Below are positions 1 through 64,000 of a stretch of DNA of 64,000 nucleotides, one piece after another. Origin of the DNA: Thermaerobacter subterraneus DSM 13965. GTDB taxonomy: Bacteria > Bacillota > Sulfobacillia > Thermaerobacterales > Thermaerobacteraceae. Position 1 is the first letter of the stretch. Each line of letters starts with the position of its first letter. A program made the position numbers and the translations under genes. The notes below the pieces were generated by a model, which saw only the letters and a program-made list of their open reading frames with translations, was not told where the DNA came from and searched no databases. The DNA lies in NCBI RefSeq assembly GCF_000183545.2, contig NZ_JH976536.1, positions 283,672 through 347,671 on the forward strand, in the 5' to 3' direction.

Positions 1-1123
1 CCGCCAGGGCCAGGAGACCGTAGCCCAGCTCGATTTCGATGGGGTCGACGGGCACGGCGGTGACGGGCTCCGGCTCCGCCCGGGCGGCCGCCGCTTCCGC
101 CCGCGCCCGGGCGGCCTCCTCCTCCGCCTGGCGACGGGCCTGGAGCTGCAGTCCCCGGGCCCCGGCGGCGGCGATGCCGGCCAGGACGAAGAAGGGTACC
201 CTGGGCAGCCCCGGCACCAGCCCCAGCAGCACCAGGAAGATCGCCGCCACTGCCAGCACCCGGGGATTGGAGAACACCTGGCGGCGGAGCTCGCCGCCCA
301 GGTGGTCGTCCCCCGCTGCCCGGGTCACCACGATGCCGGTGGCGGTCGAGAGGAGGAGGGCGGGGATCTGGGAGACCAGCCCGTCGCCCACCGTCAGCAG
401 GGAGTAGACCTGCAAGGCCTCGGCCGCCGGCCGGCCGTCCCGCAGGACGCCGATCAGCACGCCCCCCACCAGGTTGATCACGGTGATGATGAGCCCGGCG
501 ATGGCGTCGCCCTTGACGAACTTGCTGGCACCGTCCATGGCGCCGTAGAAGTCCGCCTCCCGGGCCACCTGCTGCCGGCGGCGGCGGGCCTCCTGCTCGT
601 CGATCAGACCCGCCGACAGGTCGGCGTCGATGCTCATCTGCTTGCCCGGCAGGGCATCCAGGGTGAACCGGGCCGCCACCTCCGCCACCCGCTCGGCCCC
701 GCGGGTGATGACGACGAACTGGATCACCACCAGGATGAGGAAGACCACCAGGCCGACCACCAGGTCGCCGCCCACCACGAAGTGCCCGAACTGGCGGATG
801 ATGGCCCCCGCGTCGCCCTGCAGCAGGATGAGCCGCGTGGACGAGACGTTCAGCGCCAGGCGGAAGAGGGTGGCCAGGAGCAGCAACGACGGGAAGACGG
901 CGATCTCCAGCGGCTCCTGGGTGTACATGGTCATCAGGAGGACCACCAGGGCAAAGGTCAGGTTGGCCGCGATCAGCAGATCCAGCAGCGCCGTGGGCAG
1001 GGGCACCACCATCATCACCACAATGGTGACCACCAGTCCCGCCACCACCGCGTCGGCGGAACCGGCCAGCCACTGCCCGGCGGCCGCCAGGCCTCCTGCC
1101 CTGCCCGTCAAAGGGCGGGCCAT
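1..1123 (-). CDS. flhA: FlhA, flagellar type III export gate protein (C-terminus cut by window edge)
   Basis: Integral membrane subunit of the flagellar export gate that binds chaperone-substrate complexes and couples export to proton flow. About 374 residues are present: the N-terminal membrane domain with several long hydrophobic helices, the conserved cytoplasmic FHIPEP loop (KQMSIDADLSAG, then a DEQEA segment and KFVKGDAIAGL), further helices, and the charged Ala/Arg/Glu linker leading into the missing cytoplasmic domain (last residues read IEIELGYGLLAL). The ATG at 1123 lies one base after the flhB TGA, with a GGAGGTGAG ribosome site in the flhB 3' end. It is the last flagellar gene visible; flhF and others would be expected beyond the edge by Bacillus synteny. 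Confidence 0.96.
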   Translation of the reverse strand, partial: MARPLTGRAGGLAAAGQWLAGSADAVVAGLVVTIVVMMVVPLPTALLDLLIAANLTFALVVLLMTMYTQEPLEIAVFPSLLLLATLFRLALNVSSTRLILLQGDAGAIIRQFGHFVVGGDLVVGLVVFLILVVIQFVVITRGAERVAEVAARFTLDALPGKQMSIDADLSAGLIDEQEARRRRQQVAREADFYGAMDGASKFVKGDAIAGLIITVINLVGGVLIGVLRDGRPAAEALQVYSLLTVGDGLVSQIPALLLSTATGIVVTRAAGDDHLGGELRRQVFSNPRVLAVAAIFLVLLGLVPGLPRVPFFVLAGIAAAGARGLQLQARRQAEEEAARARAEAAAARAEPEPVTAVPVDPIEIELGYGLLALA

Positions 1124-1124
1124 C

Positions 1125-2573
1125 TCACCTCACCTCCCCTCGGCCGGGACGAACCGGCGGCCGGCGGCCCGCCTCCCCGGCACCCGGCTCGCCGGAGCCC
1201 CACCCGCCTGGGGAGGCCGCCAGCCGGGCTTCCTCCTCGCTCCCCCTGCCTGCCGGGGCGGGCCCCCCGGCCGGGACCGCGGGACCGGGCCACGGGCCCG
1301 GCCCCGCGGTGTCCTGACCGCCGGCCGGCCCCGCCCGGCCGCGCAGCCGCCACACGAAGGCCAGCACTTCCGCCACGGCCACGTAGAAGGCAGCGGGGAT
1401 CTCGCGCCCCACCTCCACCGCCCGGTAGAGGGCCCGGGCCAGGGCCGGTTCCTCCATCACGGGCACGCCGTGCTGCTCGGCCAGGGCCCGGATGCGCAGG
1501 GCCAGGAAGTCCACCCCCTTGGCCACAACGACCGGCGCCCCCATGCGGGCCGGGTCGTAGCGCAGGGCCACGGCCACGTGGGTCGGGTTGGTCACCACCA
1601 CGTCGGCCCGGGGTACTTCCTGGAGCATGCGGCGGCGGGCCAGGTGCCGCTGCCGCTGGCGGATCCGCTGGCGCAGCACCGGGTCGCCTTCGGCTTCCTT
1701 CTGGTCCTGCTTCCACTCCTGGACCGTCATCCGCAGGGACTGCTGGTGCTCCCACCACTGGTAGGCGTAATCAGCCAGGGCCACCACCAGGTAGGCCAGG
1801 GCCCCTCGCCAGAGCAACCCCTGCAGGGACCGGCCCGCCAGGCCCAGCATCGCCGGCAGCGGCGCTCCCGTGGCCGTGATCAGCTGCATCCCGGCACCCA
1901 GCAAGGCGGGTCCCAGGGCGGCGGCCATCACCGCCAGCTTGACCGGCGCCTTCAGCAGCTCCACCAGGGCGCGGCGGGACACCAGCCGCTGCAGGCCGGC
2001 CAGGGGGTTCACCCGCTCCCAGCGGGGAGCGGCCAGACCCGGTTGAAACAGCCCCCCTGCCTGGACGAACCCGGCCGCCGCCGCGACCACCCAGCCCGCC
2101 AGGGCCAGGGGGCCGGCGGCGGCCAGGGTTCCCAGCAGCACCACCCGCCCCAGATCCGCCGCCTGGGCCACCGTCCAGTCCGCCGGCAGCGGGGCCGGGG
2201 ATGGCGCCCACAGCCGCCGCGCCAGCCCCGCCACCTGCCGGGCGGCCAGGGGCACCAGCGTGCCGGCCAGGGCCGCCAGCGCCAGCAGCACCAGGGCTGC
2301 CGGCAGGTCCGCGCTGCGGGCCACCTGGCCCCGGCGGCGGGCCTGCCTGAGCCGCCGGGGGGACGGGGGCAGCACCCGCTCGCCGGCAAAGAGCTGGAGC
2401 TGGATCCTTCGGAGGGGGGCCCCTGCCCCGGCGGCTGCCCCTCGGGCTGGCCAGGCGGTCCCGCCGCTCTCCCGGCCGGCCCGCCCGGCCGCCCTGGGAT
2501 CGAGGCGGGCCGCCGCGGAAACACCGGCCGGGACCGCCGGGCCCGCCGGGCGCACGAGGGCAGGCGGGGTCAT
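1125..2573 (-). CDS. flhB: FlhB, flagellar export specificity switch protein
   Basis: Membrane component of the export gate that autocleaves to switch substrates from rod/hook to filament. The autocleavage motif NPTH is present at residues 329-332, followed by the conserved cytoplasmic domain (VAKGVDFLALRIRALA). Four hydrophobic helices precede it. At 482 residues it is longer than the usual 350-380: about 55 Arg/Ala/Gly-rich residues lie before the normal N-terminus (QLFAGERV, then SPRRLRQARRRGQVARS), and a Gly/Pro-rich tail of about 65 residues follows. The ATG overlaps the fliR stop as ATGA and has GGAGG ten bases upstream, so the extension is probably genuine. The tail is unlikely to be needed for the switch. 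Confidence 0.95.
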   Translation of the reverse strand: MTPPALVRPAGPAVPAGVSAAARLDPRAAGRAGRESGGTAWPARGAAAGAGAPLRRIQLQLFAGERVLPPSPRRLRQARRRGQVARSADLPAALVLLALAALAGTLVPLAARQVAGLARRLWAPSPAPLPADWTVAQAADLGRVVLLGTLAAAGPLALAGWVVAAAAGFVQAGGLFQPGLAAPRWERVNPLAGLQRLVSRRALVELLKAPVKLAVMAAALGPALLGAGMQLITATGAPLPAMLGLAGRSLQGLLWRGALAYLVVALADYAYQWWEHQQSLRMTVQEWKQDQKEAEGDPVLRQRIRQRQRHLARRRMLQEVPRADVVVTNPTHVAVALRYDPARMGAPVVVAKGVDFLALRIRALAEQHGVPVMEEPALARALYRAVEVGREIPAAFYVAVAEVLAFVWRLRGRAGPAGGQDTAGPGPWPGPAVPAGGPAPAGRGSEEEARLAASPGGWGSGEPGAGEAGRRPPVRPGRGEVR

Positions 2574-3343
2574 GGGCCCATCGCCTCCAGCAGCCGGGCC
2601 AGGAACTCGCCCAGAGGCCGGGCCAGGCCGGCCAGGGCTCCGGCCAGCGCCGGCAGGGCGGCCAGCAGGGCGACCAGGGCCACGGCCACCTGCACCGGCA
2701 GGCCCGTGATGAACACGTTGAGCTGGGGCACCGCCCGGGACACCAGGCCCAGCGCCACCATCACGGCCACCAGCACGGCCAGGACGGGGAGGCTCAACAG
2801 GAGGCCGGTGGCGAACATCCAGCCCGCCAGGTCGAGCAGCACCGGGGCACCGCCGGCCAGGCCGGCTCCCCCCGGTGGCAGGTGGCGGTAGCTGTCAGCC
2901 AGAGCCCGCAGGATCAGGTGGTGGCCGTCGGTGGCCAGCAGCAGAACCCACATGACCAGGTAGAGAAAGTGCCCCAGGACGGGCATGGACTGGCTCGAGA
3001 CGGGATCGATGACCCCGCTCAGGCCGAAGCCCGCCGACAGGTCGAGCAGCTGGCCCGCCAGCTGGACGGCGGCGAAGACCAGGGCGGTGACCAGGCCCAG
3101 GGCAAGCCCCGCGGCCACCTCGGCCAGCAGGGCGGCCCCGTAACCCAGGGCCGTGGCGGGCGGCCGGGCGGGCGGCATCACCGGGTATACCACCAGGGCC
3201 AGAAGCACCGCCAGCAGCGCCCGCGCAGGCGCCGGCACCAGGCCCCCGCCGAAGGCCGGCGAGGCGACCACCAGGCCGCTGGTCCGGCCCAGGCAGAGCA
3301 GGAACCGGTTGAGTTCTGTGGTGGCGATGGCCGCCAGGTCCAC
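2570..3343 (-). CDS. fliR: FliR, flagellar export gate membrane protein
   Basis: Polytopic membrane protein that assembles with FliP and FliQ into the export channel at the flagellar base. The 257-residue product shows six or so hydrophobic helices and FliR hallmarks: GRTSGLVVASPAF near the N-terminus, QLAGQLLDLSAGFGLSGVIDP in the middle, and LNVFITGLPVQ towards the C-terminus. I place the start at the GTG at 3343, because it is preceded by a near-perfect GGAGGTGAT ribosome site and gives VDLAAIATTELNRF, the normal family start. An upstream in-frame start at 3409 would add 22 low-complexity residues. The TGA overlaps the flhB ATG. Confidence 0.95.
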   Translation of the reverse strand: MDLAAIATTELNRFLLCLGRTSGLVVASPAFGGGLVPAPARALLAVLLALVVYPVMPPARPPATALGYGAALLAEVAAGLALGLVTALVFAAVQLAGQLLDLSAGFGLSGVIDPVSSQSMPVLGHFLYLVMWVLLLATDGHHLILRALADSYRHLPPGGAGLAGGAPVLLDLAGWMFATGLLLSLPVLAVLVAVMVALGLVSRAVPQLNVFITGLPVQVAVALVALLAALPALAGALAGLARPLGEFLARLLEAMGP

Positions 3344-3457
3344 CGGATCACCTCCGCCGCCGGTCACCGGCCCCGGCTGCTGGGCCGGGGCCGGCCGGGC
3401 CGCCGCCACGGCCGCGGGGCACGGCCCCTCCCCCGCATCCCCGGTCCCCGGCCGGGA

Positions 3458-3730
3458 TCATCCCAGGACGCCGGGGATGGATTCGTACAGCTGCACCGTG
3501 TAGCGCACCAGGGTCGCCAGCATCCACGGCCCGAAGAGCAGGAGGGCCGCCGCTGCCGCCAGGATCTTGGGAACAAAGACCAGGGTCTGCTCCGTCACCT
3601 GGGTGGCCGCCTGCAGAATGCTGATCGCCACCCCGACGGCCACCGTCAGGAGGAGCACGGGGGCGGCCACCAGAAGGCCCGTCCACAGGGCTTCCCGCCC
3701 CACCGTAAGCACCATGGCGTCGGTCATCAT
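3458..3730 (-). CDS. fliQ: FliQ, flagellar export gate membrane protein
   Basis: Small (90-residue) export-gate subunit that packs around FliP/FliR. Two hydrophobic helices are visible (LLVAAPVLLLTVAVGVAIS and ILAAAAALLLFGPWML). The conserved linking stretch ILQAATQVTEQTLVFVPK between them is diagnostic of FliQ. The ATG at 3730 is preceded by GGGGGAGAGGG. It lies between fliP and fliR, in the order of the Bacillus fla/che operon, with about 110 bases of non-coding GC-rich sequence separating it from fliP. Confidence 0.96.
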   Translation of the reverse strand: MMTDAMVLTVGREALWTGLLVAAPVLLLTVAVGVAISILQAATQVTEQTLVFVPKILAAAAALLLFGPWMLATLVRYTVQLYESIPGVLG

Positions 3731-3839
3731 CCCTCTCCCCCTCGTCTACCGGACCCGGCCGGCGGCTCCCCCGGCCCCTCTCCGGCCCAACCGCCGGCCC
3801 GGGGGACACGGGCCGTGGGCCCGGTCTCCAGCCCGGCCC

Positions 3840-4523
3840 CTAGCCCGGCATGCCGAAGGACGCCAGCAGGGACCGGACCACCAGGTTCCAGCCGTCGACC
3901 AGCACGAACAGCAGGATCTTGAACGGCAGCGACACCAGCATGGGCGGAACCATCAACATGCCCATGGACATCAGGGTGCTGGCCACCACCATGTCGATGA
4001 CCAGAAAGGGTACGTAAAGGATGAAACCGATCTGGAAGGCCGTCTTGAGCTCGCTGATGGCAAAGGCAGGAATCAGCACGTAGGTCGGGACCTGGTCGGG
4101 CGACGCCACCGGCCCCCGCCCCGACAGTTCCAGGAACAGGGCCAAGTCCCGTTCCCGGGTATAGCGGAACATGAACTCCCGCACCGGTTCCTGCGCCCGC
4201 TGCAGGGCCTCGACCTGGCCGATCCGGCCGTCCCGGTAGGGTATCCAGGCGTCCTGGTAGACCTGCTGCCAGACCGGTGCCATGACGAACACGGTCAGGA
4301 ACAGGGCCAGCCCCACCAGCACCTGGTTGGGCGGGGCCTGCTGGGTACCCAGGGCGCCGCGCAGGAAGGACAGGGCGACCACGATGCGGGTGAAGCCCGT
4401 CATCATCACCAGCAGCGCCGGCGCCAGGGACAGCACGGTGAGCAGAAGCAGGATCTGCAGGGCGGCACCCAGGCCTTCCGGGCCCGTGGCCGGCTGGAGG
4501 GTGACGTTCACCTGGGGCATCAT
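3840..4523 (-). CDS. fliP: FliP, flagellar export gate membrane protein
   Basis: Core subunit of the flagellar export pore. The 227-residue product contains the family blocks MTGFTRIVVALSFLRGALGTQ, PPNQVLVGLALFLT, IPAFAISELKTAFQIGF and the C-terminal DMVVASTLMSMGM...LPFKILLFVLVDGW. As in B. subtilis there is no cleavable signal peptide; the N-terminus is a short soluble stretch before the first helix. The ATG overlaps the fliO stop codon (ATGA), implying translational coupling. Confidence 0.97.
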   Translation of the reverse strand: MMPQVNVTLQPATGPEGLGAALQILLLLTVLSLAPALLVMMTGFTRIVVALSFLRGALGTQQAPPNQVLVGLALFLTVFVMAPVWQQVYQDAWIPYRDGRIGQVEALQRAQEPVREFMFRYTRERDLALFLELSGRGPVASPDQVPTYVLIPAFAISELKTAFQIGFILYVPFLVIDMVVASTLMSMGMLMVPPMLVSLPFKILLFVLVDGWNLVVRSLLASFGMPG

Positions 4524-4780
4524 GCCGGCTCATCCTCCCGGGCCGCCCGCCGGTCCAGCAGGCTCACGCCCTGGTCGGTCACCCCGAGCAGGAGCTCGTC
4601 CCCGTGCCAGCGCACCACGCACAGGACCCGCCGGCCGCCCAGGGACACCACGGACCGGATTTCCAGATCACGCCCGCCCTGGGCAGGCTTCAACCACCGG
4701 ACCAGGGCCCGGCTCCCCCACGCGGCCGCTGCGATCACCAGCAGCGAAGCAACGAGAAACTGGATCAGGCCTGTCCACAA
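4520..4780 (-). CDS. fliO: FliO/FliZ-type flagellar export assembly protein (short)
   Basis: An 86-residue protein with one N-terminal transmembrane helix (LIQFLVASLLVIAAAAWGS) followed by a small basic beta-rich domain (RSVVSLGGRRVLCVVRWHGDELLLGV), the pattern of FliO, which assists assembly of FliP. The position immediately before fliP supports this. The start is inferred as TTG at 4780, with GGAGG four bases upstream; no ATG or GTG lies near. It overlaps the 3' end of the CheY-like gene by 16 bases. The family is poorly conserved, so the assignment rests on topology and position. Confidence 0.8.
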   Translation of the reverse strand: MWTGLIQFLVASLLVIAAAAWGSRALVRWLKPAQGGRDLEIRSVVSLGGRRVLCVVRWHGDELLLGVTDQGVSLLDRRAAREDEPA

Positions 4781-5373
4781 GGTTCCTCCGTCCCCCCGGT
4801 CTCCCCCTGGACCGGCCCCGCCTCCAGGCAGGCCCGGCCCGGCGACTCCCCGCCCGGCGACGTTGCGGCGCCCCGGCCGGCGCGGGGATCCAGCCCTCCC
4901 GCCGGCCCCCGGGCCGCCAGGGCGCGCCGGACCGCCGCCTGCAGGCGGGCAGGCTGCCACGGTTTGGCCACCACGTCGGCCGCTCCCGCCTGCCGGTAGG
5001 CCACCACGGCCGCCCGGGTGGTCAGGGCCGTGCACACCACCAGGGTGGCGCCGGGATTCATCGCCTTCAGGACAGCCAGCCAGCGGCCCGCGTCCCGGCC
5101 CCACGGAGCCGGTTCGGCCAGGACCACCCGGGCCCGCTGGAGCTGGCGGCGGATCACGGGCTCGGGTTCGGATCCGGAAAGCTCCAGCACCACGCACCCC
5201 AGGGGAGTCAGTTGCGCCCGGACCTGGCGCCGGGCAAAGGCGGCAGGGTCGATGACCACCACCGCGGGCGCCGGTCCCCCCCGAACGCCCTCCCCCGGTA
5301 CCCCCTCAACGGAGGCGGCGGAGGCGCTCGCCGGGGCTGACGATGTCGGTGATGCGGATGCCGAAGTTCTCAT
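4765..5373 (-). CDS. CheY-like degenerate receiver protein
   Basis: Occupies the cheY position of the fla operon (after fliN/fliY, before fliO) and aligns over a receiver fold: VVVIDPAAFARRQV at residues 38-51, LVVCTALT at 111-118 and VVAKPWQ at 134-140. In CheY the acidic pair is DD, the phosphoacceptor is Asp, and a Thr/Ser and a Lys complete the site. Here the pair is D42-P43, and the phosphoacceptor is A86 or E87 depending on alignment; T115 and K137 remain. Phosphorylation therefore looks impossible by the usual mechanism. About 35 residues before the domain and 50 after are low complexity. Alternative GTG starts at 5262/5259 sit directly before the domain; the listed start overlaps fliN by 68 bases. 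Confidence 0.72.
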   Translation of the reverse strand: MRTSASASPTSSAPASASAASVEGVPGEGVRGGPAPAVVVIDPAAFARRQVRAQLTPLGCVVLELSGSEPEPVIRRQLQRARVVLAEPAPWGRDAGRWLAVLKAMNPGATLVVCTALTTRAAVVAYRQAGAADVVAKPWQPARLQAAVRRALAARGPAGGLDPRAGRGAATSPGGESPGRACLEAGPVQGETGGTEEPCGQA

Positions 5374-6115
5374 CGATCACCACCACCTCGCCCCGGGCGA
5401 TTAGGCGGCCGTTCACCAGCAGGTCCACCGGCTCGCCCGCCAGCCGGTCCAGTTCCACCACCGTGCCCGGCGCCATCTCCAGCAGTTCCCGCACCGTGCG
5501 CTGGGTCTGGCCCAGCTCCACCGTCAGTTGCAGGGGGACATCCAGCAGGAGATCCAAGGTTCCCCGGCCCGCGGCGGGCCCGGCGCCGCCTTCCCCTTCC
5601 GGCGGCCAGCCCTCGCCGGCCTCGGGACCGCCGTGCAGGGGGTAGAACCCGGCCGCCGGGCGGCTACCGGCCCCCGCGATGCCCGCCGGGGCCGGCTCGG
5701 CTGCGGCCGCCGCCTGGGCCGGGCCGCTGCCCCGGCCGGCACCGGTCGGTCCCTCCGCGCCCGGCCCGCCCGCCGGGCTGGCCTCCTCCTGGAAGGCGGC
5801 AGGCGGGGTCGCGGCCGACAGAGCGGAGGGGCGCCTGCCCGTGGCTTCCCCGGCTCCGGCGGAGGGGCCCGTCGCGACGGGGGAGGCCTCCTGGGGCCCG
5901 GCGGACCCCGATGCCCCGCCGGCGGATCCGGCAGCTGCGGGGGGAGGGCCGTCGGATCCGGCAGCACCTCCGGCCGCGCCTCCCGCACCGGCCGGGGCGC
6001 CCCGGGCCGGGTCGTCCCCGCCGGCGGGGCCGGCCCCGCTCCCCTCCTCGGCCAGGCTGCGCAACAGGGCATCAATTTCCTCCTGCGACAGCATCTCCCA
6101 CTCGCCCGTGCCCAT
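5306..6115 (-). CDS. fliN: FliN/FliY-type flagellar motor switch protein with N-terminal EIDALL motif
   Basis: C-ring subunit of the motor switch. The C-terminal about 80 residues are a SpoA/FliN domain (LLLDVPLQLTVELGQTQ, PVDLLVNGRLIARGEVVVID, FGIRITDIVSP). The N-terminus carries LSQEEIDALL at residues 9-18, the CheY-P-binding motif usual in FliM and also seen in FliY. Between them lie about 140 Gly/Ala/Pro-rich residues with no recognisable CheC-type phosphatase domain, so this is not a full FliY. The ATG at 6115 has GAGGAGG eight bases upstream and overlaps fliM by 44 bases. It is odd that this motif is absent from the neighbouring FliM. Confidence 0.9.
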   Translation of the reverse strand: MGTGEWEMLSQEEIDALLRSLAEEGSGAGPAGGDDPARGAPAGAGGAAGGAAGSDGPPPAAAGSAGGASGSAGPQEASPVATGPSAGAGEATGRRPSALSAATPPAAFQEEASPAGGPGAEGPTGAGRGSGPAQAAAAAEPAPAGIAGAGSRPAAGFYPLHGGPEAGEGWPPEGEGGAGPAAGRGTLDLLLDVPLQLTVELGQTQRTVRELLEMAPGTVVELDRLAGEPVDLLVNGRLIARGEVVVIDENFGIRITDIVSPGERLRRLR

Positions 6116-7037
6116 GGCCGCGTTCCTCCTCTACCCGTTCCACCACCTGCACCGCCAGCCGTTGCCCGTGCTGGCCGGGAAGACCCCGGAACTTGAGCCG
6201 GCCGCCCACCAGGATGTCGACCAGGCTGCCGGCCCGGGTATCCAGCGGCAGCACGTGCCCCGGCGCCAGGTCCAGCAGCTGCCGGACCGTCAGCTGGGCC
6301 CGCCCCAGGACCACCTGCACCGGCAGCGGCACCTGGCGCAGGCCTTCTTCCCACTGCTCCCGGGACCGCGCCTGGCTGCGGGTCTCCCGGGCGTAGTACT
6401 GGTGCACGGCCAGCCGCGGCAGCAGGGGCTCCAGCAGGGGATAAGGCAAGCAGATCCGCCAGGCTCCCTCCTGCTGGCCGAACCGGACCGAGAGCACCAC
6501 CCGCACGACGATCTCGTTGGGCGCCTGGACCTGGACGAACAGGGGGTTGGCGGCCACCGTGACCAGCTCGCCCTGTACCTGGACGAGCTGGCTCCACCCC
6601 TCGGCGACGGATCCCAGCAGCCCCTGCAGGATTGCCCGCATGACCACCGTCTCGATCTCCGTCAGGCCGCGGCCGGTGGCCGCCCCCGTGCCCGGACCGC
6701 CGAACAGGCGGTCCACCATGGGAAAGGCGATGGAGGGCTCCACGTCCATGACGGCGCTGCTCTCCAGGGGCGGCAGGTTGAAGACCGCCAGCACCGTAGG
6801 GTTGGAGAGGCCGGTGATGAACTCACCGTAGGTCGTCTCCTCCACCTCCAGCACCGCCACCTCGACCACCGTGCGCAGCTGGCCCGACAAGAAGCCCGTC
6901 GCCAGCCGGGCCACGTTCTCGTGGACCATGGCCAGGGTGCGCAACTGCTCCTTGGAGAACTTGTCCGGGCGCCGGAAGTCGTAGAGCCGGACCACCGGAG
7001 CCCTCCGGACGCCCTTGCGGCGCACGCCCTGGTTCAA
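6072..7037 (-). CDS. fliM: FliM, flagellar motor switch protein lacking the N-terminal CheY-binding motif
   Basis: Middle layer of the C-ring, bridging FliG and FliN. The 321-residue product contains RLYDFRRPDKFSKEQLRTL at residues 17-35, the GGPGT segment of the CheC-like middle domain, and a C-terminal SpoA domain (PVQVVLGRAQLTVRQLLDL). The usual leader of about 40 residues with LSQxEIDALL is missing: the start is TTG at 7037 with GGAGGAGGG nine bases upstream, and only 36 bases separate it from the fliL stop, so no hidden exon-like extension is possible. The motif is found instead on FliN. Confidence 0.95.
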   Translation of the reverse strand: MNQGVRRKGVRRAPVVRLYDFRRPDKFSKEQLRTLAMVHENVARLATGFLSGQLRTVVEVAVLEVEETTYGEFITGLSNPTVLAVFNLPPLESSAVMDVEPSIAFPMVDRLFGGPGTGAATGRGLTEIETVVMRAILQGLLGSVAEGWSQLVQVQGELVTVAANPLFVQVQAPNEIVVRVVLSVRFGQQEGAWRICLPYPLLEPLLPRLAVHQYYARETRSQARSREQWEEGLRQVPLPVQVVLGRAQLTVRQLLDLAPGHVLPLDTRAGSLVDILVGGRLKFRGLPGQHGQRLAVQVVERVEEERGHGHGRVGDAVAGGN

Positions 7038-7073
7038 GCAGCAGCCCTCCTCCCGCCCGTGCTCTGCAGGCCC

Positions 7074-7568
7074 CTACTGGACGATCAGGTCCGTGATCAG
7101 CACGTCCTGAATGGGCAACCCGCCCCCGGGGGCATGTCCACCGGTTCCAGATCCGGCAGGAAGGCCGGACCCCGTCCCCGGGTTACCCTGGCCGTGGCCG
7201 GAGCCGCCGCCCTGTCCCGCCAGGACGGCCCGCAGCGCCTGCTGCAGCCGGTCCATGCCGCCGGCTCCGGCCAGGTCGGCCGCGGTCATCCCGCGCAGGA
7301 CCCGGTAGACCTGATGGCGCACCTCGGCCATGCCGCCGTGCTCCAGCGCCTTGGCCGCCTCCTCCCCTGCCACCCGGAGGACCAGGGCCACCTGGACCAC
7401 CCGACCATCCCGCAGGTTGGTGGTAAAGGGCTCCAGGGCCACGTCCACCGGCTCCGGCGGGGGCGGGGGCTCCCCCGCCCCCGCCCGGGTGGCGGCCCAC
7501 CAGGTGCGCGCCGCGGCGGCCACCGCCGTCACCACCACGATCAACAGCAACCGGACTTTGCCTTTCAC
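7074..7568 (-). CDS. fliL: FliL, flagellar basal-body-associated membrane protein
   Basis: Single-pass membrane protein that surrounds the stator and influences motor function. The 164-residue product has an N-terminal transmembrane helix (VRLLLIVVVTAVAAAA) and a periplasm-side domain with the FliL pattern LEPFTTNLRDGRVVQVALVL. It ends in a Gly-rich stretch and a final ILITDLIVQ-like beta strand. The GTG start overlaps the flbD stop (GTGA). Placement between flbD and fliM is as in Bacillus. Confidence 0.9.
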   Translation of the reverse strand: MKGKVRLLLIVVVTAVAAAARTWWAATRAGAGEPPPPPEPVDVALEPFTTNLRDGRVVQVALVLRVAGEEAAKALEHGGMAEVRHQVYRVLRGMTAADLAGAGGMDRLQQALRAVLAGQGGGSGHGQGNPGTGSGLPAGSGTGGHAPGGGLPIQDVLITDLIVQ

Positions 7569-7843
7569 CTGGGGTCACCGTCCTCGTGCCCGGTGGACCC
7601 GGCGGCCAGGGCGGGCGAGGCCGGGGCGCAGGACGCCCCTTCTCCGCCCGGTCCCCCGGCCGGCGCCAGGATGCGCCGCCGGTAGGCCACCACCCGCTCG
7701 ATCACCCGGTCCACGGGTTCCCGCACCACCAGGCGCCGGCCCGTGGTCAGGGTGATCACCGTATCGGGCGTGGCCTCGAGGGTCTCGATCAGCTCCGCGT
7801 TGACCACCACTTCCCGGCCGTCCAGGCGGGTCACCGGCACCAC
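7565..7843 (-). CDS. flbD: FlbD/SwrD family flagellar protein
   Basis: Small conserved protein found between flgE and fliL in Firmicutes; in B. subtilis SwrD increases motor power. The first 60 residues match the family closely (VTRLDGREVVVNAELIETLE, TPDTVITLTTGRRLVVRE, VIERVVAYRR). The remaining 30 residues are a non-conserved Gly/Ala-rich tail. The GTG start at 7843 follows GGGAGGGAG. It is translationally coupled to fliL by a four-base overlap. Confidence 0.9.
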   Translation of the reverse strand: MVPVTRLDGREVVVNAELIETLEATPDTVITLTTGRRLVVREPVDRVIERVVAYRRRILAPAGGPGGEGASCAPASPALAAGSTGHEDGDPR

Positions 7844-7926
7844 CGGGGCTCCCTCCCGTCACCTGCGGCCGCTGGGGCCCGGTCCCCGCCGCGGCAGCCG
7901 GCGGGCGGGGCTCTCAGCCGGCCGCC

Positions 7927-17587: not shown

Positions 17588-17965
17588 TCACACGGGCATG
17601 CGCATGATCTCCTGGTAGGCCTCGAGCGCCTTGTTGCGCAGCTGCACCGCCAGTTCGATGGCCAGCCGCGCTTTCTCGCTGGCCACCATGACCTGGGACA
17701 GGTCCTGGACCTGGCCCGTCACCAGGCGCCGGGCCATGGCGTCGGCCTCGCCGGCCGCGCCCTCCAGCTGCTGGAGGGCGCGGGCCAGTTCCTGCAGGAA
17801 GCTGGGTCCCACGCCACCGGGCCCGGTGGAACCGGCCGCCGGGCCGTCGCCCGCGGCCGCAGCCGCCGCCCTTCCGGACGGTCCGAAGGTCCCGCCCAGA
17901 CCGGTCGCCGGGGAAGAACCGGGCCAGGCGACGTTGCCGGGGGCTTGGACACCCCATGGGTTCAT
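17588..17965 (-). CDS. fliE: FliE, flagellar hook-basal body adaptor
   Basis: Links the MS ring to the proximal rod. The conserved C-terminal two thirds is helical and family-typical (SFLQELARALQQLEGAAGEA, VQDLSQVMVASEKARLAIEL, VQLRNKALEAYQEIMRMPV). The first about 50 residues are Gly/Ala-rich. At 125 residues it is slightly longer than the usual 100-110. The ATG at 17965 has GGAGG eight bases upstream. It lies between flgC and fliF, as in other Firmicutes. Confidence 0.95.
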   Translation of the reverse strand: MNPWGVQAPGNVAWPGSSPATGLGGTFGPSGRAAAAAAGDGPAAGSTGPGGVGPSFLQELARALQQLEGAAGEADAMARRLVTGQVQDLSQVMVASEKARLAIELAVQLRNKALEAYQEIMRMPV

Positions 17966-18045
17966 GGCTCAGACCTCCTCCGTTGCAGCCGCAACGCTGC
18001 CGGGACCCTGGCGGTCCCAGGGGCATCCGGCAGCCGCAGGGCCGT

Positions 18046-18612
18046 TCAGCCGCGGCCAATGTCCAGCGCCCGCAGGGCCAGGGTGCGGGCCGCGGCGAAG
18101 ACCGCCACATTGGCCTCGTAGGCCCGGGTCGCCGCCAGCAGGTTGACCATCTCCGCCAGCGGGTCCACGTTGGGGTACGCCACGTAACCATCCGGGCCCG
18201 CGTCGGGATGGGCCGGGTCGTACACCAGCCGGGGCGGCGAGGGATCGCCGACCACGGCCGCCACCTGGACCCCGCCGGGGGCGGCTCCGGTCCCGCCGGG
18301 ACCCGCCGCGCCCGGACCGGCTACGGGCGGCACCGGCCCACCCGCTACGCCGGCCAGGGGGGAGCGTGCCCAGCCGGCTGCGGCACCCGCCGCCGGCACC
18401 GGCCCCGGCACCGCACCCCGTTCCCGCAGGATCCGGGCGAAGGGCGTCGCGCGTTCCTCGAAGACCGGCACCAGCCGGCGGTAGGGCCCGCCCTGGGGGG
18501 TACGGGTGGAGTCCACGTTGGCCAGGTTGCTGGCGATCAGGTCCAGGCGCAGCCGCTGGGCCGTCATGCCGCTGGCCGCGATGTCGAAGGTGCTGAACAT
18601 CCCGCCCGCCAC
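18046..18612 (-). CDS. flgC: FlgC, proximal rod protein
   Basis: Rod subunit. The N-terminal signature FDIAASGMTAQRLRLDLIAS-NLANVDST and the C-terminal helix PNVDPLAEMVNLLAATRAYE-ANVAVF bracket an expanded Gly/Ala/Pro-rich insert of about 40 residues. The total is 188 residues, against about 150 in Bacillus. The GTG at 18612 is nine bases after the GGAGG within the end of flgB; an ATG four codons further in gives a more conventional start. flgB ends only three bases before. Confidence 0.94.
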   Translation of the reverse strand: MAGGMFSTFDIAASGMTAQRLRLDLIASNLANVDSTRTPQGGPYRRLVPVFEERATPFARILRERGAVPGPVPAAGAAAGWARSPLAGVAGGPVPPVAGPGAAGPGGTGAAPGGVQVAAVVGDPSPPRLVYDPAHPDAGPDGYVAYPNVDPLAEMVNLLAATRAYEANVAVFAAARTLALRALDIGRG

Positions 18613-18615
18613 CGC

Positions 18616-19179
18616 TTACCGCCTCCCCTCGGCGATGACCGTGCGCAGCAGGGCGATGCGATCGGACAGCTGCCGCACCAGGGCCTGATAGTGCACGCCG
18701 TTTTCCGCCATCCGCGCCATCTCCGCGTCCAGGTCGACGTTGTTGCCGTCGTTGCGCAGGGAGGAACCGGTCTCCCGGTATACCGCTACCGCCGGATCTG
18801 CTGGTGCCCACCGGCCCGGCAGGTGGCCTGGGTGGGTGACGCCCAGGGACAGCCGGCCACCGGGTACGGCAGGCCCGACCGCCACCCCGCCCGCTCCGGC
18901 TGCCCCCGCGCCCCCGGCCCCGGTGGCTGGTGCGGCCGCCACGGCCGGTTCGGCCCCTCCGGTCCCGGCGGTGCCGGCGGCCCCGGCTGCCCACCCCGCG
19001 GCCTGGCCTCCCGCCGGCCCGCGACCGGCCAGCGCCGCCTCCAGAGCCCGGGCGAAGTCGAGATCATACCGCTTGTAGCCGGGCGTCTCGGCGTTGGCCA
19101 CGTTCTGGGCCAGCAGTCGCTGGCGGAGGGCCAGGACCTCCAGCCCGGCAGCCAGTTCATCGTTGACGCGCCCCCACAC
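18616..19179 (-). CDS. flgB: FlgB, proximal rod protein, first gene of the flagellar operon
   Basis: Rod subunit. The signature LALRQRLLAQNVANAETPGY is followed by KRYDLDFARALEAAL. A Gly/Ala-rich insert of about 70 residues comes next, then the C-terminal helix region AEMARMAENGVHYQALVRQL. At 187 residues it is longer than typical FlgB (about 130). The start GTG at 19179 is chosen because GGGAGGGG lies eight bases upstream; the open frame itself continues to 19425 through the riboswitch and terminator, which cannot be coding. Expression is probably controlled by the c-di-GMP riboswitch in its leader. Confidence 0.93.
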   Translation of the reverse strand: MWGRVNDELAAGLEVLALRQRLLAQNVANAETPGYKRYDLDFARALEAALAGRGPAGGQAAGWAAGAAGTAGTGGAEPAVAAAPATGAGGAGAAGAGGVAVGPAVPGGRLSLGVTHPGHLPGRWAPADPAVAVYRETGSSLRNDGNNVDLDAEMARMAENGVHYQALVRQLSDRIALLRTVIAEGRR

Positions 19180-19203
19180 GGGTCCATCCCCTCCCGCCGC
19201 TGG

Positions 19204-19243
19204 AAAAGAAAGCCGCCCGCGGCGCGCCAGGCACCACGGGCGG
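19204..19243 (-). terminator. Intrinsic terminator-like hairpin in the flagellar operon leader
   Basis: On the minus strand a ten-pair stem (CCGCCCGTGG with CCGCGGGCGG, one G-T wobble) with an 11-base loop is followed by CTTTCTTTT. It lies between the c-di-GMP aptamer and the flgB ribosome site. It is the likely expression platform: ligand binding would favour or disfavour this hairpin. Confidence 0.8.
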
Positions 19244-19279
19244 ACGAGAGGATTGCCAAGGGTCCACCGCGCGGCGTTC

Positions 19280-19372
19280 GGCAGTCCGGCCGTCATAGTC
19301 CCGTGCTGGCGGGACCTTAGACCCGTGACTTTGCGAACCTGCCTTTCGACAGGGGTGCCTTTGTCGCTGCCG
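19280..19372 (-). ncRNA. Cyclic di-GMP-I (GEMM) riboswitch aptamer upstream of flgB
   Basis: Read on the minus strand, the element shows every GEMM landmark. An outer P1 stem pairs CGGCAG with CTGCCG. A six-pair P2 stem (CCTGTC with GGCAGG) is capped by a GAAA tetraloop. The core is TTCGCAAAGTCACGGGTCTAA. A P3 stem pairs GTCCCG with CGGGAC. The tetraloop-receptor strand CTATGAC and the segment GGCCGGACTGCCG close the element. The G preceding CA in the first joining strand corresponds to G20 of the Vibrio Vc2 RNA, favouring c-di-GMP over cGAMP; this alignment is by eye. A terminator follows at 19204-19243 and flgB starts at 19179. GEMM control of flgB operons is known from Clostridioides difficile. 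Confidence 0.9.
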
Positions 19373-19514
19373 CGGGGGGTGGCCGCGCCCCGGCCTGTGC
19401 AACCGGGACAGAAACCGCGGCTCACCCCCGAAGCTTATTCAGTTGTAGCGGCTTTCCAGCCGGCACTGGTCGACATGATTCTGCACCGAACTGGTCATTC
19501 CTTCTATCCGCGAC

Positions 19515-19550
19515 AAAAAATTTGGGACCCGGGTCCTGGTTTTGGGTCCC
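19515..19550 (-). terminator. Intrinsic terminator after hslU
   Basis: On the minus strand GGGACCC, a 13-base loop and GGGTCCC are followed by AAATTTTTT. It lies about 165 bases after the hslU stop and before the riboswitch, separating the topA-hslU unit from the flagellar operon. The flagellar promoter should therefore lie between about 19510 and 19375; I could not identify convincing sigma-A or sigma-D boxes there. Confidence 0.8.
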
Positions 19551-19717
19551 TCTTGCGGCAGGGTGGGTTTTGCCAGCCAGGATCGCTTGCCCTGGCTCCT
19601 TCGCTTGCCCCCGGGGGGCGGCCGGTCAGGATTTCGCCCGCGCAGGCCGCCTGGGGCTCGCCGCCGGCTCCCCGGCCGGCCCCGGACTCCCGGCGCCGCC
19701 ACCAGGGGGCAGGGCCC

Positions 19718-21160
19718 TCAGAGGATGTACCGGCTCAGATCCTGATCCTGGAGGACTCCCTCCAGCCGCTGGCGGACGAACGCAGCATCCACCACCACCT
19801 TGCCCTGGAGGGCGTCCGGGGCGTCGAAGGCCACCGGCTCCAGCAGCCGTTCCAGCAGGGTGTGCAGGCGCCGGGCTCCGATGTTCTCCGCCTGCTGGTT
19901 GGCCCGGGCCGCCATGTCCGCCAGGGCCTCCACCGCGTCCGGGGTGAACTCCAGCTCCACCCCGTCGGTGGCCAGCAAGGCCTGGTACTGGCGCAGCAGG
20001 GCATTGTCCGGCTCGGTCAGGATGCGCTTGAAGTCGTCCCGGGTGAGGGGCTGCAGCTCCACCCGGATGGGGAACCGGCCCTGCAGCTCGGGGATCAGGT
20101 CCGAGGGCCTGGCGATGTGGAAGGCTCCCGCCGCGATGAAGAGGATGTGGTCCGTGCGCACCGGGCCGTGCCGGGTCATCACCGTGGAGCCCTCGACGAT
20201 GGGCAGGATGTCCCGCTGCACCCCTTCCCGGGAGACGTCGGGCCCGTGGCCCCGCTCCCGGCCGGCGATCTTGTCGATCTCGTCGATGAAGACGATGCCC
20301 GCCTGCTCCGTGCGCCGGATGGCCTCGGCCACCACCTGGTCCATGTCGATCAGCTTCTGGGCCTCTTCCTGGGCCAGCACCTCCCGGGCCTCCCGCACCG
20401 GCAGGCGGCGCCGGCGCTTGCGCCGGGGCAGCCAGTCCTTGAGCAGGTCCTGCACGTTCAGGGTGACCTCTTCCAGGCCCGGCCCGCCCAGGATGTCGAC
20501 CATGGGCGGCGCCTGGTCTTCCACCTCGATCTCGACCACCTGGTCCTCCAGCTGCCCGCTGCGCAGCCGCGCAGCCGCCTCCTGGCGGTGCCGGCGCCAG
20601 TCCTCCTCTTCCTCGGGCCGGGCGGGCTCGGCCGGACCCGGCATCCCGGCCCCCAGGGACCCCAGCAGCATCTCCCAGGGCGACCCGGCGCGCTGGGGGC
20701 GCCGCCGGGGCGGCGGAACCAGCACGTCCAGCAGGCGGTCGTCGGCCGCGGCCCGGGCCCGGTCCTCGACGGCGGCCACCCGCTCCGCCTTGACCATGCG
20801 GATGGCCGTCTCCAAGAGGTCCCGGATGATGGACTCCACGTCGCGGCCCACATAGCCCACTTCGGTGAACTTGGTCGCCTCGACCTTGATGAAGGGAGCT
20901 CCCGTCAGCCGGGCCAGCCGCCGGGCGATCTCCGTCTTGCCCACCCCGGTGGGGCCGATCATCAGGATGTTCTTCGGCGCCACCTCGTCCCGCAGGTGCG
21001 GCGGCAGCTGCTGCCGCCGCCAGCGGTTGCGCAGGGCGATGGCCACCGCCCGCTTGGCCTCCGCCTGGCCGACGATGTACCGGTCCAGCTCCGCCACGAT
21101 CTGGCGGGGGGTCAGCCGGTCGGGTTCCCACGCGGCGCCCTGGACGGCTCCCCGTTCCAC
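19718..21160 (-). CDS. hslU: HslU (ClpY), ATPase of the HslUV protease
   Basis: AAA+ unfoldase that feeds substrates into HslV. The N-terminus shows [20 protein letters not shown] and Walker A GPTGVGKT at residues 69-76. A long variable I domain is followed by Walker B ([10 protein letters not shown], residues 289-298) and sensor regions. The C-terminus ends SRYIL, the tail that inserts into HslV. At 480 residues it is close to Bacillus ClpY (467). The GTG start at 21160 is preceded by GGGGGAGGG. It is last in the topA-trmFO-xerC-hslV-hslU unit. Confidence 0.97.
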
Positions 21161-21278
21161 GGTCGTCCCTCCCCCTGGCGGGTGGCCGCCCCGATCGGGC
21201 CGGCCCCCGGCCCGGGCCCGTTGCTCCCGGCCCAGGCCCGTGCGGCTGGAGTACGGCGAGAGTACGGCGAGAGCACGG

Positions 21279-21827
21279 CTAGAGCTCCTCGATCACCAGC
21301 TGGTCGTTGGTGTAAACGCAGAGCTCGGCGGCGATGCGCATCGCCTCCCGGCAGATGGCGGCGGCATCCAGGCCGGTGTGCCGGGCCAGGGCCCGGGCCG
21401 CCGCCAGGGCGAAACCGCCGCCCGACCCCACCGCCACGATCCCGTCGTCGGGTTCGAGCACTTCCCCCGACCCCGACACCAGCAGCAGGTGGTCGGCGTC
21501 GGCCACCACCAGCAGGGCTTCCAGGCGGCGCAGCAGCCGGTCGGTGCGCCAGTCCTTGGCCAGTTCCACCGCCGCCCGGACCAGCTGGCCGCCGTGTTCC
21601 TCCAGTTTCCCCTCGAAGCGCTCCATCAAGGCCACGGCGTCGGCCACGCTGCCCGCGAACCCGGCCAACACCCGCCCGTGGTAGAGCCGCCGCACCTTGC
21701 GGGCCCGGTGCTTCATCACCATGTGCTGCTGCAGGGTCACCTGGCCGTCGCCGGCCATGGCCACCCGGCCGTTGCGGCGCACGGCCAGGATGGTGGTGCC
21801 GTGAAAGCGGGGTTGCCCCTCGCCCAT
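21279..21827 (-). CDS. hslV: HslV (ClpQ), peptidase of the HslUV protease
   Basis: N-terminal-nucleophile peptidase forming the proteolytic core. The catalytic Thr is T11 in [12 protein letters not shown], implying a ten-residue propeptide similar in length to Bacillus ClpQ, where the nucleophile is Ser. Further family blocks are [45 protein letters not shown] and [19 protein letters not shown]. Length is 182 residues. The ATG at 21827 has GAGGGA eight bases upstream. Confidence 0.97.
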
Positions 21828-21980
21828 GCGCTGATCCCTCGCTCTGGCCCGCCGGCCTTCCGGCTCGTGCTGGGGCCTGGTGACGGTGCCGGTCCGCCCT
21901 GCCGAAGGGCGCGGATCCGTTGCCCGCCGCGGGCGGCGACCACCCCGCCCGGGGGGCGCCGGGAACCCCGGCGGCGGGGA

Positions 21981-23090
21981 CTACCCGGACGGCGACGATC
22001 CCGGCTGCAGCCCCTGGCGCCCCCCTGCCGGCCCGTACCCGGCGGGCGAACCGGGTGCGCCTGCCGAGGGCGGGGCGCCCAGGCCCTCCGGCTCCGGCGC
22101 CGCAGCCCCCGGTGCGGGGACGGCCGCAGCCGGGGCAGGGCGGGCCCGGGGATGGGCCTGCTGGTAGACCGCCCAGAGCCGTGCCCGGGACACGTGGGTG
22201 TACACCTGGGTTGCGGCCAGGCTGGCGTGGCCGAGCAGCTCCTGGACCGCCCTGAGCCCCGCGCCGCCGTCCAGCAGGTGGGTGGCGAAGGTGTGGCGCA
22301 GCAGGTGGGGGTGGGCCTGCAGCCGCGCCACCACCGCCCCCACCCGCCGCACGATGGCCTGGATGCCGCGGGGCGAGAGCCGGCCGCCCCACCGGTTGAG
22401 GAACACGGCCTGGGCATCGGCAGGCCGGCAGGGACGGTGCCGCCGGCCTTCCAGGAACCCGGGGCGCCCTTCCTCCAGGTACGCCCGGAGGGCCGCCGCC
22501 ACCGGACCGGCCAGCGGCAGGATCCGCTCCTTTCCGCCCTTGCCGTACACCCGCAGCCAGCCGCCCTCCAGGTCCACGTCGTCCAGGTCGAGCCCGCTGA
22601 GCTCGGCCACCCGCAGGCCGCAGCCGTAGAGGAGTTCCAAGATGGCCCGGTCCCGCAGGGCCGCCGGACCGTGGCCCGAGGCCGCCGCCTCCAGCAGGGC
22701 CTGGGCTTCCTCCGGGGTGTACACCCGCGGCAGCCGCCGCCGGAGCCGCGGCGTGGCCAGGCGGGCGGCGGGACTGGCCGCCAGCCAGCCCTCCCGCACG
22801 GCGTAGCGGAAAAGGCCCCGCACCGCCGCCAGCTTGCGGGCCACGGACGCCCGGGCCAGGCCGCGTTCTTCCAGATGGGCCAGCCAGCGGCGCAGGTCAC
22901 GGCCGCTGACGCCCGCCAGGGCCGCCGCCCCGACGGGCGGCTCCAGGCCCAGGAACTGGAGCCAGCCTGCCAGATCCCCCGCGTACGCCTCCACCGTGCG
23001 GGGGGAAAGACCCCGCTCCAGGCGCAGGTGATCCAGGTAGGCCTCCACCACGTCGGCAGCCGGGAGGGAACCGGCAGGGATCCGGGTCAC
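21981..23090 (-). CDS. xerC: XerC, tyrosine recombinase for chromosome dimer resolution
   Basis: Site-specific recombinase (CodV in Bacillus) expected to act at dif. The N-terminal SAM-like DNA-binding domain precedes a catalytic domain in which all key residues are visible: R160 (YGCGLRVAEL), K184 (YGKGGKERI), H262 and R265 (HPHLLRHTFATHLL), H288 (LLGHASLAAT) and nucleophile Y297 (VYTHVS). A tail of about 55 Pro/Gly/Ala residues follows and is not part of the family. I start at GTG 23090, seven bases past the trmFO TGA and after a GGTGAG site, rather than at an upstream frame extending to 23174. Confidence 0.95.
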   Translation of the reverse strand: MTRIPAGSLPAADVVEAYLDHLRLERGLSPRTVEAYAGDLAGWLQFLGLEPPVGAAALAGVSGRDLRRWLAHLEERGLARASVARKLAAVRGLFRYAVREGWLAASPAARLATPRLRRRLPRVYTPEEAQALLEAAASGHGPAALRDRAILELLYGCGLRVAELSGLDLDDVDLEGGWLRVYGKGGKERILPLAGPVAAALRAYLEEGRPGFLEGRRHRPCRPADAQAVFLNRWGGRLSPRGIQAIVRRVGAVVARLQAHPHLLRHTFATHLLDGGAGLRAVQELLGHASLAATQVYTHVSRARLWAVYQQAHPRARPAPAAAVPAPGAAAPEPEGLGAPPSAGAPGSPAGYGPAGGRQGLQPGSSPSG

Positions 23091-23094
23091 GGTC

Positions 23095-24468
23095 TCACCG
23101 CCCGGGCACAGGCGCCGGGTCACCGCCCGGGACCGCCGGCCCCGGCACGGTCTCGGGGAGCCGGGCGGGGGCAAACCGCTCCAGCGCGGCCAGGGCCCTC
23201 TCGGCCATGAGCAGCTTGCGGCGCCGCGGGTCCCGCACCCGCCGCTCCAGGGGCGGCAACAGGCCGAAGGCGATGTTCATCGGCTGGAAGTGGTCGGGAT
23301 GCGCTTCGGTGATGTACCGGGTCAGGGCCCCATGGGCCGTCTCGGCCGGAAAGGCGACGGGTTCTTCCCCGCGCACCAGCCGGGCCGCGTTGATGCCCGC
23401 CACGATGCCCGTGGCGGCCGATTCGATGTACCCTTCCACGCCGGTGATCTGGCCGGCGAAGAACAGGTCGGGGCGCTTCCGCGCCTGCATGGTGGGCTTG
23501 AGCACCTTGGGCGAGCAGATGAAGGTGTTGCGGTGCATCACCCCGTACCGGGCGAACTCGGCGTTCTCCAGGCCCGGGATCATGCGGAAGACCCGCTTCT
23601 GCTCGCCCCACTTGAGGCTCGTCTGAAAGCCCACCAGGTTGTACAGGGTGCCGTAGCGGTTGTCCCGGCGCAGCTGGACCACGGCGTAGGGCTCCTTGCC
23701 CGTGCGGGGGTCGACCAGGCCCACGGGCTTCAAGGGCCCGTAGCGGAGGGTGTCCGGACCCCGGCGGGCCATCTCCTCGATGGGCAGGCAGCCTTCGAAG
23801 AACAGGCCCTGTTCGAAGTCGTGGGGCACGTGCTTTTCCGCTTCGACCAGGGCCTGCCAGAAGGCCTCGTACTCCTGCCGGGTCATGGGGCTGTTCAGGT
23901 AGTCGTCGCCGCTGCCCTTGTCGTAGCGGGACGCGCGGAACAGCTTGGACAGATCCAACGACTCGTAGGTGACGATGGGCGCGGCGGCATCGAAGAACGC
24001 CAGGTACTCCTCGCCGGTGAAGGACCGGATCCACTTGGAGAGGGCGTCGGAGGTCAGGGGTCCGGTGGCGATGATCACGGGACCTTCCGCGGGCGGCTCC
24101 GTCACCTCTTCCCGCACCACCTCGATCAGCGGGTGGGCGGTGATGGCCTCCGTGACGCGCCGGGCGAACTCCTCCCGGTCGACGGCCAGGGCGCTTCCTG
24201 CCGGAATGGCGCTGGCGTCGGCCGCCGCCATGATCAGGCTGCCCAGCCGCCGCATCTCTTCCTTTAATAACCCCGGCGCCTGGTCCAGCTGGTTCCCCCG
24301 CAGGGAGTTGCTGCAGACCAGCTCGGCCAGCTGGCCCGTGTGGTGGGCCGGGGTGGATTTCACCGGCCGCATTTCGTAAAGCCGCACCGGAATGCCCCGG
24401 CGGGCGACCTGCCACGCGGCTTCGCTGCCCGCCAGGCCGCCGCCGATGACCGTGACTCGTTCCGCCAT
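23095..24468 (-). CDS. trmFO: TrmFO, folate-dependent tRNA m5U54 methyltransferase
   Basis: FAD enzyme that methylates U54 of tRNA using methylenetetrahydrofolate. The N-terminal dinucleotide-binding motif [11 protein letters not shown] spans residues 9-19. The catalytic-region Cys is C52 in [12 protein letters not shown], and the later Cys-containing [13 protein letters not shown] is present. The C-terminus contains [19 protein letters not shown], typical of GidA-like folds. Length 457 is normal (about 435 in Bacillus) with a short Pro-rich tail. The ATG has GGGGAGG upstream and sits two bases after the topA stop. Confidence 0.97.
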
Positions 24469-24470
24469 GC

Positions 24471-26603
24471 TCAACGCCTCCCCGCCCCGGCACCGGCGCC
24501 GGCGGTCTCGGCGGCCCCTTCCCGCTGATAGGTGCACTGGGGGTTGGCGCAGACCAGGCGCACCCCCTGGCGGGACCGCTTCTCCACCAGGAAGGTGCCG
24601 CACTCGGGGCAGGTTTCCGCCGTGGGCCGGTCCCAGGTGGTGAAGTCGCACTCCGGATAGTTGCTGCACCCGTAGAAGACCCGGCCCTTGCGGGACCGGC
24701 GCTGCACCATCTCCCCGCCGCAGCGCGGGCAGCGGGCGCCGGTCTTCTCCACCAGGGGCCGGGTATTGCGGCACTCGGGAAAGCCCGGGCAGGCCAGGAA
24801 GCGTCCGTAGCGCCCGTGCTTGATCACCATGCGCCGGCCGCACTTCTCGCAGATCTCGTCCGTCTCCTCCACGGGCAGGGCAACGCGCTGGATCTCCCTT
24901 TCCGCCCGGGCCAGGGTGGCGCTGAAGGGCTCGTAGAACTCCCGGACCACATCCTCCCATTCCCGCTGGCCCTCTTCGATGCGGTCCAGGTCGGCCTCCA
25001 TGCGGGCGGTGAACTCCACGTCCACGATGTCGGGAAAGTGCTCCTTCAGCAACGCGGTGACCACCCGGCCCAGCTCGGTGGGCCGGAAGCGCCGGTCTTC
25101 CTTCACCACGTAGCCCCGCTCCTGGATGGTTTCGATGATGGGCGCATAGGTGCTGGGCCGGCCGATGCCCTTTTCCTCCAGGGCCCGGACCAGCATGGCC
25201 TCGGTGTAGCGCGGGGGCGGCTGGGTGAAGTGCTGCTCCGGCCGCAGCTGCTTGAGCGCCAGGGCATCGCCCTCTGCAAGGTCGGGGAGCATGCCCTCCG
25301 CCTCGTCGCCCTCCCCTTCGCCCCCCTCGTCCCGGCCCTCCACGTAGAGCTTCATGAAGCCCGGGAACTTGACGGTCGAACCGGTCGCCCGGAAGCGATG
25401 GGGACCGGCTCCGATCTCCGCGGTGACGGTATCCAGCACCGCCGGGGCCATCTGGCTGGCGACGAACCGCTCCCAGATCAGCCGGTAGAGCTTGTACTGG
25501 TCGGGCGTCAGATCGTCCTTGATGGCGTCGGGTTCCCGGGCCACCGACGTGGGTCGGATGGCCTCATGGGCATCCTGGGCCTGTGCTGCCCGCCGCCCCG
25601 CCTGCTTGCGGGGCGCCGAGAACTCGGCGCCAAAGCGCGCGGCGATGTAGGCGGCCGCCTCGTCCAGGGCCTGGTCGGCGATGCGGGTCGAGTCCGTGCG
25701 GATGTAGGTCACCAGACCCACGGCGCCCTCGCCCCGCAGTTCGATCCCTTCGTACAGTTCCTGGGCGATGCGCATGGTGCGGCGCACGGTGAACCCCAGC
25801 TTGCGGGCCGCTTCCTGCTGCAGGGTCGAGGTGGTGAAAGGCGGCGCCGGGTTGCGTTTCCGTTCCTTGCGTTCGACCCCCAGGACGGAGAAGGGCCGCC
25901 CCTCCAGATCGGCCAGCAGGCGGTCGACGGCAGCCCGGTCGGGCAGTTCCTTCTTTCCCTCGGCGTCGCCGTAATAGCGGGCGGTGAAGGTCTCCCCGCC
26001 CGGCAGCCGCACCAGATCGGCCTCCAGGGTCCAGTACTCCTGGGGCGTGAAGGCCTCGATCTCTTCCTCCCGGTCGACGATGAGGCGCACGGCCACCGAC
26101 TGGACCCGGCCGGCGGAGAGGCCGCGCCGCACCTTCCGCCACAGCAGCGGGCTCAACTTGTAGCCCACCAGGCGGTCCAGCACCCGCCGCGCCTGCTGGG
26201 CGTCCACCAGGTTCTCGTCGATGGGGCGCGGCTCCTTCAGGGCGCGGCGCACCGCCTCCCGGGTGATCTCATGGAACACGATCCGGCACGGGGAGCTCTC
26301 GTCGATGTCAAGAAGCTGGCAGAGATGCCAGGAGATGGCCTCGCCTTCCCGGTCGGGGTCGGTGGCCAGGAGGACCCGGTCCACCTGGCGCGCCTGCTGC
26401 CGCAGTCGCTCGATGAGCTTGCCCTTGCCGCGGATGGTGATGTAGTGGGGCGTGAAGTGGTCGTCAATGTCCACCCCGAGCTGGCTCTTGGGAAGGTCCC
26501 GCACATGGCCCATGGAGGCCTCGACGGCATAGTCGCGCCCGACAAACTTCTTGATCGTCTTCGCCTTGGCCGGCGACTCGACGATGATCAGCGTCCTGGG
26601 CAA
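24471..26603 (-). CDS. topA: TopA, DNA topoisomerase I
   Basis: Type IA topoisomerase that relaxes negative supercoils. The Toprim domain begins at once ([16 protein letters not shown]) with [12 protein letters not shown]. The catalytic tyrosine is Y300 in [10 protein letters not shown]. Three C-terminal four-cysteine zinc fingers are seen (CEKCG...CPGFPEC; CPRCG...CSNYPEC; CPECG...CANPQC). The start is inferred as TTG at 26603 with GGAG ten bases upstream; the GTG at 26612 is also in frame but too near that site. The open frame runs on to 27620 as a shadow of dprA. A sigma-A promoter lies at 26641-26670. Confidence 0.97.
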
Positions 26604-26640
26604 TGGGATCACACTCCGGCGCCATGGCGCGTTGCAACTT

Positions 26641-26670
26641 AGTGTAGCACTGGCACGGGAGGGGCGGCAA
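26641..26670 (-). promoter_or_regulatory. Sigma-A-type promoter for topA operon
   Basis: On the minus strand TTGCCG (26670-26665), an 18-base spacer and TACACT (26646-26641) precede the topA start by about 40 bases. It probably drives topA-trmFO-xerC-hslV-hslU. Confidence 0.7.
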
Positions 26671-26698
26671 CGCGCAGTGGCATTTCCTGGTGACGCCT

Positions 26699-27613
26699 TC
26701 AGGACGAGCCGGCAGCCCCGGCCCAAGGCGAGTCCGGCCAGCCTTGTCCGGCCAGGACCGCCTTCACGTCCTCCAGCCCTGCCACCGGCGGTGCCCCCGC
26801 CCGCAACAGCTCCAGGATCCCCTGACCCTGGCGCCGCGTCACGGGACCCGGCACCGCCATCACCGCCCTGCCGGCATCGAGGGCCAGATCGGCGGTCACC
26901 AGAGCCCCGCTGCGCGGGGCGGCCTCCACCACCACCACGCCGTCGCACAGGCCGGCCAGGATGCGGTTTCGCTCGGGGAAGCGGAAGGCCTCCGCCGGCG
27001 TCCCCGGCGGGTACTCCGACACCAGCCAGCCCCGGGCCGCCACCTGGGCCGCCAGCGGGCGGTGCTCCTCGGGATAGACCCGGTCGGGCCCGTGGCCCAG
27101 GACGGCCACCGTCACCCCGCCGCCGGACAGGGCCCCCCGGTGGGCGGCGCCGTCGATGCCCACGGCCAGGCCCGACACCACCACCCAGCCCGCCGCCGCC
27201 ATGTCGGCGGCCAGCCGGAAGGCCACCTGGGTCCCGTACGCCGAGGCCTTGCGCGAACCCACCACGGCCACCCAGGGCACCGCCTGGGAGGGCAACCGCC
27301 CCCTGTAATAAAGGATGAGCGGCGGATCGGCCACCTCGCGCAGCCGCCGCGGGTAGGCGGGATCTTCCCAGCTCAGCCAGTGAACGCCCACGGCTCGCGC
27401 CCTTCCGGCCAGCACCGCGGGATCGGTGCGCCGGCGGGCCTCCAGGGCCCGCTCCAGCACGCCTGCCGGCGCGGCGCCCACCTCGCGCCAGGCGGAATCG
27501 GGGGCCTCCCAGGCCGGTACCGGGCCGCCCAGCGCTGCAGCGAGCTGCCGGGCTCGCTGCCGGCCGAGACCCGGCAGGGCGAGCAGGCCCATCCACGCGT
27601 GGGCAGGGTCCAC
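26699..27613 (-). CDS. dprA: DprA (Smf), DNA-processing protein for transformation
   Basis: Loads RecA on incoming single-stranded DNA during natural transformation. The extended Rossmann fold is clear: VAVVGSRKASAYGTQVAFRL, then WVVVSGLAVGIDGAAHRGAL, VAVLGHGPDRVYPEEH, SEYPPGTPAEAFRFPERNRI and ALVTADLALDAGRAVMAVPG. A short N-terminal SAM-like region (LLALPGLGRQRARQL) and a C-terminal winged-helix-like stretch are present. The GTG at 27613 has GAGGAGG eight bases upstream. The smf-topA neighbourhood is as in Bacillus. Confidence 0.96.
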   Translation of the reverse strand: MDPAHAWMGLLALPGLGRQRARQLAAALGGPVPAWEAPDSAWREVGAAPAGVLERALEARRRTDPAVLAGRARAVGVHWLSWEDPAYPRRLREVADPPLILYYRGRLPSQAVPWVAVVGSRKASAYGTQVAFRLAADMAAAGWVVVSGLAVGIDGAAHRGALSGGGVTVAVLGHGPDRVYPEEHRPLAAQVAARGWLVSEYPPGTPAEAFRFPERNRILAGLCDGVVVVEAAPRSGALVTADLALDAGRAVMAVPGPVTRRQGQGILELLRAGAPPVAGLEDVKAVLAGQGWPDSPWAGAAGSS

Positions 27614-27746
27614 GGGCCATTCCTCCTCGGGTTGGCGGATCGTGCCGGATTGGCGGATCTTTTCGGCCAGGGTGTCGTGGGACTTGTCCCCGCGGCCGGC
27701 CTGCGCCCCGGCGGCCTGCGCCCCGGCGCCGGTGCGTGCGTTCGGT

Positions 27747-29342
27747 CTACCGGGCCGGTTCTTCCAGGGACACGGCCCAGAGGTCGGCCCCCTGGGGGAA
27801 GGGCGAGGGGACGAACCCGCGCACTCCCGGCTGCACCGCCCAGACCGCCACGGGGTGGTAGAGGGGCAGGCCCGCTATCGCCTCCAGCAGGGTGCGGTCG
27901 AGCCGTGCAGCCGCTTCGCCCCGCCGGCGTCCCGAAGCCGTCAGCAGCTCACCCAGGGCCTGCCGGACCGCCGGATCCTGCGCCGCGGCCGGCCCGCCCT
28001 CCGCCCCGCCCAGCCAGGGCAGGAAGACGGCCTCCGGGTCGGGATACTCGGCCCACAGGGTCCGGGGTGCCAGGTGATAGGGCGCCCGCCGGCCTGCGGC
28101 CGGGGGAAAGTCGGCGTAGGCCACGGTGGCCACATCCAGTTCCAGGCCGGCCCGGCCCAGCAGGTAGTCCAGGCGCCCCGACACCGCCGCCCAGAAGGGA
28201 TCGCCGGGCTGCAGCCAGCGCAGCGTGGTACCGGGCTTCAGGCCGGCCCGCTCCAGGGCGGCCCGGGCCTCCAGAACCCGGTAGGGCGGAAGCACCGGCG
28301 TGCGCCGGAAGCCCGGCCAGCCGGGCGGCAGCCAGCCCTCGGCCAGGCGGTAGCCGCCGGGCGCCAGGCCGGCGATCAGGGTCTCGCGGTCGGTGGCGTA
28401 AGCCAGGGCCTGCCGCACAGCGGGCCGGTCCAGGGGCGGCCGGGCCCCGTTGACGTCGATCCAGACCGTTGCCGGCAGGTCTGCCGGCCACTGGGGTCCC
28501 GCCCACCCCCGGGCCGCCAGCTCCCGCACCTCGTGGGGCAGCAGCCGGATGGCGGAGAGCCGGCCTGCGGCAAAGGCGCTGAGGACCTGGGAACGCGGAC
28601 CGCCGGCCACCAGCCGTACCTCGTCCAGGTACGGCCGGCCCCTGTAGTAGTCCGGAAAGGCCGCCAGCCGCAGCTCCCGGCCCTCCTGCGCCACCAGCCG
28701 GAAGGGGCCCAGCCCCACCGCTGGGAAGGCACCGCTGCCGGACGCCCGGACCGTCTCGGCATCCAGGACGGCGGCCCCCGGCGTGGCCAGGCGGTACATA
28801 AAGGCCGGCCGGGGCCCGCTGAGGCGGATTTCCACCCGATCGGGCCCCAGCGCCCGGATGCCGCGGATGGCGGGAGCATGTCCCAGCCGGTATTCAGAAA
28901 CGCCCTCCACCCCTTCCAGGACCCAGGCCCGCGGTGCAGGATGCCGCGGATCGGCCAGCCGTGTCAGGCTGAAGACCACATCCGCCGCCGTCAGCGGTCT
29001 CCCGTTGTGGAAGCGCAGGCCGGGGCGAAGCCAGAAGACGTACCGCCGGCCGCCGTCGCCCACTTCCCAGCGCCGCGCCAGGGCCGGCCGGATCTTCCCG
29101 TCGGGGCCCAGGCGGACCAGGCCCTCATAGAGCAGGGAGGCCACCCGGACCTCCACCTCGGACCGGGCGCGGGCCGGATCGAGGGAGGCGGGCAGAGCGG
29201 GCACGCTCTCCACCCAGCGGCCGCCAGGCTGCCCGGGCGGCCGCTGGCCTGTGGGCTGGGCCGGGCCCCCGCCCCACCAGGCCAGGGCAAAGAGCAGTAC
29301 CACCGAGCCGACCAGCGTCCACCGCCAGCGCCCCGGCGCCAT
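27747..29342 (-). CDS. Family 5 extracellular solute-binding protein (peptide/nickel ABC type)
   Basis: A 531-residue SBP_bac_5 protein of the OppA/DppA/NikA class. An N-terminal hydrophobic segment (LVGSVVLLFALAWWGG) serves as a signal or membrane anchor, but no lipobox cysteine follows, unlike most Gram-positive binding proteins. Family blocks include SLDPARARSEVEVRVASLLY-EGLV, YVFWLRPGLRFHNGRPLTAADVV, and the later ALAYATDRETLIAG. No permease or ATPase genes are adjacent, so it is an orphan and its ligand cannot be inferred. The ATG at 29342 has GGAGGTGGG upstream. It diverges from comM. Confidence 0.85.
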   Translation of the reverse strand: MAPGRWRWTLVGSVVLLFALAWWGGGPAQPTGQRPPGQPGGRWVESVPALPASLDPARARSEVEVRVASLLYEGLVRLGPDGKIRPALARRWEVGDGGRRYVFWLRPGLRFHNGRPLTAADVVFSLTRLADPRHPAPRAWVLEGVEGVSEYRLGHAPAIRGIRALGPDRVEIRLSGPRPAFMYRLATPGAAVLDAETVRASGSGAFPAVGLGPFRLVAQEGRELRLAAFPDYYRGRPYLDEVRLVAGGPRSQVLSAFAAGRLSAIRLLPHEVRELAARGWAGPQWPADLPATVWIDVNGARPPLDRPAVRQALAYATDRETLIAGLAPGGYRLAEGWLPPGWPGFRRTPVLPPYRVLEARAALERAGLKPGTTLRWLQPGDPFWAAVSGRLDYLLGRAGLELDVATVAYADFPPAAGRRAPYHLAPRTLWAEYPDPEAVFLPWLGGAEGGPAAAQDPAVRQALGELLTASGRRRGEAAARLDRTLLEAIAGLPLYHPVAVWAVQPGVRGFVPSPFPQGADLWAVSLEEPAR

Positions 29343-29423
29343 GGATCCCACCTCCGCCGCCGGGGCATGTATACGCCCTCCCCTACCGCCCCATGCCCCG
29401 GCCCCCTGCCACCGCGCCGGGGG

Positions 29424-29453
29424 TTGCCATTGTTTACCTTTACACCATATAAT
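29424..29453 (+). promoter_or_regulatory. Sigma-A-type promoter for comM
   Basis: TTGCCA at 29424-29429 and TATAAT at 29448-29453 are separated by 18 bases in an AT-rich island within GC-rich surroundings. comM begins at 29495. Confidence 0.8.
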
Positions 29454-29494
29454 TACATCACGCGAGCACCGTGGTCAAGGGGGAGGTGAGGCCC

Positions 29495-31132
29495 GTGCCG
29501 GATACGGAGGAGGCGGTGCTCCCCGCCCCGGAGAGCCGGGGGGCGTGGGAGGCCGGAGAGGGCGGCGGCCCTCCGCCTTGGGCCTTTGGCGCATCCACCA
29601 TCCTGGGCCTGGCCTGCACCGGCTGGCGCGCCATGCCCGTGCTGGTCGAGACCGTGGTCGACCGCGGCCTTCCTCACTTTGTCGTCGTGGGGTTGCCCTC
29701 GACGGCGGTGCGGGAGGCGAGAGAGAGGGTCCGGGCTGCCGTCCGCGCGTCGGGCCGGCGCTTCCCCCTCCACCGCATCACCGTCAGCCTGAGCCCCGCC
29801 GACCTGCCCAAGGAAGGCACGTCCCTGGACCTGGCCGTCGCCTTGGGACTGCTGGCGGCCAGCGGTCAGGCCCCGGCGCCCCCGCCGGGGTGGGCCGTCT
29901 TCGGCGAGCTGGGGCTGGACGGATCGGTGCGGCCGGTGCGGGGCGCCCTGTCCATGGCCGTGGCGGCCCGCCAGCAGGGAGTGACCCACCTGGTCTGCCC
30001 CGCCGCCAACGCGAGGGAGGTGGCCCTTTTGCCCGGGATCCGGCCGCTGCCCGCCCGGCGCCTGGACGACCTGCTGGACTGGCTGGCGGGACCCGTCCTG
30101 CCTCCGCCGGTACCGCTGCCGGAAGCCGCTGGCGACCCCGGCGCTCCAGGCCCCCCGGCGCCCCTGCCCGACCTGGCGTCCGTGCGCGGCCAGCCCTGGG
30201 CCCGCCGGGCCCTGGAACTGGCCGCCGCCGGCGGGCATCACCTGCTGCTGCTGGGCCCGCCTGGGGCCGGCAAGACGCTGCTGGCCTCGTGCCTGCCCGG
30301 CCTGCTGCCGCCGCTGGACGGCGAGGCGGCCATCGAGGTGACGGCCATCCACTCGGTGGCCGGCCAGCTCCCGCCCGGCGCCGGCCTGATCCAGCGCCCG
30401 CCGCTGCGCGCACCCCATCATGCCACTCCGGTGGCCGCCATGGTGGGCGGGGGCAAGGTCCCCCGGCCCGGCGAAGCCAGCCTGGCCCACCGGGGCGTAC
30501 TGCTTCTGGACGAACTGGCCGAATTCCGCCGGGAGACCCTCGAGGCTCTGCGGGAGCCGCTGGAGGCGGGCCATGTCACCGTGGCGCGGCTGGCCGGCGC
30601 CGAGCGCTTCCCCGCCGCCTTCCAGCTGGTCGCTACGGCCAACCCCTGCCCTTGTGGCCAGCCCGGTGGCCGCTGCCACTGCTCGGAGCGGCAGGTGGCC
30701 CGGTACCGGCAGGCCCTGTCGGGCCCCCTGCTGGACCGCATCGACCTGCAGGTCCGGGTCCGGCGTGCCGCCCTGCCCCCCACGGCCGCCGGCCCGAGGG
30801 AGGACTCCCGGACCGTGCGGGAGCGGGTCGAGGCGGCACGGCAGCTCCAGGCCCTCCGGTTCCACCGGCTGGGCCTGAGCCACCCGCCGGGACAGCCGCC
30901 CGTCAACCGCTGGCTGGAAGCGGGCGACGCGGCGCGCTGGGCCCCCATGGGGCCTGCGGCCCGGCGCCTGCTGGACACCCTCTACCGGGATGCGAGCCTT
31001 GGCCTCTCCAGCCGGGGGCTGGTCAAGGTCCTCCGCGTGGCCCGCACCGCGGCAGACCTGGAAGGCCGCGACGAGGTGACGGTGGATGATATCGAACTGG
31101 CGGCGGAGTTCCGCTTTCCACCGGGATGGTGA
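29495..31132 (+). CDS. comM: ComM/YifB family Mg-chelatase-like AAA ATPase
   Basis: Hexameric helicase-like ATPase that promotes branch migration during natural transformation. The N-terminal ChlI domain (VVVGLPSTAVREARERVRAA) is followed by the AAA core with Walker A GPPGAGKT (residues 254-261), Walker B VLLLDELAEF, the ATANPCPCGQPGG sensor region with clustered cysteines, and C-terminal ASLGLSSRGLVKVLRVARTA. The start GTG at 29495 follows GGGAGGTGAG; an in-frame GTG at 29471 would lie upstream of that site. It is one of the few plus-strand genes and diverges from the solute-binding protein. It is near dprA, another transformation gene. Confidence 0.95.
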   Translation: MPDTEEAVLPAPESRGAWEAGEGGGPPPWAFGASTILGLACTGWRAMPVLVETVVDRGLPHFVVVGLPSTAVREARERVRAAVRASGRRFPLHRITVSLSPADLPKEGTSLDLAVALGLLAASGQAPAPPPGWAVFGELGLDGSVRPVRGALSMAVAARQQGVTHLVCPAANAREVALLPGIRPLPARRLDDLLDWLAGPVLPPPVPLPEAAGDPGAPGPPAPLPDLASVRGQPWARRALELAAAGGHHLLLLGPPGAGKTLLASCLPGLLPPLDGEAAIEVTAIHSVAGQLPPGAGLIQRPPLRAPHHATPVAAMVGGGKVPRPGEASLAHRGVLLLDELAEFRRETLEALREPLEAGHVTVARLAGAERFPAAFQLVATANPCPCGQPGGRCHCSERQVARYRQALSGPLLDRIDLQVRVRRAALPPTAAGPREDSRTVRERVEAARQLQALRFHRLGLSHPPGQPPVNRWLEAGDAARWAPMGPAARRLLDTLYRDASLGLSSRGLVKVLRVARTAADLEGRDEVTVDDIELAAEFRFPPGW

Positions 31133-31280
31133 TAACCGGCCCGGCCCACTCCCGCGGTCCCTGTGCCCGTAGCCCGGCAGCCCGGCGTCTCCGGAAGACA
31201 GAACCGGCCCCCGCCCCGCCAGCTGGGGGCATCCGCGGGATCAGGGGCCCGCCCGGAACCCTCCCGGACCCGCGGGGGCA

Positions 31281-31928
31281 TCAGCGCTGGGCGCCGCCCT
31301 CCAGCCGGCGGAACACGGTGATCTCCGGAACTTCCCCGGCTTGCGGCGTGCTCGGCCAGGTCACGGCCACCAGGTCGATCCGCCAAGGTGCGTCGGGCAC
31401 GCCGGCCCGGGCCAGGAACCACTGGCCGGCCGTGACCAGCCGGCGGAACTTGCGGCCGTCCACCGATTGGGCCGGCGTGCCGAAGGACGGCTCGCCCCGG
31501 GCCGGACGGCGGCGGGATCGTACCTCCACCACCACCCACTCGCCCCCTTCCCGGCAGACCAGATCCGCCTCGCCCGCCGGGCAGCGCACGTTGCGGGCGA
31601 CGATCCGGTAGCCCAGGGCGGCCAGGTGCCGGGCCGCCAGCTCTTCGGCCCGGCGCCCCAGTTCCCGGCGGTTGTCCCGCACCGGGCGGCCGCCAGGCGC
31701 CGCACCCGGCGCCTGGCCCCGGACGGGCCGCCCGCAGCCGGCCCACAGGTCCGGGGCCGCGGCTTCGCCTTCCGGGCGCCACGGCCCGCCGGCCCCGGGC
31801 CTTGGCGGGCCTTCCGGCCCCCCGCCCTCCCCGGGCATCCCCACGGCCCCACGGCCGCCGGCTTCTCCGGGATCCCGGTCCCTTCCCGGCACCCCGCCCA
31901 TCTCCGGCGGACGAACCGGCCCCGTCAT
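31281..31928 (-). CDS. yraN: YraN/UPF0102 family endonuclease-like protein
   Basis: The C-terminal about 120 residues match UPF0102 (RRELGRRAEELAARHLAALG, YRIVARNVRCPAGEADLV, EWVVVEVRSRR), a predicted PD-(D/E)xK nuclease-fold protein. The acidic residues in GEADLV and VEVRSR are the expected active site. About 95 Gly/Pro/Arg-rich residues precede it. I start at ATG 31928, which overlaps the rnhB stop (ATGA); a shorter product starting nearer the domain is possible. Its role is unknown; rnhB-yraN adjacency is common. Confidence 0.85.
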   Translation of the reverse strand: MTGPVRPPEMGGVPGRDRDPGEAGGRGAVGMPGEGGGPEGPPRPGAGGPWRPEGEAAAPDLWAGCGRPVRGQAPGAAPGGRPVRDNRRELGRRAEELAARHLAALGYRIVARNVRCPAGEADLVCREGGEWVVVEVRSRRRPARGEPSFGTPAQSVDGRKFRRLVTAGQWFLARAGVPDAPWRIDLVAVTWPSTPQAGEVPEITVFRRLEGGAQR

Positions 31929-32794
31929 CGTCCCGCCGCCCCCAGAAAGCTGCGGCGGTGTTCGGGACACGGGCCGTATCGTGCCAGGGCCCGGCGGTGG
32001 GCGGCGGTGGCATAGCCCTTGTGCTGGGCGAACCCGTAGGCGGGATACTCCCGGTCGAGCCGGCTCATCCAGGCGTCACGGTAAACCTTGGCCACCACCG
32101 AGGCGGCGGCGATGGCCGCATACCGGGCGTCGCCGTCGACCAGGGCGTCCAGGGGATACCCCAGGTCCCCCGGCGGGCGGCCGTCGACCAGCACCCGCTG
32201 GGGCATCACCGCCAGGGCGTCCAGCGCCCGGCGCATGGCCAGGCGGGTGGCATGCCAGATGTTGAGGGCATCGATCTCCTGGGGCGTCGCCAGGCCGACG
32301 GCCCAGGCCACGGCCTGCTGGCGGATGCGGGCGGCCAGTTGCTCCCGGGCGGCGGGGGGCAGGCGCTTGGAGTCATCCAGTCCCAGCAGGTGGGCACCGG
32401 CAGGCAGGATCACGGCGCCGGCCACCACCGGGCCCGCCAGGCAGCCGCGCCCCACCTCGTCGACGCCCGCCACCTGCAGGTCGCCGGCCACCTGGTCCTG
32501 GGCCGCCGCCAGCTCGGCCCACCTTGCCCGCGCCTGCTGCCAGCGCAGCCACCGTCGCCGGGCCCGCTGCAGCAGGATCCGGGCTCCCGCCCGGGGGTCG
32601 GACTCCAGCTGGCGGATCAGGGCGGGCAACTGCTCATCGTCGGCTTCGTCCAGCCGCGCCGCCAGCCGGGCCAGGGGCAACCTGCCTTCGCCAGCCCCCG
32701 GATCCCGCGCCGGCCTGCGGTCCTGGCTGCCAGCTCTCACGCCGGGCTTGTCCTCCCCATCGCCCCGCCTCCCGTCACGACCCGCCGGACCCAT
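31925..32794 (-). CDS. rnhB: RNase HII
   Basis: Removes ribonucleotides from RNA-DNA hybrids. The catalytic core shows VAGVDEVGRGCLAGPVVAGA with the first Asp-Glu pair, LDDSKRLPPAAREQLAARI, a later Asp (RVLVDGRPPGD) and DARYAAIAAASVVAKVYRD. The first about 100 residues form the helical extension also present in Bacillus RnhB (ALIRQLESDPRAGARILLQR), partly preceded by low-complexity sequence. The ATG at 32794 lacks a good ribosome site; translation may be coupled to the 15-codon reading frame at 32822-32775, which does have one. Confidence 0.94.
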   Translation of the reverse strand: MGPAGRDGRRGDGEDKPGVRAGSQDRRPARDPGAGEGRLPLARLAARLDEADDEQLPALIRQLESDPRAGARILLQRARRRWLRWQQARARWAELAAAQDQVAGDLQVAGVDEVGRGCLAGPVVAGAVILPAGAHLLGLDDSKRLPPAAREQLAARIRQQAVAWAVGLATPQEIDALNIWHATRLAMRRALDALAVMPQRVLVDGRPPGDLGYPLDALVDGDARYAAIAAASVVAKVYRDAWMSRLDREYPAYGFAQHKGYATAAHRRALARYGPCPEHRRSFLGAAGR

Positions 32795-32984
32795 GTTCGC
32801 TGCATGGCCATCCCCAGGCCATGGCCGTCTCCTTCTGTGAAAGCACTTCAGCCATATGTAACCATTTTATACAAACAATGGCTCAGTCCTGCCGCCCGGC
32901 CCGGCGGCAGGGAGCGCGGCTTGAGGCGCCCGGCTGCCCGCCGTGCACCGGGCTCCGGTCCTTTCGGTTCCCGGAGGCCGGCCG

Positions 32985-33968
32985 TCACGCGCCCTGTCCC
33001 GGACCGGCCAGCATCCTGGGGTGCTCCAGGGAGAACCGGCCCAGCTCCCCGGCGCGAAAGGCCGCAACCAGCACCGCGGCGGCGCGGTGGATATCGGGCT
33101 GCCCGCCCGGCCCCAGCAGGCCCCGCTGCCGCGCCACCTGCTCCAGGACCACCTGGGCCAGCGCCCGTCCATCGGCGCCCGCCGCCCCGCCACCGGCCGG
33201 GGGACGCCCGGCCGCGGGCTGCCCAGGACCCGGCCCGTGCGCGGCGCCGGGAGGCTCCCCCCCCTGACCCGGGCCGAGTGGTTCCTGCCCCGGCACGCCA
33301 GCCGGCAGCCGGGGACCCTCGACCCCCCAGCGGCCCAGGGCCTGCCGGAACGCCGGCGCGCCGCCCAGCCGCTTAAGCAAGAAGGCGGCGATCTCTTCCG
33401 GCCCCGCCAGCTCGGGGCCGACCAGCCCCAGGGCGCCCAGCACCAGCCGCCGGGTGCCGCCCAGGTGGGGCGGCAGCACGCCGGGCGTGTCCATCAGCCA
33501 GAAGGATCCCAGGTCGACCCATTGCTTGCCCCGGGTCACCCCCGGCTGGGCGCCCACCCGCGCCCGCCGCCGTCCCGCCAGGCTGTTCAGCAGGGTCGAC
33601 TTGCCCACGTTGGGCAGGCCCGCCACCAGCACCCGCGGCTTGAAGGCCGCCGGCGCCCGGGCCAGCCGCCGCCGCAGCCGGCTCACCAGCCGGGCGTCGC
33701 CCGGTCCCTCGCCCACGTAGGGCTCGATGCCCTGGGACGAAAACCAGTCGACCCAGGCCCGGGTGGTGGCGGGATCGGCCAGGTCACCCCGGGACAGGAC
33801 CAGCAGGTGCAGCCGGCCCTCCATGAGGGCGGCCAGCTGGGGGGAACGGGAGGTAAAGGGGGCCCGGGCATCCGCCACTTCGACCACGGCGTCCACCGCC
33901 TCCAGGTAGCGCCGTACCTGGCGCAGCGCCCGGGCCATATGCCCCTTCAGTGCACCGCCCTCGGCCAC
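32985..33968 (-). CDS. rbgA: RbgA (YlqF), ribosome biogenesis GTPase
   Basis: Circularly permuted GTPase for 50S subunit maturation. The order of motifs is G4-G1-G3 as in the family: G4 region LHLLVLSRGDLAD (residues about 54-66), G1 GLPNVGKSTLLNSL, the G2-like GVTRGKQWV and G3 DTPGV. The G4 box is SRGD instead of NKxD, an unusual loss of Asn and Lys. The C-terminal domain contains a Gly/Pro-rich insert of about 60 residues. The GTG at 33968 follows a run of G; upstream open frame to 34364 looks non-coding. Synteny with rplS and rnhB supports the name. Confidence 0.88.
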   Translation of the reverse strand: MAEGGALKGHMARALRQVRRYLEAVDAVVEVADARAPFTSRSPQLAALMEGRLHLLVLSRGDLADPATTRAWVDWFSSQGIEPYVGEGPGDARLVSRLRRRLARAPAAFKPRVLVAGLPNVGKSTLLNSLAGRRRARVGAQPGVTRGKQWVDLGSFWLMDTPGVLPPHLGGTRRLVLGALGLVGPELAGPEEIAAFLLKRLGGAPAFRQALGRWGVEGPRLPAGVPGQEPLGPGQGGEPPGAAHGPGPGQPAAGRPPAGGGAAGADGRALAQVVLEQVARQRGLLGPGGQPDIHRAAAVLVAAFRAGELGRFSLEHPRMLAGPGQGA

Positions 33969-34276
33969 CCCAACCCCCCCCTTCCCGGGGCCGGAGGAAG
34001 CGCCCCTGGGGCTCCCTCCCGTCTTCGGGTCCGAACACCGTCCCGGCGGCGGCTTGCCCCCTCTGGGCGCCCCTCGCCGGTCCAGCGCACCCCGCGCCCG
34101 TGCCGGGAACACACCCCGTGCCCGGAGGGGACCCCATGCCCGGGCCGGTGCCCCGCCGGCCGGCGCGGCCCGTATCGCGGGGGCCATGACCCCGGCGGGG
34201 GGCCGTGACCCCGCCGGGCCCGGGGCCTTACGGCCCGGAGATCGGCCGCTCCGCACCCCGGGGCCGGGCACCCGCT
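33969..34276. other. Intergenic GC-rich stretch between lepB and rbgA
   Basis: About 300 bases, extremely GC-rich, rich in CCCC/GGGG runs. Open frames on both strands here are low-complexity and match nothing I recognise. No convincing promoter, terminator or RNA element was seen. Confidence 0.5.
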
Positions 34277-34810
34277 TCAGGGGTGGGGAACCAGCCCCGC
34301 CTCCGCCGGCGGCCAATACACCAGCCAGGCCTTGCCGATGATGTCCCGCATGGGCACCGTCCACCCGCTGCGGCTGTCATCGGAGTGGGGGCGGTTGTCC
34401 CCCAGCACGAAGACGTGGCCCGGCGGCACCGTGGTGGGCGGGTAGAAGTCCTCGCCCGCCTGTTTCAGATAGGGTTCCTCCAGCGGGCGTCCGTCGACGT
34501 AGACCTGTCCCTGGCGGATCTCCACCGTCTCGCCCGGCAGGCCGATCACCCGCTTGACGAAATCCCGGGCCGGATCCAGCGGGTAGCGGAAGACGACGAT
34601 GTCAAAGCGCTGGGGCGGGTGCCAGCGGTAGGTCAACTTGTCCACCAGCAGGCGCTCGCCGTCGTGCAGGGTAGGCTCCATGGAGATGCCGTCCACCAGA
34701 AAGGATTCGATGACGAACCCGCGTATGACCAGCGCCAGCACCAGCGCCACCAGCAAGGTCTGCACGACCTCGCGGGCGGCGCCTCCCCGCGACGCCACCT
34801 GGGGGGTCAC
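34277..34810 (-). CDS. lepB: Signal peptidase I
   Basis: Membrane-bound serine protease that removes signal peptides. One N-terminal transmembrane helix (TLLVALVLALVIRGFVIESF) is followed by the catalytic Ser43 in DGISMEPTL and the general base Lys86 in DFVKRVIGLPGE. GHVFVLGDNRPHSDDSRSGW is box E. The 177-residue size and single helix match the Bacillus SipS type. The GTG start at 34810 has GGAGAGGA close upstream. It lies between the rplS terminator and rbgA, a common Firmicutes arrangement. Confidence 0.96.
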   Translation of the reverse strand: MTPQVASRGGAAREVVQTLLVALVLALVIRGFVIESFLVDGISMEPTLHDGERLLVDKLTYRWHPPQRFDIVVFRYPLDPARDFVKRVIGLPGETVEIRQGQVYVDGRPLEEPYLKQAGEDFYPPTTVPPGHVFVLGDNRPHSDDSRSGWTVPMRDIIGKAWLVYWPPAEAGLVPHP

Positions 34811-34860
34811 TCCTCTCCGCCCGCCCCCGGCCCTGCACCGGGGGATGCCAGGACTGGACG

Positions 34861-34893
34861 GCCAAAACGAGAAAAGGACTGGATACCCAGTCC
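34861..34893 (-). terminator. Intrinsic terminator after rplS
   Basis: On the minus strand GGACTGG, loop GTAT and CCAGTCC are followed by TTTTCTCGTTTT, about 30 bases after the rplS stop. The perfect seven-pair stem and T-run make this a convincing terminator that separates rplS from lepB. Confidence 0.88.
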
Positions 34894-34921
34894 CTGGATG
34901 AACCGGCCGCCGCGGCGACCG

Positions 34922-35263
34922 TTACCGCTTCTCCTTGATCCGCGCCGCCTTGCCCCGCAGCTGGCGCAGGTAGTTGAGCCGCGCCCGCCGCACCTTGCCG
35001 CGCCGGGTCACCTCGATCCGCTCGATGGCCGGCGAGTGCAGGGGGAACACCCGCTCCACGCCGACCCCGGAGGCGATGCGCCGGACGGTGAAGGTCTCGT
35101 CCAGCCCACCCCCGCGCCGGGCGATCACCGTGCCCTCGAAGACCTGGATCCGCTCGCGGCCGCCTTCCTTCACCTTCAAGTGCACCCGCACCGTATCGCC
35201 CGGACCGAAATCGGGCACGTCCTGCTTCATGTACTCCTGCTGCAGGCTCTTGATCAGGTCCAT
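34922..35263 (-). CDS. rplS: 50S ribosomal protein L19
   Basis: Component of the large subunit at the 30S interface. The 113-residue product is canonical: [77 protein letters not shown] and a basic C-terminus. The ATG at 35263 has AAGGAG about nine bases upstream; the GTG six codons earlier overlaps that site and was rejected. It has its own extended -10 promoter within the end of trmD and a strong terminator. Confidence 0.98.
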
Positions 35264-35363
35264 CCTGTCTCGCTCCTTCACCCGCTTGTGAACCTGCCAC
35301 CCCGTCCGCGGACCTGCCGCCCTGCCGCCCCAAGGCCGGCCCGGCGGCGCCGATCACGGCGGG

Positions 35364-35372
35364 ATTATATCA
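35364..35372 (-). promoter_or_regulatory. Extended -10 promoter for rplS
   Basis: TGATATAAT on the minus strand (extended -10 TG-N-TATAAT) overlaps the trmD stop codon. No good -35 box lies 17 bases upstream. The predicted start site is about 95 bases before the rplS ATG. Confidence 0.6.
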
Positions 35373-36137
35373 CACCGGCAGCCGGTTCCTCCCCAGCCGG
35401 GCGGCCGCCTGGGCGAGAAACCGCCGGTCCTCGGGGGTGAGCTCAGCCCTCTCTAGCAGGTCGGGCCGCCGCTCCAGGGTCCGCAGCAGCGCCTGCTCCC
35501 GCCGCCAGCGGGCCACGGCCCCGTGGTCCCCCGACAGCAGGATCTCGGGCACCGCCATGCCCCGGTACACCCGCGGGCGGGTGTACTGGGGGCCCTCCAG
35601 CAGCCCGCTGGCGAAGGAGTCCTGCTCCGCGGCACCCTCCGCCAGCACCCCGGGCAGCAGCCGGACCACGGCGTCGATCAGCACCAGCGCCGCCAGCTCG
35701 CCCCCGGTCAGGACGTAGTCGCCGATGGAGATCTCGTCGGTGACCAGGGCCTGGCGCACCCGCTCGTCCACGCCCTCGTAGTGGCCGCAGAGCAGGACCA
35801 GCCAGTGCCGGCGGGCCAGGTCGGCCGCCACCTGCTGGGTCAGGGTCCGGCCCTGGGGGGCCAGCAGGATGAACTCCACCCCCGGTCCGCGGCTGCGGGC
35901 CCCTCCAGGACCCAGCAGCTCGTCCACCGCCCGGAAGATGGGCTCGGGCTTCAGCACCATCCCCGGGCCGCCCCCGAAGGGCCGGTCGTCGGCGACGTGG
36001 TGCTTGCCCTCCGCCCAGTCCCGCAGGTCATGGACGAACAGGCGCACCGCGCCCCGCTCCCGGGCCTTGCGCATCATGCTGGTCTCCAGGGGCGCCCGCA
36101 CCATCTCCGGGAACAGGGTCAGCACGTCGATGCGCAC
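35370..36137 (-). CDS. trmD: TrmD, tRNA (guanine-N1)-methyltransferase
   Basis: SPOUT-fold enzyme methylating G37 of tRNA with S-adenosylmethionine. Hallmarks are [39 protein letters not shown], the trefoil-knot binding loop [37 protein letters not shown], and [19 protein letters not shown]. Length is 255 residues. The start GTG at 36137 is preceded by AAGGAGG; open frame to 36536 is a shadow of rimM. It is followed by rplS, as in Bacillus. Confidence 0.97.
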
Positions 36138-36181
36138 GCCACGCCTCCTTGCCGTACCGGGCCGCGGGGCCGGGATCCTCG

Positions 36182-36679
36182 CTAGTCCAGCAGGCCGGGC
36201 AAGTCGCCCAGGACCAGGCGCCCGCGCTCCAGGTCGACGGCCTCCACGGCCTGGCGGATGGCGGGGATCAGAAACTCCCGTCCCCCGTCCCCCTCCACCA
36301 CGATGACGTCGTTGGCCGGATAGCGCAGCACATCCCGCACCTGGCCCACCTTCCGGCCGCCGGAGTCCACCACGTCGAGCCCTACCAGCTGGAAGACGTA
36401 ATATCGGCCGGGCGGAAGGGGCGGCACCTGGTCCTCCGGCACCTGCAACCGCCCGCCCCGCAACGCCTCGGCCGCCGTCCGGTCGGGACAGCCGGCCAGC
36501 TTCACCCGCCAGAACCGGCCGTGGGGCCGTGCCCATTCCACCCGGTCGGCTCGCAGGGGCCCGCCGTCCGGCGGCGCCACCAGCACCTCCAGACCGGGCT
36601 GCAGGCGCCGGGGGTCGTCGCTCAAAAGGTCGACCTTGACCTCGCCGCGGATGCCCCAGGGCGCCAGGACGGCAGCCAG
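36182..36679 (-). CDS. rimM: RimM, 16S rRNA processing protein (start unresolved)
   Basis: Assists 30S maturation near the S19/head domain. The RimM N-domain ([20 protein letters not shown]) and PRC-barrel C-domain ([56 protein letters not shown]) are clear. No ATG, GTG or TTG lies at the expected beginning: the frame reads GTA-ACC-CTG just across the khpA TAA. The listed start is the CTG at 36679, which would rely on translational coupling to khpA. The only conventional in-frame start is far upstream at 36949, overlapping all of khpA. Confidence 0.85.
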
Positions 36680-36681
36680 GG

Positions 36682-36939
36682 TTACCGGGCGGCCGTCCCC
36701 CGCCCGTCCCCGTCCAGGATCTCCACTTCCACCCGCTTGCCGGCGCGGGCGCCCACGGCCCGGGCCACCGTGCGGATGGCGCGGGCGATGCGGCCCTGCT
36801 TGCCGATGATCTTGCCCACGTCCTCCGGGGCCACCCGCACCTCGAGGATCACCGTCTGCTCGCCCGCCACCTCGTTGACCCGCACCTGGTCGGGATCGTC
36901 CACCAGGGAGCGGACGAGAAACTCCACCAGTTCCTTCAT
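36682..36939 (-). CDS. khpA: KhpA (YlqC), KH-domain RNA-binding protein
   Basis: Small RNA-binding protein, 85 residues, found between rpsP and rimM in Firmicutes; in other species KhpA partners with KhpB. The KH core with its GxxG loop is [20 protein letters not shown], preceded by the typical N-terminus [20 protein letters not shown]. The tail is Gly/Arg-rich and its TAA lies directly before the presumed rimM start. The ATG is at 36939. Confidence 0.94.
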
Positions 36940-37057
36940 CCTGCGTCACCTCGATCGCCTCCCGGGCCCTGGCCGCCCCGCCGCAGGAGAAAGACCCTGC
37001 TGCCGGAGCTCACCCGCAGCGCCCGCGCCCCGCGGCCGGCCCGGCGGCATCCGCCTG

Positions 37058-37330
37058 TCAAGCACCGGCCCGCCGCTGCTGCCACTTCTCCAGCACGCCC
37101 GTGCGCTTCAGGAGCACCCGGACCATGTCCGTGGGCTGGGCCCCCTTGCGCAGCCACTCGATGGCCTTCTCCTCGTTGATCTTGATGGTGGCCGGATCGG
37201 TGGTGGGGTTGTAGTACCCGATCTCGTCGACGAACCGGCCGTCCCGCGGCGAGCGGGCGTCGGCCACCACCACGCGGTAGAAGGGATTGTTCTTGGCGCC
37301 CATCCGGCGCAGGCGCATGCGCAGCGCCAC
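37058..37330 (-). CDS. rpsP: 30S ribosomal protein S16
   Basis: Small-subunit assembly protein. The 90-residue product has the canonical [40 protein letters not shown] and [19 protein letters not shown]. The GTG start at 37330 is preceded by GAGGTGA. It lies between ffh and khpA, matching Bacillus order ffh-rpsP-ylqC-rimM-trmD-rplS. Confidence 0.97.
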
Positions 37331-37471
37331 GCAGCATCACCTCACGAAGACGCTTGGATTCGGCCCGCCCCGTCACCCGGAGGGCCGGCTGGACGGGAGC
37401 TGCCGGCAGCCCGCCGTCGCCCGCCCGACCGGCCATGGACCCGGCCCCCGGTCCCGGCGGTACGGAGCCCG

Positions 37472-38809
<1,338 letters not shown>

Positions 38810-38818
38810 GCTCACACC

Positions 38819-39436
38819 TCACCTCGCCGGTGCCGGCCTGGCCCGTTCCGCCCCGCCCGGGTTCGCACCGGGGGGAACGGGACCCGCCTCCAGCTCGCGG
38901 CGCATCACCTGCACGATGGCCAGCGCCTCTTGAAGAGGCCTCCCGGCCGGTCCACCCGCCCCGGCCGCCGCCGCGGCAGCACCCAGAGCGGCCTCCAGGC
39001 GGTCCAGGTGGCCGGCCGCCCGCTGCCGCCACGCCCCCAGCCCCAGGACGCCTTCCGCTTCCTCCAGCAAGGCCTCGCTGCGCCGCAACAGGTCGTGCAC
39101 CGCCTGGCGGGAGATGCCCAGGTGCTCGGCCACCTCCCCCAGGGAGAGGTCCTGCCAGTGGTACAGCTCGAAGACATCCTGCTGGCGGGGTGTGAGCAGC
39201 CCCCGGTAGAGGTCGTAGAGGCGGTGCAGGCGCAAGGTCCGCTCCAGGGGCTCCAGCGCAGCGGCCGCCCCTTCGCCCGGTCCCGGCCTGCCGCCGCCGG
39301 CCCCTTCCCCGGCGCCTGCCCGTGCCGGGCCCGCCGCCGGCGGTGCCGGCTCCGCCGGTCCGGCGCCCCCGGCGGCCGCCGGGTTCGTCCCGCCGGTGGA
39401 TCGGGGCCTGCGGCCCGGAGCCCTGGCGTCGGGCAT
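38819..39436 (-). CDS. ylxM: YlxM/p13-like helix-turn-helix protein
   Basis: Small DNA-binding-like protein always encoded just before ffh in Firmicutes; YlxM is implicated in SRP function. The conserved core is RLYDLYRGLLTPRQQDVFEL, YHWQDLSLGEVAEHLGISRQ and AVHDLLRRSEALLEEAE, a sigma-70 region 4-like helix-turn-helix. Long Gly/Ala/Pro-rich tails extend both ends: 205 residues versus about 110 usually. The ATG at 39436 has GAGGAGG upstream and a strong sigma-A promoter lies at 39488-39516. Confidence 0.9.
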   Translation of the reverse strand: MPDARAPGRRPRSTGGTNPAAAGGAGPAEPAPPAAGPARAGAGEGAGGGRPGPGEGAAAALEPLERTLRLHRLYDLYRGLLTPRQQDVFELYHWQDLSLGEVAEHLGISRQAVHDLLRRSEALLEEAEGVLGLGAWRQRAAGHLDRLEAALGAAAAAAGAGGPAGRPLQEALAIVQVMRRELEAGPVPPGANPGGAERARPAPAR

Positions 39437-39487
39437 GATCGCGCCTCCTCGTCGACCTGGGCCAATCCGGTGGCTGCACCGCCCGCC

Positions 39488-39516
39488 ATGGTACGCCACC
39501 CCGGGCAGCGTGTCAA
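39488..39516 (-). promoter_or_regulatory. Sigma-A promoter for ylxM-ffh with overlapping inverted repeat
   Basis: On the minus strand TTGACA (39516-39511), a 17-base spacer and TACCAT (39493-39488) lie about 50 bases before ylxM. The -35 box is part of a perfect seven-base inverted repeat TGTCAAG-N8-CTTGACA at 39511-39532, which could be an operator or coincidence. Confidence 0.8.
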
Positions 39517-39591
39517 GCAAAAATCCTTGACACATCCCCGGCAGGTGACAGGCCTGAAAGAGCCGTGAGGCCGTGAGGCCGCCCCCGCCGG

Positions 39592-39622
39592 AATAAAGGG
39601 CGCCGGACCGCACCGGGCGCCG
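39592..39622 (-). terminator. Intrinsic terminator after ftsY
   Basis: On the minus strand GGCGCCCGG, a short loop and CCGGCGCC (one bulged C) are followed by CTTTATTCC, about 50 bases past the ftsY stop. It separates smc-ftsY from the ylxM promoter. Confidence 0.6.
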
Positions 39623-39672
39623 CCCGTCGGGTGCGGGGCCGCGCCGGCAGCCAGGTTTCTTTCCTCGAGCCC

Positions 39673-40608
39673 TCAGGCCCCCGCGCCGGCCGGCGTGCCC
39701 TCGAAGAGGGCCCGGGTGAACTCGCCCGGGTCGAAGGGCGCCAGGTCGTCGGCCCCCTCGCCGGTACCCACCCACTTCACCGGCAGCCGCAACTGGTCGG
39801 CGATGGCCACCACCATGCCGCCCCGCGCCGTTCCGTCCAGCTTGGTCAGGACGATGCCGGTCACGCCCACGGCCTCGGTGAAGTGCCGTGCCTGGGCCAG
39901 GGCGTTCTGGCCCGTGGTGGCGTCCAGCACCAGCAGCACCTCATGGGGCGCCGTGGGATCCAGGCGCTGCAGGACCCGTTGCGTCTTGCGGAGTTCTTCC
40001 ATCAGGTTGACCCGGGTATGCAGCCGGCCGGCCGTGTCGACCAGCAGCACGTCGGCACCCCGGGCCTGGGCCGCCTGCAGGGCGTCGAAGGCCACCGCCG
40101 CCGGATCGGCTCCCGGGTGCTGGCGCACCAGGTCGGCCCCCGCCCGCTGGCACCAGCGCTCCAGCTGGTCGATGGCCGCGGCGCGGAAGGTGTCGGCCGC
40201 CCCCACCACCACCTTCCACCCCTCCTGGCGATACCGGGCCGCCAGCTTGCCCACGGTGGTGGTCTTGCCGCTGCCGTTGACCCCTACCACCAGGATCACC
40301 AGGGGACCGGGGCCCCGGCCCGGCGCCGCGGGCGGCGCGGCCACCGCTTCCAGCATGCCCCGCATCTCCTCGGCCAGGAGTCCCGGCACGGCGGCGGCAT
40401 CCCGCACCCCCTCCGCCCGCACCCGCTCCCGCAGCCGCTCCAGCAGCCGCTGGGTGGTGGCCACCCCCACGTCGGCGGTGATCAGCACGGCCTCCAGCTC
40501 TTCAAACAGGGCTTCATCCAGGGCCGCGCCCTGGACCACGGCCCGGATCCGGCCGGCCAGCTGCTCCCGGGTCCGGGCCAGGCCCGCCTTGAGCTTGCTC
40601 CAGATCAC
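39673..40608 (-). CDS. ftsY: FtsY, signal recognition particle receptor
   Basis: SRP receptor GTPase at the membrane. The N domain is LKAGLARTREQLAGRIRAVV; the G domain shows VGVNGSGKTTTVGKLAARY, AADTFRAAAIDQLERW, DTAGRLHTRVNLMEELRK and TKLDGTARGGMVVAI. At 311 residues it lacks the acidic N-terminal A domain, as in Bacillus. The GTG at 40608 follows GGAAGG; 28 bases separate it from the smc stop. The open frame to 40785 is spurious. Confidence 0.96.
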   Translation of the reverse strand: MIWSKLKAGLARTREQLAGRIRAVVQGAALDEALFEELEAVLITADVGVATTQRLLERLRERVRAEGVRDAAAVPGLLAEEMRGMLEAVAAPPAAPGRGPGPLVILVVGVNGSGKTTTVGKLAARYRQEGWKVVVGAADTFRAAAIDQLERWCQRAGADLVRQHPGADPAAVAFDALQAAQARGADVLLVDTAGRLHTRVNLMEELRKTQRVLQRLDPTAPHEVLLVLDATTGQNALAQARHFTEAVGVTGIVLTKLDGTARGGMVVAIADQLRLPVKWVGTGEGADDLAPFDPGEFTRALFEGTPAGAGA

Positions 40609-40636
40609 GGTCCGACCTTCCTCTCTGAAGAGGCGT

Positions 40637-43600
40637 TCAATCCCCCGCGACCTCCATGGCTCCCTGGCGGGTCGCACCCGCGGGGCTCGGGCCTCGACCC
40701 GCCTCCTCCCGGCCGGGGGCGGTCCCGCCGGCCTGCTCCTCGGCACCGGCCGGCCGGCGGGCTTCCCTCTCGCTCCCGGCCGCACCGGGGACCGCCCCGC
40801 GCCCTTCGCCCTCGCCCGCGGCGGCCACCTCGGCCAGGCGCACCGACACCACCCGCGACACCCCCGACTCGGGCATGGTCACCCCGTAGAGGGTATCCGC
40901 AGCGGCCATGGTCCCCTTCTGGTGGGTGATCACGATGAACTGCGTGCCGCTGAACCGCCGCAGGTAACGGGCGAACCGGTCCACGTTGCGGTCGTCCAGG
41001 GCGGCGTCGATCTCGTCCAGCAGGCAGAAGGGCGTGGGCTTCACCCGGATCAGCGCCAGCAGGAGGGCGATGGCGGTCAGGGCCCGCTCGCCGCCCGAGA
41101 GCAGCGAGAGGTGCTGCAGCTTCTTGCCCGGCGGCTGCGCCACCACCTGGACCCCGGCCTCCAGGGCATCCCCCTCGCCCAGGATCAGGTCGGCGTGGCC
41201 GCCGCCGAAGAGCTCCCGGAACACCTGGCGGAACTCCGCCCGCAGCCGCTCGTAGGTCACCCGGAAGATGCGCTCCATCTCCCGGTCCATCTCGGCCAGG
41301 ACGGCGCGCAGCGCCTCGCGGGCCTGCTGCAGGTCGCGGTACTGGCGCTCCAGGAAGGCGTACCGCTGGCAAACCCGCTCGTGTTCCTCCACCGCCGCCA
41401 GGTTGACCTCGCCCAGGGCCGCCATGCGCCGCCGCAGCTCGGCCACCCGCCGCTCCCCCTCCTGCCAGCCTGCCGGGGGTTCGTCGGGCACCTCCTGGAC
41501 GCCGAAGTCCTCGGCCAGCCGGGCGACCAGCCGGTCCCGCTCGCTCTCCAGCCTGGCCGCCTCCACCTCCAGCCGCCGCAGCTCGTCCGACAGCCGGTCC
41601 AGCTCGGCCCGGGCGGCCACCGACTCCCCTTCCACCGCGTCCAGCCGGGCCGCCAGCCGGGCCCGGGCCTCCCGGGCTTCGGCCAGCGCCTGGCGGCAGG
41701 CGGCCACCCGGGCCTCGCCCTCGGCCACCGCCTCCTGGAGCCGCTGCCGCTGGGCGGCCACCTCCGCCTGTTCCCGGGCCAGCTGGGCCGCCTCCTCCCG
41801 GCGCCGGTCTTCGTCCAGTTCCAGGCGCCGGGCCTCCTGGCGCGCCCGCACCAGCTGCTCGGCCAGAAGCCTCCCCTCCCGGGTGAGGCCCTCCACCCGG
41901 GCCGTGGCCCGAGCCAGGTCGCCGGTCACCTGGTCCCGCCGGGCCCGGGCCTGCTGAAGGGCCGTTTCCGCTGCAGCCACCGCCGCGGCGGCCTCCCGGG
42001 CCCGGGCCTCGGCCGCTTCCACCTGGTCCGGCGCCGGCCCGCCGCCGTCCCTGGCCGGGACCGCCAGTTCCTCCAGCTCGGACTGCACGTCGGCCATGGT
42101 GCGCTCCAGCCGCTGACGTTGCTGGGCGGCGGCCTGGCGCTGCTGCTCCAGCCGGGCCCGGCTCACCGCCCCCTGCTGCCGCTGCTGGCGCGCGGCCTCC
42201 AAATCCGCAGCGGCCCGGGCGGCCGCGTCCTCCGCCCTGCGGCGGCGGTCTTCCACCTGCTCCAGGGCCCCGGCCAGCTGCTGGACCCGCTGCCGCAGGG
42301 CCTCCACCTGGCGCCGCCGGGCCAGAAGGCCGGCGGACTCCTGCCGGCGGCTGTCATGGCCGCCGGTCATGGCGCCGCCGGGATGGATCACGTCGCCTTC
42401 CAGGGTGACGATCCGGTACCGGTAGCCGCTGGCCGCCGCCAGCCGGCGGGCTGCGGGCAGGTCTTCCGCGATCAGGATCCGGCCCAGCAGGTTGGCCAGG
42501 GCGGGCCGCAGGGCGGGATCGAACCGGACCGCGTCGATGCCCCAGGCCACAGCGCCCGGCTGGTGGTCCAGACGGCGATCGGCATCGGCCGGGGCCGAGG
42601 GACGGATGGTGTCCAGGGGCAGGAAGGTGGCCCGCCCGGCCCGGGCACGCTTCAGCGCCTCGATGGCCGCCTCGGCCCCCGCCGCCGTCCGCGTGATCAG
42701 GTGCTGCAGGGCCGGCCCCAAGGCGACCTCCACCGCCCGCTCCAGGCGCGGCTCCACCTGGATCAGTTCCGCGACGGCGCCGATGACCTCCCGGTACGCC
42801 GGATCGCCCCCATCCCGGCCGGCCAGCACGGCCCGGACGCCGGCAAAGAAGCCCTCGTGCTCCCGTTCCATCTCCTCCAGCACCCGCAGCCGGGACGAGG
42901 CCTCCCCCGCCTGCTGGCGCAGCTGCTGGGCCTCCCGGCCCGCAGCCCGGGCCTCCGCCTGGGCCGCCTCCAGGGCGCGGCGCGCCGCCTCCTCCCGGCG
43001 GGCGGCCTCCGCGGCGGCCGCCGCCAGGCGCTCCAGCTCCGCCTCGACGGCGGCCTCCTCCTCGGCCAGGCGCCGGGCCTCGGCTTCGAGCCCCTCCAGG
43101 CGCTGGCGCAGGCGCTCGGCCCGCTGGGCGGCCTGGGCCTGCTCCCGCTGGCGGGCCTGCTGCTCGTTGCGCAGCCGGCTGAGTTCCTGCAAGGCCTCCA
43201 GGTGCGCCTCTCGGGCCGCGGCCAGCGCCTCTTCCGCCCGGGCCACGGCCGCCCCCGCTTCCGCCACCGCGGACCGGGCTTCCTGCTCAGCCTGCCGTGC
43301 CGCCTCCAGCTCGGCCAGCAGGGCCTGGTGACGGCGGGCAGCCTCCTCGGCACCCGCGGCCCCGGCCTGGCGCTGGGCCGCCAGTTCCTCTGCCCGCCGG
43401 CCCAGCTCCTGCTCCCGGCTCGCCAGCTGGGCGGCCCGCTCATCCAGCACCGCCAGGCGGGTGCGCACCGCCTCCAGGGCCCGCTCGGCCTCGGCCAGGG
43501 CCGCCTGGGCCGCCTCCACCTGCTGCTCCTGGTGCCGGACCTGGGCGCGCAGGGCGTCCCGGGCCGCCCCGGCCTCCTCCAGCCGGCGGCGGGCGGCGGC

Positions 43601-44365
43601 CACCTGCTGCCGCACGGCCTCAAGCCGCCGGGCATGGTCCGCCAGGCGCCGCTGGGCCTGGACGGCCTGCGCCGTGACCATGCGGGCCTCCAGGTCGACC
43701 AGCTCGTCCCGCCACTGCCGGTAGAGGTGGGCCCGGCGGGCCTGCTCCGTCAGGCCGTCCAGGCGGTCTTCCAGCTCGCGCAGGATGTCCCCCAGGCGGA
43801 GCAGGCGGTGCTCGGCGTCTTCCAGCCGGCGCAGCGCCTCCTTCTTGCGCACCTTGAAGCGGGTGATGCCCGCCGCCTCCTCCAGCAGCCCGCGGCGGTC
43901 CTCGTCCCGGGCGCTGAGGATCTCGTCGATCTTGCCCTGCCCCACCACCGAGTAGGCTTCCCGGCCGATGGCGGTGTCGTAGAGCAGTTCCTGCACGTCC
44001 CGCAGGCGCACCCGCTGCCCGTTGAGCAGGTAGTCGCTGCCCCCGGCCCGGTCGACCCGCCGCGCCACCGTCACCTCGGTGTAGTCGATGGGCAGCCGGC
44101 CGTCCTCGTTGTCCAGGACCAGCACCACCTCGGCCAGCCCCACTCCCTTGCGGGTGGCCGTACCGGCGAAGATCACGTCCTCCATCCTGCTGCCGCGCAG
44201 CTGGCGGGCGCTCTGCTCCCCCAGGACCCAGCGCACGGCGTCGACCAGGTTGCTCTTGCCGCTGCCGTTGGGGCCGACGATGGCCGTGATCCCCGGGCCG
44301 AACTCCAGCCGCGTGCGGTCGGCGAAGGACTTGAACCCGTAAAGCTCCAGCCGTTTCAGGTACAT
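40637..44365 (-). CDS. smc: Smc, chromosome condensation protein
   Basis: Condensin ATPase for chromosome organisation and segregation. The N-terminal head reads LYGFKSFADRTRLEFGPGIT, AIVGPNGSGKSNLVDAVRWV. Two long coiled coils, extremely rich in Ala, Arg, Glu and Gln, flank a hinge near the middle (AVEVALGPALQHLITRTAAG; IVTLEGDVIHPGGAMTGG). The C-terminal head carries the signature LSLLSGGERALTAIALL and Walker B PFCLLDEIDAALDDRN. Length is 1242 residues (1186 in Bacillus), the excess including a Gly/Glu-rich tail. The ATG at 44365 has GGGAGG upstream and lies only 17 bases from a terminator. Confidence 0.97.
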   Translation of the reverse strand: MYLKRLELYGFKSFADRTRLEFGPGITAIVGPNGSGKSNLVDAVRWVLGEQSARQLRGSRMEDVIFAGTATRKGVGLAEVVLVLDNEDGRLPIDYTEVTVARRVDRAGGSDYLLNGQRVRLRDVQELLYDTAIGREAYSVVGQGKIDEILSARDEDRRGLLEEAAGITRFKVRKKEALRRLEDAEHRLLRLGDILRELEDRLDGLTEQARRAHLYRQWRDELVDLEARMVTAQAVQAQRRLADHARRLEAVRQQVAAARRRLEEAGAARDALRAQVRHQEQQVEAAQAALAEAERALEAVRTRLAVLDERAAQLASREQELGRRAEELAAQRQAGAAGAEEAARRHQALLAELEAARQAEQEARSAVAEAGAAVARAEEALAAAREAHLEALQELSRLRNEQQARQREQAQAAQRAERLRQRLEGLEAEARRLAEEEAAVEAELERLAAAAAEAARREEAARRALEAAQAEARAAGREAQQLRQQAGEASSRLRVLEEMEREHEGFFAGVRAVLAGRDGGDPAYREVIGAVAELIQVEPRLERAVEVALGPALQHLITRTAAGAEAAIEALKRARAGRATFLPLDTIRPSAPADADRRLDHQPGAVAWGIDAVRFDPALRPALANLLGRILIAEDLPAARRLAAASGYRYRIVTLEGDVIHPGGAMTGGHDSRRQESAGLLARRRQVEALRQRVQQLAGALEQVEDRRRRAEDAAARAAADLEAARQQRQQGAVSRARLEQQRQAAAQQRQRLERTMADVQSELEELAVPARDGGGPAPDQVEAAEARAREAAAAVAAAETALQQARARRDQVTGDLARATARVEGLTREGRLLAEQLVRARQEARRLELDEDRRREEAAQLAREQAEVAAQRQRLQEAVAEGEARVAACRQALAEAREARARLAARLDAVEGESVAARAELDRLSDELRRLEVEAARLESERDRLVARLAEDFGVQEVPDEPPAGWQEGERRVAELRRRMAALGEVNLAAVEEHERVCQRYAFLERQYRDLQQAREALRAVLAEMDREMERIFRVTYERLRAEFRQVFRELFGGGHADLILGEGDALEAGVQVVAQPPGKKLQHLSLLSGGERALTAIALLLALIRVKPTPFCLLDEIDAALDDRNVDRFARYLRRFSGTQFIVITHQKGTMAAADTLYGVTMPESGVSRVVSVRLAEVAAAGEGEGRGAVPGAAGSEREARRPAGAEEQAGGTAPGREEAGRGPSPAGATRQGAMEVAGD

Positions 44366-44381
44366 GGCCGCCTCCCGACAG

Positions 44382-44419
44382 AAAAAAACCTGCCGTGGCA
44401 CCGGGTCCAACGGGCAGGT
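44382..44419 (-). terminator. Intrinsic terminator between spoVS and smc
   Basis: On the minus strand ACCTGCC, an 18-base loop and GGCAGGT run into a seven-T tract. It ends spoVS transcripts 50 bases past the stop codon. The smc start codon follows 17 bases after the T-run, leaving no room for a separate promoter, so it may act as an attenuator. Confidence 0.85.
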
Positions 44420-44468
44420 CGTAGGACGAACCCGGCCCCGGGCGCGTCCCCGGGGCACCGGGCGATGG

Positions 44469-44732
44469 CTAGCGGGGCTCGATGATGAACTTGATGGCCG
44501 TGCGCTGCTGGCCGTCGATCTCGATGTCGGCAAAGGCCGGGATCACCACGAGGTCGATGCCGTTGGGCGCCACGTACCCCCGGGTGATGGCGATGGCCTT
44601 GACCGCCTGGTTGACGGCCCCCGCCCCGATAGCCTGCACCTCCGCGGCGCCGTCTTCCCGCAGCACCGCCGCCAGCGCCCCGGCAACCGCCTTGGGCCGC
44701 GAGTTGGCCGAGACCCTCAGCACCTGCACCAC
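44469..44732 (-). CDS. spoVS: SpoVS, stage V sporulation protein S
   Basis: Small Alba-fold-like protein needed for late sporulation in Bacillus. The 87-residue product is nearly identical in pattern to the family: VLRVSANSRPKAVAGALAAV, LREDGAAEVQAIGAGAVNQA, VKAIAITRGYVAPNGIDLVV, IPAFADIEIDGQQRTAIKFI. The start GTG at 44732 (or the adjacent GTG at 44729) follows GGGGGAGGAG. The frame is open upstream but low-complexity. It is a single-gene unit with its own terminator. Confidence 0.95.
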   Translation of the reverse strand: MVQVLRVSANSRPKAVAGALAAVLREDGAAEVQAIGAGAVNQAVKAIAITRGYVAPNGIDLVVIPAFADIEIDGQQRTAIKFIIEPR

Positions 44733-45075
44733 GGCGACTCCTCCCCCAGAGTGAGCCATGGAAACGGCTGTGCTTGAACGGATGCAACGCAGGCGACCCT
44801 CGTCGCAGGCAGGTCTCGGGGGATGTTTCGGCGGGATGGGAGGGGGTTCCTTCCGCCGCTCCGGCGGCAGCGGACCGAAAGGCGCTGCACCGTACCGGGT
44901 CCCGCCCGGCACCGGACGCCGGTGGTTCGGGGCCGGCCGGGTGCGGGGCGGGCGACCCCGCCGGGCCGCGCAGGAACCCGGTCCTGCCCCCTTCGGGGCC
45001 GGGGGCAGGCCGCAGGCGCCACCGGCGGGCGCTCCGGCCGGTGCCCGGTGCCGGAGCGGAGGTGCCGGCTCCAGG
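44733..45075. other. Leader/intergenic region upstream of spoVS
   Basis: About 340 bases between rnc and spoVS with no supported gene. On the minus strand AGGAACC (44851-44845), 12 bases and GCCGAAAC (44832-44825) loosely resemble a sigma-H promoter, which is how spoVS is driven in Bacillus; this is weak. The rest is GC-rich with short inverted repeats. Confidence 0.4.
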
Positions 45076-46062
45076 TCAGGCGGTCCCCTCCCGCTCCGGG
45101 GCGGCGGCCCCGGGGCCGGCCGGCTCTTCCAGCCCGGCCAGGGCCATGCGGGCCGCTTCCCGCTCGGCCACCTTCTTGCTCCGCCCGACGGCCTGGGCCA
45201 GGGGCCGGCCGCCCACCCGCACTTCCACGGTGTAGCGCGGGTCGTGCTCGGGGCCGGCCGCACCGACGACCCGGTAGGTGGGCTCCCCCAGGCCCAGGCG
45301 GCGGGACAGTTCCTGCAGGGCCGTCTTGGGGTCGTCACAAGCCCCTGAGCTCTCCGCCAAGCGCCGGATGTCGTCGCCCAGGGTGCGCAGGATGAAGGCC
45401 CGGGCGCCCTCCAGCCCCTCCTGCAGGTAGACCGCGGCCACCATGGCCTCGTAGGCGTCGGCCAGCACCGAGGGCCGCTGCCGGCCTCCCGTGGCCTCCT
45501 CGCCCCGCCCCAGGCGCAACAGTTCCCCCAGGCCCAGGCGCTGCGCCGTGGCGGCCAGGGTCTCGGCCCGGACCACCGCCGCCCGCAGCTTGCTGAGCTC
45601 CCCTTCCGGCCGCTGGGGGTAGGTGCGGAAGATGTAGTCCGTCACGCAAAGATTGAGCACGGCGTCCCCCAGGAATTCCAGCCGCTCGTTGTCGGGCCCG
45701 GCCGTATCGGGATGCTCGGACCGGTAGGAGGCGTGGGTCAGCGCCTCCAGGAAGGGCTCGGGCCGGGCCGGCGCCACCCCCGTCAAGGCGGCCACGGCCT
45801 CCACCCAGCCCGGGTCCCCTGCCCGCGGGAACCGGGTCTCTCTGTCGTCCGCCCGCGCCGCCCCCGCTGGGGGCGCCTGCCCTCCCCCAGGGAAGGGCTC
45901 GCCGGCCAGCGCCGGCCCGGCCGGGTTCATCCCGCCGCCGCCCGCCGTCCCGGCCGGCCGGCCGGCAGCCGCGGCGCCGGCGGGCACGGCCGAACCGGCG
46001 ACAGGGGCACCGGCCCCACCGGCCGGGGCGGTGGACCCATCCTGCGGGCGATCAAGCGCCAC
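45076..46062 (-). CDS. rnc: RNase III
   Basis: Double-strand-specific endoribonuclease for rRNA processing. The signature DNERLEFLGDAVLN is at residues 124-137, followed by the second acidic motif LADAYEAMVAAVYLQEG. A C-terminal double-stranded RNA-binding domain (DPKTALQELSRRLGLGEPTY through SKKVAEREAARMALAGLEE) completes it. The first about 85 residues are Gly/Ala/Pro-rich and not family-typical, giving 328 residues instead of about 240. The GTG at 46062 has GGAGGAAC upstream and overlaps the fabF end by 11 bases. Confidence 0.95.
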   Translation of the reverse strand: MALDRPQDGSTAPAGGAGAPVAGSAVPAGAAAAGRPAGTAGGGGMNPAGPALAGEPFPGGGQAPPAGAARADDRETRFPRAGDPGWVEAVAALTGVAPARPEPFLEALTHASYRSEHPDTAGPDNERLEFLGDAVLNLCVTDYIFRTYPQRPEGELSKLRAAVVRAETLAATAQRLGLGELLRLGRGEEATGGRQRPSVLADAYEAMVAAVYLQEGLEGARAFILRTLGDDIRRLAESSGACDDPKTALQELSRRLGLGEPTYRVVGAAGPEHDPRYTVEVRVGGRPLAQAVGRSKKVAEREAARMALAGLEEPAGPGAAAPEREGTA

Positions 46063-47314
46063 GTTCCTCCGCCCCCGCCTCGTAGCGCCGGAAGGCCAGG
46101 CACGCGTTCTGGCCCCCGAAGCCGAAGGAGTTGGACAGCGCCACGCGGATGGCCCGGGGCCGGGCCCGGTTGGGCACGTAGTCCAGGTCGCACTCCGGGT
46201 CGGGATCGTCCAGGTTGATGGTGGGCGGCAGCACGCCGTCCCGTAGGGCCAGGACGGTGAGGATGGACTCCACCGCTCCCGCCGCGCCCAGAAGGTGCCC
46301 CGTCATGGACTTGGTGGAGCTGACCGCCAGCCGGTAGGCGTGATCCCCAAAGACCCGCTTGATGGCCTGGGTCTCCGCCACGTCCCCCTGGGGCGTGGAG
46401 GTCCCGTGGGCGTTGATGTAGTCCACGTCCCCCGGGTCGACGCCGGCGTCGGCCATGGCCGCCTCCATGGCCCGCGCCCCGCCTTCCCCGCCCGGGGCGG
46501 GCTGGGTGATGTGGTGGGCGTCGGCCGTCGTGCCGTAGCCGATGATCTCGGCATAGATGCGGGCGCCCCGCTTCCGGGCATGCTCCAGGGTTTCCAGGAT
46601 CAGGGCCCCCGCCCCCTCCGCCATGACGAACCCGTCGCGGCCGCGATCAAAGGGCCGGGACGCGGCCTCCGGCGCATCGTTGCGGGTGGAGAGGGCCTTC
46701 ATGGCGCAGAACCCGGCCAGTCCCAGGGGCACGATGGCCGCCTCGGCACCGCCGGTGATCATCACGTCGGCCTCGCCCCGCTGGAGGATCCGGAAAGCCT
46801 CGCCCACGGCGTGGGCCGAGGCCGCACAGGCCGTCACCAGGGTGCTGTTGGGCCCGCGGGCACCGTAGCGGATGGCCACCTGGCCCGCCGCCATGTTGGC
46901 GATCATCATGGGGATGAAGAAGGGGCTGACCCGGTCCGGGCCCCGCTCGGCCATCACCGCGGCCTGTTCCACGAAGGTCTCGATGCCGCCGATGCCCGTC
47001 CCCATCACCACGCCCAGCCGCCGCCCGTCCATGGCTGCCGGGTCGATGCCGGCGTCCGCCAGGGCCATGGCCACACTGGCCATGGCGAACTGGGTGAAGC
47101 GGTCCATGCGCCGGGCTTCCTTGCGGTCGATGAAGGCGGTGGGATCGAAGTCGGGCACCTCGCCCGCAATCTGGGATGGGAAGGGGGACGGGTCGAACCG
47201 GCTGATGCGCCGGATCCCGGAGCGGCCGGCCAGGACCCCCTCCCACAGGGCCTCCACGCCGACGCCCAGGGGCGTGACGGCCCCGACACCGGTGATCACC
47301 ACGCGGTGCCGCAT
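46052..47314 (-). CDS. fabF: FabF, beta-ketoacyl-ACP synthase II
   Basis: Condenses malonyl-ACP with acyl-ACP in fatty acid elongation. The catalytic Cys is in TLVTACAASAHAVGEAF; the two His residues are in INAHGTSTPQGD and KSMTGHLLGAAGA. The C-terminus has LSNSFGFGGQNACLAFR. Length 420 is typical. It is downstream of acpP and upstream of rnc, as in Bacillus and clostridial fab operons (acpP/rnc adjacency). The start is ATG at 47314. Confidence 0.97.
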   Translation of the reverse strand: MRHRVVITGVGAVTPLGVGVEALWEGVLAGRSGIRRISRFDPSPFPSQIAGEVPDFDPTAFIDRKEARRMDRFTQFAMASVAMALADAGIDPAAMDGRRLGVVMGTGIGGIETFVEQAAVMAERGPDRVSPFFIPMMIANMAAGQVAIRYGARGPNSTLVTACAASAHAVGEAFRILQRGEADVMITGGAEAAIVPLGLAGFCAMKALSTRNDAPEAASRPFDRGRDGFVMAEGAGALILETLEHARKRGARIYAEIIGYGTTADAHHITQPAPGGEGGARAMEAAMADAGVDPGDVDYINAHGTSTPQGDVAETQAIKRVFGDHAYRLAVSSTKSMTGHLLGAAGAVESILTVLALRDGVLPPTINLDDPDPECDLDYVPNRARPRAIRVALSNSFGFGGQNACLAFRRYEAGAEERGA

Positions 47315-47404
47315 AAAGGCTCCTCCACTCCTTTCCGGCCGGCGGGCGCCCCGCCCGCGCGGGGCGGGGCGCTCCGGCCGCCGCGGGAATGCGACCCGGC
47401 GCGG

Positions 47405-47644
47405 TCACTTGTGGGACTCGATGTACTGGATCGCATCCCCTACGGTGGCGATCTTCTCTGCATCCTCGTCGGGGATCTCCAGGTCGAACTCCTCTTCGAG
47501 GGCCATGATCAGCTCCACGATGTCCAGCGAGTCCGCGCCCAGATCCTCGATGAACCGGGCTTCGGGCGTCACGCTGGCTTCATCGACCCCCAGCTGCTCC
47601 ACGATGATGGCCTTGACCCGCTGGAAAAGGGCCTCGTCCGCCAT
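47405..47644 (-). CDS. acpP: Acyl carrier protein
   Basis: Carries growing acyl chains on a phosphopantetheine arm. The 79-residue acidic protein has the attachment Ser in [20 protein letters not shown] and the typical [17 protein letters not shown]. The ATG at 47644 is preceded by a full AAGGAGGTGG ribosome site, the strongest in the operon, in line with the high amount of ACP required. It lies between fabG and fabF. Confidence 0.97.
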
Positions 47645-47756
47645 GTTGCCACCTCCTTTCCCCTCCCCGGTGCCGGGGGCACCGCAGCCCGGCGGGCCGG
47701 CCCGGACGGGCGCCGCTGCCGGCGCCGCGGTGCGCGGGGCCGGGCTCCCGGCCGGC

Positions 47757-48506
47757 TCACCCCAGGGACAGGCCGCCGTCCACCACCAGCACCTGTCCGG
47801 TGATATAGGCGGCCGCATCGGAAGCCAGAAAAACGGCGGCGTGAGCGACGTCTTCCGGCGTGCCCAGCCGCCCCAGGGCGATGCGCTGGGCGAGGGCGTC
47901 CCGGTACTCCGGCGCCAGCTCGCCCGTCATGTCGGTGGCGATCAGGCCCGGGGCGATGGCGTTGACGGTGATGCCGCGGGACCCCAGCTCCCGGGCCAGG
48001 GCCTTGGTCAGGCCCACGACCCCCGCCTTGGCCGCCACGTAATTGGCCTGGCCGGCGTTGCCGGTCAGGCCTACCACCGACGTGATGTTGATGATCCGCC
48101 CCGAGCGCTGCCGCAGCATGACCCGCGCCGCCGCCTTGCAGGTGAAGAACAGGCTGCGCAGGTTGGTGTTCAGCACCTCGTCCCACTGTTCCGGCTTCAT
48201 CCGCAGGATCAGGCCGTCCCGGGTGATGCCGGCGTTGTTGACCAGGATGTCCAGGCGCCCACCGAAGGCATCGGCCGCCTGCTCCACCAGGCGCGTGGCC
48301 TGATCCCCGTCGGCCACGTCCGCCTGGAAGGCCACGGCTTCGCCGCCCCGGTCCCGGATCGCGGCGACCACCTCCTCGGCGGCGGCCGCCGAGGACCGGT
48401 AGTTGAGGGCGACCCGGGCCCCCGCCGCGGCCAGCGCCTCCGCGATGGCCCGCCCGATGCCGCGGGAGCCACCCGTCACCAGGGCCGTCCGGCGATCAAG
48501 GTTCAT
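47757..48506 (-). CDS. fabG: FabG, 3-oxoacyl-ACP reductase
   Basis: NADPH-dependent short-chain dehydrogenase for the first reduction in elongation. The [15 protein letters not shown] cofactor motif is at residues 10-24; NNAG, catalytic Ser in [13 protein letters not shown] and YxxxK in ANYVAAKAG are all present. The length is 249 residues. The ATG overlaps the fabD stop (ATGA), implying coupling. The C-terminus ends [15 protein letters not shown] as in the family. Confidence 0.97.
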
Positions 48507-49456
48507 GCTAGCAAACCCCCTTCCGGAGGGGCAACCAGCGCCAGGATTTCCTCCGCAGTGCCGGCGGCGACGGCCTCCAGGTGCTTGTCGATGCGCCGGG
48601 CGAAACCCGTGAGGGTCTTGCCGGGCCCCATCTCCACCAGCCGCGTGATCCCTTCCCGTTGCATCCGGCGCACCGACTGCTCCCAGCGCACGGGGTGGTC
48701 AACCTGCTGGACCAAAAGCTCCCGGATCCGCTCCGGGTCCGTCACCGGCTCGGCCGTCACGTTGGCCACCACCGGGATGCGGGCCGGCCGGAAGGGCACC
48801 TCCGCCAGGACACCGGCCAGCCGCCGGGCGGCCGGTTCCATCAGCCGGCAGTGGAAGGGCGCGCTGACGGGCAGGAGCACCGCCCGGCGGGCCCCGGCCG
48901 CCCGGGCCCGCTCCACCGCCGCCTCCACGGCGGCCCGCTGGCCGGCCACCACGATCTGGCCGGGACAATTGTAGTTGGCGGGTTCCACCACCCCGGCGCC
49001 CGCGTCCATCACCTGGCGGCAGATGTTCTCCACGGTGCCGGCCTCCAGGCCCAGCAGGGCGGCCATGGCCCCTTCGCCCGGCGGGACCGCCTCCTGCATG
49101 AACTTGCCCCGCAACCGCACCACCCGGGCCGCATCGGCCAGCTCCAGCACCCCCGCCGCCACCAGGGCCCCGTACTCGCCCAGGGAGAGGCCTGCCGCCA
49201 TGGCGGGCTCCAGCCCGCGGGCGGCCAGCACCCGCCAGCAGGCAACGCCCACCGCCAGCAAGGCGGGCTGCTGGAACTCGGTCAGCTGCAGCTGGTCCTC
49301 CGGGCCTTCGAAGCAGAGACGGGCCACGTCGAAGCCGGCGGCGGCCGAAGCCTCCGCGAAGACCTCCCGGGCCTCGGGGAACTGCTCGTAGAGGTCCTTG
49401 CCCATGCCCACGTACTGGGCGCCCTGGCCGGGGAACACCACGGCGGTGCCGCTCAT
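48503..49456 (-). CDS. fabD: FabD, malonyl-CoA:ACP transacylase
   Basis: Transfers malonyl from CoA to ACP. The N-terminal VVFPGQGAQYVGMGKDLYE and nucleophile motif GLSLGEYGAL (Leu in place of the first His, as in many clostridia) are visible. The second catalytic His is in SAPFHCRLMEPAA. Length is 317 residues. Both ends overlap neighbours by four bases (fabH and fabG). Confidence 0.97.
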   Translation of the reverse strand: MSGTAVVFPGQGAQYVGMGKDLYEQFPEAREVFAEASAAAGFDVARLCFEGPEDQLQLTEFQQPALLAVGVACWRVLAARGLEPAMAAGLSLGEYGALVAAGVLELADAARVVRLRGKFMQEAVPPGEGAMAALLGLEAGTVENICRQVMDAGAGVVEPANYNCPGQIVVAGQRAAVEAAVERARAAGARRAVLLPVSAPFHCRLMEPAARRLAGVLAEVPFRPARIPVVANVTAEPVTDPERIRELLVQQVDHPVRWEQSVRRMQREGITRLVEMGPGKTLTGFARRIDKHLEAVAAGTAEEILALVAPPEGGLLA

Positions 49457-50688
49457 GGCGCCTGCTCACCCCCCGGGGCCGGTCCGCCCCCGGCCCCGCC
49501 GGCCGCGGCCACCGCCGCCGGATCCAGGGCGGCCCGGGCTGCGGGTGGAGCGCCGGCCGGCCGGGCCGGGTTCGTCCCGTCCAGCCGCGCCCGGCCCCGG
49601 GCCGCCTGCTCGCGAATCCAGGCGGGCAGGCCGTACTCGGGCTGCCGGCCCGGCATCTCCAGCGGCCGGGCCGCGGGCCGGTCATAGCCCCAGCGGACGA
49701 CGGCGGCCCCCCAGGTCAGGCCGCCGCCGAAGGCGACCAGCAGCACCGTCTGCCCTGCGCGCACGCGGCCTGCGGACAGGGCCTCGTCCAGGGCCACGGG
49801 GATGGAAGCCGCCGAGGTGTTGCCGTAGCGGTCGATGTTCACCACCACCCGGTCCAGGGGAAGGTCGAACCGCCGGGCCGACGATTCGATGATGCGGTAG
49901 TTGGCCTGGTGGGGTATGTACAGGTCCACGTCCTCAAAGCGCAGGCCGGCCTGGGCCAGGGCGGCCTGGGCGGCGTCCCCCATGGTCTTGACCGCGAACT
50001 TGAAGACCTCCCGGCCGTTCATCTGCACGTAGTGGAGGCCCCGGGCCACGGTCTCGGACGACGCCGGGAGGCGCGACCCGCCGGCCGGCTGCTTGAGCAG
50101 GTCCCCTCCCGAGCCGTCGGCGCCCAGGTAGAGGCCCAGGATGCCCTCGCCGGGAGGCGCCGGGCGCAAGACCGCCGCGCCCGCGCCGTCACCCAGCAGC
50201 ACGCAGGTGCGCCGGTCGCTCCAGTCGATGATCTTGGACAGGGTCTCGGCCCCCACCACCAGCACGGTGTCGTAGAGACCCGCCGCCACGAACTGGGCTC
50301 CCGCCGCCAGGGCATAGACGAATCCCGAGCAGGCCGCTTCCAGGTCGAACCCGGCCGCGCGCGTGGCGCCCAGGCGGTCCTGCAGCAGGCAGGCCGTCGA
50401 CGGGAAGGGCATGTCCGGCGTCACCGTGGCGACGATGATCAGGTCCACCTGCTCCGGGCGGACCTGGGCCTCCTCCAGGGCCCGCCGGGCTGCCACCTCC
50501 GCCAGGTCGGACGTGGCGGTGTCCGGATCGGCCACCCGCCGCTGGCGGATCCCCGTGCGGGTGCGGATCCATTCGTCGTCCGTCTCCACCACCTCAGCCA
50601 GGTGGTCGTTGGTCACCACCACCGGCGGCACGCAGGCGCCGATGCCGGCGATGGTCACCCCTCTACCGGCCGCGACCAAGGGCTTCAC
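49453..50688 (-). CDS. fabH: FabH, beta-ketoacyl-ACP synthase III with C-terminal extension
   Basis: Initiates fatty acid synthesis from acyl-CoA. The catalytic Cys is in EAACSGFVYALAAG, the His in PHQANYRIIESSA and the Asn in NIDRYGNTSAASIPVALDEA. The core ends near VRWGYDRP; about 70 further residues (Ala/Gly/Pro-rich with one short helical stretch) have no counterpart in the family. The GTG at 50688 has AAGGAGG close upstream and overlaps plsX by 26 bases; the GTG at 50658 is a plausible shorter start. Confidence 0.95.
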   Translation of the reverse strand: MKPLVAAGRGVTIAGIGACVPPVVVTNDHLAEVVETDDEWIRTRTGIRQRRVADPDTATSDLAEVAARRALEEAQVRPEQVDLIIVATVTPDMPFPSTACLLQDRLGATRAAGFDLEAACSGFVYALAAGAQFVAAGLYDTVLVVGAETLSKIIDWSDRRTCVLLGDGAGAAVLRPAPPGEGILGLYLGADGSGGDLLKQPAGGSRLPASSETVARGLHYVQMNGREVFKFAVKTMGDAAQAALAQAGLRFEDVDLYIPHQANYRIIESSARRFDLPLDRVVVNIDRYGNTSAASIPVALDEALSAGRVRAGQTVLLVAFGGGLTWGAAVVRWGYDRPAARPLEMPGRQPEYGLPAWIREQAARGRARLDGTNPARPAGAPPAARAALDPAAVAAAGGAGGGPAPGGEQAP

Positions 50689-51718
50689 CGTCCTCCTTGC
50701 CGATGGACTCGCCGATGCGGTGGAGCAGGCGTCCCTGGCACGCCTTCACCGCCACCCCGATGCCGTTGGCCAGGGCCCGGGCGTCCGACGAGCCATGACA
50801 CTTGAACACCAGGCCGTCAAGGCCCAGGAAGAGCGCCGCGCCGTACTCGCCGTAATCCAGCCGCCGGCGCACGCCCAGAAGGACGGGGCGCAGCAGCAGG
50901 GCGGCGACCCGGGCGAGAGGCCGGCGCGCCACCTCGGCCTTGAGCAGCTTCCAGCAGGCCTCTCCTGCACCCTCCATGGCCTTGAGGGCGACGTTGCCGG
51001 TAAAACCGTCGCAAACCACCACATCCGCCTTGCCGGCGAAGAGCTCGCGGGCCTCCACGTTGCCGGCGAAGGGGAGCCCGCTGGAGGCCAGGCGCTCATA
51101 GGTCTCGCGGTAGAGCCGGTTCCCCTTGCCGGCCTCGCTGCCGATGTTCAGCAGGGCCACCCGCGGGGAGGGCCGCTCCAGCACCTCCCGCGCATAGACG
51201 GCACCCATGACGGCGTACTGGACCAGCTGCTCGGGATCGGCTTCCGCACTGGCGCCCAGATCCAGCATGAGGAAACCGCGGCCGTCCAGGGTGGGCAGCA
51301 CGGCGGCCAGGGCCGGGCGGGCCACCCCCGGCAGGGTCCCCAGCATGAGCTTGCCGGCGGCCATCAGGGCACCGGTGCTGCCCGCCGAGACGAAGGCGTC
51401 GGCCTCCCCCTCCCGCAGCAGGCGCATGCCCACGGCGATGGACGAGTCCTGCTTGCGCCGCAGGGCCGCCACCGGCGAATCGCCGGCCTCGATCACCTGG
51501 GAGGCGTGGACGATCCGGCCGGGCGGCGGCGAGCCTGCGCCCTGGCGGCGCAGTTCCGCCGCCACCCGCTCCTGGGGGCCCAGCCAGAGGATGTCCACCG
51601 GCCACCGGGCCGCGGCGGCCAGGCCGGCCGCCACGGGCACCGAGGGCGCGCCGTCGCCGCCCATGACGTCCACGGCCACCCGCCACCGGCGCGGCATCCC
51701 CGGATCCGTCCCCGTCAC
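50663..51718 (-). CDS. plsX: PlsX, phosphate acyltransferase
   Basis: Makes acyl-phosphate from acyl-ACP for phospholipid synthesis. Family blocks are VAVDVMGGDGAPSVPVAAGL, DAFVSAGSTGALMAAGKLML, GFLMLDLGASAEADPEQLVQ-YAVMG, NIGSEAGKGNRLYRETYERL and VVVCDGFTGNVALKAMEGAG. Length is 351 residues. The start overlaps the fapR stop (ATGA). It couples phospholipid and fatty-acid genes in the fapR regulon. Confidence 0.97.
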   Translation of the reverse strand: MTGTDPGMPRRWRVAVDVMGGDGAPSVPVAAGLAAAARWPVDILWLGPQERVAAELRRQGAGSPPPGRIVHASQVIEAGDSPVAALRRKQDSSIAVGMRLLREGEADAFVSAGSTGALMAAGKLMLGTLPGVARPALAAVLPTLDGRGFLMLDLGASAEADPEQLVQYAVMGAVYAREVLERPSPRVALLNIGSEAGKGNRLYRETYERLASSGLPFAGNVEARELFAGKADVVVCDGFTGNVALKAMEGAGEACWKLLKAEVARRPLARVAALLLRPVLLGVRRRLDYGEYGAALFLGLDGLVFKCHGSSDARALANGIGVAVKACQGRLLHRIGESIGKEDGEALGRGR

Positions 51719-52479
51719 GGCTCCACCTCCCCTCGCCCGTCACCGGAGCCGGCGCCGCCCGCAGCTTCCGCCCCGGACTTCCGGGGCCCGGCCGCGCGGG
51801 GTCCTGCCCCCGGACCTGCCAGCACCTGGACGACGAACTTGCCCCGGAAGACCGTCTCGTCGCCGGCCCGGGTCTGCACCAGCACCACCGGTTCCCCGTC
51901 CCGCCGGTGGCGCAGCACCACCGCCCTGGCGACCAGGCGCTGCCCGACCTGGACGGGCTTCTTGTATTTGATGTTGGCGACGGAGATGCAGGCCAGCTCG
52001 GCATCCACCACGGCCAGGGCCAGGGAGTCGGCCTGGGCCAGGATGTACTGGCTGCGGACCAGGCGGGTGCGGGCGAAGGCCATCTCGGGGGTGGTCTCGA
52101 GGATGGAGATGCCGAACTTGCCCAGCTCCAGGTCGACCAGCTCGCCCACGATCTCCTGGAGGGGCAGGGCGCGGACGCGGCCGTGGACCCGTTCCGCCAC
52201 AGCCCGCACCCGCTCCCGCACCGCCGGAATCCCCAGGCGCATGCGGTCCAGGCGGATGGTGGCCACGCTGACGTGAAAGCGCTCGGCCAGTTCCTCGTCG
52301 GTCAGGAAGGGGTTCTCCTGGAGAACCTGCACCAGCCGGGCCTGCCGCGTGGCGCGGGAGTCGCGACCGCCGGCGGATCCGGGCAGCCCGCGACGCGGGG
52401 ACCCGGCCGGGGTCTCCGGCGGCGACCCGGACGGACCGGAGGGCACGGTCAAGTTCAGGGGCGGTCGCGTATTTCCCAC
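51715..52479 (-). CDS. fapR: FapR, malonyl-CoA-responsive repressor of lipid synthesis
   Basis: Transcriptional repressor whose hotdog domain binds malonyl-CoA. The DNA-binding helix-turn-helix is ENPFLTDEELAERFHVSVAT-IRLDRMRLGIPAVRERV. The thioesterase-like domain follows (EIVGELVDLELGKFGISILE, QYILAQADSLALAVVDAELA). About 40 Pro/Ser-rich residues precede the HTH and a Gly/Ala tail follows, giving 254 residues against about 190. The GTG at 52479 has GGAGG ten bases upstream. An inverted repeat over that ribosome site may be its own operator. Confidence 0.93.
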   Translation of the reverse strand: MGNTRPPLNLTVPSGPSGSPPETPAGSPRRGLPGSAGGRDSRATRQARLVQVLQENPFLTDEELAERFHVSVATIRLDRMRLGIPAVRERVRAVAERVHGRVRALPLQEIVGELVDLELGKFGISILETTPEMAFARTRLVRSQYILAQADSLALAVVDAELACISVANIKYKKPVQVGQRLVARAVVLRHRRDGEPVVLVQTRAGDETVFRGKFVVQVLAGPGAGPRAAGPRKSGAEAAGGAGSGDGRGEVEP

Positions 52480-52481
52480 CT

Positions 52482-52506
52482 GGTCATAACCTCCGGTGTT
52501 AAGACC
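52482..52506 (-). promoter_or_regulatory. Inverted repeat over the fapR ribosome site, candidate FapR operator
   Basis: GGTCTTAAC and GTTATGACC flank a seven-base centre (one mismatch), about 25-50 bases after the predicted transcription start and just before the fapR GTG. The inner part TTAACACC...GGTTATGA loosely resembles the TTAGTACC-type FapR palindrome as I recall it. The GGAGG ribosome site lies inside the repeat, so an RNA hairpin could also act. Confidence 0.5.
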
Positions 52507-52536
52507 TGCCCTTATAACCCGGACAAAACTACCGCC

Positions 52537-52565
52537 AGTATACGCGAGGCCACCCGCCGTGCCAA
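52537..52565 (-). promoter_or_regulatory. Sigma-A promoter for fapR-plsX-fab operon
   Basis: On the minus strand TTGGCA (52565-52560), a 17-base spacer and TATACT (52542-52537). The predicted start near 52530 is about 50 bases before fapR. Confidence 0.85.
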
Positions 52566-52640
52566 GCCGGGAAATGGCTTCCAGGCCGCGCCCCCATGGC
52601 AACCCGGGCTCGGCCACGCGGGCGCGGCCACCCCACGCGA

Positions 52641-52676
52641 AAACAAAAACCGGATGGCCCCACCGGCCCATCCGGC
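52641..52676 (-). terminator. Intrinsic terminator after rpmF
   Basis: On the minus strand CCGGATGG, an 11-base loop and CCATCCGG are followed by TTTTTGTTTT, about 80 bases past the rpmF stop and just before the fapR promoter. Confidence 0.88.
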
Positions 52677-52754
52677 TTCACCCTCGCAACCGGGGCCCAG
52701 GCCGCCCGCGGCACCGGCCACGATCCTGGGCCCGTCCGGCGTCAGGATGCCTCG

Positions 52755-52934
52755 TCAGGATTCCTTCTGCACCGCCACCCGGCCGTCGTAGTAGCCGCAG
52801 TTGGGGCATACCCGGTGCGGCCGCTTGGGCTGGTGGCACTGCGGGCACTCCACCACCGCCGGGGCCGACAGCTTCCAGTGGGTCCGCCGCTTGTCCCGGC
52901 GGGACTTGGACGTCTTATGCTTCGGAACCGCCAT
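52755..52934 (-). CDS. rpmF: 50S ribosomal protein L32
   Basis: Small zinc-ribbon ribosomal protein, 59 residues. The N-terminus [20 protein letters not shown] is canonical, and the four zinc-binding cysteines are C30, C33, C43 and C46 (ECPQC, VCPNC). It ends [13 protein letters not shown]. The ATG at 52934 lies inside the 3' end of yceD (20-base overlap), an arrangement common for yceD-rpmF. Driven by the strong promoter upstream of yceD. Confidence 0.97.
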
Positions 52935-53499
52935 GATCCCCTTCCTCCCCCTTGCCGTGCTCGCGCAACCACTGGTCCAGGGCCGCCAGCCGGGGGTCCA
53001 GGTCCTCGTCCCGGCAGTCGCAGGGCCCTTCGTTCAGGTTCTTGCCGCAGCGGGGACAGAGGCCGCGGCACCCCCACCGGCAAAGCTGCTTGGCGGGCAC
53101 CGCCAGGATCAGGTTCTGGCGGATCCCCTCCCGCAGGTCCACCTGGTGGTTGTCGTAGTAGGCCACCCGCGTGTCGCCCGCATCCTCGGGCTCGTCCCCG
53201 GCGCCGGCACCCGGCGGCCGGGGCAGGAACTCCTCCTCGTAGCGGGTGTGCAGGTTCGCCTCGAAGGAGTCGAGACAGCGATCGCAGGTCAGCCGGGCCC
53301 GGGCGGCCAGGTCCGCTTCCAGCCAGATGCGGCCCTCGCCCGTGTGGGTCAGCCGGTAATGCAACCGGATGGGCCCATGGGCGGCGATGTCGCCGCCCGG
53401 CACGGAAATGGGCTCGATGGGCGCCACCACGGTGCCCGTCGACTGCAGCCCGCGCTGCCGGGTCAGGGCTTCCACGTCGATGACCAGCGGATCGGCCAT
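52915..53499 (-). CDS. yceD: YceD/DUF177 family protein
   Basis: Conserved partner of rpmF implicated in 23S rRNA accumulation in bacteria and plants. The family core is [24 protein letters not shown], and a second Cys cluster follows: [20 protein letters not shown] with [20 protein letters not shown]. The latter is typical of the Firmicutes/Actinobacteria type. Length is 194 residues. The ATG at 53499 lies about 25 bases from a near-consensus sigma-A promoter. Confidence 0.92.
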
Positions 53500-53529
53500 G
53501 TTCCTCGTCCCTCGCTACACAACGGGATC

Positions 53530-53558
53530 ATTATAGAAAGGCGCGGCAGGGGTGTCAA
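53530..53558 (-). promoter_or_regulatory. Consensus sigma-A promoter for yceD-rpmF
   Basis: On the minus strand TTGACA (53558-53553), a 17-base spacer and TATAAT (53535-53530): both boxes and the spacing are perfect. The predicted start lies about 25 bases before the yceD ATG. Confidence 0.93.
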
Positions 53559-53657
53559 AAGACCGCTCCGCCCGGTACTGCCGGTCCCCAGGGCCGGCGG
53601 TTCCCGGCGCGGAGGCAGGCCCTGCCGGTTCCCCCTTCATCGCGTTGCGCTGGCCCT

Positions 53658-54695
53658 TCAGTCACACGGCGGGCCCTGGCCCCCCTGCTGGCAAAGCCAG
53701 GCCACGGCGGCCGCCAGGGTCGATACCCGCACCACCATGGGCGCGCTGCCCGGTGCCGGGCCGGGCGCCCGAGCCGGCACGAACAGCACGTCCAGGCCCG
53801 CCCTGGCCGCCGCCCGCCACTTCTGCTCCACCCCTTCCACGGGCCCTACCCGGCCGTCGGGAGATAGGGTGCCCGTGGCGCCCACCCGGCGCCCGCCGGC
53901 CAGGTCCCCGGGAGCAAGGGCGTCCACCGCCGCCAGGCCCAGGGCCAGGCCCCCGGAGGGACCGGCAATGGCCGGGGGGAGGGGGAACCCGGCCACCGTA
54001 CCGGGTTCCACCCCCATGAGCCCCGCGGCCGCAGCGGCGGCCGCCTCCTTGCTGGCGGCCAGGGCGGCGCGCTGGGCGGCCATCACCTCGTCCAGGGAAT
54101 CCCCGCCCAGGGCCCGGGCCGTGACCAGGCTGCGCGCGGGATCGCGCAGCACCGTCCAGGCGTCGCCCAGCCGGGCGGGGCGGGCCGCCACGGTGACCAG
54201 CCAGAAGGGGGTCGTCACCACCGGGCGCGTGCCTGGGGGGCGCACCACTTGCACGGGCACCGGCACGGCCAGGCCAGGCTCCACCACAAGCCAGGGGGTG
54301 GGCAGGCGTGCCGCCCCAAACCCCAGCAACCCCGCCGCGACCAGGACGGCCAGAAACCGCCCCAGCCTGGGGACGGGCCGCGGCACCGGCGCACGTCCCG
54401 CCGGGCCGGGCCCCGCCGGCGCCGGCCGCGGGTGGCCTGCCGGGCCGCCGGCGACGCGCCCTCCCCCACCGGCACGGCCCTGCCCGCCCCCGGGACCGGC
54501 CGGCCTCGCGCCACCACCGCCTGCCCCCGGGCCGGAGACGCCAGGCGGCCCGGCACGCCCGCCGGGCTCCCGGCCGCTGCCCTCCCGTTGCCGGCCGGGC
54601 CTGGCCGGGGTTCGGCCCCTTGGCCACGGCCTCCCGTCCACCCTCGCGTCGCCTCCCTCTGCAGCCGCCGCCTCTGTTCCGCCCGTATGCGCCAT
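53658..54695 (-). CDS. YlbL-like membrane-anchored Lon-type (S16) protease without PDZ domain
   Basis: The C-terminal domain is a Lon-type serine-lysine protease: catalytic Ser247 in AGPSGGLALGL and Lys292 in VEGVEQKWRAAARAG, preceded by GATGTLSPDGRVGPV. One transmembrane helix (FLAVLVAAGLLGFGAA) lies before it, after about 120 low-complexity residues. YlbL/SepM normally has a PDZ domain between helix and protease; I see no room for one, as only about 100 residues separate them. Position in the ylb cluster (rsmD, coaD, ylbJ, yceD, rpmF) supports the link to YlbL. The start is uncertain: ATG 54695 is used; the frame is open to 54818. Confidence 0.78.
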   Translation of the reverse strand: MAHTGGTEAAAAEGGDARVDGRPWPRGRTPARPGRQREGSGREPGGRAGPPGVSGPGAGGGGARPAGPGGGQGRAGGGGRVAGGPAGHPRPAPAGPGPAGRAPVPRPVPRLGRFLAVLVAAGLLGFGAARLPTPWLVVEPGLAVPVPVQVVRPPGTRPVVTTPFWLVTVAARPARLGDAWTVLRDPARSLVTARALGGDSLDEVMAAQRAALAASKEAAAAAAAGLMGVEPGTVAGFPLPPAIAGPSGGLALGLAAVDALAPGDLAGGRRVGATGTLSPDGRVGPVEGVEQKWRAAARAGLDVLFVPARAPGPAPGSAPMVVRVSTLAAAVAWLCQQGGQGPPCD

Positions 54696-54920
54696 CCGGG
54701 CCGGTCCCGCCCCGGGCCCGGGGCACCCCGGTATACCGCCTCCGGGCCGTCCATATACATGCTGGTGCGCCCCACCCCGTGGCATGCCCGGGCCTCTTGC
54801 CGGAGGAACCCGCGGCACCCCGGCCGCCGTGCCGGTGCGCCGCCCTCCCGGAGGTACCGCGGCGGCGGTTGCGTCCCGGTGCCCGGGCGCCGGGGAGTGG
54901 GGCGGGTCCGGTGCGGGGGA

Positions 54921-56138
54921 ATGCCCGTGCGCGAGTCACCCCTTACCCATTTGCTGGTGGCCGCCGTGGTGGGCCTGGTGCTCGCCATGGTGGTGTATCC
55001 CGAGACGGCCTTCGCGGCCGCCGTGGCCGGACTCAAGGTCTGGTGGGACGTGGTCTTCCCGGCCCTGCTGCCCTTCTTCATCGGCGCCCAGATCCTCATG
55101 GCCCTTGGCGTGGTCCACTTCATGGGCGTCCTGATGGAGCCCTTCATGCGCCCCCTGTTCAACGTCCCCGGCACGGGGGCCTTCGTGGTGGCCGTCGGCC
55201 TGGCCAGCGGCTATCCCCTGGGTGCGGTGATCACCGCCCGGATGCGCCGGCAGGGGCTGCTCAGCAAGACCGAGGCCGAGCGGCTCATGAGCTTCAGCAA
55301 CACCGCCGACCCGCTGTTCATGGCAGGGGCCGTGGCCGTGGGCATGTTCAGCACGGCGTCCGTGGCGGGCCCCATCATGGCGGGCCACTATCTGGGCGCG
55401 CTGGCCACCGGCCTGGCCCTGCGCTTCTGGCGCGGCGGCAGCGACCGCAGCGAAGCCCTGGACGGGGAGGAAGGGTGGCTGCTGGCCCGGGCCTGGCGCG
55501 CCATGGTCCGCGCCCGCCGGGAAGACGGCCGCCCCTTCGGCCAGGTGCTGGGGGACGCGGTCCGCGATTCCATCAATACGCTGCTTCTTGTGGGCGGGCT
55601 GATCATCCTGATGTCGGTGGTGATCCAGGTGCTGGACCGGGCCGGCATCCTGACCGCCGTCGGCGGCCTGTTCCTCCTGGTCCTGCACCCCCTGGGCCTG
55701 GATCCTTCCCTGACCCGGTCCCTGATCAGCGGCCTGTTCGAATTGACCCTGGGCACCCAGGCCGCCGCCCAGGCCCCGGCTCCCCTCTTCGACCGCCTGG
55801 TCATCGCCGGCGCCGTCATCGCCTGGAGCGGGCTTTCCGTCCACGCCCAGGTGGCGGCCATCATCCAGGGCACCGGCTTGAGCATCGGCCCCTACATCGC
55901 GGCGCGGGCCTTCCATGCCGTCGCCGCCGGGGCCCTGACCGCCTTGTGGATGGCCTGGTTTCCCGTGGCCGCGCCCGCCTTCCTGCCGGCCCTGGCCTGG
56001 GCGGCGCCGGGCCCCCTGCCGTGGCTGGGCCGGCTGGTGGCGGGAGCCTTCCACTTCCTGGTGGCGGTGGGCGCCCTGGCTGCCGTGGCAGCGGTGACCC
56101 AGCTGTTGCGCGCCCGCGCCGCGTCGGGCTTGCGCTGA
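54921..56138 (+). CDS. ylbJ: YlbJ, sporulation integral membrane protein
   Basis: Polytopic membrane protein of the nucleoside-recognition (Gate) family required for sporulation in Bacillus. The 405-residue product has about eight hydrophobic helices. Family blocks are VVFPALLPFFIGAQILMALG, VVHFMGVLMEPFMRPLFNVP, VGLASGYPLGAVITARMRRQ and MSFSNTADPLFMAGAVAVGM, with a later GLFELTLGTQAA and IIAWSGLSVHAQVAAI-type segment. The start is ATG 54921 with GGGGGA directly upstream, or GTG 54927. It is transcribed opposite to its neighbours. A sigma-E-like candidate promoter is described in the findings. Confidence 0.93.
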   Translation: MPVRESPLTHLLVAAVVGLVLAMVVYPETAFAAAVAGLKVWWDVVFPALLPFFIGAQILMALGVVHFMGVLMEPFMRPLFNVPGTGAFVVAVGLASGYPLGAVITARMRRQGLLSKTEAERLMSFSNTADPLFMAGAVAVGMFSTASVAGPIMAGHYLGALATGLALRFWRGGSDRSEALDGEEGWLLARAWRAMVRARREDGRPFGQVLGDAVRDSINTLLLVGGLIILMSVVIQVLDRAGILTAVGGLFLLVLHPLGLDPSLTRSLISGLFELTLGTQAAAQAPAPLFDRLVIAGAVIAWSGLSVHAQVAAIIQGTGLSIGPYIAARAFHAVAAGALTALWMAWFPVAAPAFLPALAWAAPGPLPWLGRLVAGAFHFLVAVGALAAVAAVTQLLRARAASGLR

Positions 56139-56241
56139 CGACCGGGGGCCGCAGGGAGCCCCGCCGGCCCCCTCCGGCCACGGCCGCGCCGGTACGGCGA
56201 ATGCGCCATGGCTGCACCGGCGTGGCCGCCCAGCCGCCGCC

Positions 56242-56838
56242 CTAGTCGCCGCCCTCCTCGTCCCAGCCGGCCCCTTGGCCGTCCGGATCCTCCACCCCTT
56301 CCTCCTCCCGGGTGGGAGCCGCTTCCCGGGCCGCCGTCCCGGAAGGGTGGGAGGCGGACCGCAGGGTGGCCTGCAGTTCTTGCCGGCCCTCGGCCACGGC
56401 GGCCAGCGCCTTGCGCAGGATCCCTTCCAGGCGGTCCAGGACGTCGGCGGCGTAGGCATTGGCAGAGGCCCGCACCTCCCGCGAGCGGGCCTCCGCCTGG
56501 GCCAGCATCCGCCGGGCCTGTTCTTCCGCCTTGCGGGTGATCTCCGATTCCCGGGCCATGCGCTCCACGTAGCTGCTGGCCTGCTTCACCATGGCCTCCG
56601 CCTCGGCCCGGGCCTGCTCCAGCAGCCGGTCCCGGTCGGCCAGCAGCCGGCGGGCCCGGTCGATCTCCTCCGGCACCAGGCGCCGCAGGTGGTCGAGGAA
56701 CGAGTAGACGTCGTCCTCATCCAGGATCACCTTGCCCGTCAGGGGCACGCGGCTGGCATGATGGACGAACTGCTCGAAGTCGCGGATGAGCACGTACAGG
56801 TCCCGTTCCGGGGCGGGCTCGTGATCCGCCACCGTCAT
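56242..56838 (-). CDS. Coiled-coil protein resembling DivIVA / V-ATPase subunit H, unknown function
   Basis: A 198-residue helical protein often found beside coaD in Firmicutes and labelled ATPase. Residues 1-60 have a short conserved head ([60 protein letters not shown]). A long coiled coil follows with repeating Ala/Glu/Arg heptads ([20 protein letters not shown]). The last about 40 residues are acidic and Gly-rich. There is no nucleotide-binding motif. The start ATG 56838 overlaps the coaD stop, so it is translated with coaD and rsmD. A DivIVA-like scaffold role is only a guess. Confidence 0.75.
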
Positions 56839-57326
56839 CGCCTCCTCCGCTCGGCGGCCCGGGCGGCCAGGGCCGGCCGCACCACGTCAGGGACCAGGCC
56901 CGCCGGATCCACCCCGTAACGGGCCAGTTCCTTGACGATGCTGGAACTCAGGTAGGCGTTCTCCGGCCGGGTCATCATGAACAACGTCTCCAGCTCCCCG
57001 GCCAGCTGCTTGTTGATCTGCGCCATCTGGAACTCGTACTCGAAATCCGAGACCGCCCGCAGCCCCTTGACGATCACCCGCGCGCCCTTGCGGCGGGCGT
57101 ACTCCACCAGCAGCCCGTCATAGGCATCGACGGAGACGTTGGGCAGGTGGGCCGTCGCCTGGCGGGCCAGCTCGACCCGCTCCTCCGGCGTGAACCAGGG
57201 CTGCTTGGACGAGTTGATGAACACGGTGACCAGCACCTGGTCGAACAGGCGGCTGGCCCGCTCGATGATGTCCAGATGCCCGTTGGTGATCGGGTCAAAG
57301 CTCCCCGGGCAGAGGGCGATGGTCAT
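56835..57326 (-). CDS. coaD: CoaD, phosphopantetheine adenylyltransferase
   Basis: Converts 4'-phosphopantetheine to dephospho-CoA, the penultimate step of CoA synthesis. The nucleotidyltransferase motif is [20 protein letters not shown] (T/HxGH), followed by [20 protein letters not shown] and [15 protein letters not shown], the SSS-type second motif. Length is 163 residues. It overlaps the rsmD 3' end by 32 bases, as in the Bacillus ylbH-coaD pair. Confidence 0.97.
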
Positions 57327-57894
57327 GGGACTCTCCTTTCCTGGCAGGCAAAACGTAAAAGCTCAGGGCCGTGTCGCCGTACCGGCGCCGGTCGGCGCAC
57401 TCCAGCCCGGCGACCCCGTCCGGCAGGACTTCCCGGGGATCGTGCTCCACCACCAGCCGGCCGCCGGGCGCCAGCAGCCGTCCATCCCCGACGGCGGCCA
57501 CCACCCGGGCCGCCAGTCCCTGGCGATAGGGCGGATCGGCCAGGATCAGATCGAAGACCCGGGAACCGCCCGCAAGTTTCGCAACGGCGGCGAAGACATC
57601 CTGCCGCCAGACGGCCGCGCCGGCGCCCGCGCCCACGGCGTGCAGGTTCGCTTTGAGGACGGCCACCACCCGGGGATCGGACTCGATGCACAGAGCCTCC
57701 CGTGCCCCCCGGCTCAGGGCTTCGATGGCCAGGCTGCCGGTCCCCGCAAAGAGATCGAGGACCCGGGCCCCTTCCACCGCCCGCCCCAGGATGTTGAACA
57801 GCGCCTGGCGCACCCGGTCCGTGGTGGGACGAACCTGCCGCCCGGCCGGGACCTTGAGGGGCCGGCCGCGCCAGCGGCCTCCCGTGACGCGCAC
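57295..57894 (-). CDS. rsmD: RsmD, 16S rRNA m2G966 methyltransferase
   Basis: S-adenosylmethionine-dependent methyltransferase for G966 of 16S rRNA. Hallmarks are [35 protein letters not shown], motif [20 protein letters not shown], and the catalytic LADPPYRQG. Length is 199 residues. The start is GTG 57894 (or the adjacent GTG 57897) behind GGGAGGA. A promoter lies at 57968-57997. The open frame continuing to 58770 is a shadow of the CotF-like gene. Confidence 0.95.
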
Positions 57895-57967
57895 CACCCG
57901 TCCTCCCTGAAATTGCCATGGGCCGGCGCCCGTCCTGCGGTGAATAAGGGCCGCCCGGCTCCTCCAT

Positions 57968-57997
57968 ATTATCGACTGCAAGAGCTGCGGAGGCCAA
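57968..57997 (-). promoter_or_regulatory. Sigma-A-type promoter for rsmD-coaD
   Basis: On the minus strand TTGGCC (57997-57992), an 18-base spacer and GATAAT (57973-57968). The predicted start is about 65 bases before rsmD. Confidence 0.65.
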
Positions 57998-58046
57998 TCC
58001 GTCACGGATCCTCCCCAAGGCTCTTCCTCCGGTTTCTCCTCTCCCG

Positions 58047-58083
58047 GCAAGCGGCGGGGTCGCGCCAGCGCCCCGCCGCTTGC
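58047..58083. repeat. Strong 13-base-pair inverted repeat downstream of the CotF-like gene
   Basis: GCAAGCGGCGGGG and CCCCGCCGCTTGC are perfect inverted copies around an 11-base loop. On the plus strand TTTGTGT follows; on the minus strand there is no T-run. It lies between the CotF-like gene and the rsmD promoter, and may terminate or stabilise the coat-gene transcript. Confidence 0.6.
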
Positions 58084-58241
58084 TTTGTGTCCAGCGGCCC
58101 CGACCCGGCCGGCCCCCGGTCCAGGGGGTCGGAACAGGACCGACGGGCCAGGACAGAGGCTGCCGCCTGTCGCGGCAGCCTCCTGGCCACGGGCGGGATG
58201 GCGGCCGGCCGGGCACAGCCATAGCCGCAGCCCTTCGCCGC

Positions 58242-58859
58242 CTAGCGCGCCCAGGCACCCGCCGGGCCCAGGGTCCCCGGCGCGGCGGCACCCGCATAGC
58301 CCCCCGGAAAGCCCTGGGCCACTTGACGAGCCATCTCCGCCGGGGCCTGGGGAACGGCGTACCAGTTGCGCTGCTGGAGATACCGGAAGAGCTCGAAGGC
58401 CATCTCGGCGTGGTCCCGGGCGATGTCCAGCAGGGCCCGCCGGGCCTCGGGGTGGGCGGCCTCCAGGGCCGTCCATGTGGTGGCCAGGCAGGCGTGCTTG
58501 TTCATCTCCAGGCAACCCACCGCCAGGGTGCGGTCGCTGACCCGGTGGCCCTGGGGCGCCGGCGGCCGGTACGGTTCGAAGGACGGAAAGCCCTGGGTCG
58601 CCTGACCGTTGCCGTGGACCCAGCGGGCATCGCCGTGGTAGTGGCCGGCGGGGGGTTGGGCCGCGCCCTGGCCCCGGGCCCGGTCCAGCATCCACTGGAG
58701 CTGCCCGTAGTGCCGCCGGTAGACCTGGCTGTGGCGCTGCAGGATCTGGCGCAGCTGCTCGTCCTGGCACATGGCCTGCTCTGCCTCGGCCTTCTCGATC
58801 ATGGCCGCATGGGCATTCAGCAGGTCCGGCAGGTTGAGAAGCTCCTTATGGCTTAGCAC
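58242..58859 (-). CDS. Spore coat protein F-like (CotF family)
   Basis: A 205-residue protein with a ferritin-like helical character. The N-terminal half has LSHKELLNLPDLLNAHAAMI; the C-terminal half matches the coat F pattern (DRTLAVGCLEMNKHACLATT, LDIARDHAEMAFELFRYLQQ, RNWYAVPQAPAEMARQV). The middle is a His/Gly/Pro-rich linker and the tail is Gly/Ala-rich. In Bacillus, CotF is a processed spore coat protein. The GTG at 58859 has AAGGAGGG about eight bases upstream. It is probably monocistronic. Confidence 0.82.
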   Translation of the reverse strand: MLSHKELLNLPDLLNAHAAMIEKAEAEQAMCQDEQLRQILQRHSQVYRRHYGQLQWMLDRARGQGAAQPPAGHYHGDARWVHGNGQATQGFPSFEPYRPPAPQGHRVSDRTLAVGCLEMNKHACLATTWTALEAAHPEARRALLDIARDHAEMAFELFRYLQQRNWYAVPQAPAEMARQVAQGFPGGYAGAAAPGTLGPAGAWAR

Positions 58860-58900
58860 GTTGTTCTCCCTCCTTTGCCCTTGGCCCATGAAGCGGGTGC

Positions 58901-60493
58901 TCAGGAAGCGGGACTCATCCCTTGCCGGGGCGGGAAGGAGCTGCGCACCCGGCTCCAGGGGCCCAGGGGGATGGGCGGGATCCCGCTCCTTCCCGTCCCG
59001 CGGCGCGGGGCGCCCGGTGCTCCCGGGTGGCCGGCCCGGCCGCCGGCGGGGACCGCGTCCGTGGCCAGGCCGTCGCGCCCCGGCACCGCCGCCGCAGCCG
59101 CACCCGGGGCGTGGTGGAGCCCAGGGCGGGCCGGAGCCACGGCGGGACGGGGCGTCCCTCCGGCCCCGGCGCCGCCCCGGCGGCCCGGCGGCCCGCCGTT
59201 TTCCGGGAGGGACCTCCCCGCCCGCGGATCCCGGAGCCCGCCTCCGGCCCGGGCCCGGGCTCCGGCCGGCCGGTCGCCCGCCCGCGCGGGCAAGGGCTCT
59301 AGCAGCACGTCCTGGCGCAGGAACGCGGCCACCAGCCCCAGCACGGCGGCGACAGCTGCAGCACTCCCCAGGTACATGGCCGCCCGGCCCAGGGGGAGCA
59401 GCAGGCCGAAGGCCGGCGGCCCCAGAGCCGCTCCGAAGAAGCGAACGGTGCCGTAGAGGGCGGTCACCCCCCCGCGCTCGGCCGACTCAACCGAACTGGT
59501 GATCAGGGTGTTGAGGGCGGGTAGCGCCAGGCCGTACCCCAGGCCCATGACGCTGATGGCCGCCACCATGGGAACCAGCTGGCGGGTCAGGAAGAGGGCG
59601 GCCGTCCCCAGGGCCAGGATCGCCAGCCCCGTCACCACCACCGCCTTGAGGTACCGGGACAGCCTTTCCTGGAGGACGATGCCGCTGACGTAGGCGGTGA
59701 TGGTCGCCACCGCCACGGGGATCGCCACCACCAGGCCCTTGACGAATCCCCGGATGCCGAAGGGCCGCTCCAGCAAGTCGGAATACACGCTGAGCAAGCC
59801 GAAGAGCATGAACAGCGCGGTGAAGCCCGCTAGAAAGGAGACGGCCAGGGAGGCACCCTTGGCCTGGAAGATCCGGCCCATGCGCCGCAGGTAGGGCCCC
59901 GGCGCCGGCGCTTCCCCCGGGCGCTGCGGTTCGGGCACCAGCCACCACAGGCCCAGGGCGGAGAGGGCGGCCAGGGCCGGGTAGGCGAAGAAGGGGGCAT
60001 ACCAGGCCAGCAGCGACAGGGCCGACCCGAGAATGGGACTGGCGATCTTGCCCAGCCCGTTGCTGGCCTCCAGGATGCCCATGGCCCGGGTACGGGCACC
60101 CCCTTGGAACATGTCGCCCGCCGCCGCCAGCGCCACCTGGTACATCCCCCCGGCCGAAAGTCCCTGCAGCACCCGGCCCGCCAGGATCCACCCGTAGGGA
60201 TCGCGGGCGAAGAGGGGCGCCAGGCCGGCTGCCAGGCCCCCCAGTCCGAACCCCACCAGGCCGGGGATCATCACCGTCTTGCGGCCCCACCGGTCCGAAA
60301 GGTAGCCGCCGATGGGGATGAACAGCCCCGCCGGCACGGAGAAGGCGGTGATGATGAGCCCAATCTGGAACAGGGTCCGGTCCATGGCCTCGCGCATCAT
60401 GGGCAGCACGGGGATCAGCATGGAATTGCTGAGGACCATGACGAAGGGCACGCTGCACAGGACGGCAAAGGCCAGGCCCAAGCGCTTCTGCAC
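58901..60493 (-). CDS. MFS transporter, 12-helix efflux type with long C-terminal tail
   Basis: Major facilitator with the loop 2-3 motif GGYLSDRWGRKTVMIPGLVG and the family start LCSVPFVMVLSNSMLIPVLP found in Bacillus drug/siderophore exporters (YmfD/YfmO-like). About 12 hydrophobic helices span residues 8-400. The last about 130 residues are Arg/Gly/Pro-rich and have no family counterpart. Substrate cannot be inferred. The start GTG at 60493 follows GGGAGGTGAG; an upstream GTG at 60502 lies on that site. The stop is 40 bases from the CotF-like gene start, so the two could be co-transcribed. Confidence 0.88.
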   Translation of the reverse strand: MQKRLGLAFAVLCSVPFVMVLSNSMLIPVLPMMREAMDRTLFQIGLIITAFSVPAGLFIPIGGYLSDRWGRKTVMIPGLVGFGLGGLAAGLAPLFARDPYGWILAGRVLQGLSAGGMYQVALAAAGDMFQGGARTRAMGILEASNGLGKIASPILGSALSLLAWYAPFFAYPALAALSALGLWWLVPEPQRPGEAPAPGPYLRRMGRIFQAKGASLAVSFLAGFTALFMLFGLLSVYSDLLERPFGIRGFVKGLVVAIPVAVATITAYVSGIVLQERLSRYLKAVVVTGLAILALGTAALFLTRQLVPMVAAISVMGLGYGLALPALNTLITSSVESAERGGVTALYGTVRFFGAALGPPAFGLLLPLGRAAMYLGSAAAVAAVLGLVAAFLRQDVLLEPLPARAGDRPAGARARAGGGLRDPRAGRSLPENGGPPGRRGGAGAGGTPRPAVAPARPGLHHAPGAAAAAVPGRDGLATDAVPAGGRAGHPGAPGAPRRGTGRSGIPPIPLGPWSRVRSSFPPRQGMSPAS

Positions 60494-61087
60494 GGGTCTC
60501 ACCTCCCTTCCCGGTCACGGCCGGCGGCGGCCGCCGCCGTCACGGCCGCTGGCTTGCCGCCCGCCAGGGGCGCGGCTGGCGGGCAGGCTCCCCGCCAGCG
60601 GCTGCGGGCAGGCTGCCCGCAACAAGAAGCGGCCGGTGGCGACCGCCCATCAACGGGCATAGTCTGCCCGGCGGTTCTGGCGGGTGGCACGCCACTCTCT
60701 GGCACGGCGTCCAGACCGCGGGTACAGTCCCATAGCGGGAGACCGCAGGGCCCACAGCGGGAACGTGGGGAGCCGATCGGGCCTGGCGCCCTCGCCCCGC
60801 ACGGCACGCTCGTGCCCCGGGCGGCGGGTCCGCTGCAAGGCGGCGCGCCCGCGCTCCATGCGGCCCCTCGGCCTGCCGGCGGGGCATCCGGGGCGCCGGG
60901 CGGCGAGCCCGCAGCAGGCCGCCGCGCGCCGTGGCCCCTGGGGCGCCGTCTTCCTCCCCCGGGGCCGGCTTGGCGCCGCCCGGCCGGCGCCCCGTGCCCA
61001 GCGACGCGGGGCCCAACCAGGACGGGCCGGGATAAGGGCCCGTGACCCCGGGAGACCTTAAAGAGGCGGAAACGGAGGGATGGCCCG
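60494..61087. other. Intergenic region between divergent MFS and gpr genes
   Basis: About 590 bases with no supported gene, although open frames occur in every frame because of GC content. It contains a perfect short palindrome-like repeat GCGGGCAG-G-CTGCCCGC near 60605. Promoters for both divergent genes should lie here, but I could not identify sigma-A or forespore sigma-G boxes with confidence. A slightly A-rich stretch lies just before gpr (around 61058-61082). Confidence 0.5.
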
Positions 61088-62293
61088 GTGACGGGACCGC
61101 GGGACAGAAGGGTCCAGGGGGAACGCGGCAACCTGGAGCGGATGGCTGAACGCCGGCGCGGTGCGGGCTGGAACGCGGCGCGCCCGGGGGCGGGTGGGGT
61201 GCCCTGGGGTGGCAGCGGCCCAGGGATGGCGGCAGGCCCGGACCTGTCAGCCCCACCGGCCGCCGCCGCGCAGGCCGGGGATGCGCCGCCGGCGGCCCCG
61301 TCCCTTGCCGCCGGCGGTCCCGGCAACCTGGCCGGGGGCAACCCGGCCGGGTTCGTCCGCACCGACCTGGCCCTGGAGGCCATCGGCACCTCCCAGCCGA
61401 TGCCCGGGGTCCAGGTGGAGGAAGAGCGCGGCCAGGGCTACCTGGTCACCCGGGTCACGGTCACGAGCCCCGAGGCGGCGCGCCGCCTGGGGAAGCCCCC
61501 CGGCCGGTACGTCACCATCGAATCACCGGGCTTTCGCAAGCGGGACCGGGAACTGCAGGAGCGGGTCGCCAACGTACTGGCCCGGGAGCTGGCGGCCATG
61601 CTGCCGGACCGGCCCGATGCCTCCTTCTTTGTCGTCGGCCTGGGCAACTGGAACGCCACGCCCGATTCCCTGGGGCCTGAGGTGGTCCACCGCCTGCTGG
61701 TCACCCGCCACCTGCAGGAGTACGTGCCAGAAGATCTCAAGGGCGGCCTGCGCTCCGTGGCCGCCCTGGCTCCTGGCGTGCTGGGGCTGACGGGCATCGA
61801 GACGGGCGACGTCATCCGCGGCATCGTGCAGCAGATCCGGCCCGACATGGTCATCGCCGTGGACGCCCTGGCCGCCCGCAACATCGAGCGCATCATGACC
61901 ACCGTCCAGATCGCCGATACGGGCATCCACCCCGGTTCGGGGGTGGGCAACCACCGGGCGGCGGTGACCCGGGAGACCCTGGGGATCCCGGTCATCGCCA
62001 TCGGGGTGCCTACGGTGGTCCATGCCCACACCATCGCCTACGACACCCTGGACGCCCTGACCCGGTCCCTGCAGTCCCAGTCCACCCTCTTCCGCACCCT
62101 GGGGCAGATGCCCGAGGCGGACAAGCGGCGGCTGATCGAAGAGGTGCTGGGACCGGCCGTGGGCGACCTGATGGTGACCCCCAAGGAGATCGACGTCTTC
62201 GTCGAGGAGATGGCCACGGTGGTGGCCAGCGGCCTCAACGCCGCCCTGCACCCGCGGATCGACGAGATCGACCTCTCCCCCGTCTTCGCCTGA
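61088..62293 (+). CDS. gpr: Gpr, spore germination endoprotease
   Basis: Aspartic-type (A25) protease that degrades small acid-soluble proteins during spore germination; made as a zymogen in the forespore. The 401-residue product has about 90 low-complexity residues, then AGFVRTDLALEAIGT, the prodomain/core junction common to the family. Core blocks are VVGLGNWNATPDSLGPEVVH, LAPGVLGLTGIETGDVIRGI, DMVIAVDALAARNIERIMTT-VQIADTGIHPGSGVGNHRA and GVPTVVHAHTIAYDTLD. The GTG start has GGAGGGATGG upstream. Its presence implies SASP-containing spores. Confidence 0.95.
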   Translation: MTGPRDRRVQGERGNLERMAERRRGAGWNAARPGAGGVPWGGSGPGMAAGPDLSAPPAAAAQAGDAPPAAPSLAAGGPGNLAGGNPAGFVRTDLALEAIGTSQPMPGVQVEEERGQGYLVTRVTVTSPEAARRLGKPPGRYVTIESPGFRKRDRELQERVANVLARELAAMLPDRPDASFFVVGLGNWNATPDSLGPEVVHRLLVTRHLQEYVPEDLKGGLRSVAALAPGVLGLTGIETGDVIRGIVQQIRPDMVIAVDALAARNIERIMTTVQIADTGIHPGSGVGNHRAAVTRETLGIPVIAIGVPTVVHAHTIAYDTLDALTRSLQSQSTLFRTLGQMPEADKRRLIEEVLGPAVGDLMVTPKEIDVFVEEMATVVASGLNAALHPRIDEIDLSPVFA

Positions 62294-62483
62294 GCACACC
62301 GGCAGGAGGCGGCTGAGCCTGCCTCCGGGACGCGGCCCCCGCCACGACCCGCTGGACCGGCCGGCACGGAGGCGCCCGCCTGCCTTTCCCGGCTTGCCGA
62401 ACCCGGACCGGCCCTGACCGCGGGGCCGCCCCCCACCGGGCCGCCCCGGCCTCCGGCAGGAACCCGGCACGGCGGGAGCGAAC

Positions 62484-63935
62484 GTGGGCGGATGTTTGCC
62501 GGAGGTGGCCCTCTTGCCAGCAGCCGTCTACGTCATTGCCGCCGTCGCCTGGCTGTATTTCATCTCCCTGGACATGCTCGCCACCGGCCTGCCCCTGGCC
62601 CTGGCCGCCGGCGGGGCCGGCGAAGGCTGGATCGGCTTCCTGGTGGGATGGATGGGCCTGTCCGCCATGCTCCAGCGGCCCTTCCTGGCCGCCTGGGGCG
62701 ATCGCCGCGGTCACCGGCCGCTGCTCGTGGCCAGCCTGGGGGCAGGGCTAGCCGGCGCCCTTCTCTTCGCCGTCTCCCGCAACCCCGCCGCCGAACTCGC
62801 CGCCCGCACCCTCCAGGGTACCTCCCTGGCGGGCCTGGTGGTCTCCAGCCAGGCCCTGATGGCGGCGCTGGCCCCACCGGCCCAGCGGGCCCGGGCCCTG
62901 GCCCTGCAGGGGCTGGCCGACACCGGCGGCGTCCTGGCCGGGACCAACCTGGGCGAGTGGGCGTGGCATCACCTGGGACGAACGGGCCTGTTCGCCGGCA
63001 CGGCAGCGGTCGTGGCCATGGCCCTGGCGCTGGCGCTGGCCGGACCGGCCCGCACCCGGCGGGAGCCCGGGAACCCGGCGGCGCGCCGCCCGGGCCACGG
63101 GGCGGCCGCCGCCGGGGGGCCGCCCGTTCCGGCCGTAGGCGGGGCAGGCCCTTCCCCTCGGGCTCAACCCGCCCCCGAAGCCAACGCCGGCGCCGGACCG
63201 GAGGGGCCCCCGTCCCCGGCTGCCGGCACCGCGCATCCGGCCGCCATGGCCGGGCCCGCCTCCACCAGGGACCCCCGGGGGGCACCGGCGGTTCCCGCCA
63301 CCGCACAGGAGGTCGCCACCGGCGGGGCACCCCACCGCGCCGGGCGGCTGCCGCTGCCCGGGTCCTTTCTCGTGCTGGGTACCCTGACGGGCATGATCTT
63401 CGGCGCCGCCCTGAACCTGACCGTGCTCCATGCCCAGGGGGCCGGATTCTGGGCGGGCGGCTGGCTGGCCCTTTTCGCCCTGGTGGCCATGGGGGCGCGC
63501 TACGCTGCCGGCAGCTGGCTCGACCGGCGGGCCGGCGGCGGATTGGAAGCTGCCGCCCCGTCCCTGGCCCACCGGCTGCTGGTCCTGGGCTTCGGCCTGA
63601 TGGCAGCGGGCGAAGGGGCGCTGGCCGCGGCTGCACCGGTGACGGCGGTCTACGGCGCCGCGGCGGTCCTGGCGGCGGGCTACGGCATCGCCCACACGGC
63701 GCTGGTGACGGCGGCGGTGGGCGGGGCTCCGGCCCACCGCCGCGGCCTGGCGGCGGGGTGGCTGGCCAATGCCATCGACCTGGGGGTGGGCGCCGGGCTG
63801 GCGGTACTGGGCTGGATCCTGGAGACCTGGTCCTTTTCCGTGATGTACGGGGTGCTGGCCGGCGCCGGGATCCTGGGCATGGTCACGGCCCTCCTGGCCC
63901 GGCGGCCCGGGCCCCGGGCCGCCGGCCGGCCCTGA
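62484..63935 (+). CDS. MFS transporter with low-complexity central loop
   Basis: Major facilitator of 483 residues with twelve predicted hydrophobic helices. The first half contains GFLVGWMGLSAMLQRPFLAA and DRRGHRPLLVASLGAGLAGA, a loop 2-3 motif. Helices 6 and 7 are separated by about 115 Gly/Ala/Pro residues, far longer than the usual cytoplasmic loop. The second half is compact. The GTG at 62484 follows GGGAG; a TTG at 62514 with GGAGG eight bases upstream is an alternative that removes ten residues. Substrate unknown; it follows gpr by 190 bases on the same strand. Confidence 0.88.
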   Translation: MGGCLPEVALLPAAVYVIAAVAWLYFISLDMLATGLPLALAAGGAGEGWIGFLVGWMGLSAMLQRPFLAAWGDRRGHRPLLVASLGAGLAGALLFAVSRNPAAELAARTLQGTSLAGLVVSSQALMAALAPPAQRARALALQGLADTGGVLAGTNLGEWAWHHLGRTGLFAGTAAVVAMALALALAGPARTRREPGNPAARRPGHGAAAAGGPPVPAVGGAGPSPRAQPAPEANAGAGPEGPPSPAAGTAHPAAMAGPASTRDPRGAPAVPATAQEVATGGAPHRAGRLPLPGSFLVLGTLTGMIFGAALNLTVLHAQGAGFWAGGWLALFALVAMGARYAAGSWLDRRAGGGLEAAAPSLAHRLLVLGFGLMAAGEGALAAAAPVTAVYGAAAVLAAGYGIAHTALVTAAVGGAPAHRRGLAAGWLANAIDLGVGAGLAVLGWILETWSFSVMYGVLAGAGILGMVTALLARRPGPRAAGRP

Positions 63936-64000
63936 CGCCCGGCCGGCACCCGCCTTCCCTGGATCCCCCTGGACGGGCCTAGCTCCAGAGGGCCCGGGCC

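Follow-up and report, generated by a model that had tools for sequence, protein, structure and literature searches.

The window, the 64,000-nt stretch of Thermaerobacter subterraneus DNA analysed here, carries on its minus strand a leader region of ~540 nt that extends from the hslU stop codon (19718) to the GTG start of flgB. Upstream of the leader lie trmFO, xerC, hslV and hslU, with topA placed at 24471-27620 from gene order alone. This is the position that Bacillus uses for codY, as the initial annotation had pointed out, and no match to CodY was found anywhere in the genome. On the downstream side, flgB gave two partial matches to the FlgB profile TIGR01396, each alone below the cut-off. 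The genes that follow were assigned with Pfam as flgC, fliE, fliF, fliG, fliH, fliI, fliK, flgD, flgE, flbD, fliL, fliM, fliN/Y, fliO, fliP, fliQ, fliR and flhB. Beyond the window the operon continues with flhA, flhF, a ParA-type flhG, a YcgR-like PilZ gene and a sigma factor gene with regions 2, 3 and 4 at the place expected for sigD; rpsB, tsf, pyrH, frr and uppS come after sigD. The proposed control of a whole operon of about 22 flagellar genes was right as to the target but low in its count, which rises to ~25 as the operon runs past the window. The PilZ gene (L088, 15275-16099, minus strand) encodes a YcgR-like c-di-GMP receptor inside the operon that the riboswitch controls, and c-di-GMP may thus act on flagella at two levels, through the riboswitch and through the PilZ receptor. 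The features of the leader and operon are listed in Table 1.

Table 1. Features of the flgB leader and operon in the window.
Feature	Position	Strand	Basis and remarks
Terminator-like palindrome after hslU, GGACCCGGGTCC then CAAATTTTTT	19515..19536	-	Sequence; kept across the genus
Sigma-H-type promoter, AGGA-N17-GAAT	19478..19502	-	Motif search; consensus PMC8510167; predicted TSS near 19470
Strand P, 5' strand of extended P1 (CCACCCCCCGCGGC)	19369..19382	-	Pairs with A; flank complementarity over 39 loci
c-di-GMP-I (GEMM-I) aptamer	19277..19369	-	RF01051, 73.6 bits, full length
Strand A, P1 3' strand and antiterminator half (CGCCGCGCGGTGGAC)	19262..19276	-	Folding
Strand T, terminator 5' arm and antiterminator half (GTCCGCCCGTGGTG)	19232..19245	-	A.T hairpin
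Intrinsic terminator hairpin and T-rich tail	19203..19243 (hairpin 19243-19213)	-	Terminator scan; about -28 kcal/mol
Strand H, terminator 3' arm (CCGCGGGCGG)	19213..19222	-	Terminator scan and folding
flgB Shine-Dalgarno, GGGAGGGG	19188..19195	-	Sequence
flgB, GTG start	18616..19179	-	FlgB profile TIGR01396 in two pieces; start from comparison with relatives
Operon remainder in window, flgC to flhB	1125..18612	-	Pfam

The only Rfam match in the whole window was the c-di-GMP-I (GEMM-I) aptamer upstream of flgB. It spans model positions 1-87 of RF01051 with an E value of 1.5e-12, and its score of 73.6 bits exceeds the gathering score of 35 bits. The alignment contains the CGCAAAG core, the GAAA-capped hairpin with its tetraloop receptor helix and the 3' GCCGAA, and the invariant columns agree with membership of the family. 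The aptamer is therefore a real c-di-GMP-I aptamer, for which chance is no reasonable explanation, and the family and the flgB position given in the initial annotation are confirmed. The G20 of Vc2 is a selectivity position in GEMM aptamers (PMC9262584). Its equivalent in the window, model position 11, is a G, which favours a preference for c-di-GMP. The genome also encodes ordinary GGDEF domains, in two genes. The GEMM-I family includes cGAMP members, and the pocket-adjacent internal loop reads ACC/(T or C)TC in the family of the window aptamer, unlike the AAA/GAC of most relatives. This loop may tune ligand affinity, but given the G at the selectivity position and the GGDEF genes, a preference for another dinucleotide such as cGAMP deserves hardly any weight. 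The window aptamer matches RF01051; for three relatives in the genus the best-scoring model is RF03167 (c-di-GMP-I-GGC).

The terminator scan of 19000-19800 returned three terminator-like sites, compared to 0.4 in shuffled sequences. One of them is the hairpin CCGCCCGTGGTGCCTGGCGCGCCGCGGGCGG, followed by the tail CTTTCTTTTC, in which the T-run is broken by a C. The hairpin begins 33 nt after the aptamer; its fold has 13 pairs and an energy of -28.1 kcal/mol (37 C). The flgB Shine-Dalgarno sequence lies downstream of the terminator and is followed by the GTG start. The order of aptamer, hairpin with T-run and flgB ribosome site had been described correctly from the sequence, although with a spacer of 37 bases and a hairpin of ten pairs.

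Folding of the leader suggests that four strands, P, A, T and H, compete for one another. P and A form the extended P1 that closes the aptamer (-20.8 kcal/mol at 37 C), and the complementarity of the two flanks is significant over 39 class loci (p 3e-6). The strand A, which is the 3' flank of P1, can alternatively pair with the terminator 5' arm T in an antiterminator hairpin of 14 bp (-24.6 kcal/mol at 37 C). In stepwise folding, P.A forms first and is displaced by A.T while T emerges. Once T is largely transcribed, the predicted probability of A.T in the ligand-free ensemble is 0.75-0.98 at 37 C and 0.67-0.95 at 65 C, with T.H at ~0, in ViennaRNA folding, which takes no account of ligand or tertiary contacts; the A.T probability was lower only during partial transcription of T. 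A.T is predicted to leave P2 and P3 intact, and would thus lower ligand affinity without abolishing the pocket. The aptamer's own 3' strand was also considered as the antiterminator and set aside, since its complementarity to the linker and terminator arm was non-significant (Fisher p 0.17 and 0.10).

This arrangement resembles a known OFF switch. In Cd1, the aptamer (P+A) and the terminator (T+H) coexist and the antiterminator consists of A and T, whereas in the ON switch pilM the A strand belongs to the terminator (PMC9262584, Landgraf et al.). The window shares the four-strand P/A/T/H logic of Cd1: the terminator hairpin lies wholly 3' of A, has no strand in common with the aptamer and can coexist with it, and in folding the antiterminator, in which the strand that closes the aptamer pairs with the terminator 5' arm, is dominant before H emerges. 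Unlike pilM, the terminator does not contain the A strand. Without ligand, A would pair with the emerging T, the terminator would be blocked and the operon transcribed. With c-di-GMP bound, the aptamer and extended P1 would keep A, and because this would free T for H, transcription would stop before flgB.

The class-wide comparison points in the same direction. GEMM riboswitches were found in 59 of the 61 genomes searched, counting that of the window, and comparison of GEMM matches with FlgB matches placed one directly before flgB in ~36 genomes of the class. At 33 class loci, prior to the emergence of H, the terminator 5' arm was predicted to be paired at 80% in the free state and at 48% in the bound one. 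The difference between free and bound pairing exceeded 0.2 in the OFF direction at 27 of these loci and in the reverse direction at one. Pairing of T to the aptamer or P1 3' strand averaged 0.55, compared to 0.31 for dinucleotide-shuffled T strands; the combined p values (Fisher 1.6e-7, Wilcoxon 6e-6) are too optimistic, as the 33 loci include close relatives. For the window alone, p was 0.02. The exact A.T helix is present in the window and in G001. For G002, G003 and G004, folding predicts other partners of the T arm, namely the aptamer body or 3' strand or the 5' flank.

The closest known system is the C. difficile flgB riboswitch (Cdi-1-3), also a GEMM-I aptamer with a terminator before a flgB operon that includes sigD, which acts as an OFF switch by premature termination (PMC6200980, PMC9262584, PMC11477304); there, termination caused by the GEMM has been demonstrated experimentally (PMC6200980). 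In C. difficile, however, flgB is transcribed from a SigA promoter, and its 496-nt leader contains a phase-variable invertible switch (PMC7438776). The window differs by its sigma-H-type promoter and by a P1 that is extended and GC-rich, and the genome has a second GEMM at flhO/flhP.

Collectively, these results suggest that the riboswitch is very probably a transcriptional OFF switch of the flgB flagellar operon. The OFF direction, which the initial annotation had itself only inferred, is now better supported by the Cd1-like layout, the predicted A.T hairpin, the class-wide trend and the analogy with C. difficile flgB; the anatomy gives it good support, by computation and analogy. An ON switch, in which the ligand prevents the terminator and c-di-GMP raises flagellar expression, has precedents among GEMM-I riboswitches in pilM and in C. 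difficile Cdi-1-1, whose output rises with c-di-GMP. For the window we consider it very unlikely: terminator and aptamer have no strand in common, a single class locus leans ON, and with the aptamer side held the sole competitor for T in the linker is GGCA/TGCC, at four pairs too short a helix for us to retain an ON mechanism via the linker. It is also unlikely, if slightly less so, that the leader acts mainly via translation, Rho or RNA stability, with the hairpin as a weak or constitutive attenuator. The interrupted T tail and the weak T tails of a few relatives would fit such a role, but the flgB Shine-Dalgarno sequence lies outside every predicted helix and a stable hairpin with a T-rich tail precedes flgB at nearly all class loci. 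In the preferred reading, termination at high c-di-GMP would also cut off flhA, flhF, flhG, the PilZ gene and sigD. Because sigD and its neighbours are included, later flagellar genes would fall too.

We then considered what drives the leader. A scan for sigma-70 promoters in the leader region found none. The motif AGGA-N17-GAAT is present directly after the terminator-like palindrome of hslU and is kept in the genus (with N18 in G002); transcription would most likely start from it, ~100 nt upstream of the aptamer. It has the form of sigma-H promoters, RNAGGAWWW / RNNGAATWW (PMC8510167), as known for Bacillus sigma-H (Spo0H), with two flanking consensus positions deviating in the window. Of 39 class loci, 21 have AGGA-N16-18-GAAT upstream of the leader, where shuffled sequences gave a mean of 0.6 and a maximum of 3. 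In the spacing histogram for these 39 loci, a spacing of exactly 17 accounts for 20 and no other spacing for more than 5. With up to one mismatch, AGGA-N17-GAAT was found at 30 of the 39 loci, compared to a null of 2.0 (maximum 7) and to 1-7 for other spacings. Genome-wide, AGGAW-N16-GAAT gave 37 matches and the reversed pattern 3. Three of the 37 sites are of interest, at flgB, at the second GEMM before flhO/flhP and at a GAF-GGDEF cyclase gene. The motif AGGA-N17-GAAT lies 154 nt upstream of the second GEMM (C1:2461525-2461549) and, as C1:2446290-2446314, just before the cyclase gene at C1:2446248, where it is kept in 4 of 4 genus members. The genome has a single strong sigH gene (381 bits).

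The second GEMM of the genome (L063 2340-2396, minus strand; C1:2461339-2461395) is 57 nt long with a shortened P3, and scores 46.8 bits; the genes on either side, identified by eye, are MreB/Mbl-like and flhO/flhP-like. This GEMM and the sigma-H-type promoter are additions to what had been annotated initially.

The motif could instead belong to another sigma factor or be a Spo0A site, a reading to which we give a lesser but appreciable probability. TGTCGAA, a word resembling a Spo0A box, is part of many copies. It is enriched, but it is contained in the fixed AGGA-N17-GAAT arrangement, whose strict distance of 17 nt to AGGA agrees better with the sigma-H consensus in the literature, and one strong sigH gene is present; TGTCGAA was therefore set aside as a Spo0A box. 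We infer sigma-H use and the TSS position, like the circuit built on them below, from sequence. Near-matches to the signature also occur in some class flgB leaders that have no GEMM and in the flgB regions of Thermoanaerobacter, Lutispora and Pelosinus, suggesting that this type of promoter may predate the riboswitch.

Further arrangements of GEMM riboswitches were seen in other genomes. In a wider scan of named genomes that used FlgC as the query, the 80 flgC loci covered many phyla and 10 of them had a GEMM, including those of Carboxydocella thermautotrophica and Dethiobacter. In two genomes beyond the ~36 above, G028 and G059, a GEMM lies 2.5 kb upstream of flgB and apparently heads a flhO-flhP-flgB arrangement, the layout of Symbiobacterium-like genomes (L074 4385-4495; L082 1389-1477). 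Tandem GEMM aptamers precede flgB in G007, G023 and a MAG labelled Symbiobacterium (L051 2011-2303; L079 1908-2159; L137 2172-2463), the MAG locus probably being the same as that of G007. At L187 2334-2507, the GEMM before flgB has an insertion of ~90 nt in P3 and a total length of 174 nt. Other class GEMMs stand, by eye, before genes for Flp-type pilin, TadE-like and ParM-like proteins (L009, L020, L022).

Among the papers searched, none was found that links GEMM riboswitches with Thermaerobacter or Symbiobacterium, and none, under the terms used, that joins sigma-H with the flgB operon. The B. subtilis fla/che operon has no known sigma-H dependence. The type of riboswitch is already known, as a GEMM-I OFF switch of flgB in C. 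difficile. What looks new, and what a specialist would not expect, is the coupling of a sigma-H-type promoter to a GEMM-flgB leader. We tentatively propose, at somewhat below even probability, that in this class the flagellar master operon depends on sigma-H, as does flhO/flhP here, that the leaders of both contain a c-di-GMP riboswitch, and that in the genus sigma-H also drives the GAF-GGDEF cyclase, making an incoherent feed-forward loop.

GEMM control of a flagellar operon is not peculiar to C. difficile, as it extends to ~36 genomes of this class and to other Bacillota such as Carboxydocella. If the proposed circuit is true, one sigma factor of stationary phase and sporulation entry would switch on flagella together with a later brake, the c-di-GMP signal being made by the GAF-GGDEF cyclase under sigma-H. 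The exact-spacing sigma-H signature ties swimming, sporulation entry and c-di-GMP into one testable circuit, by which this lineage would decide on flagellar synthesis in the transition phase.
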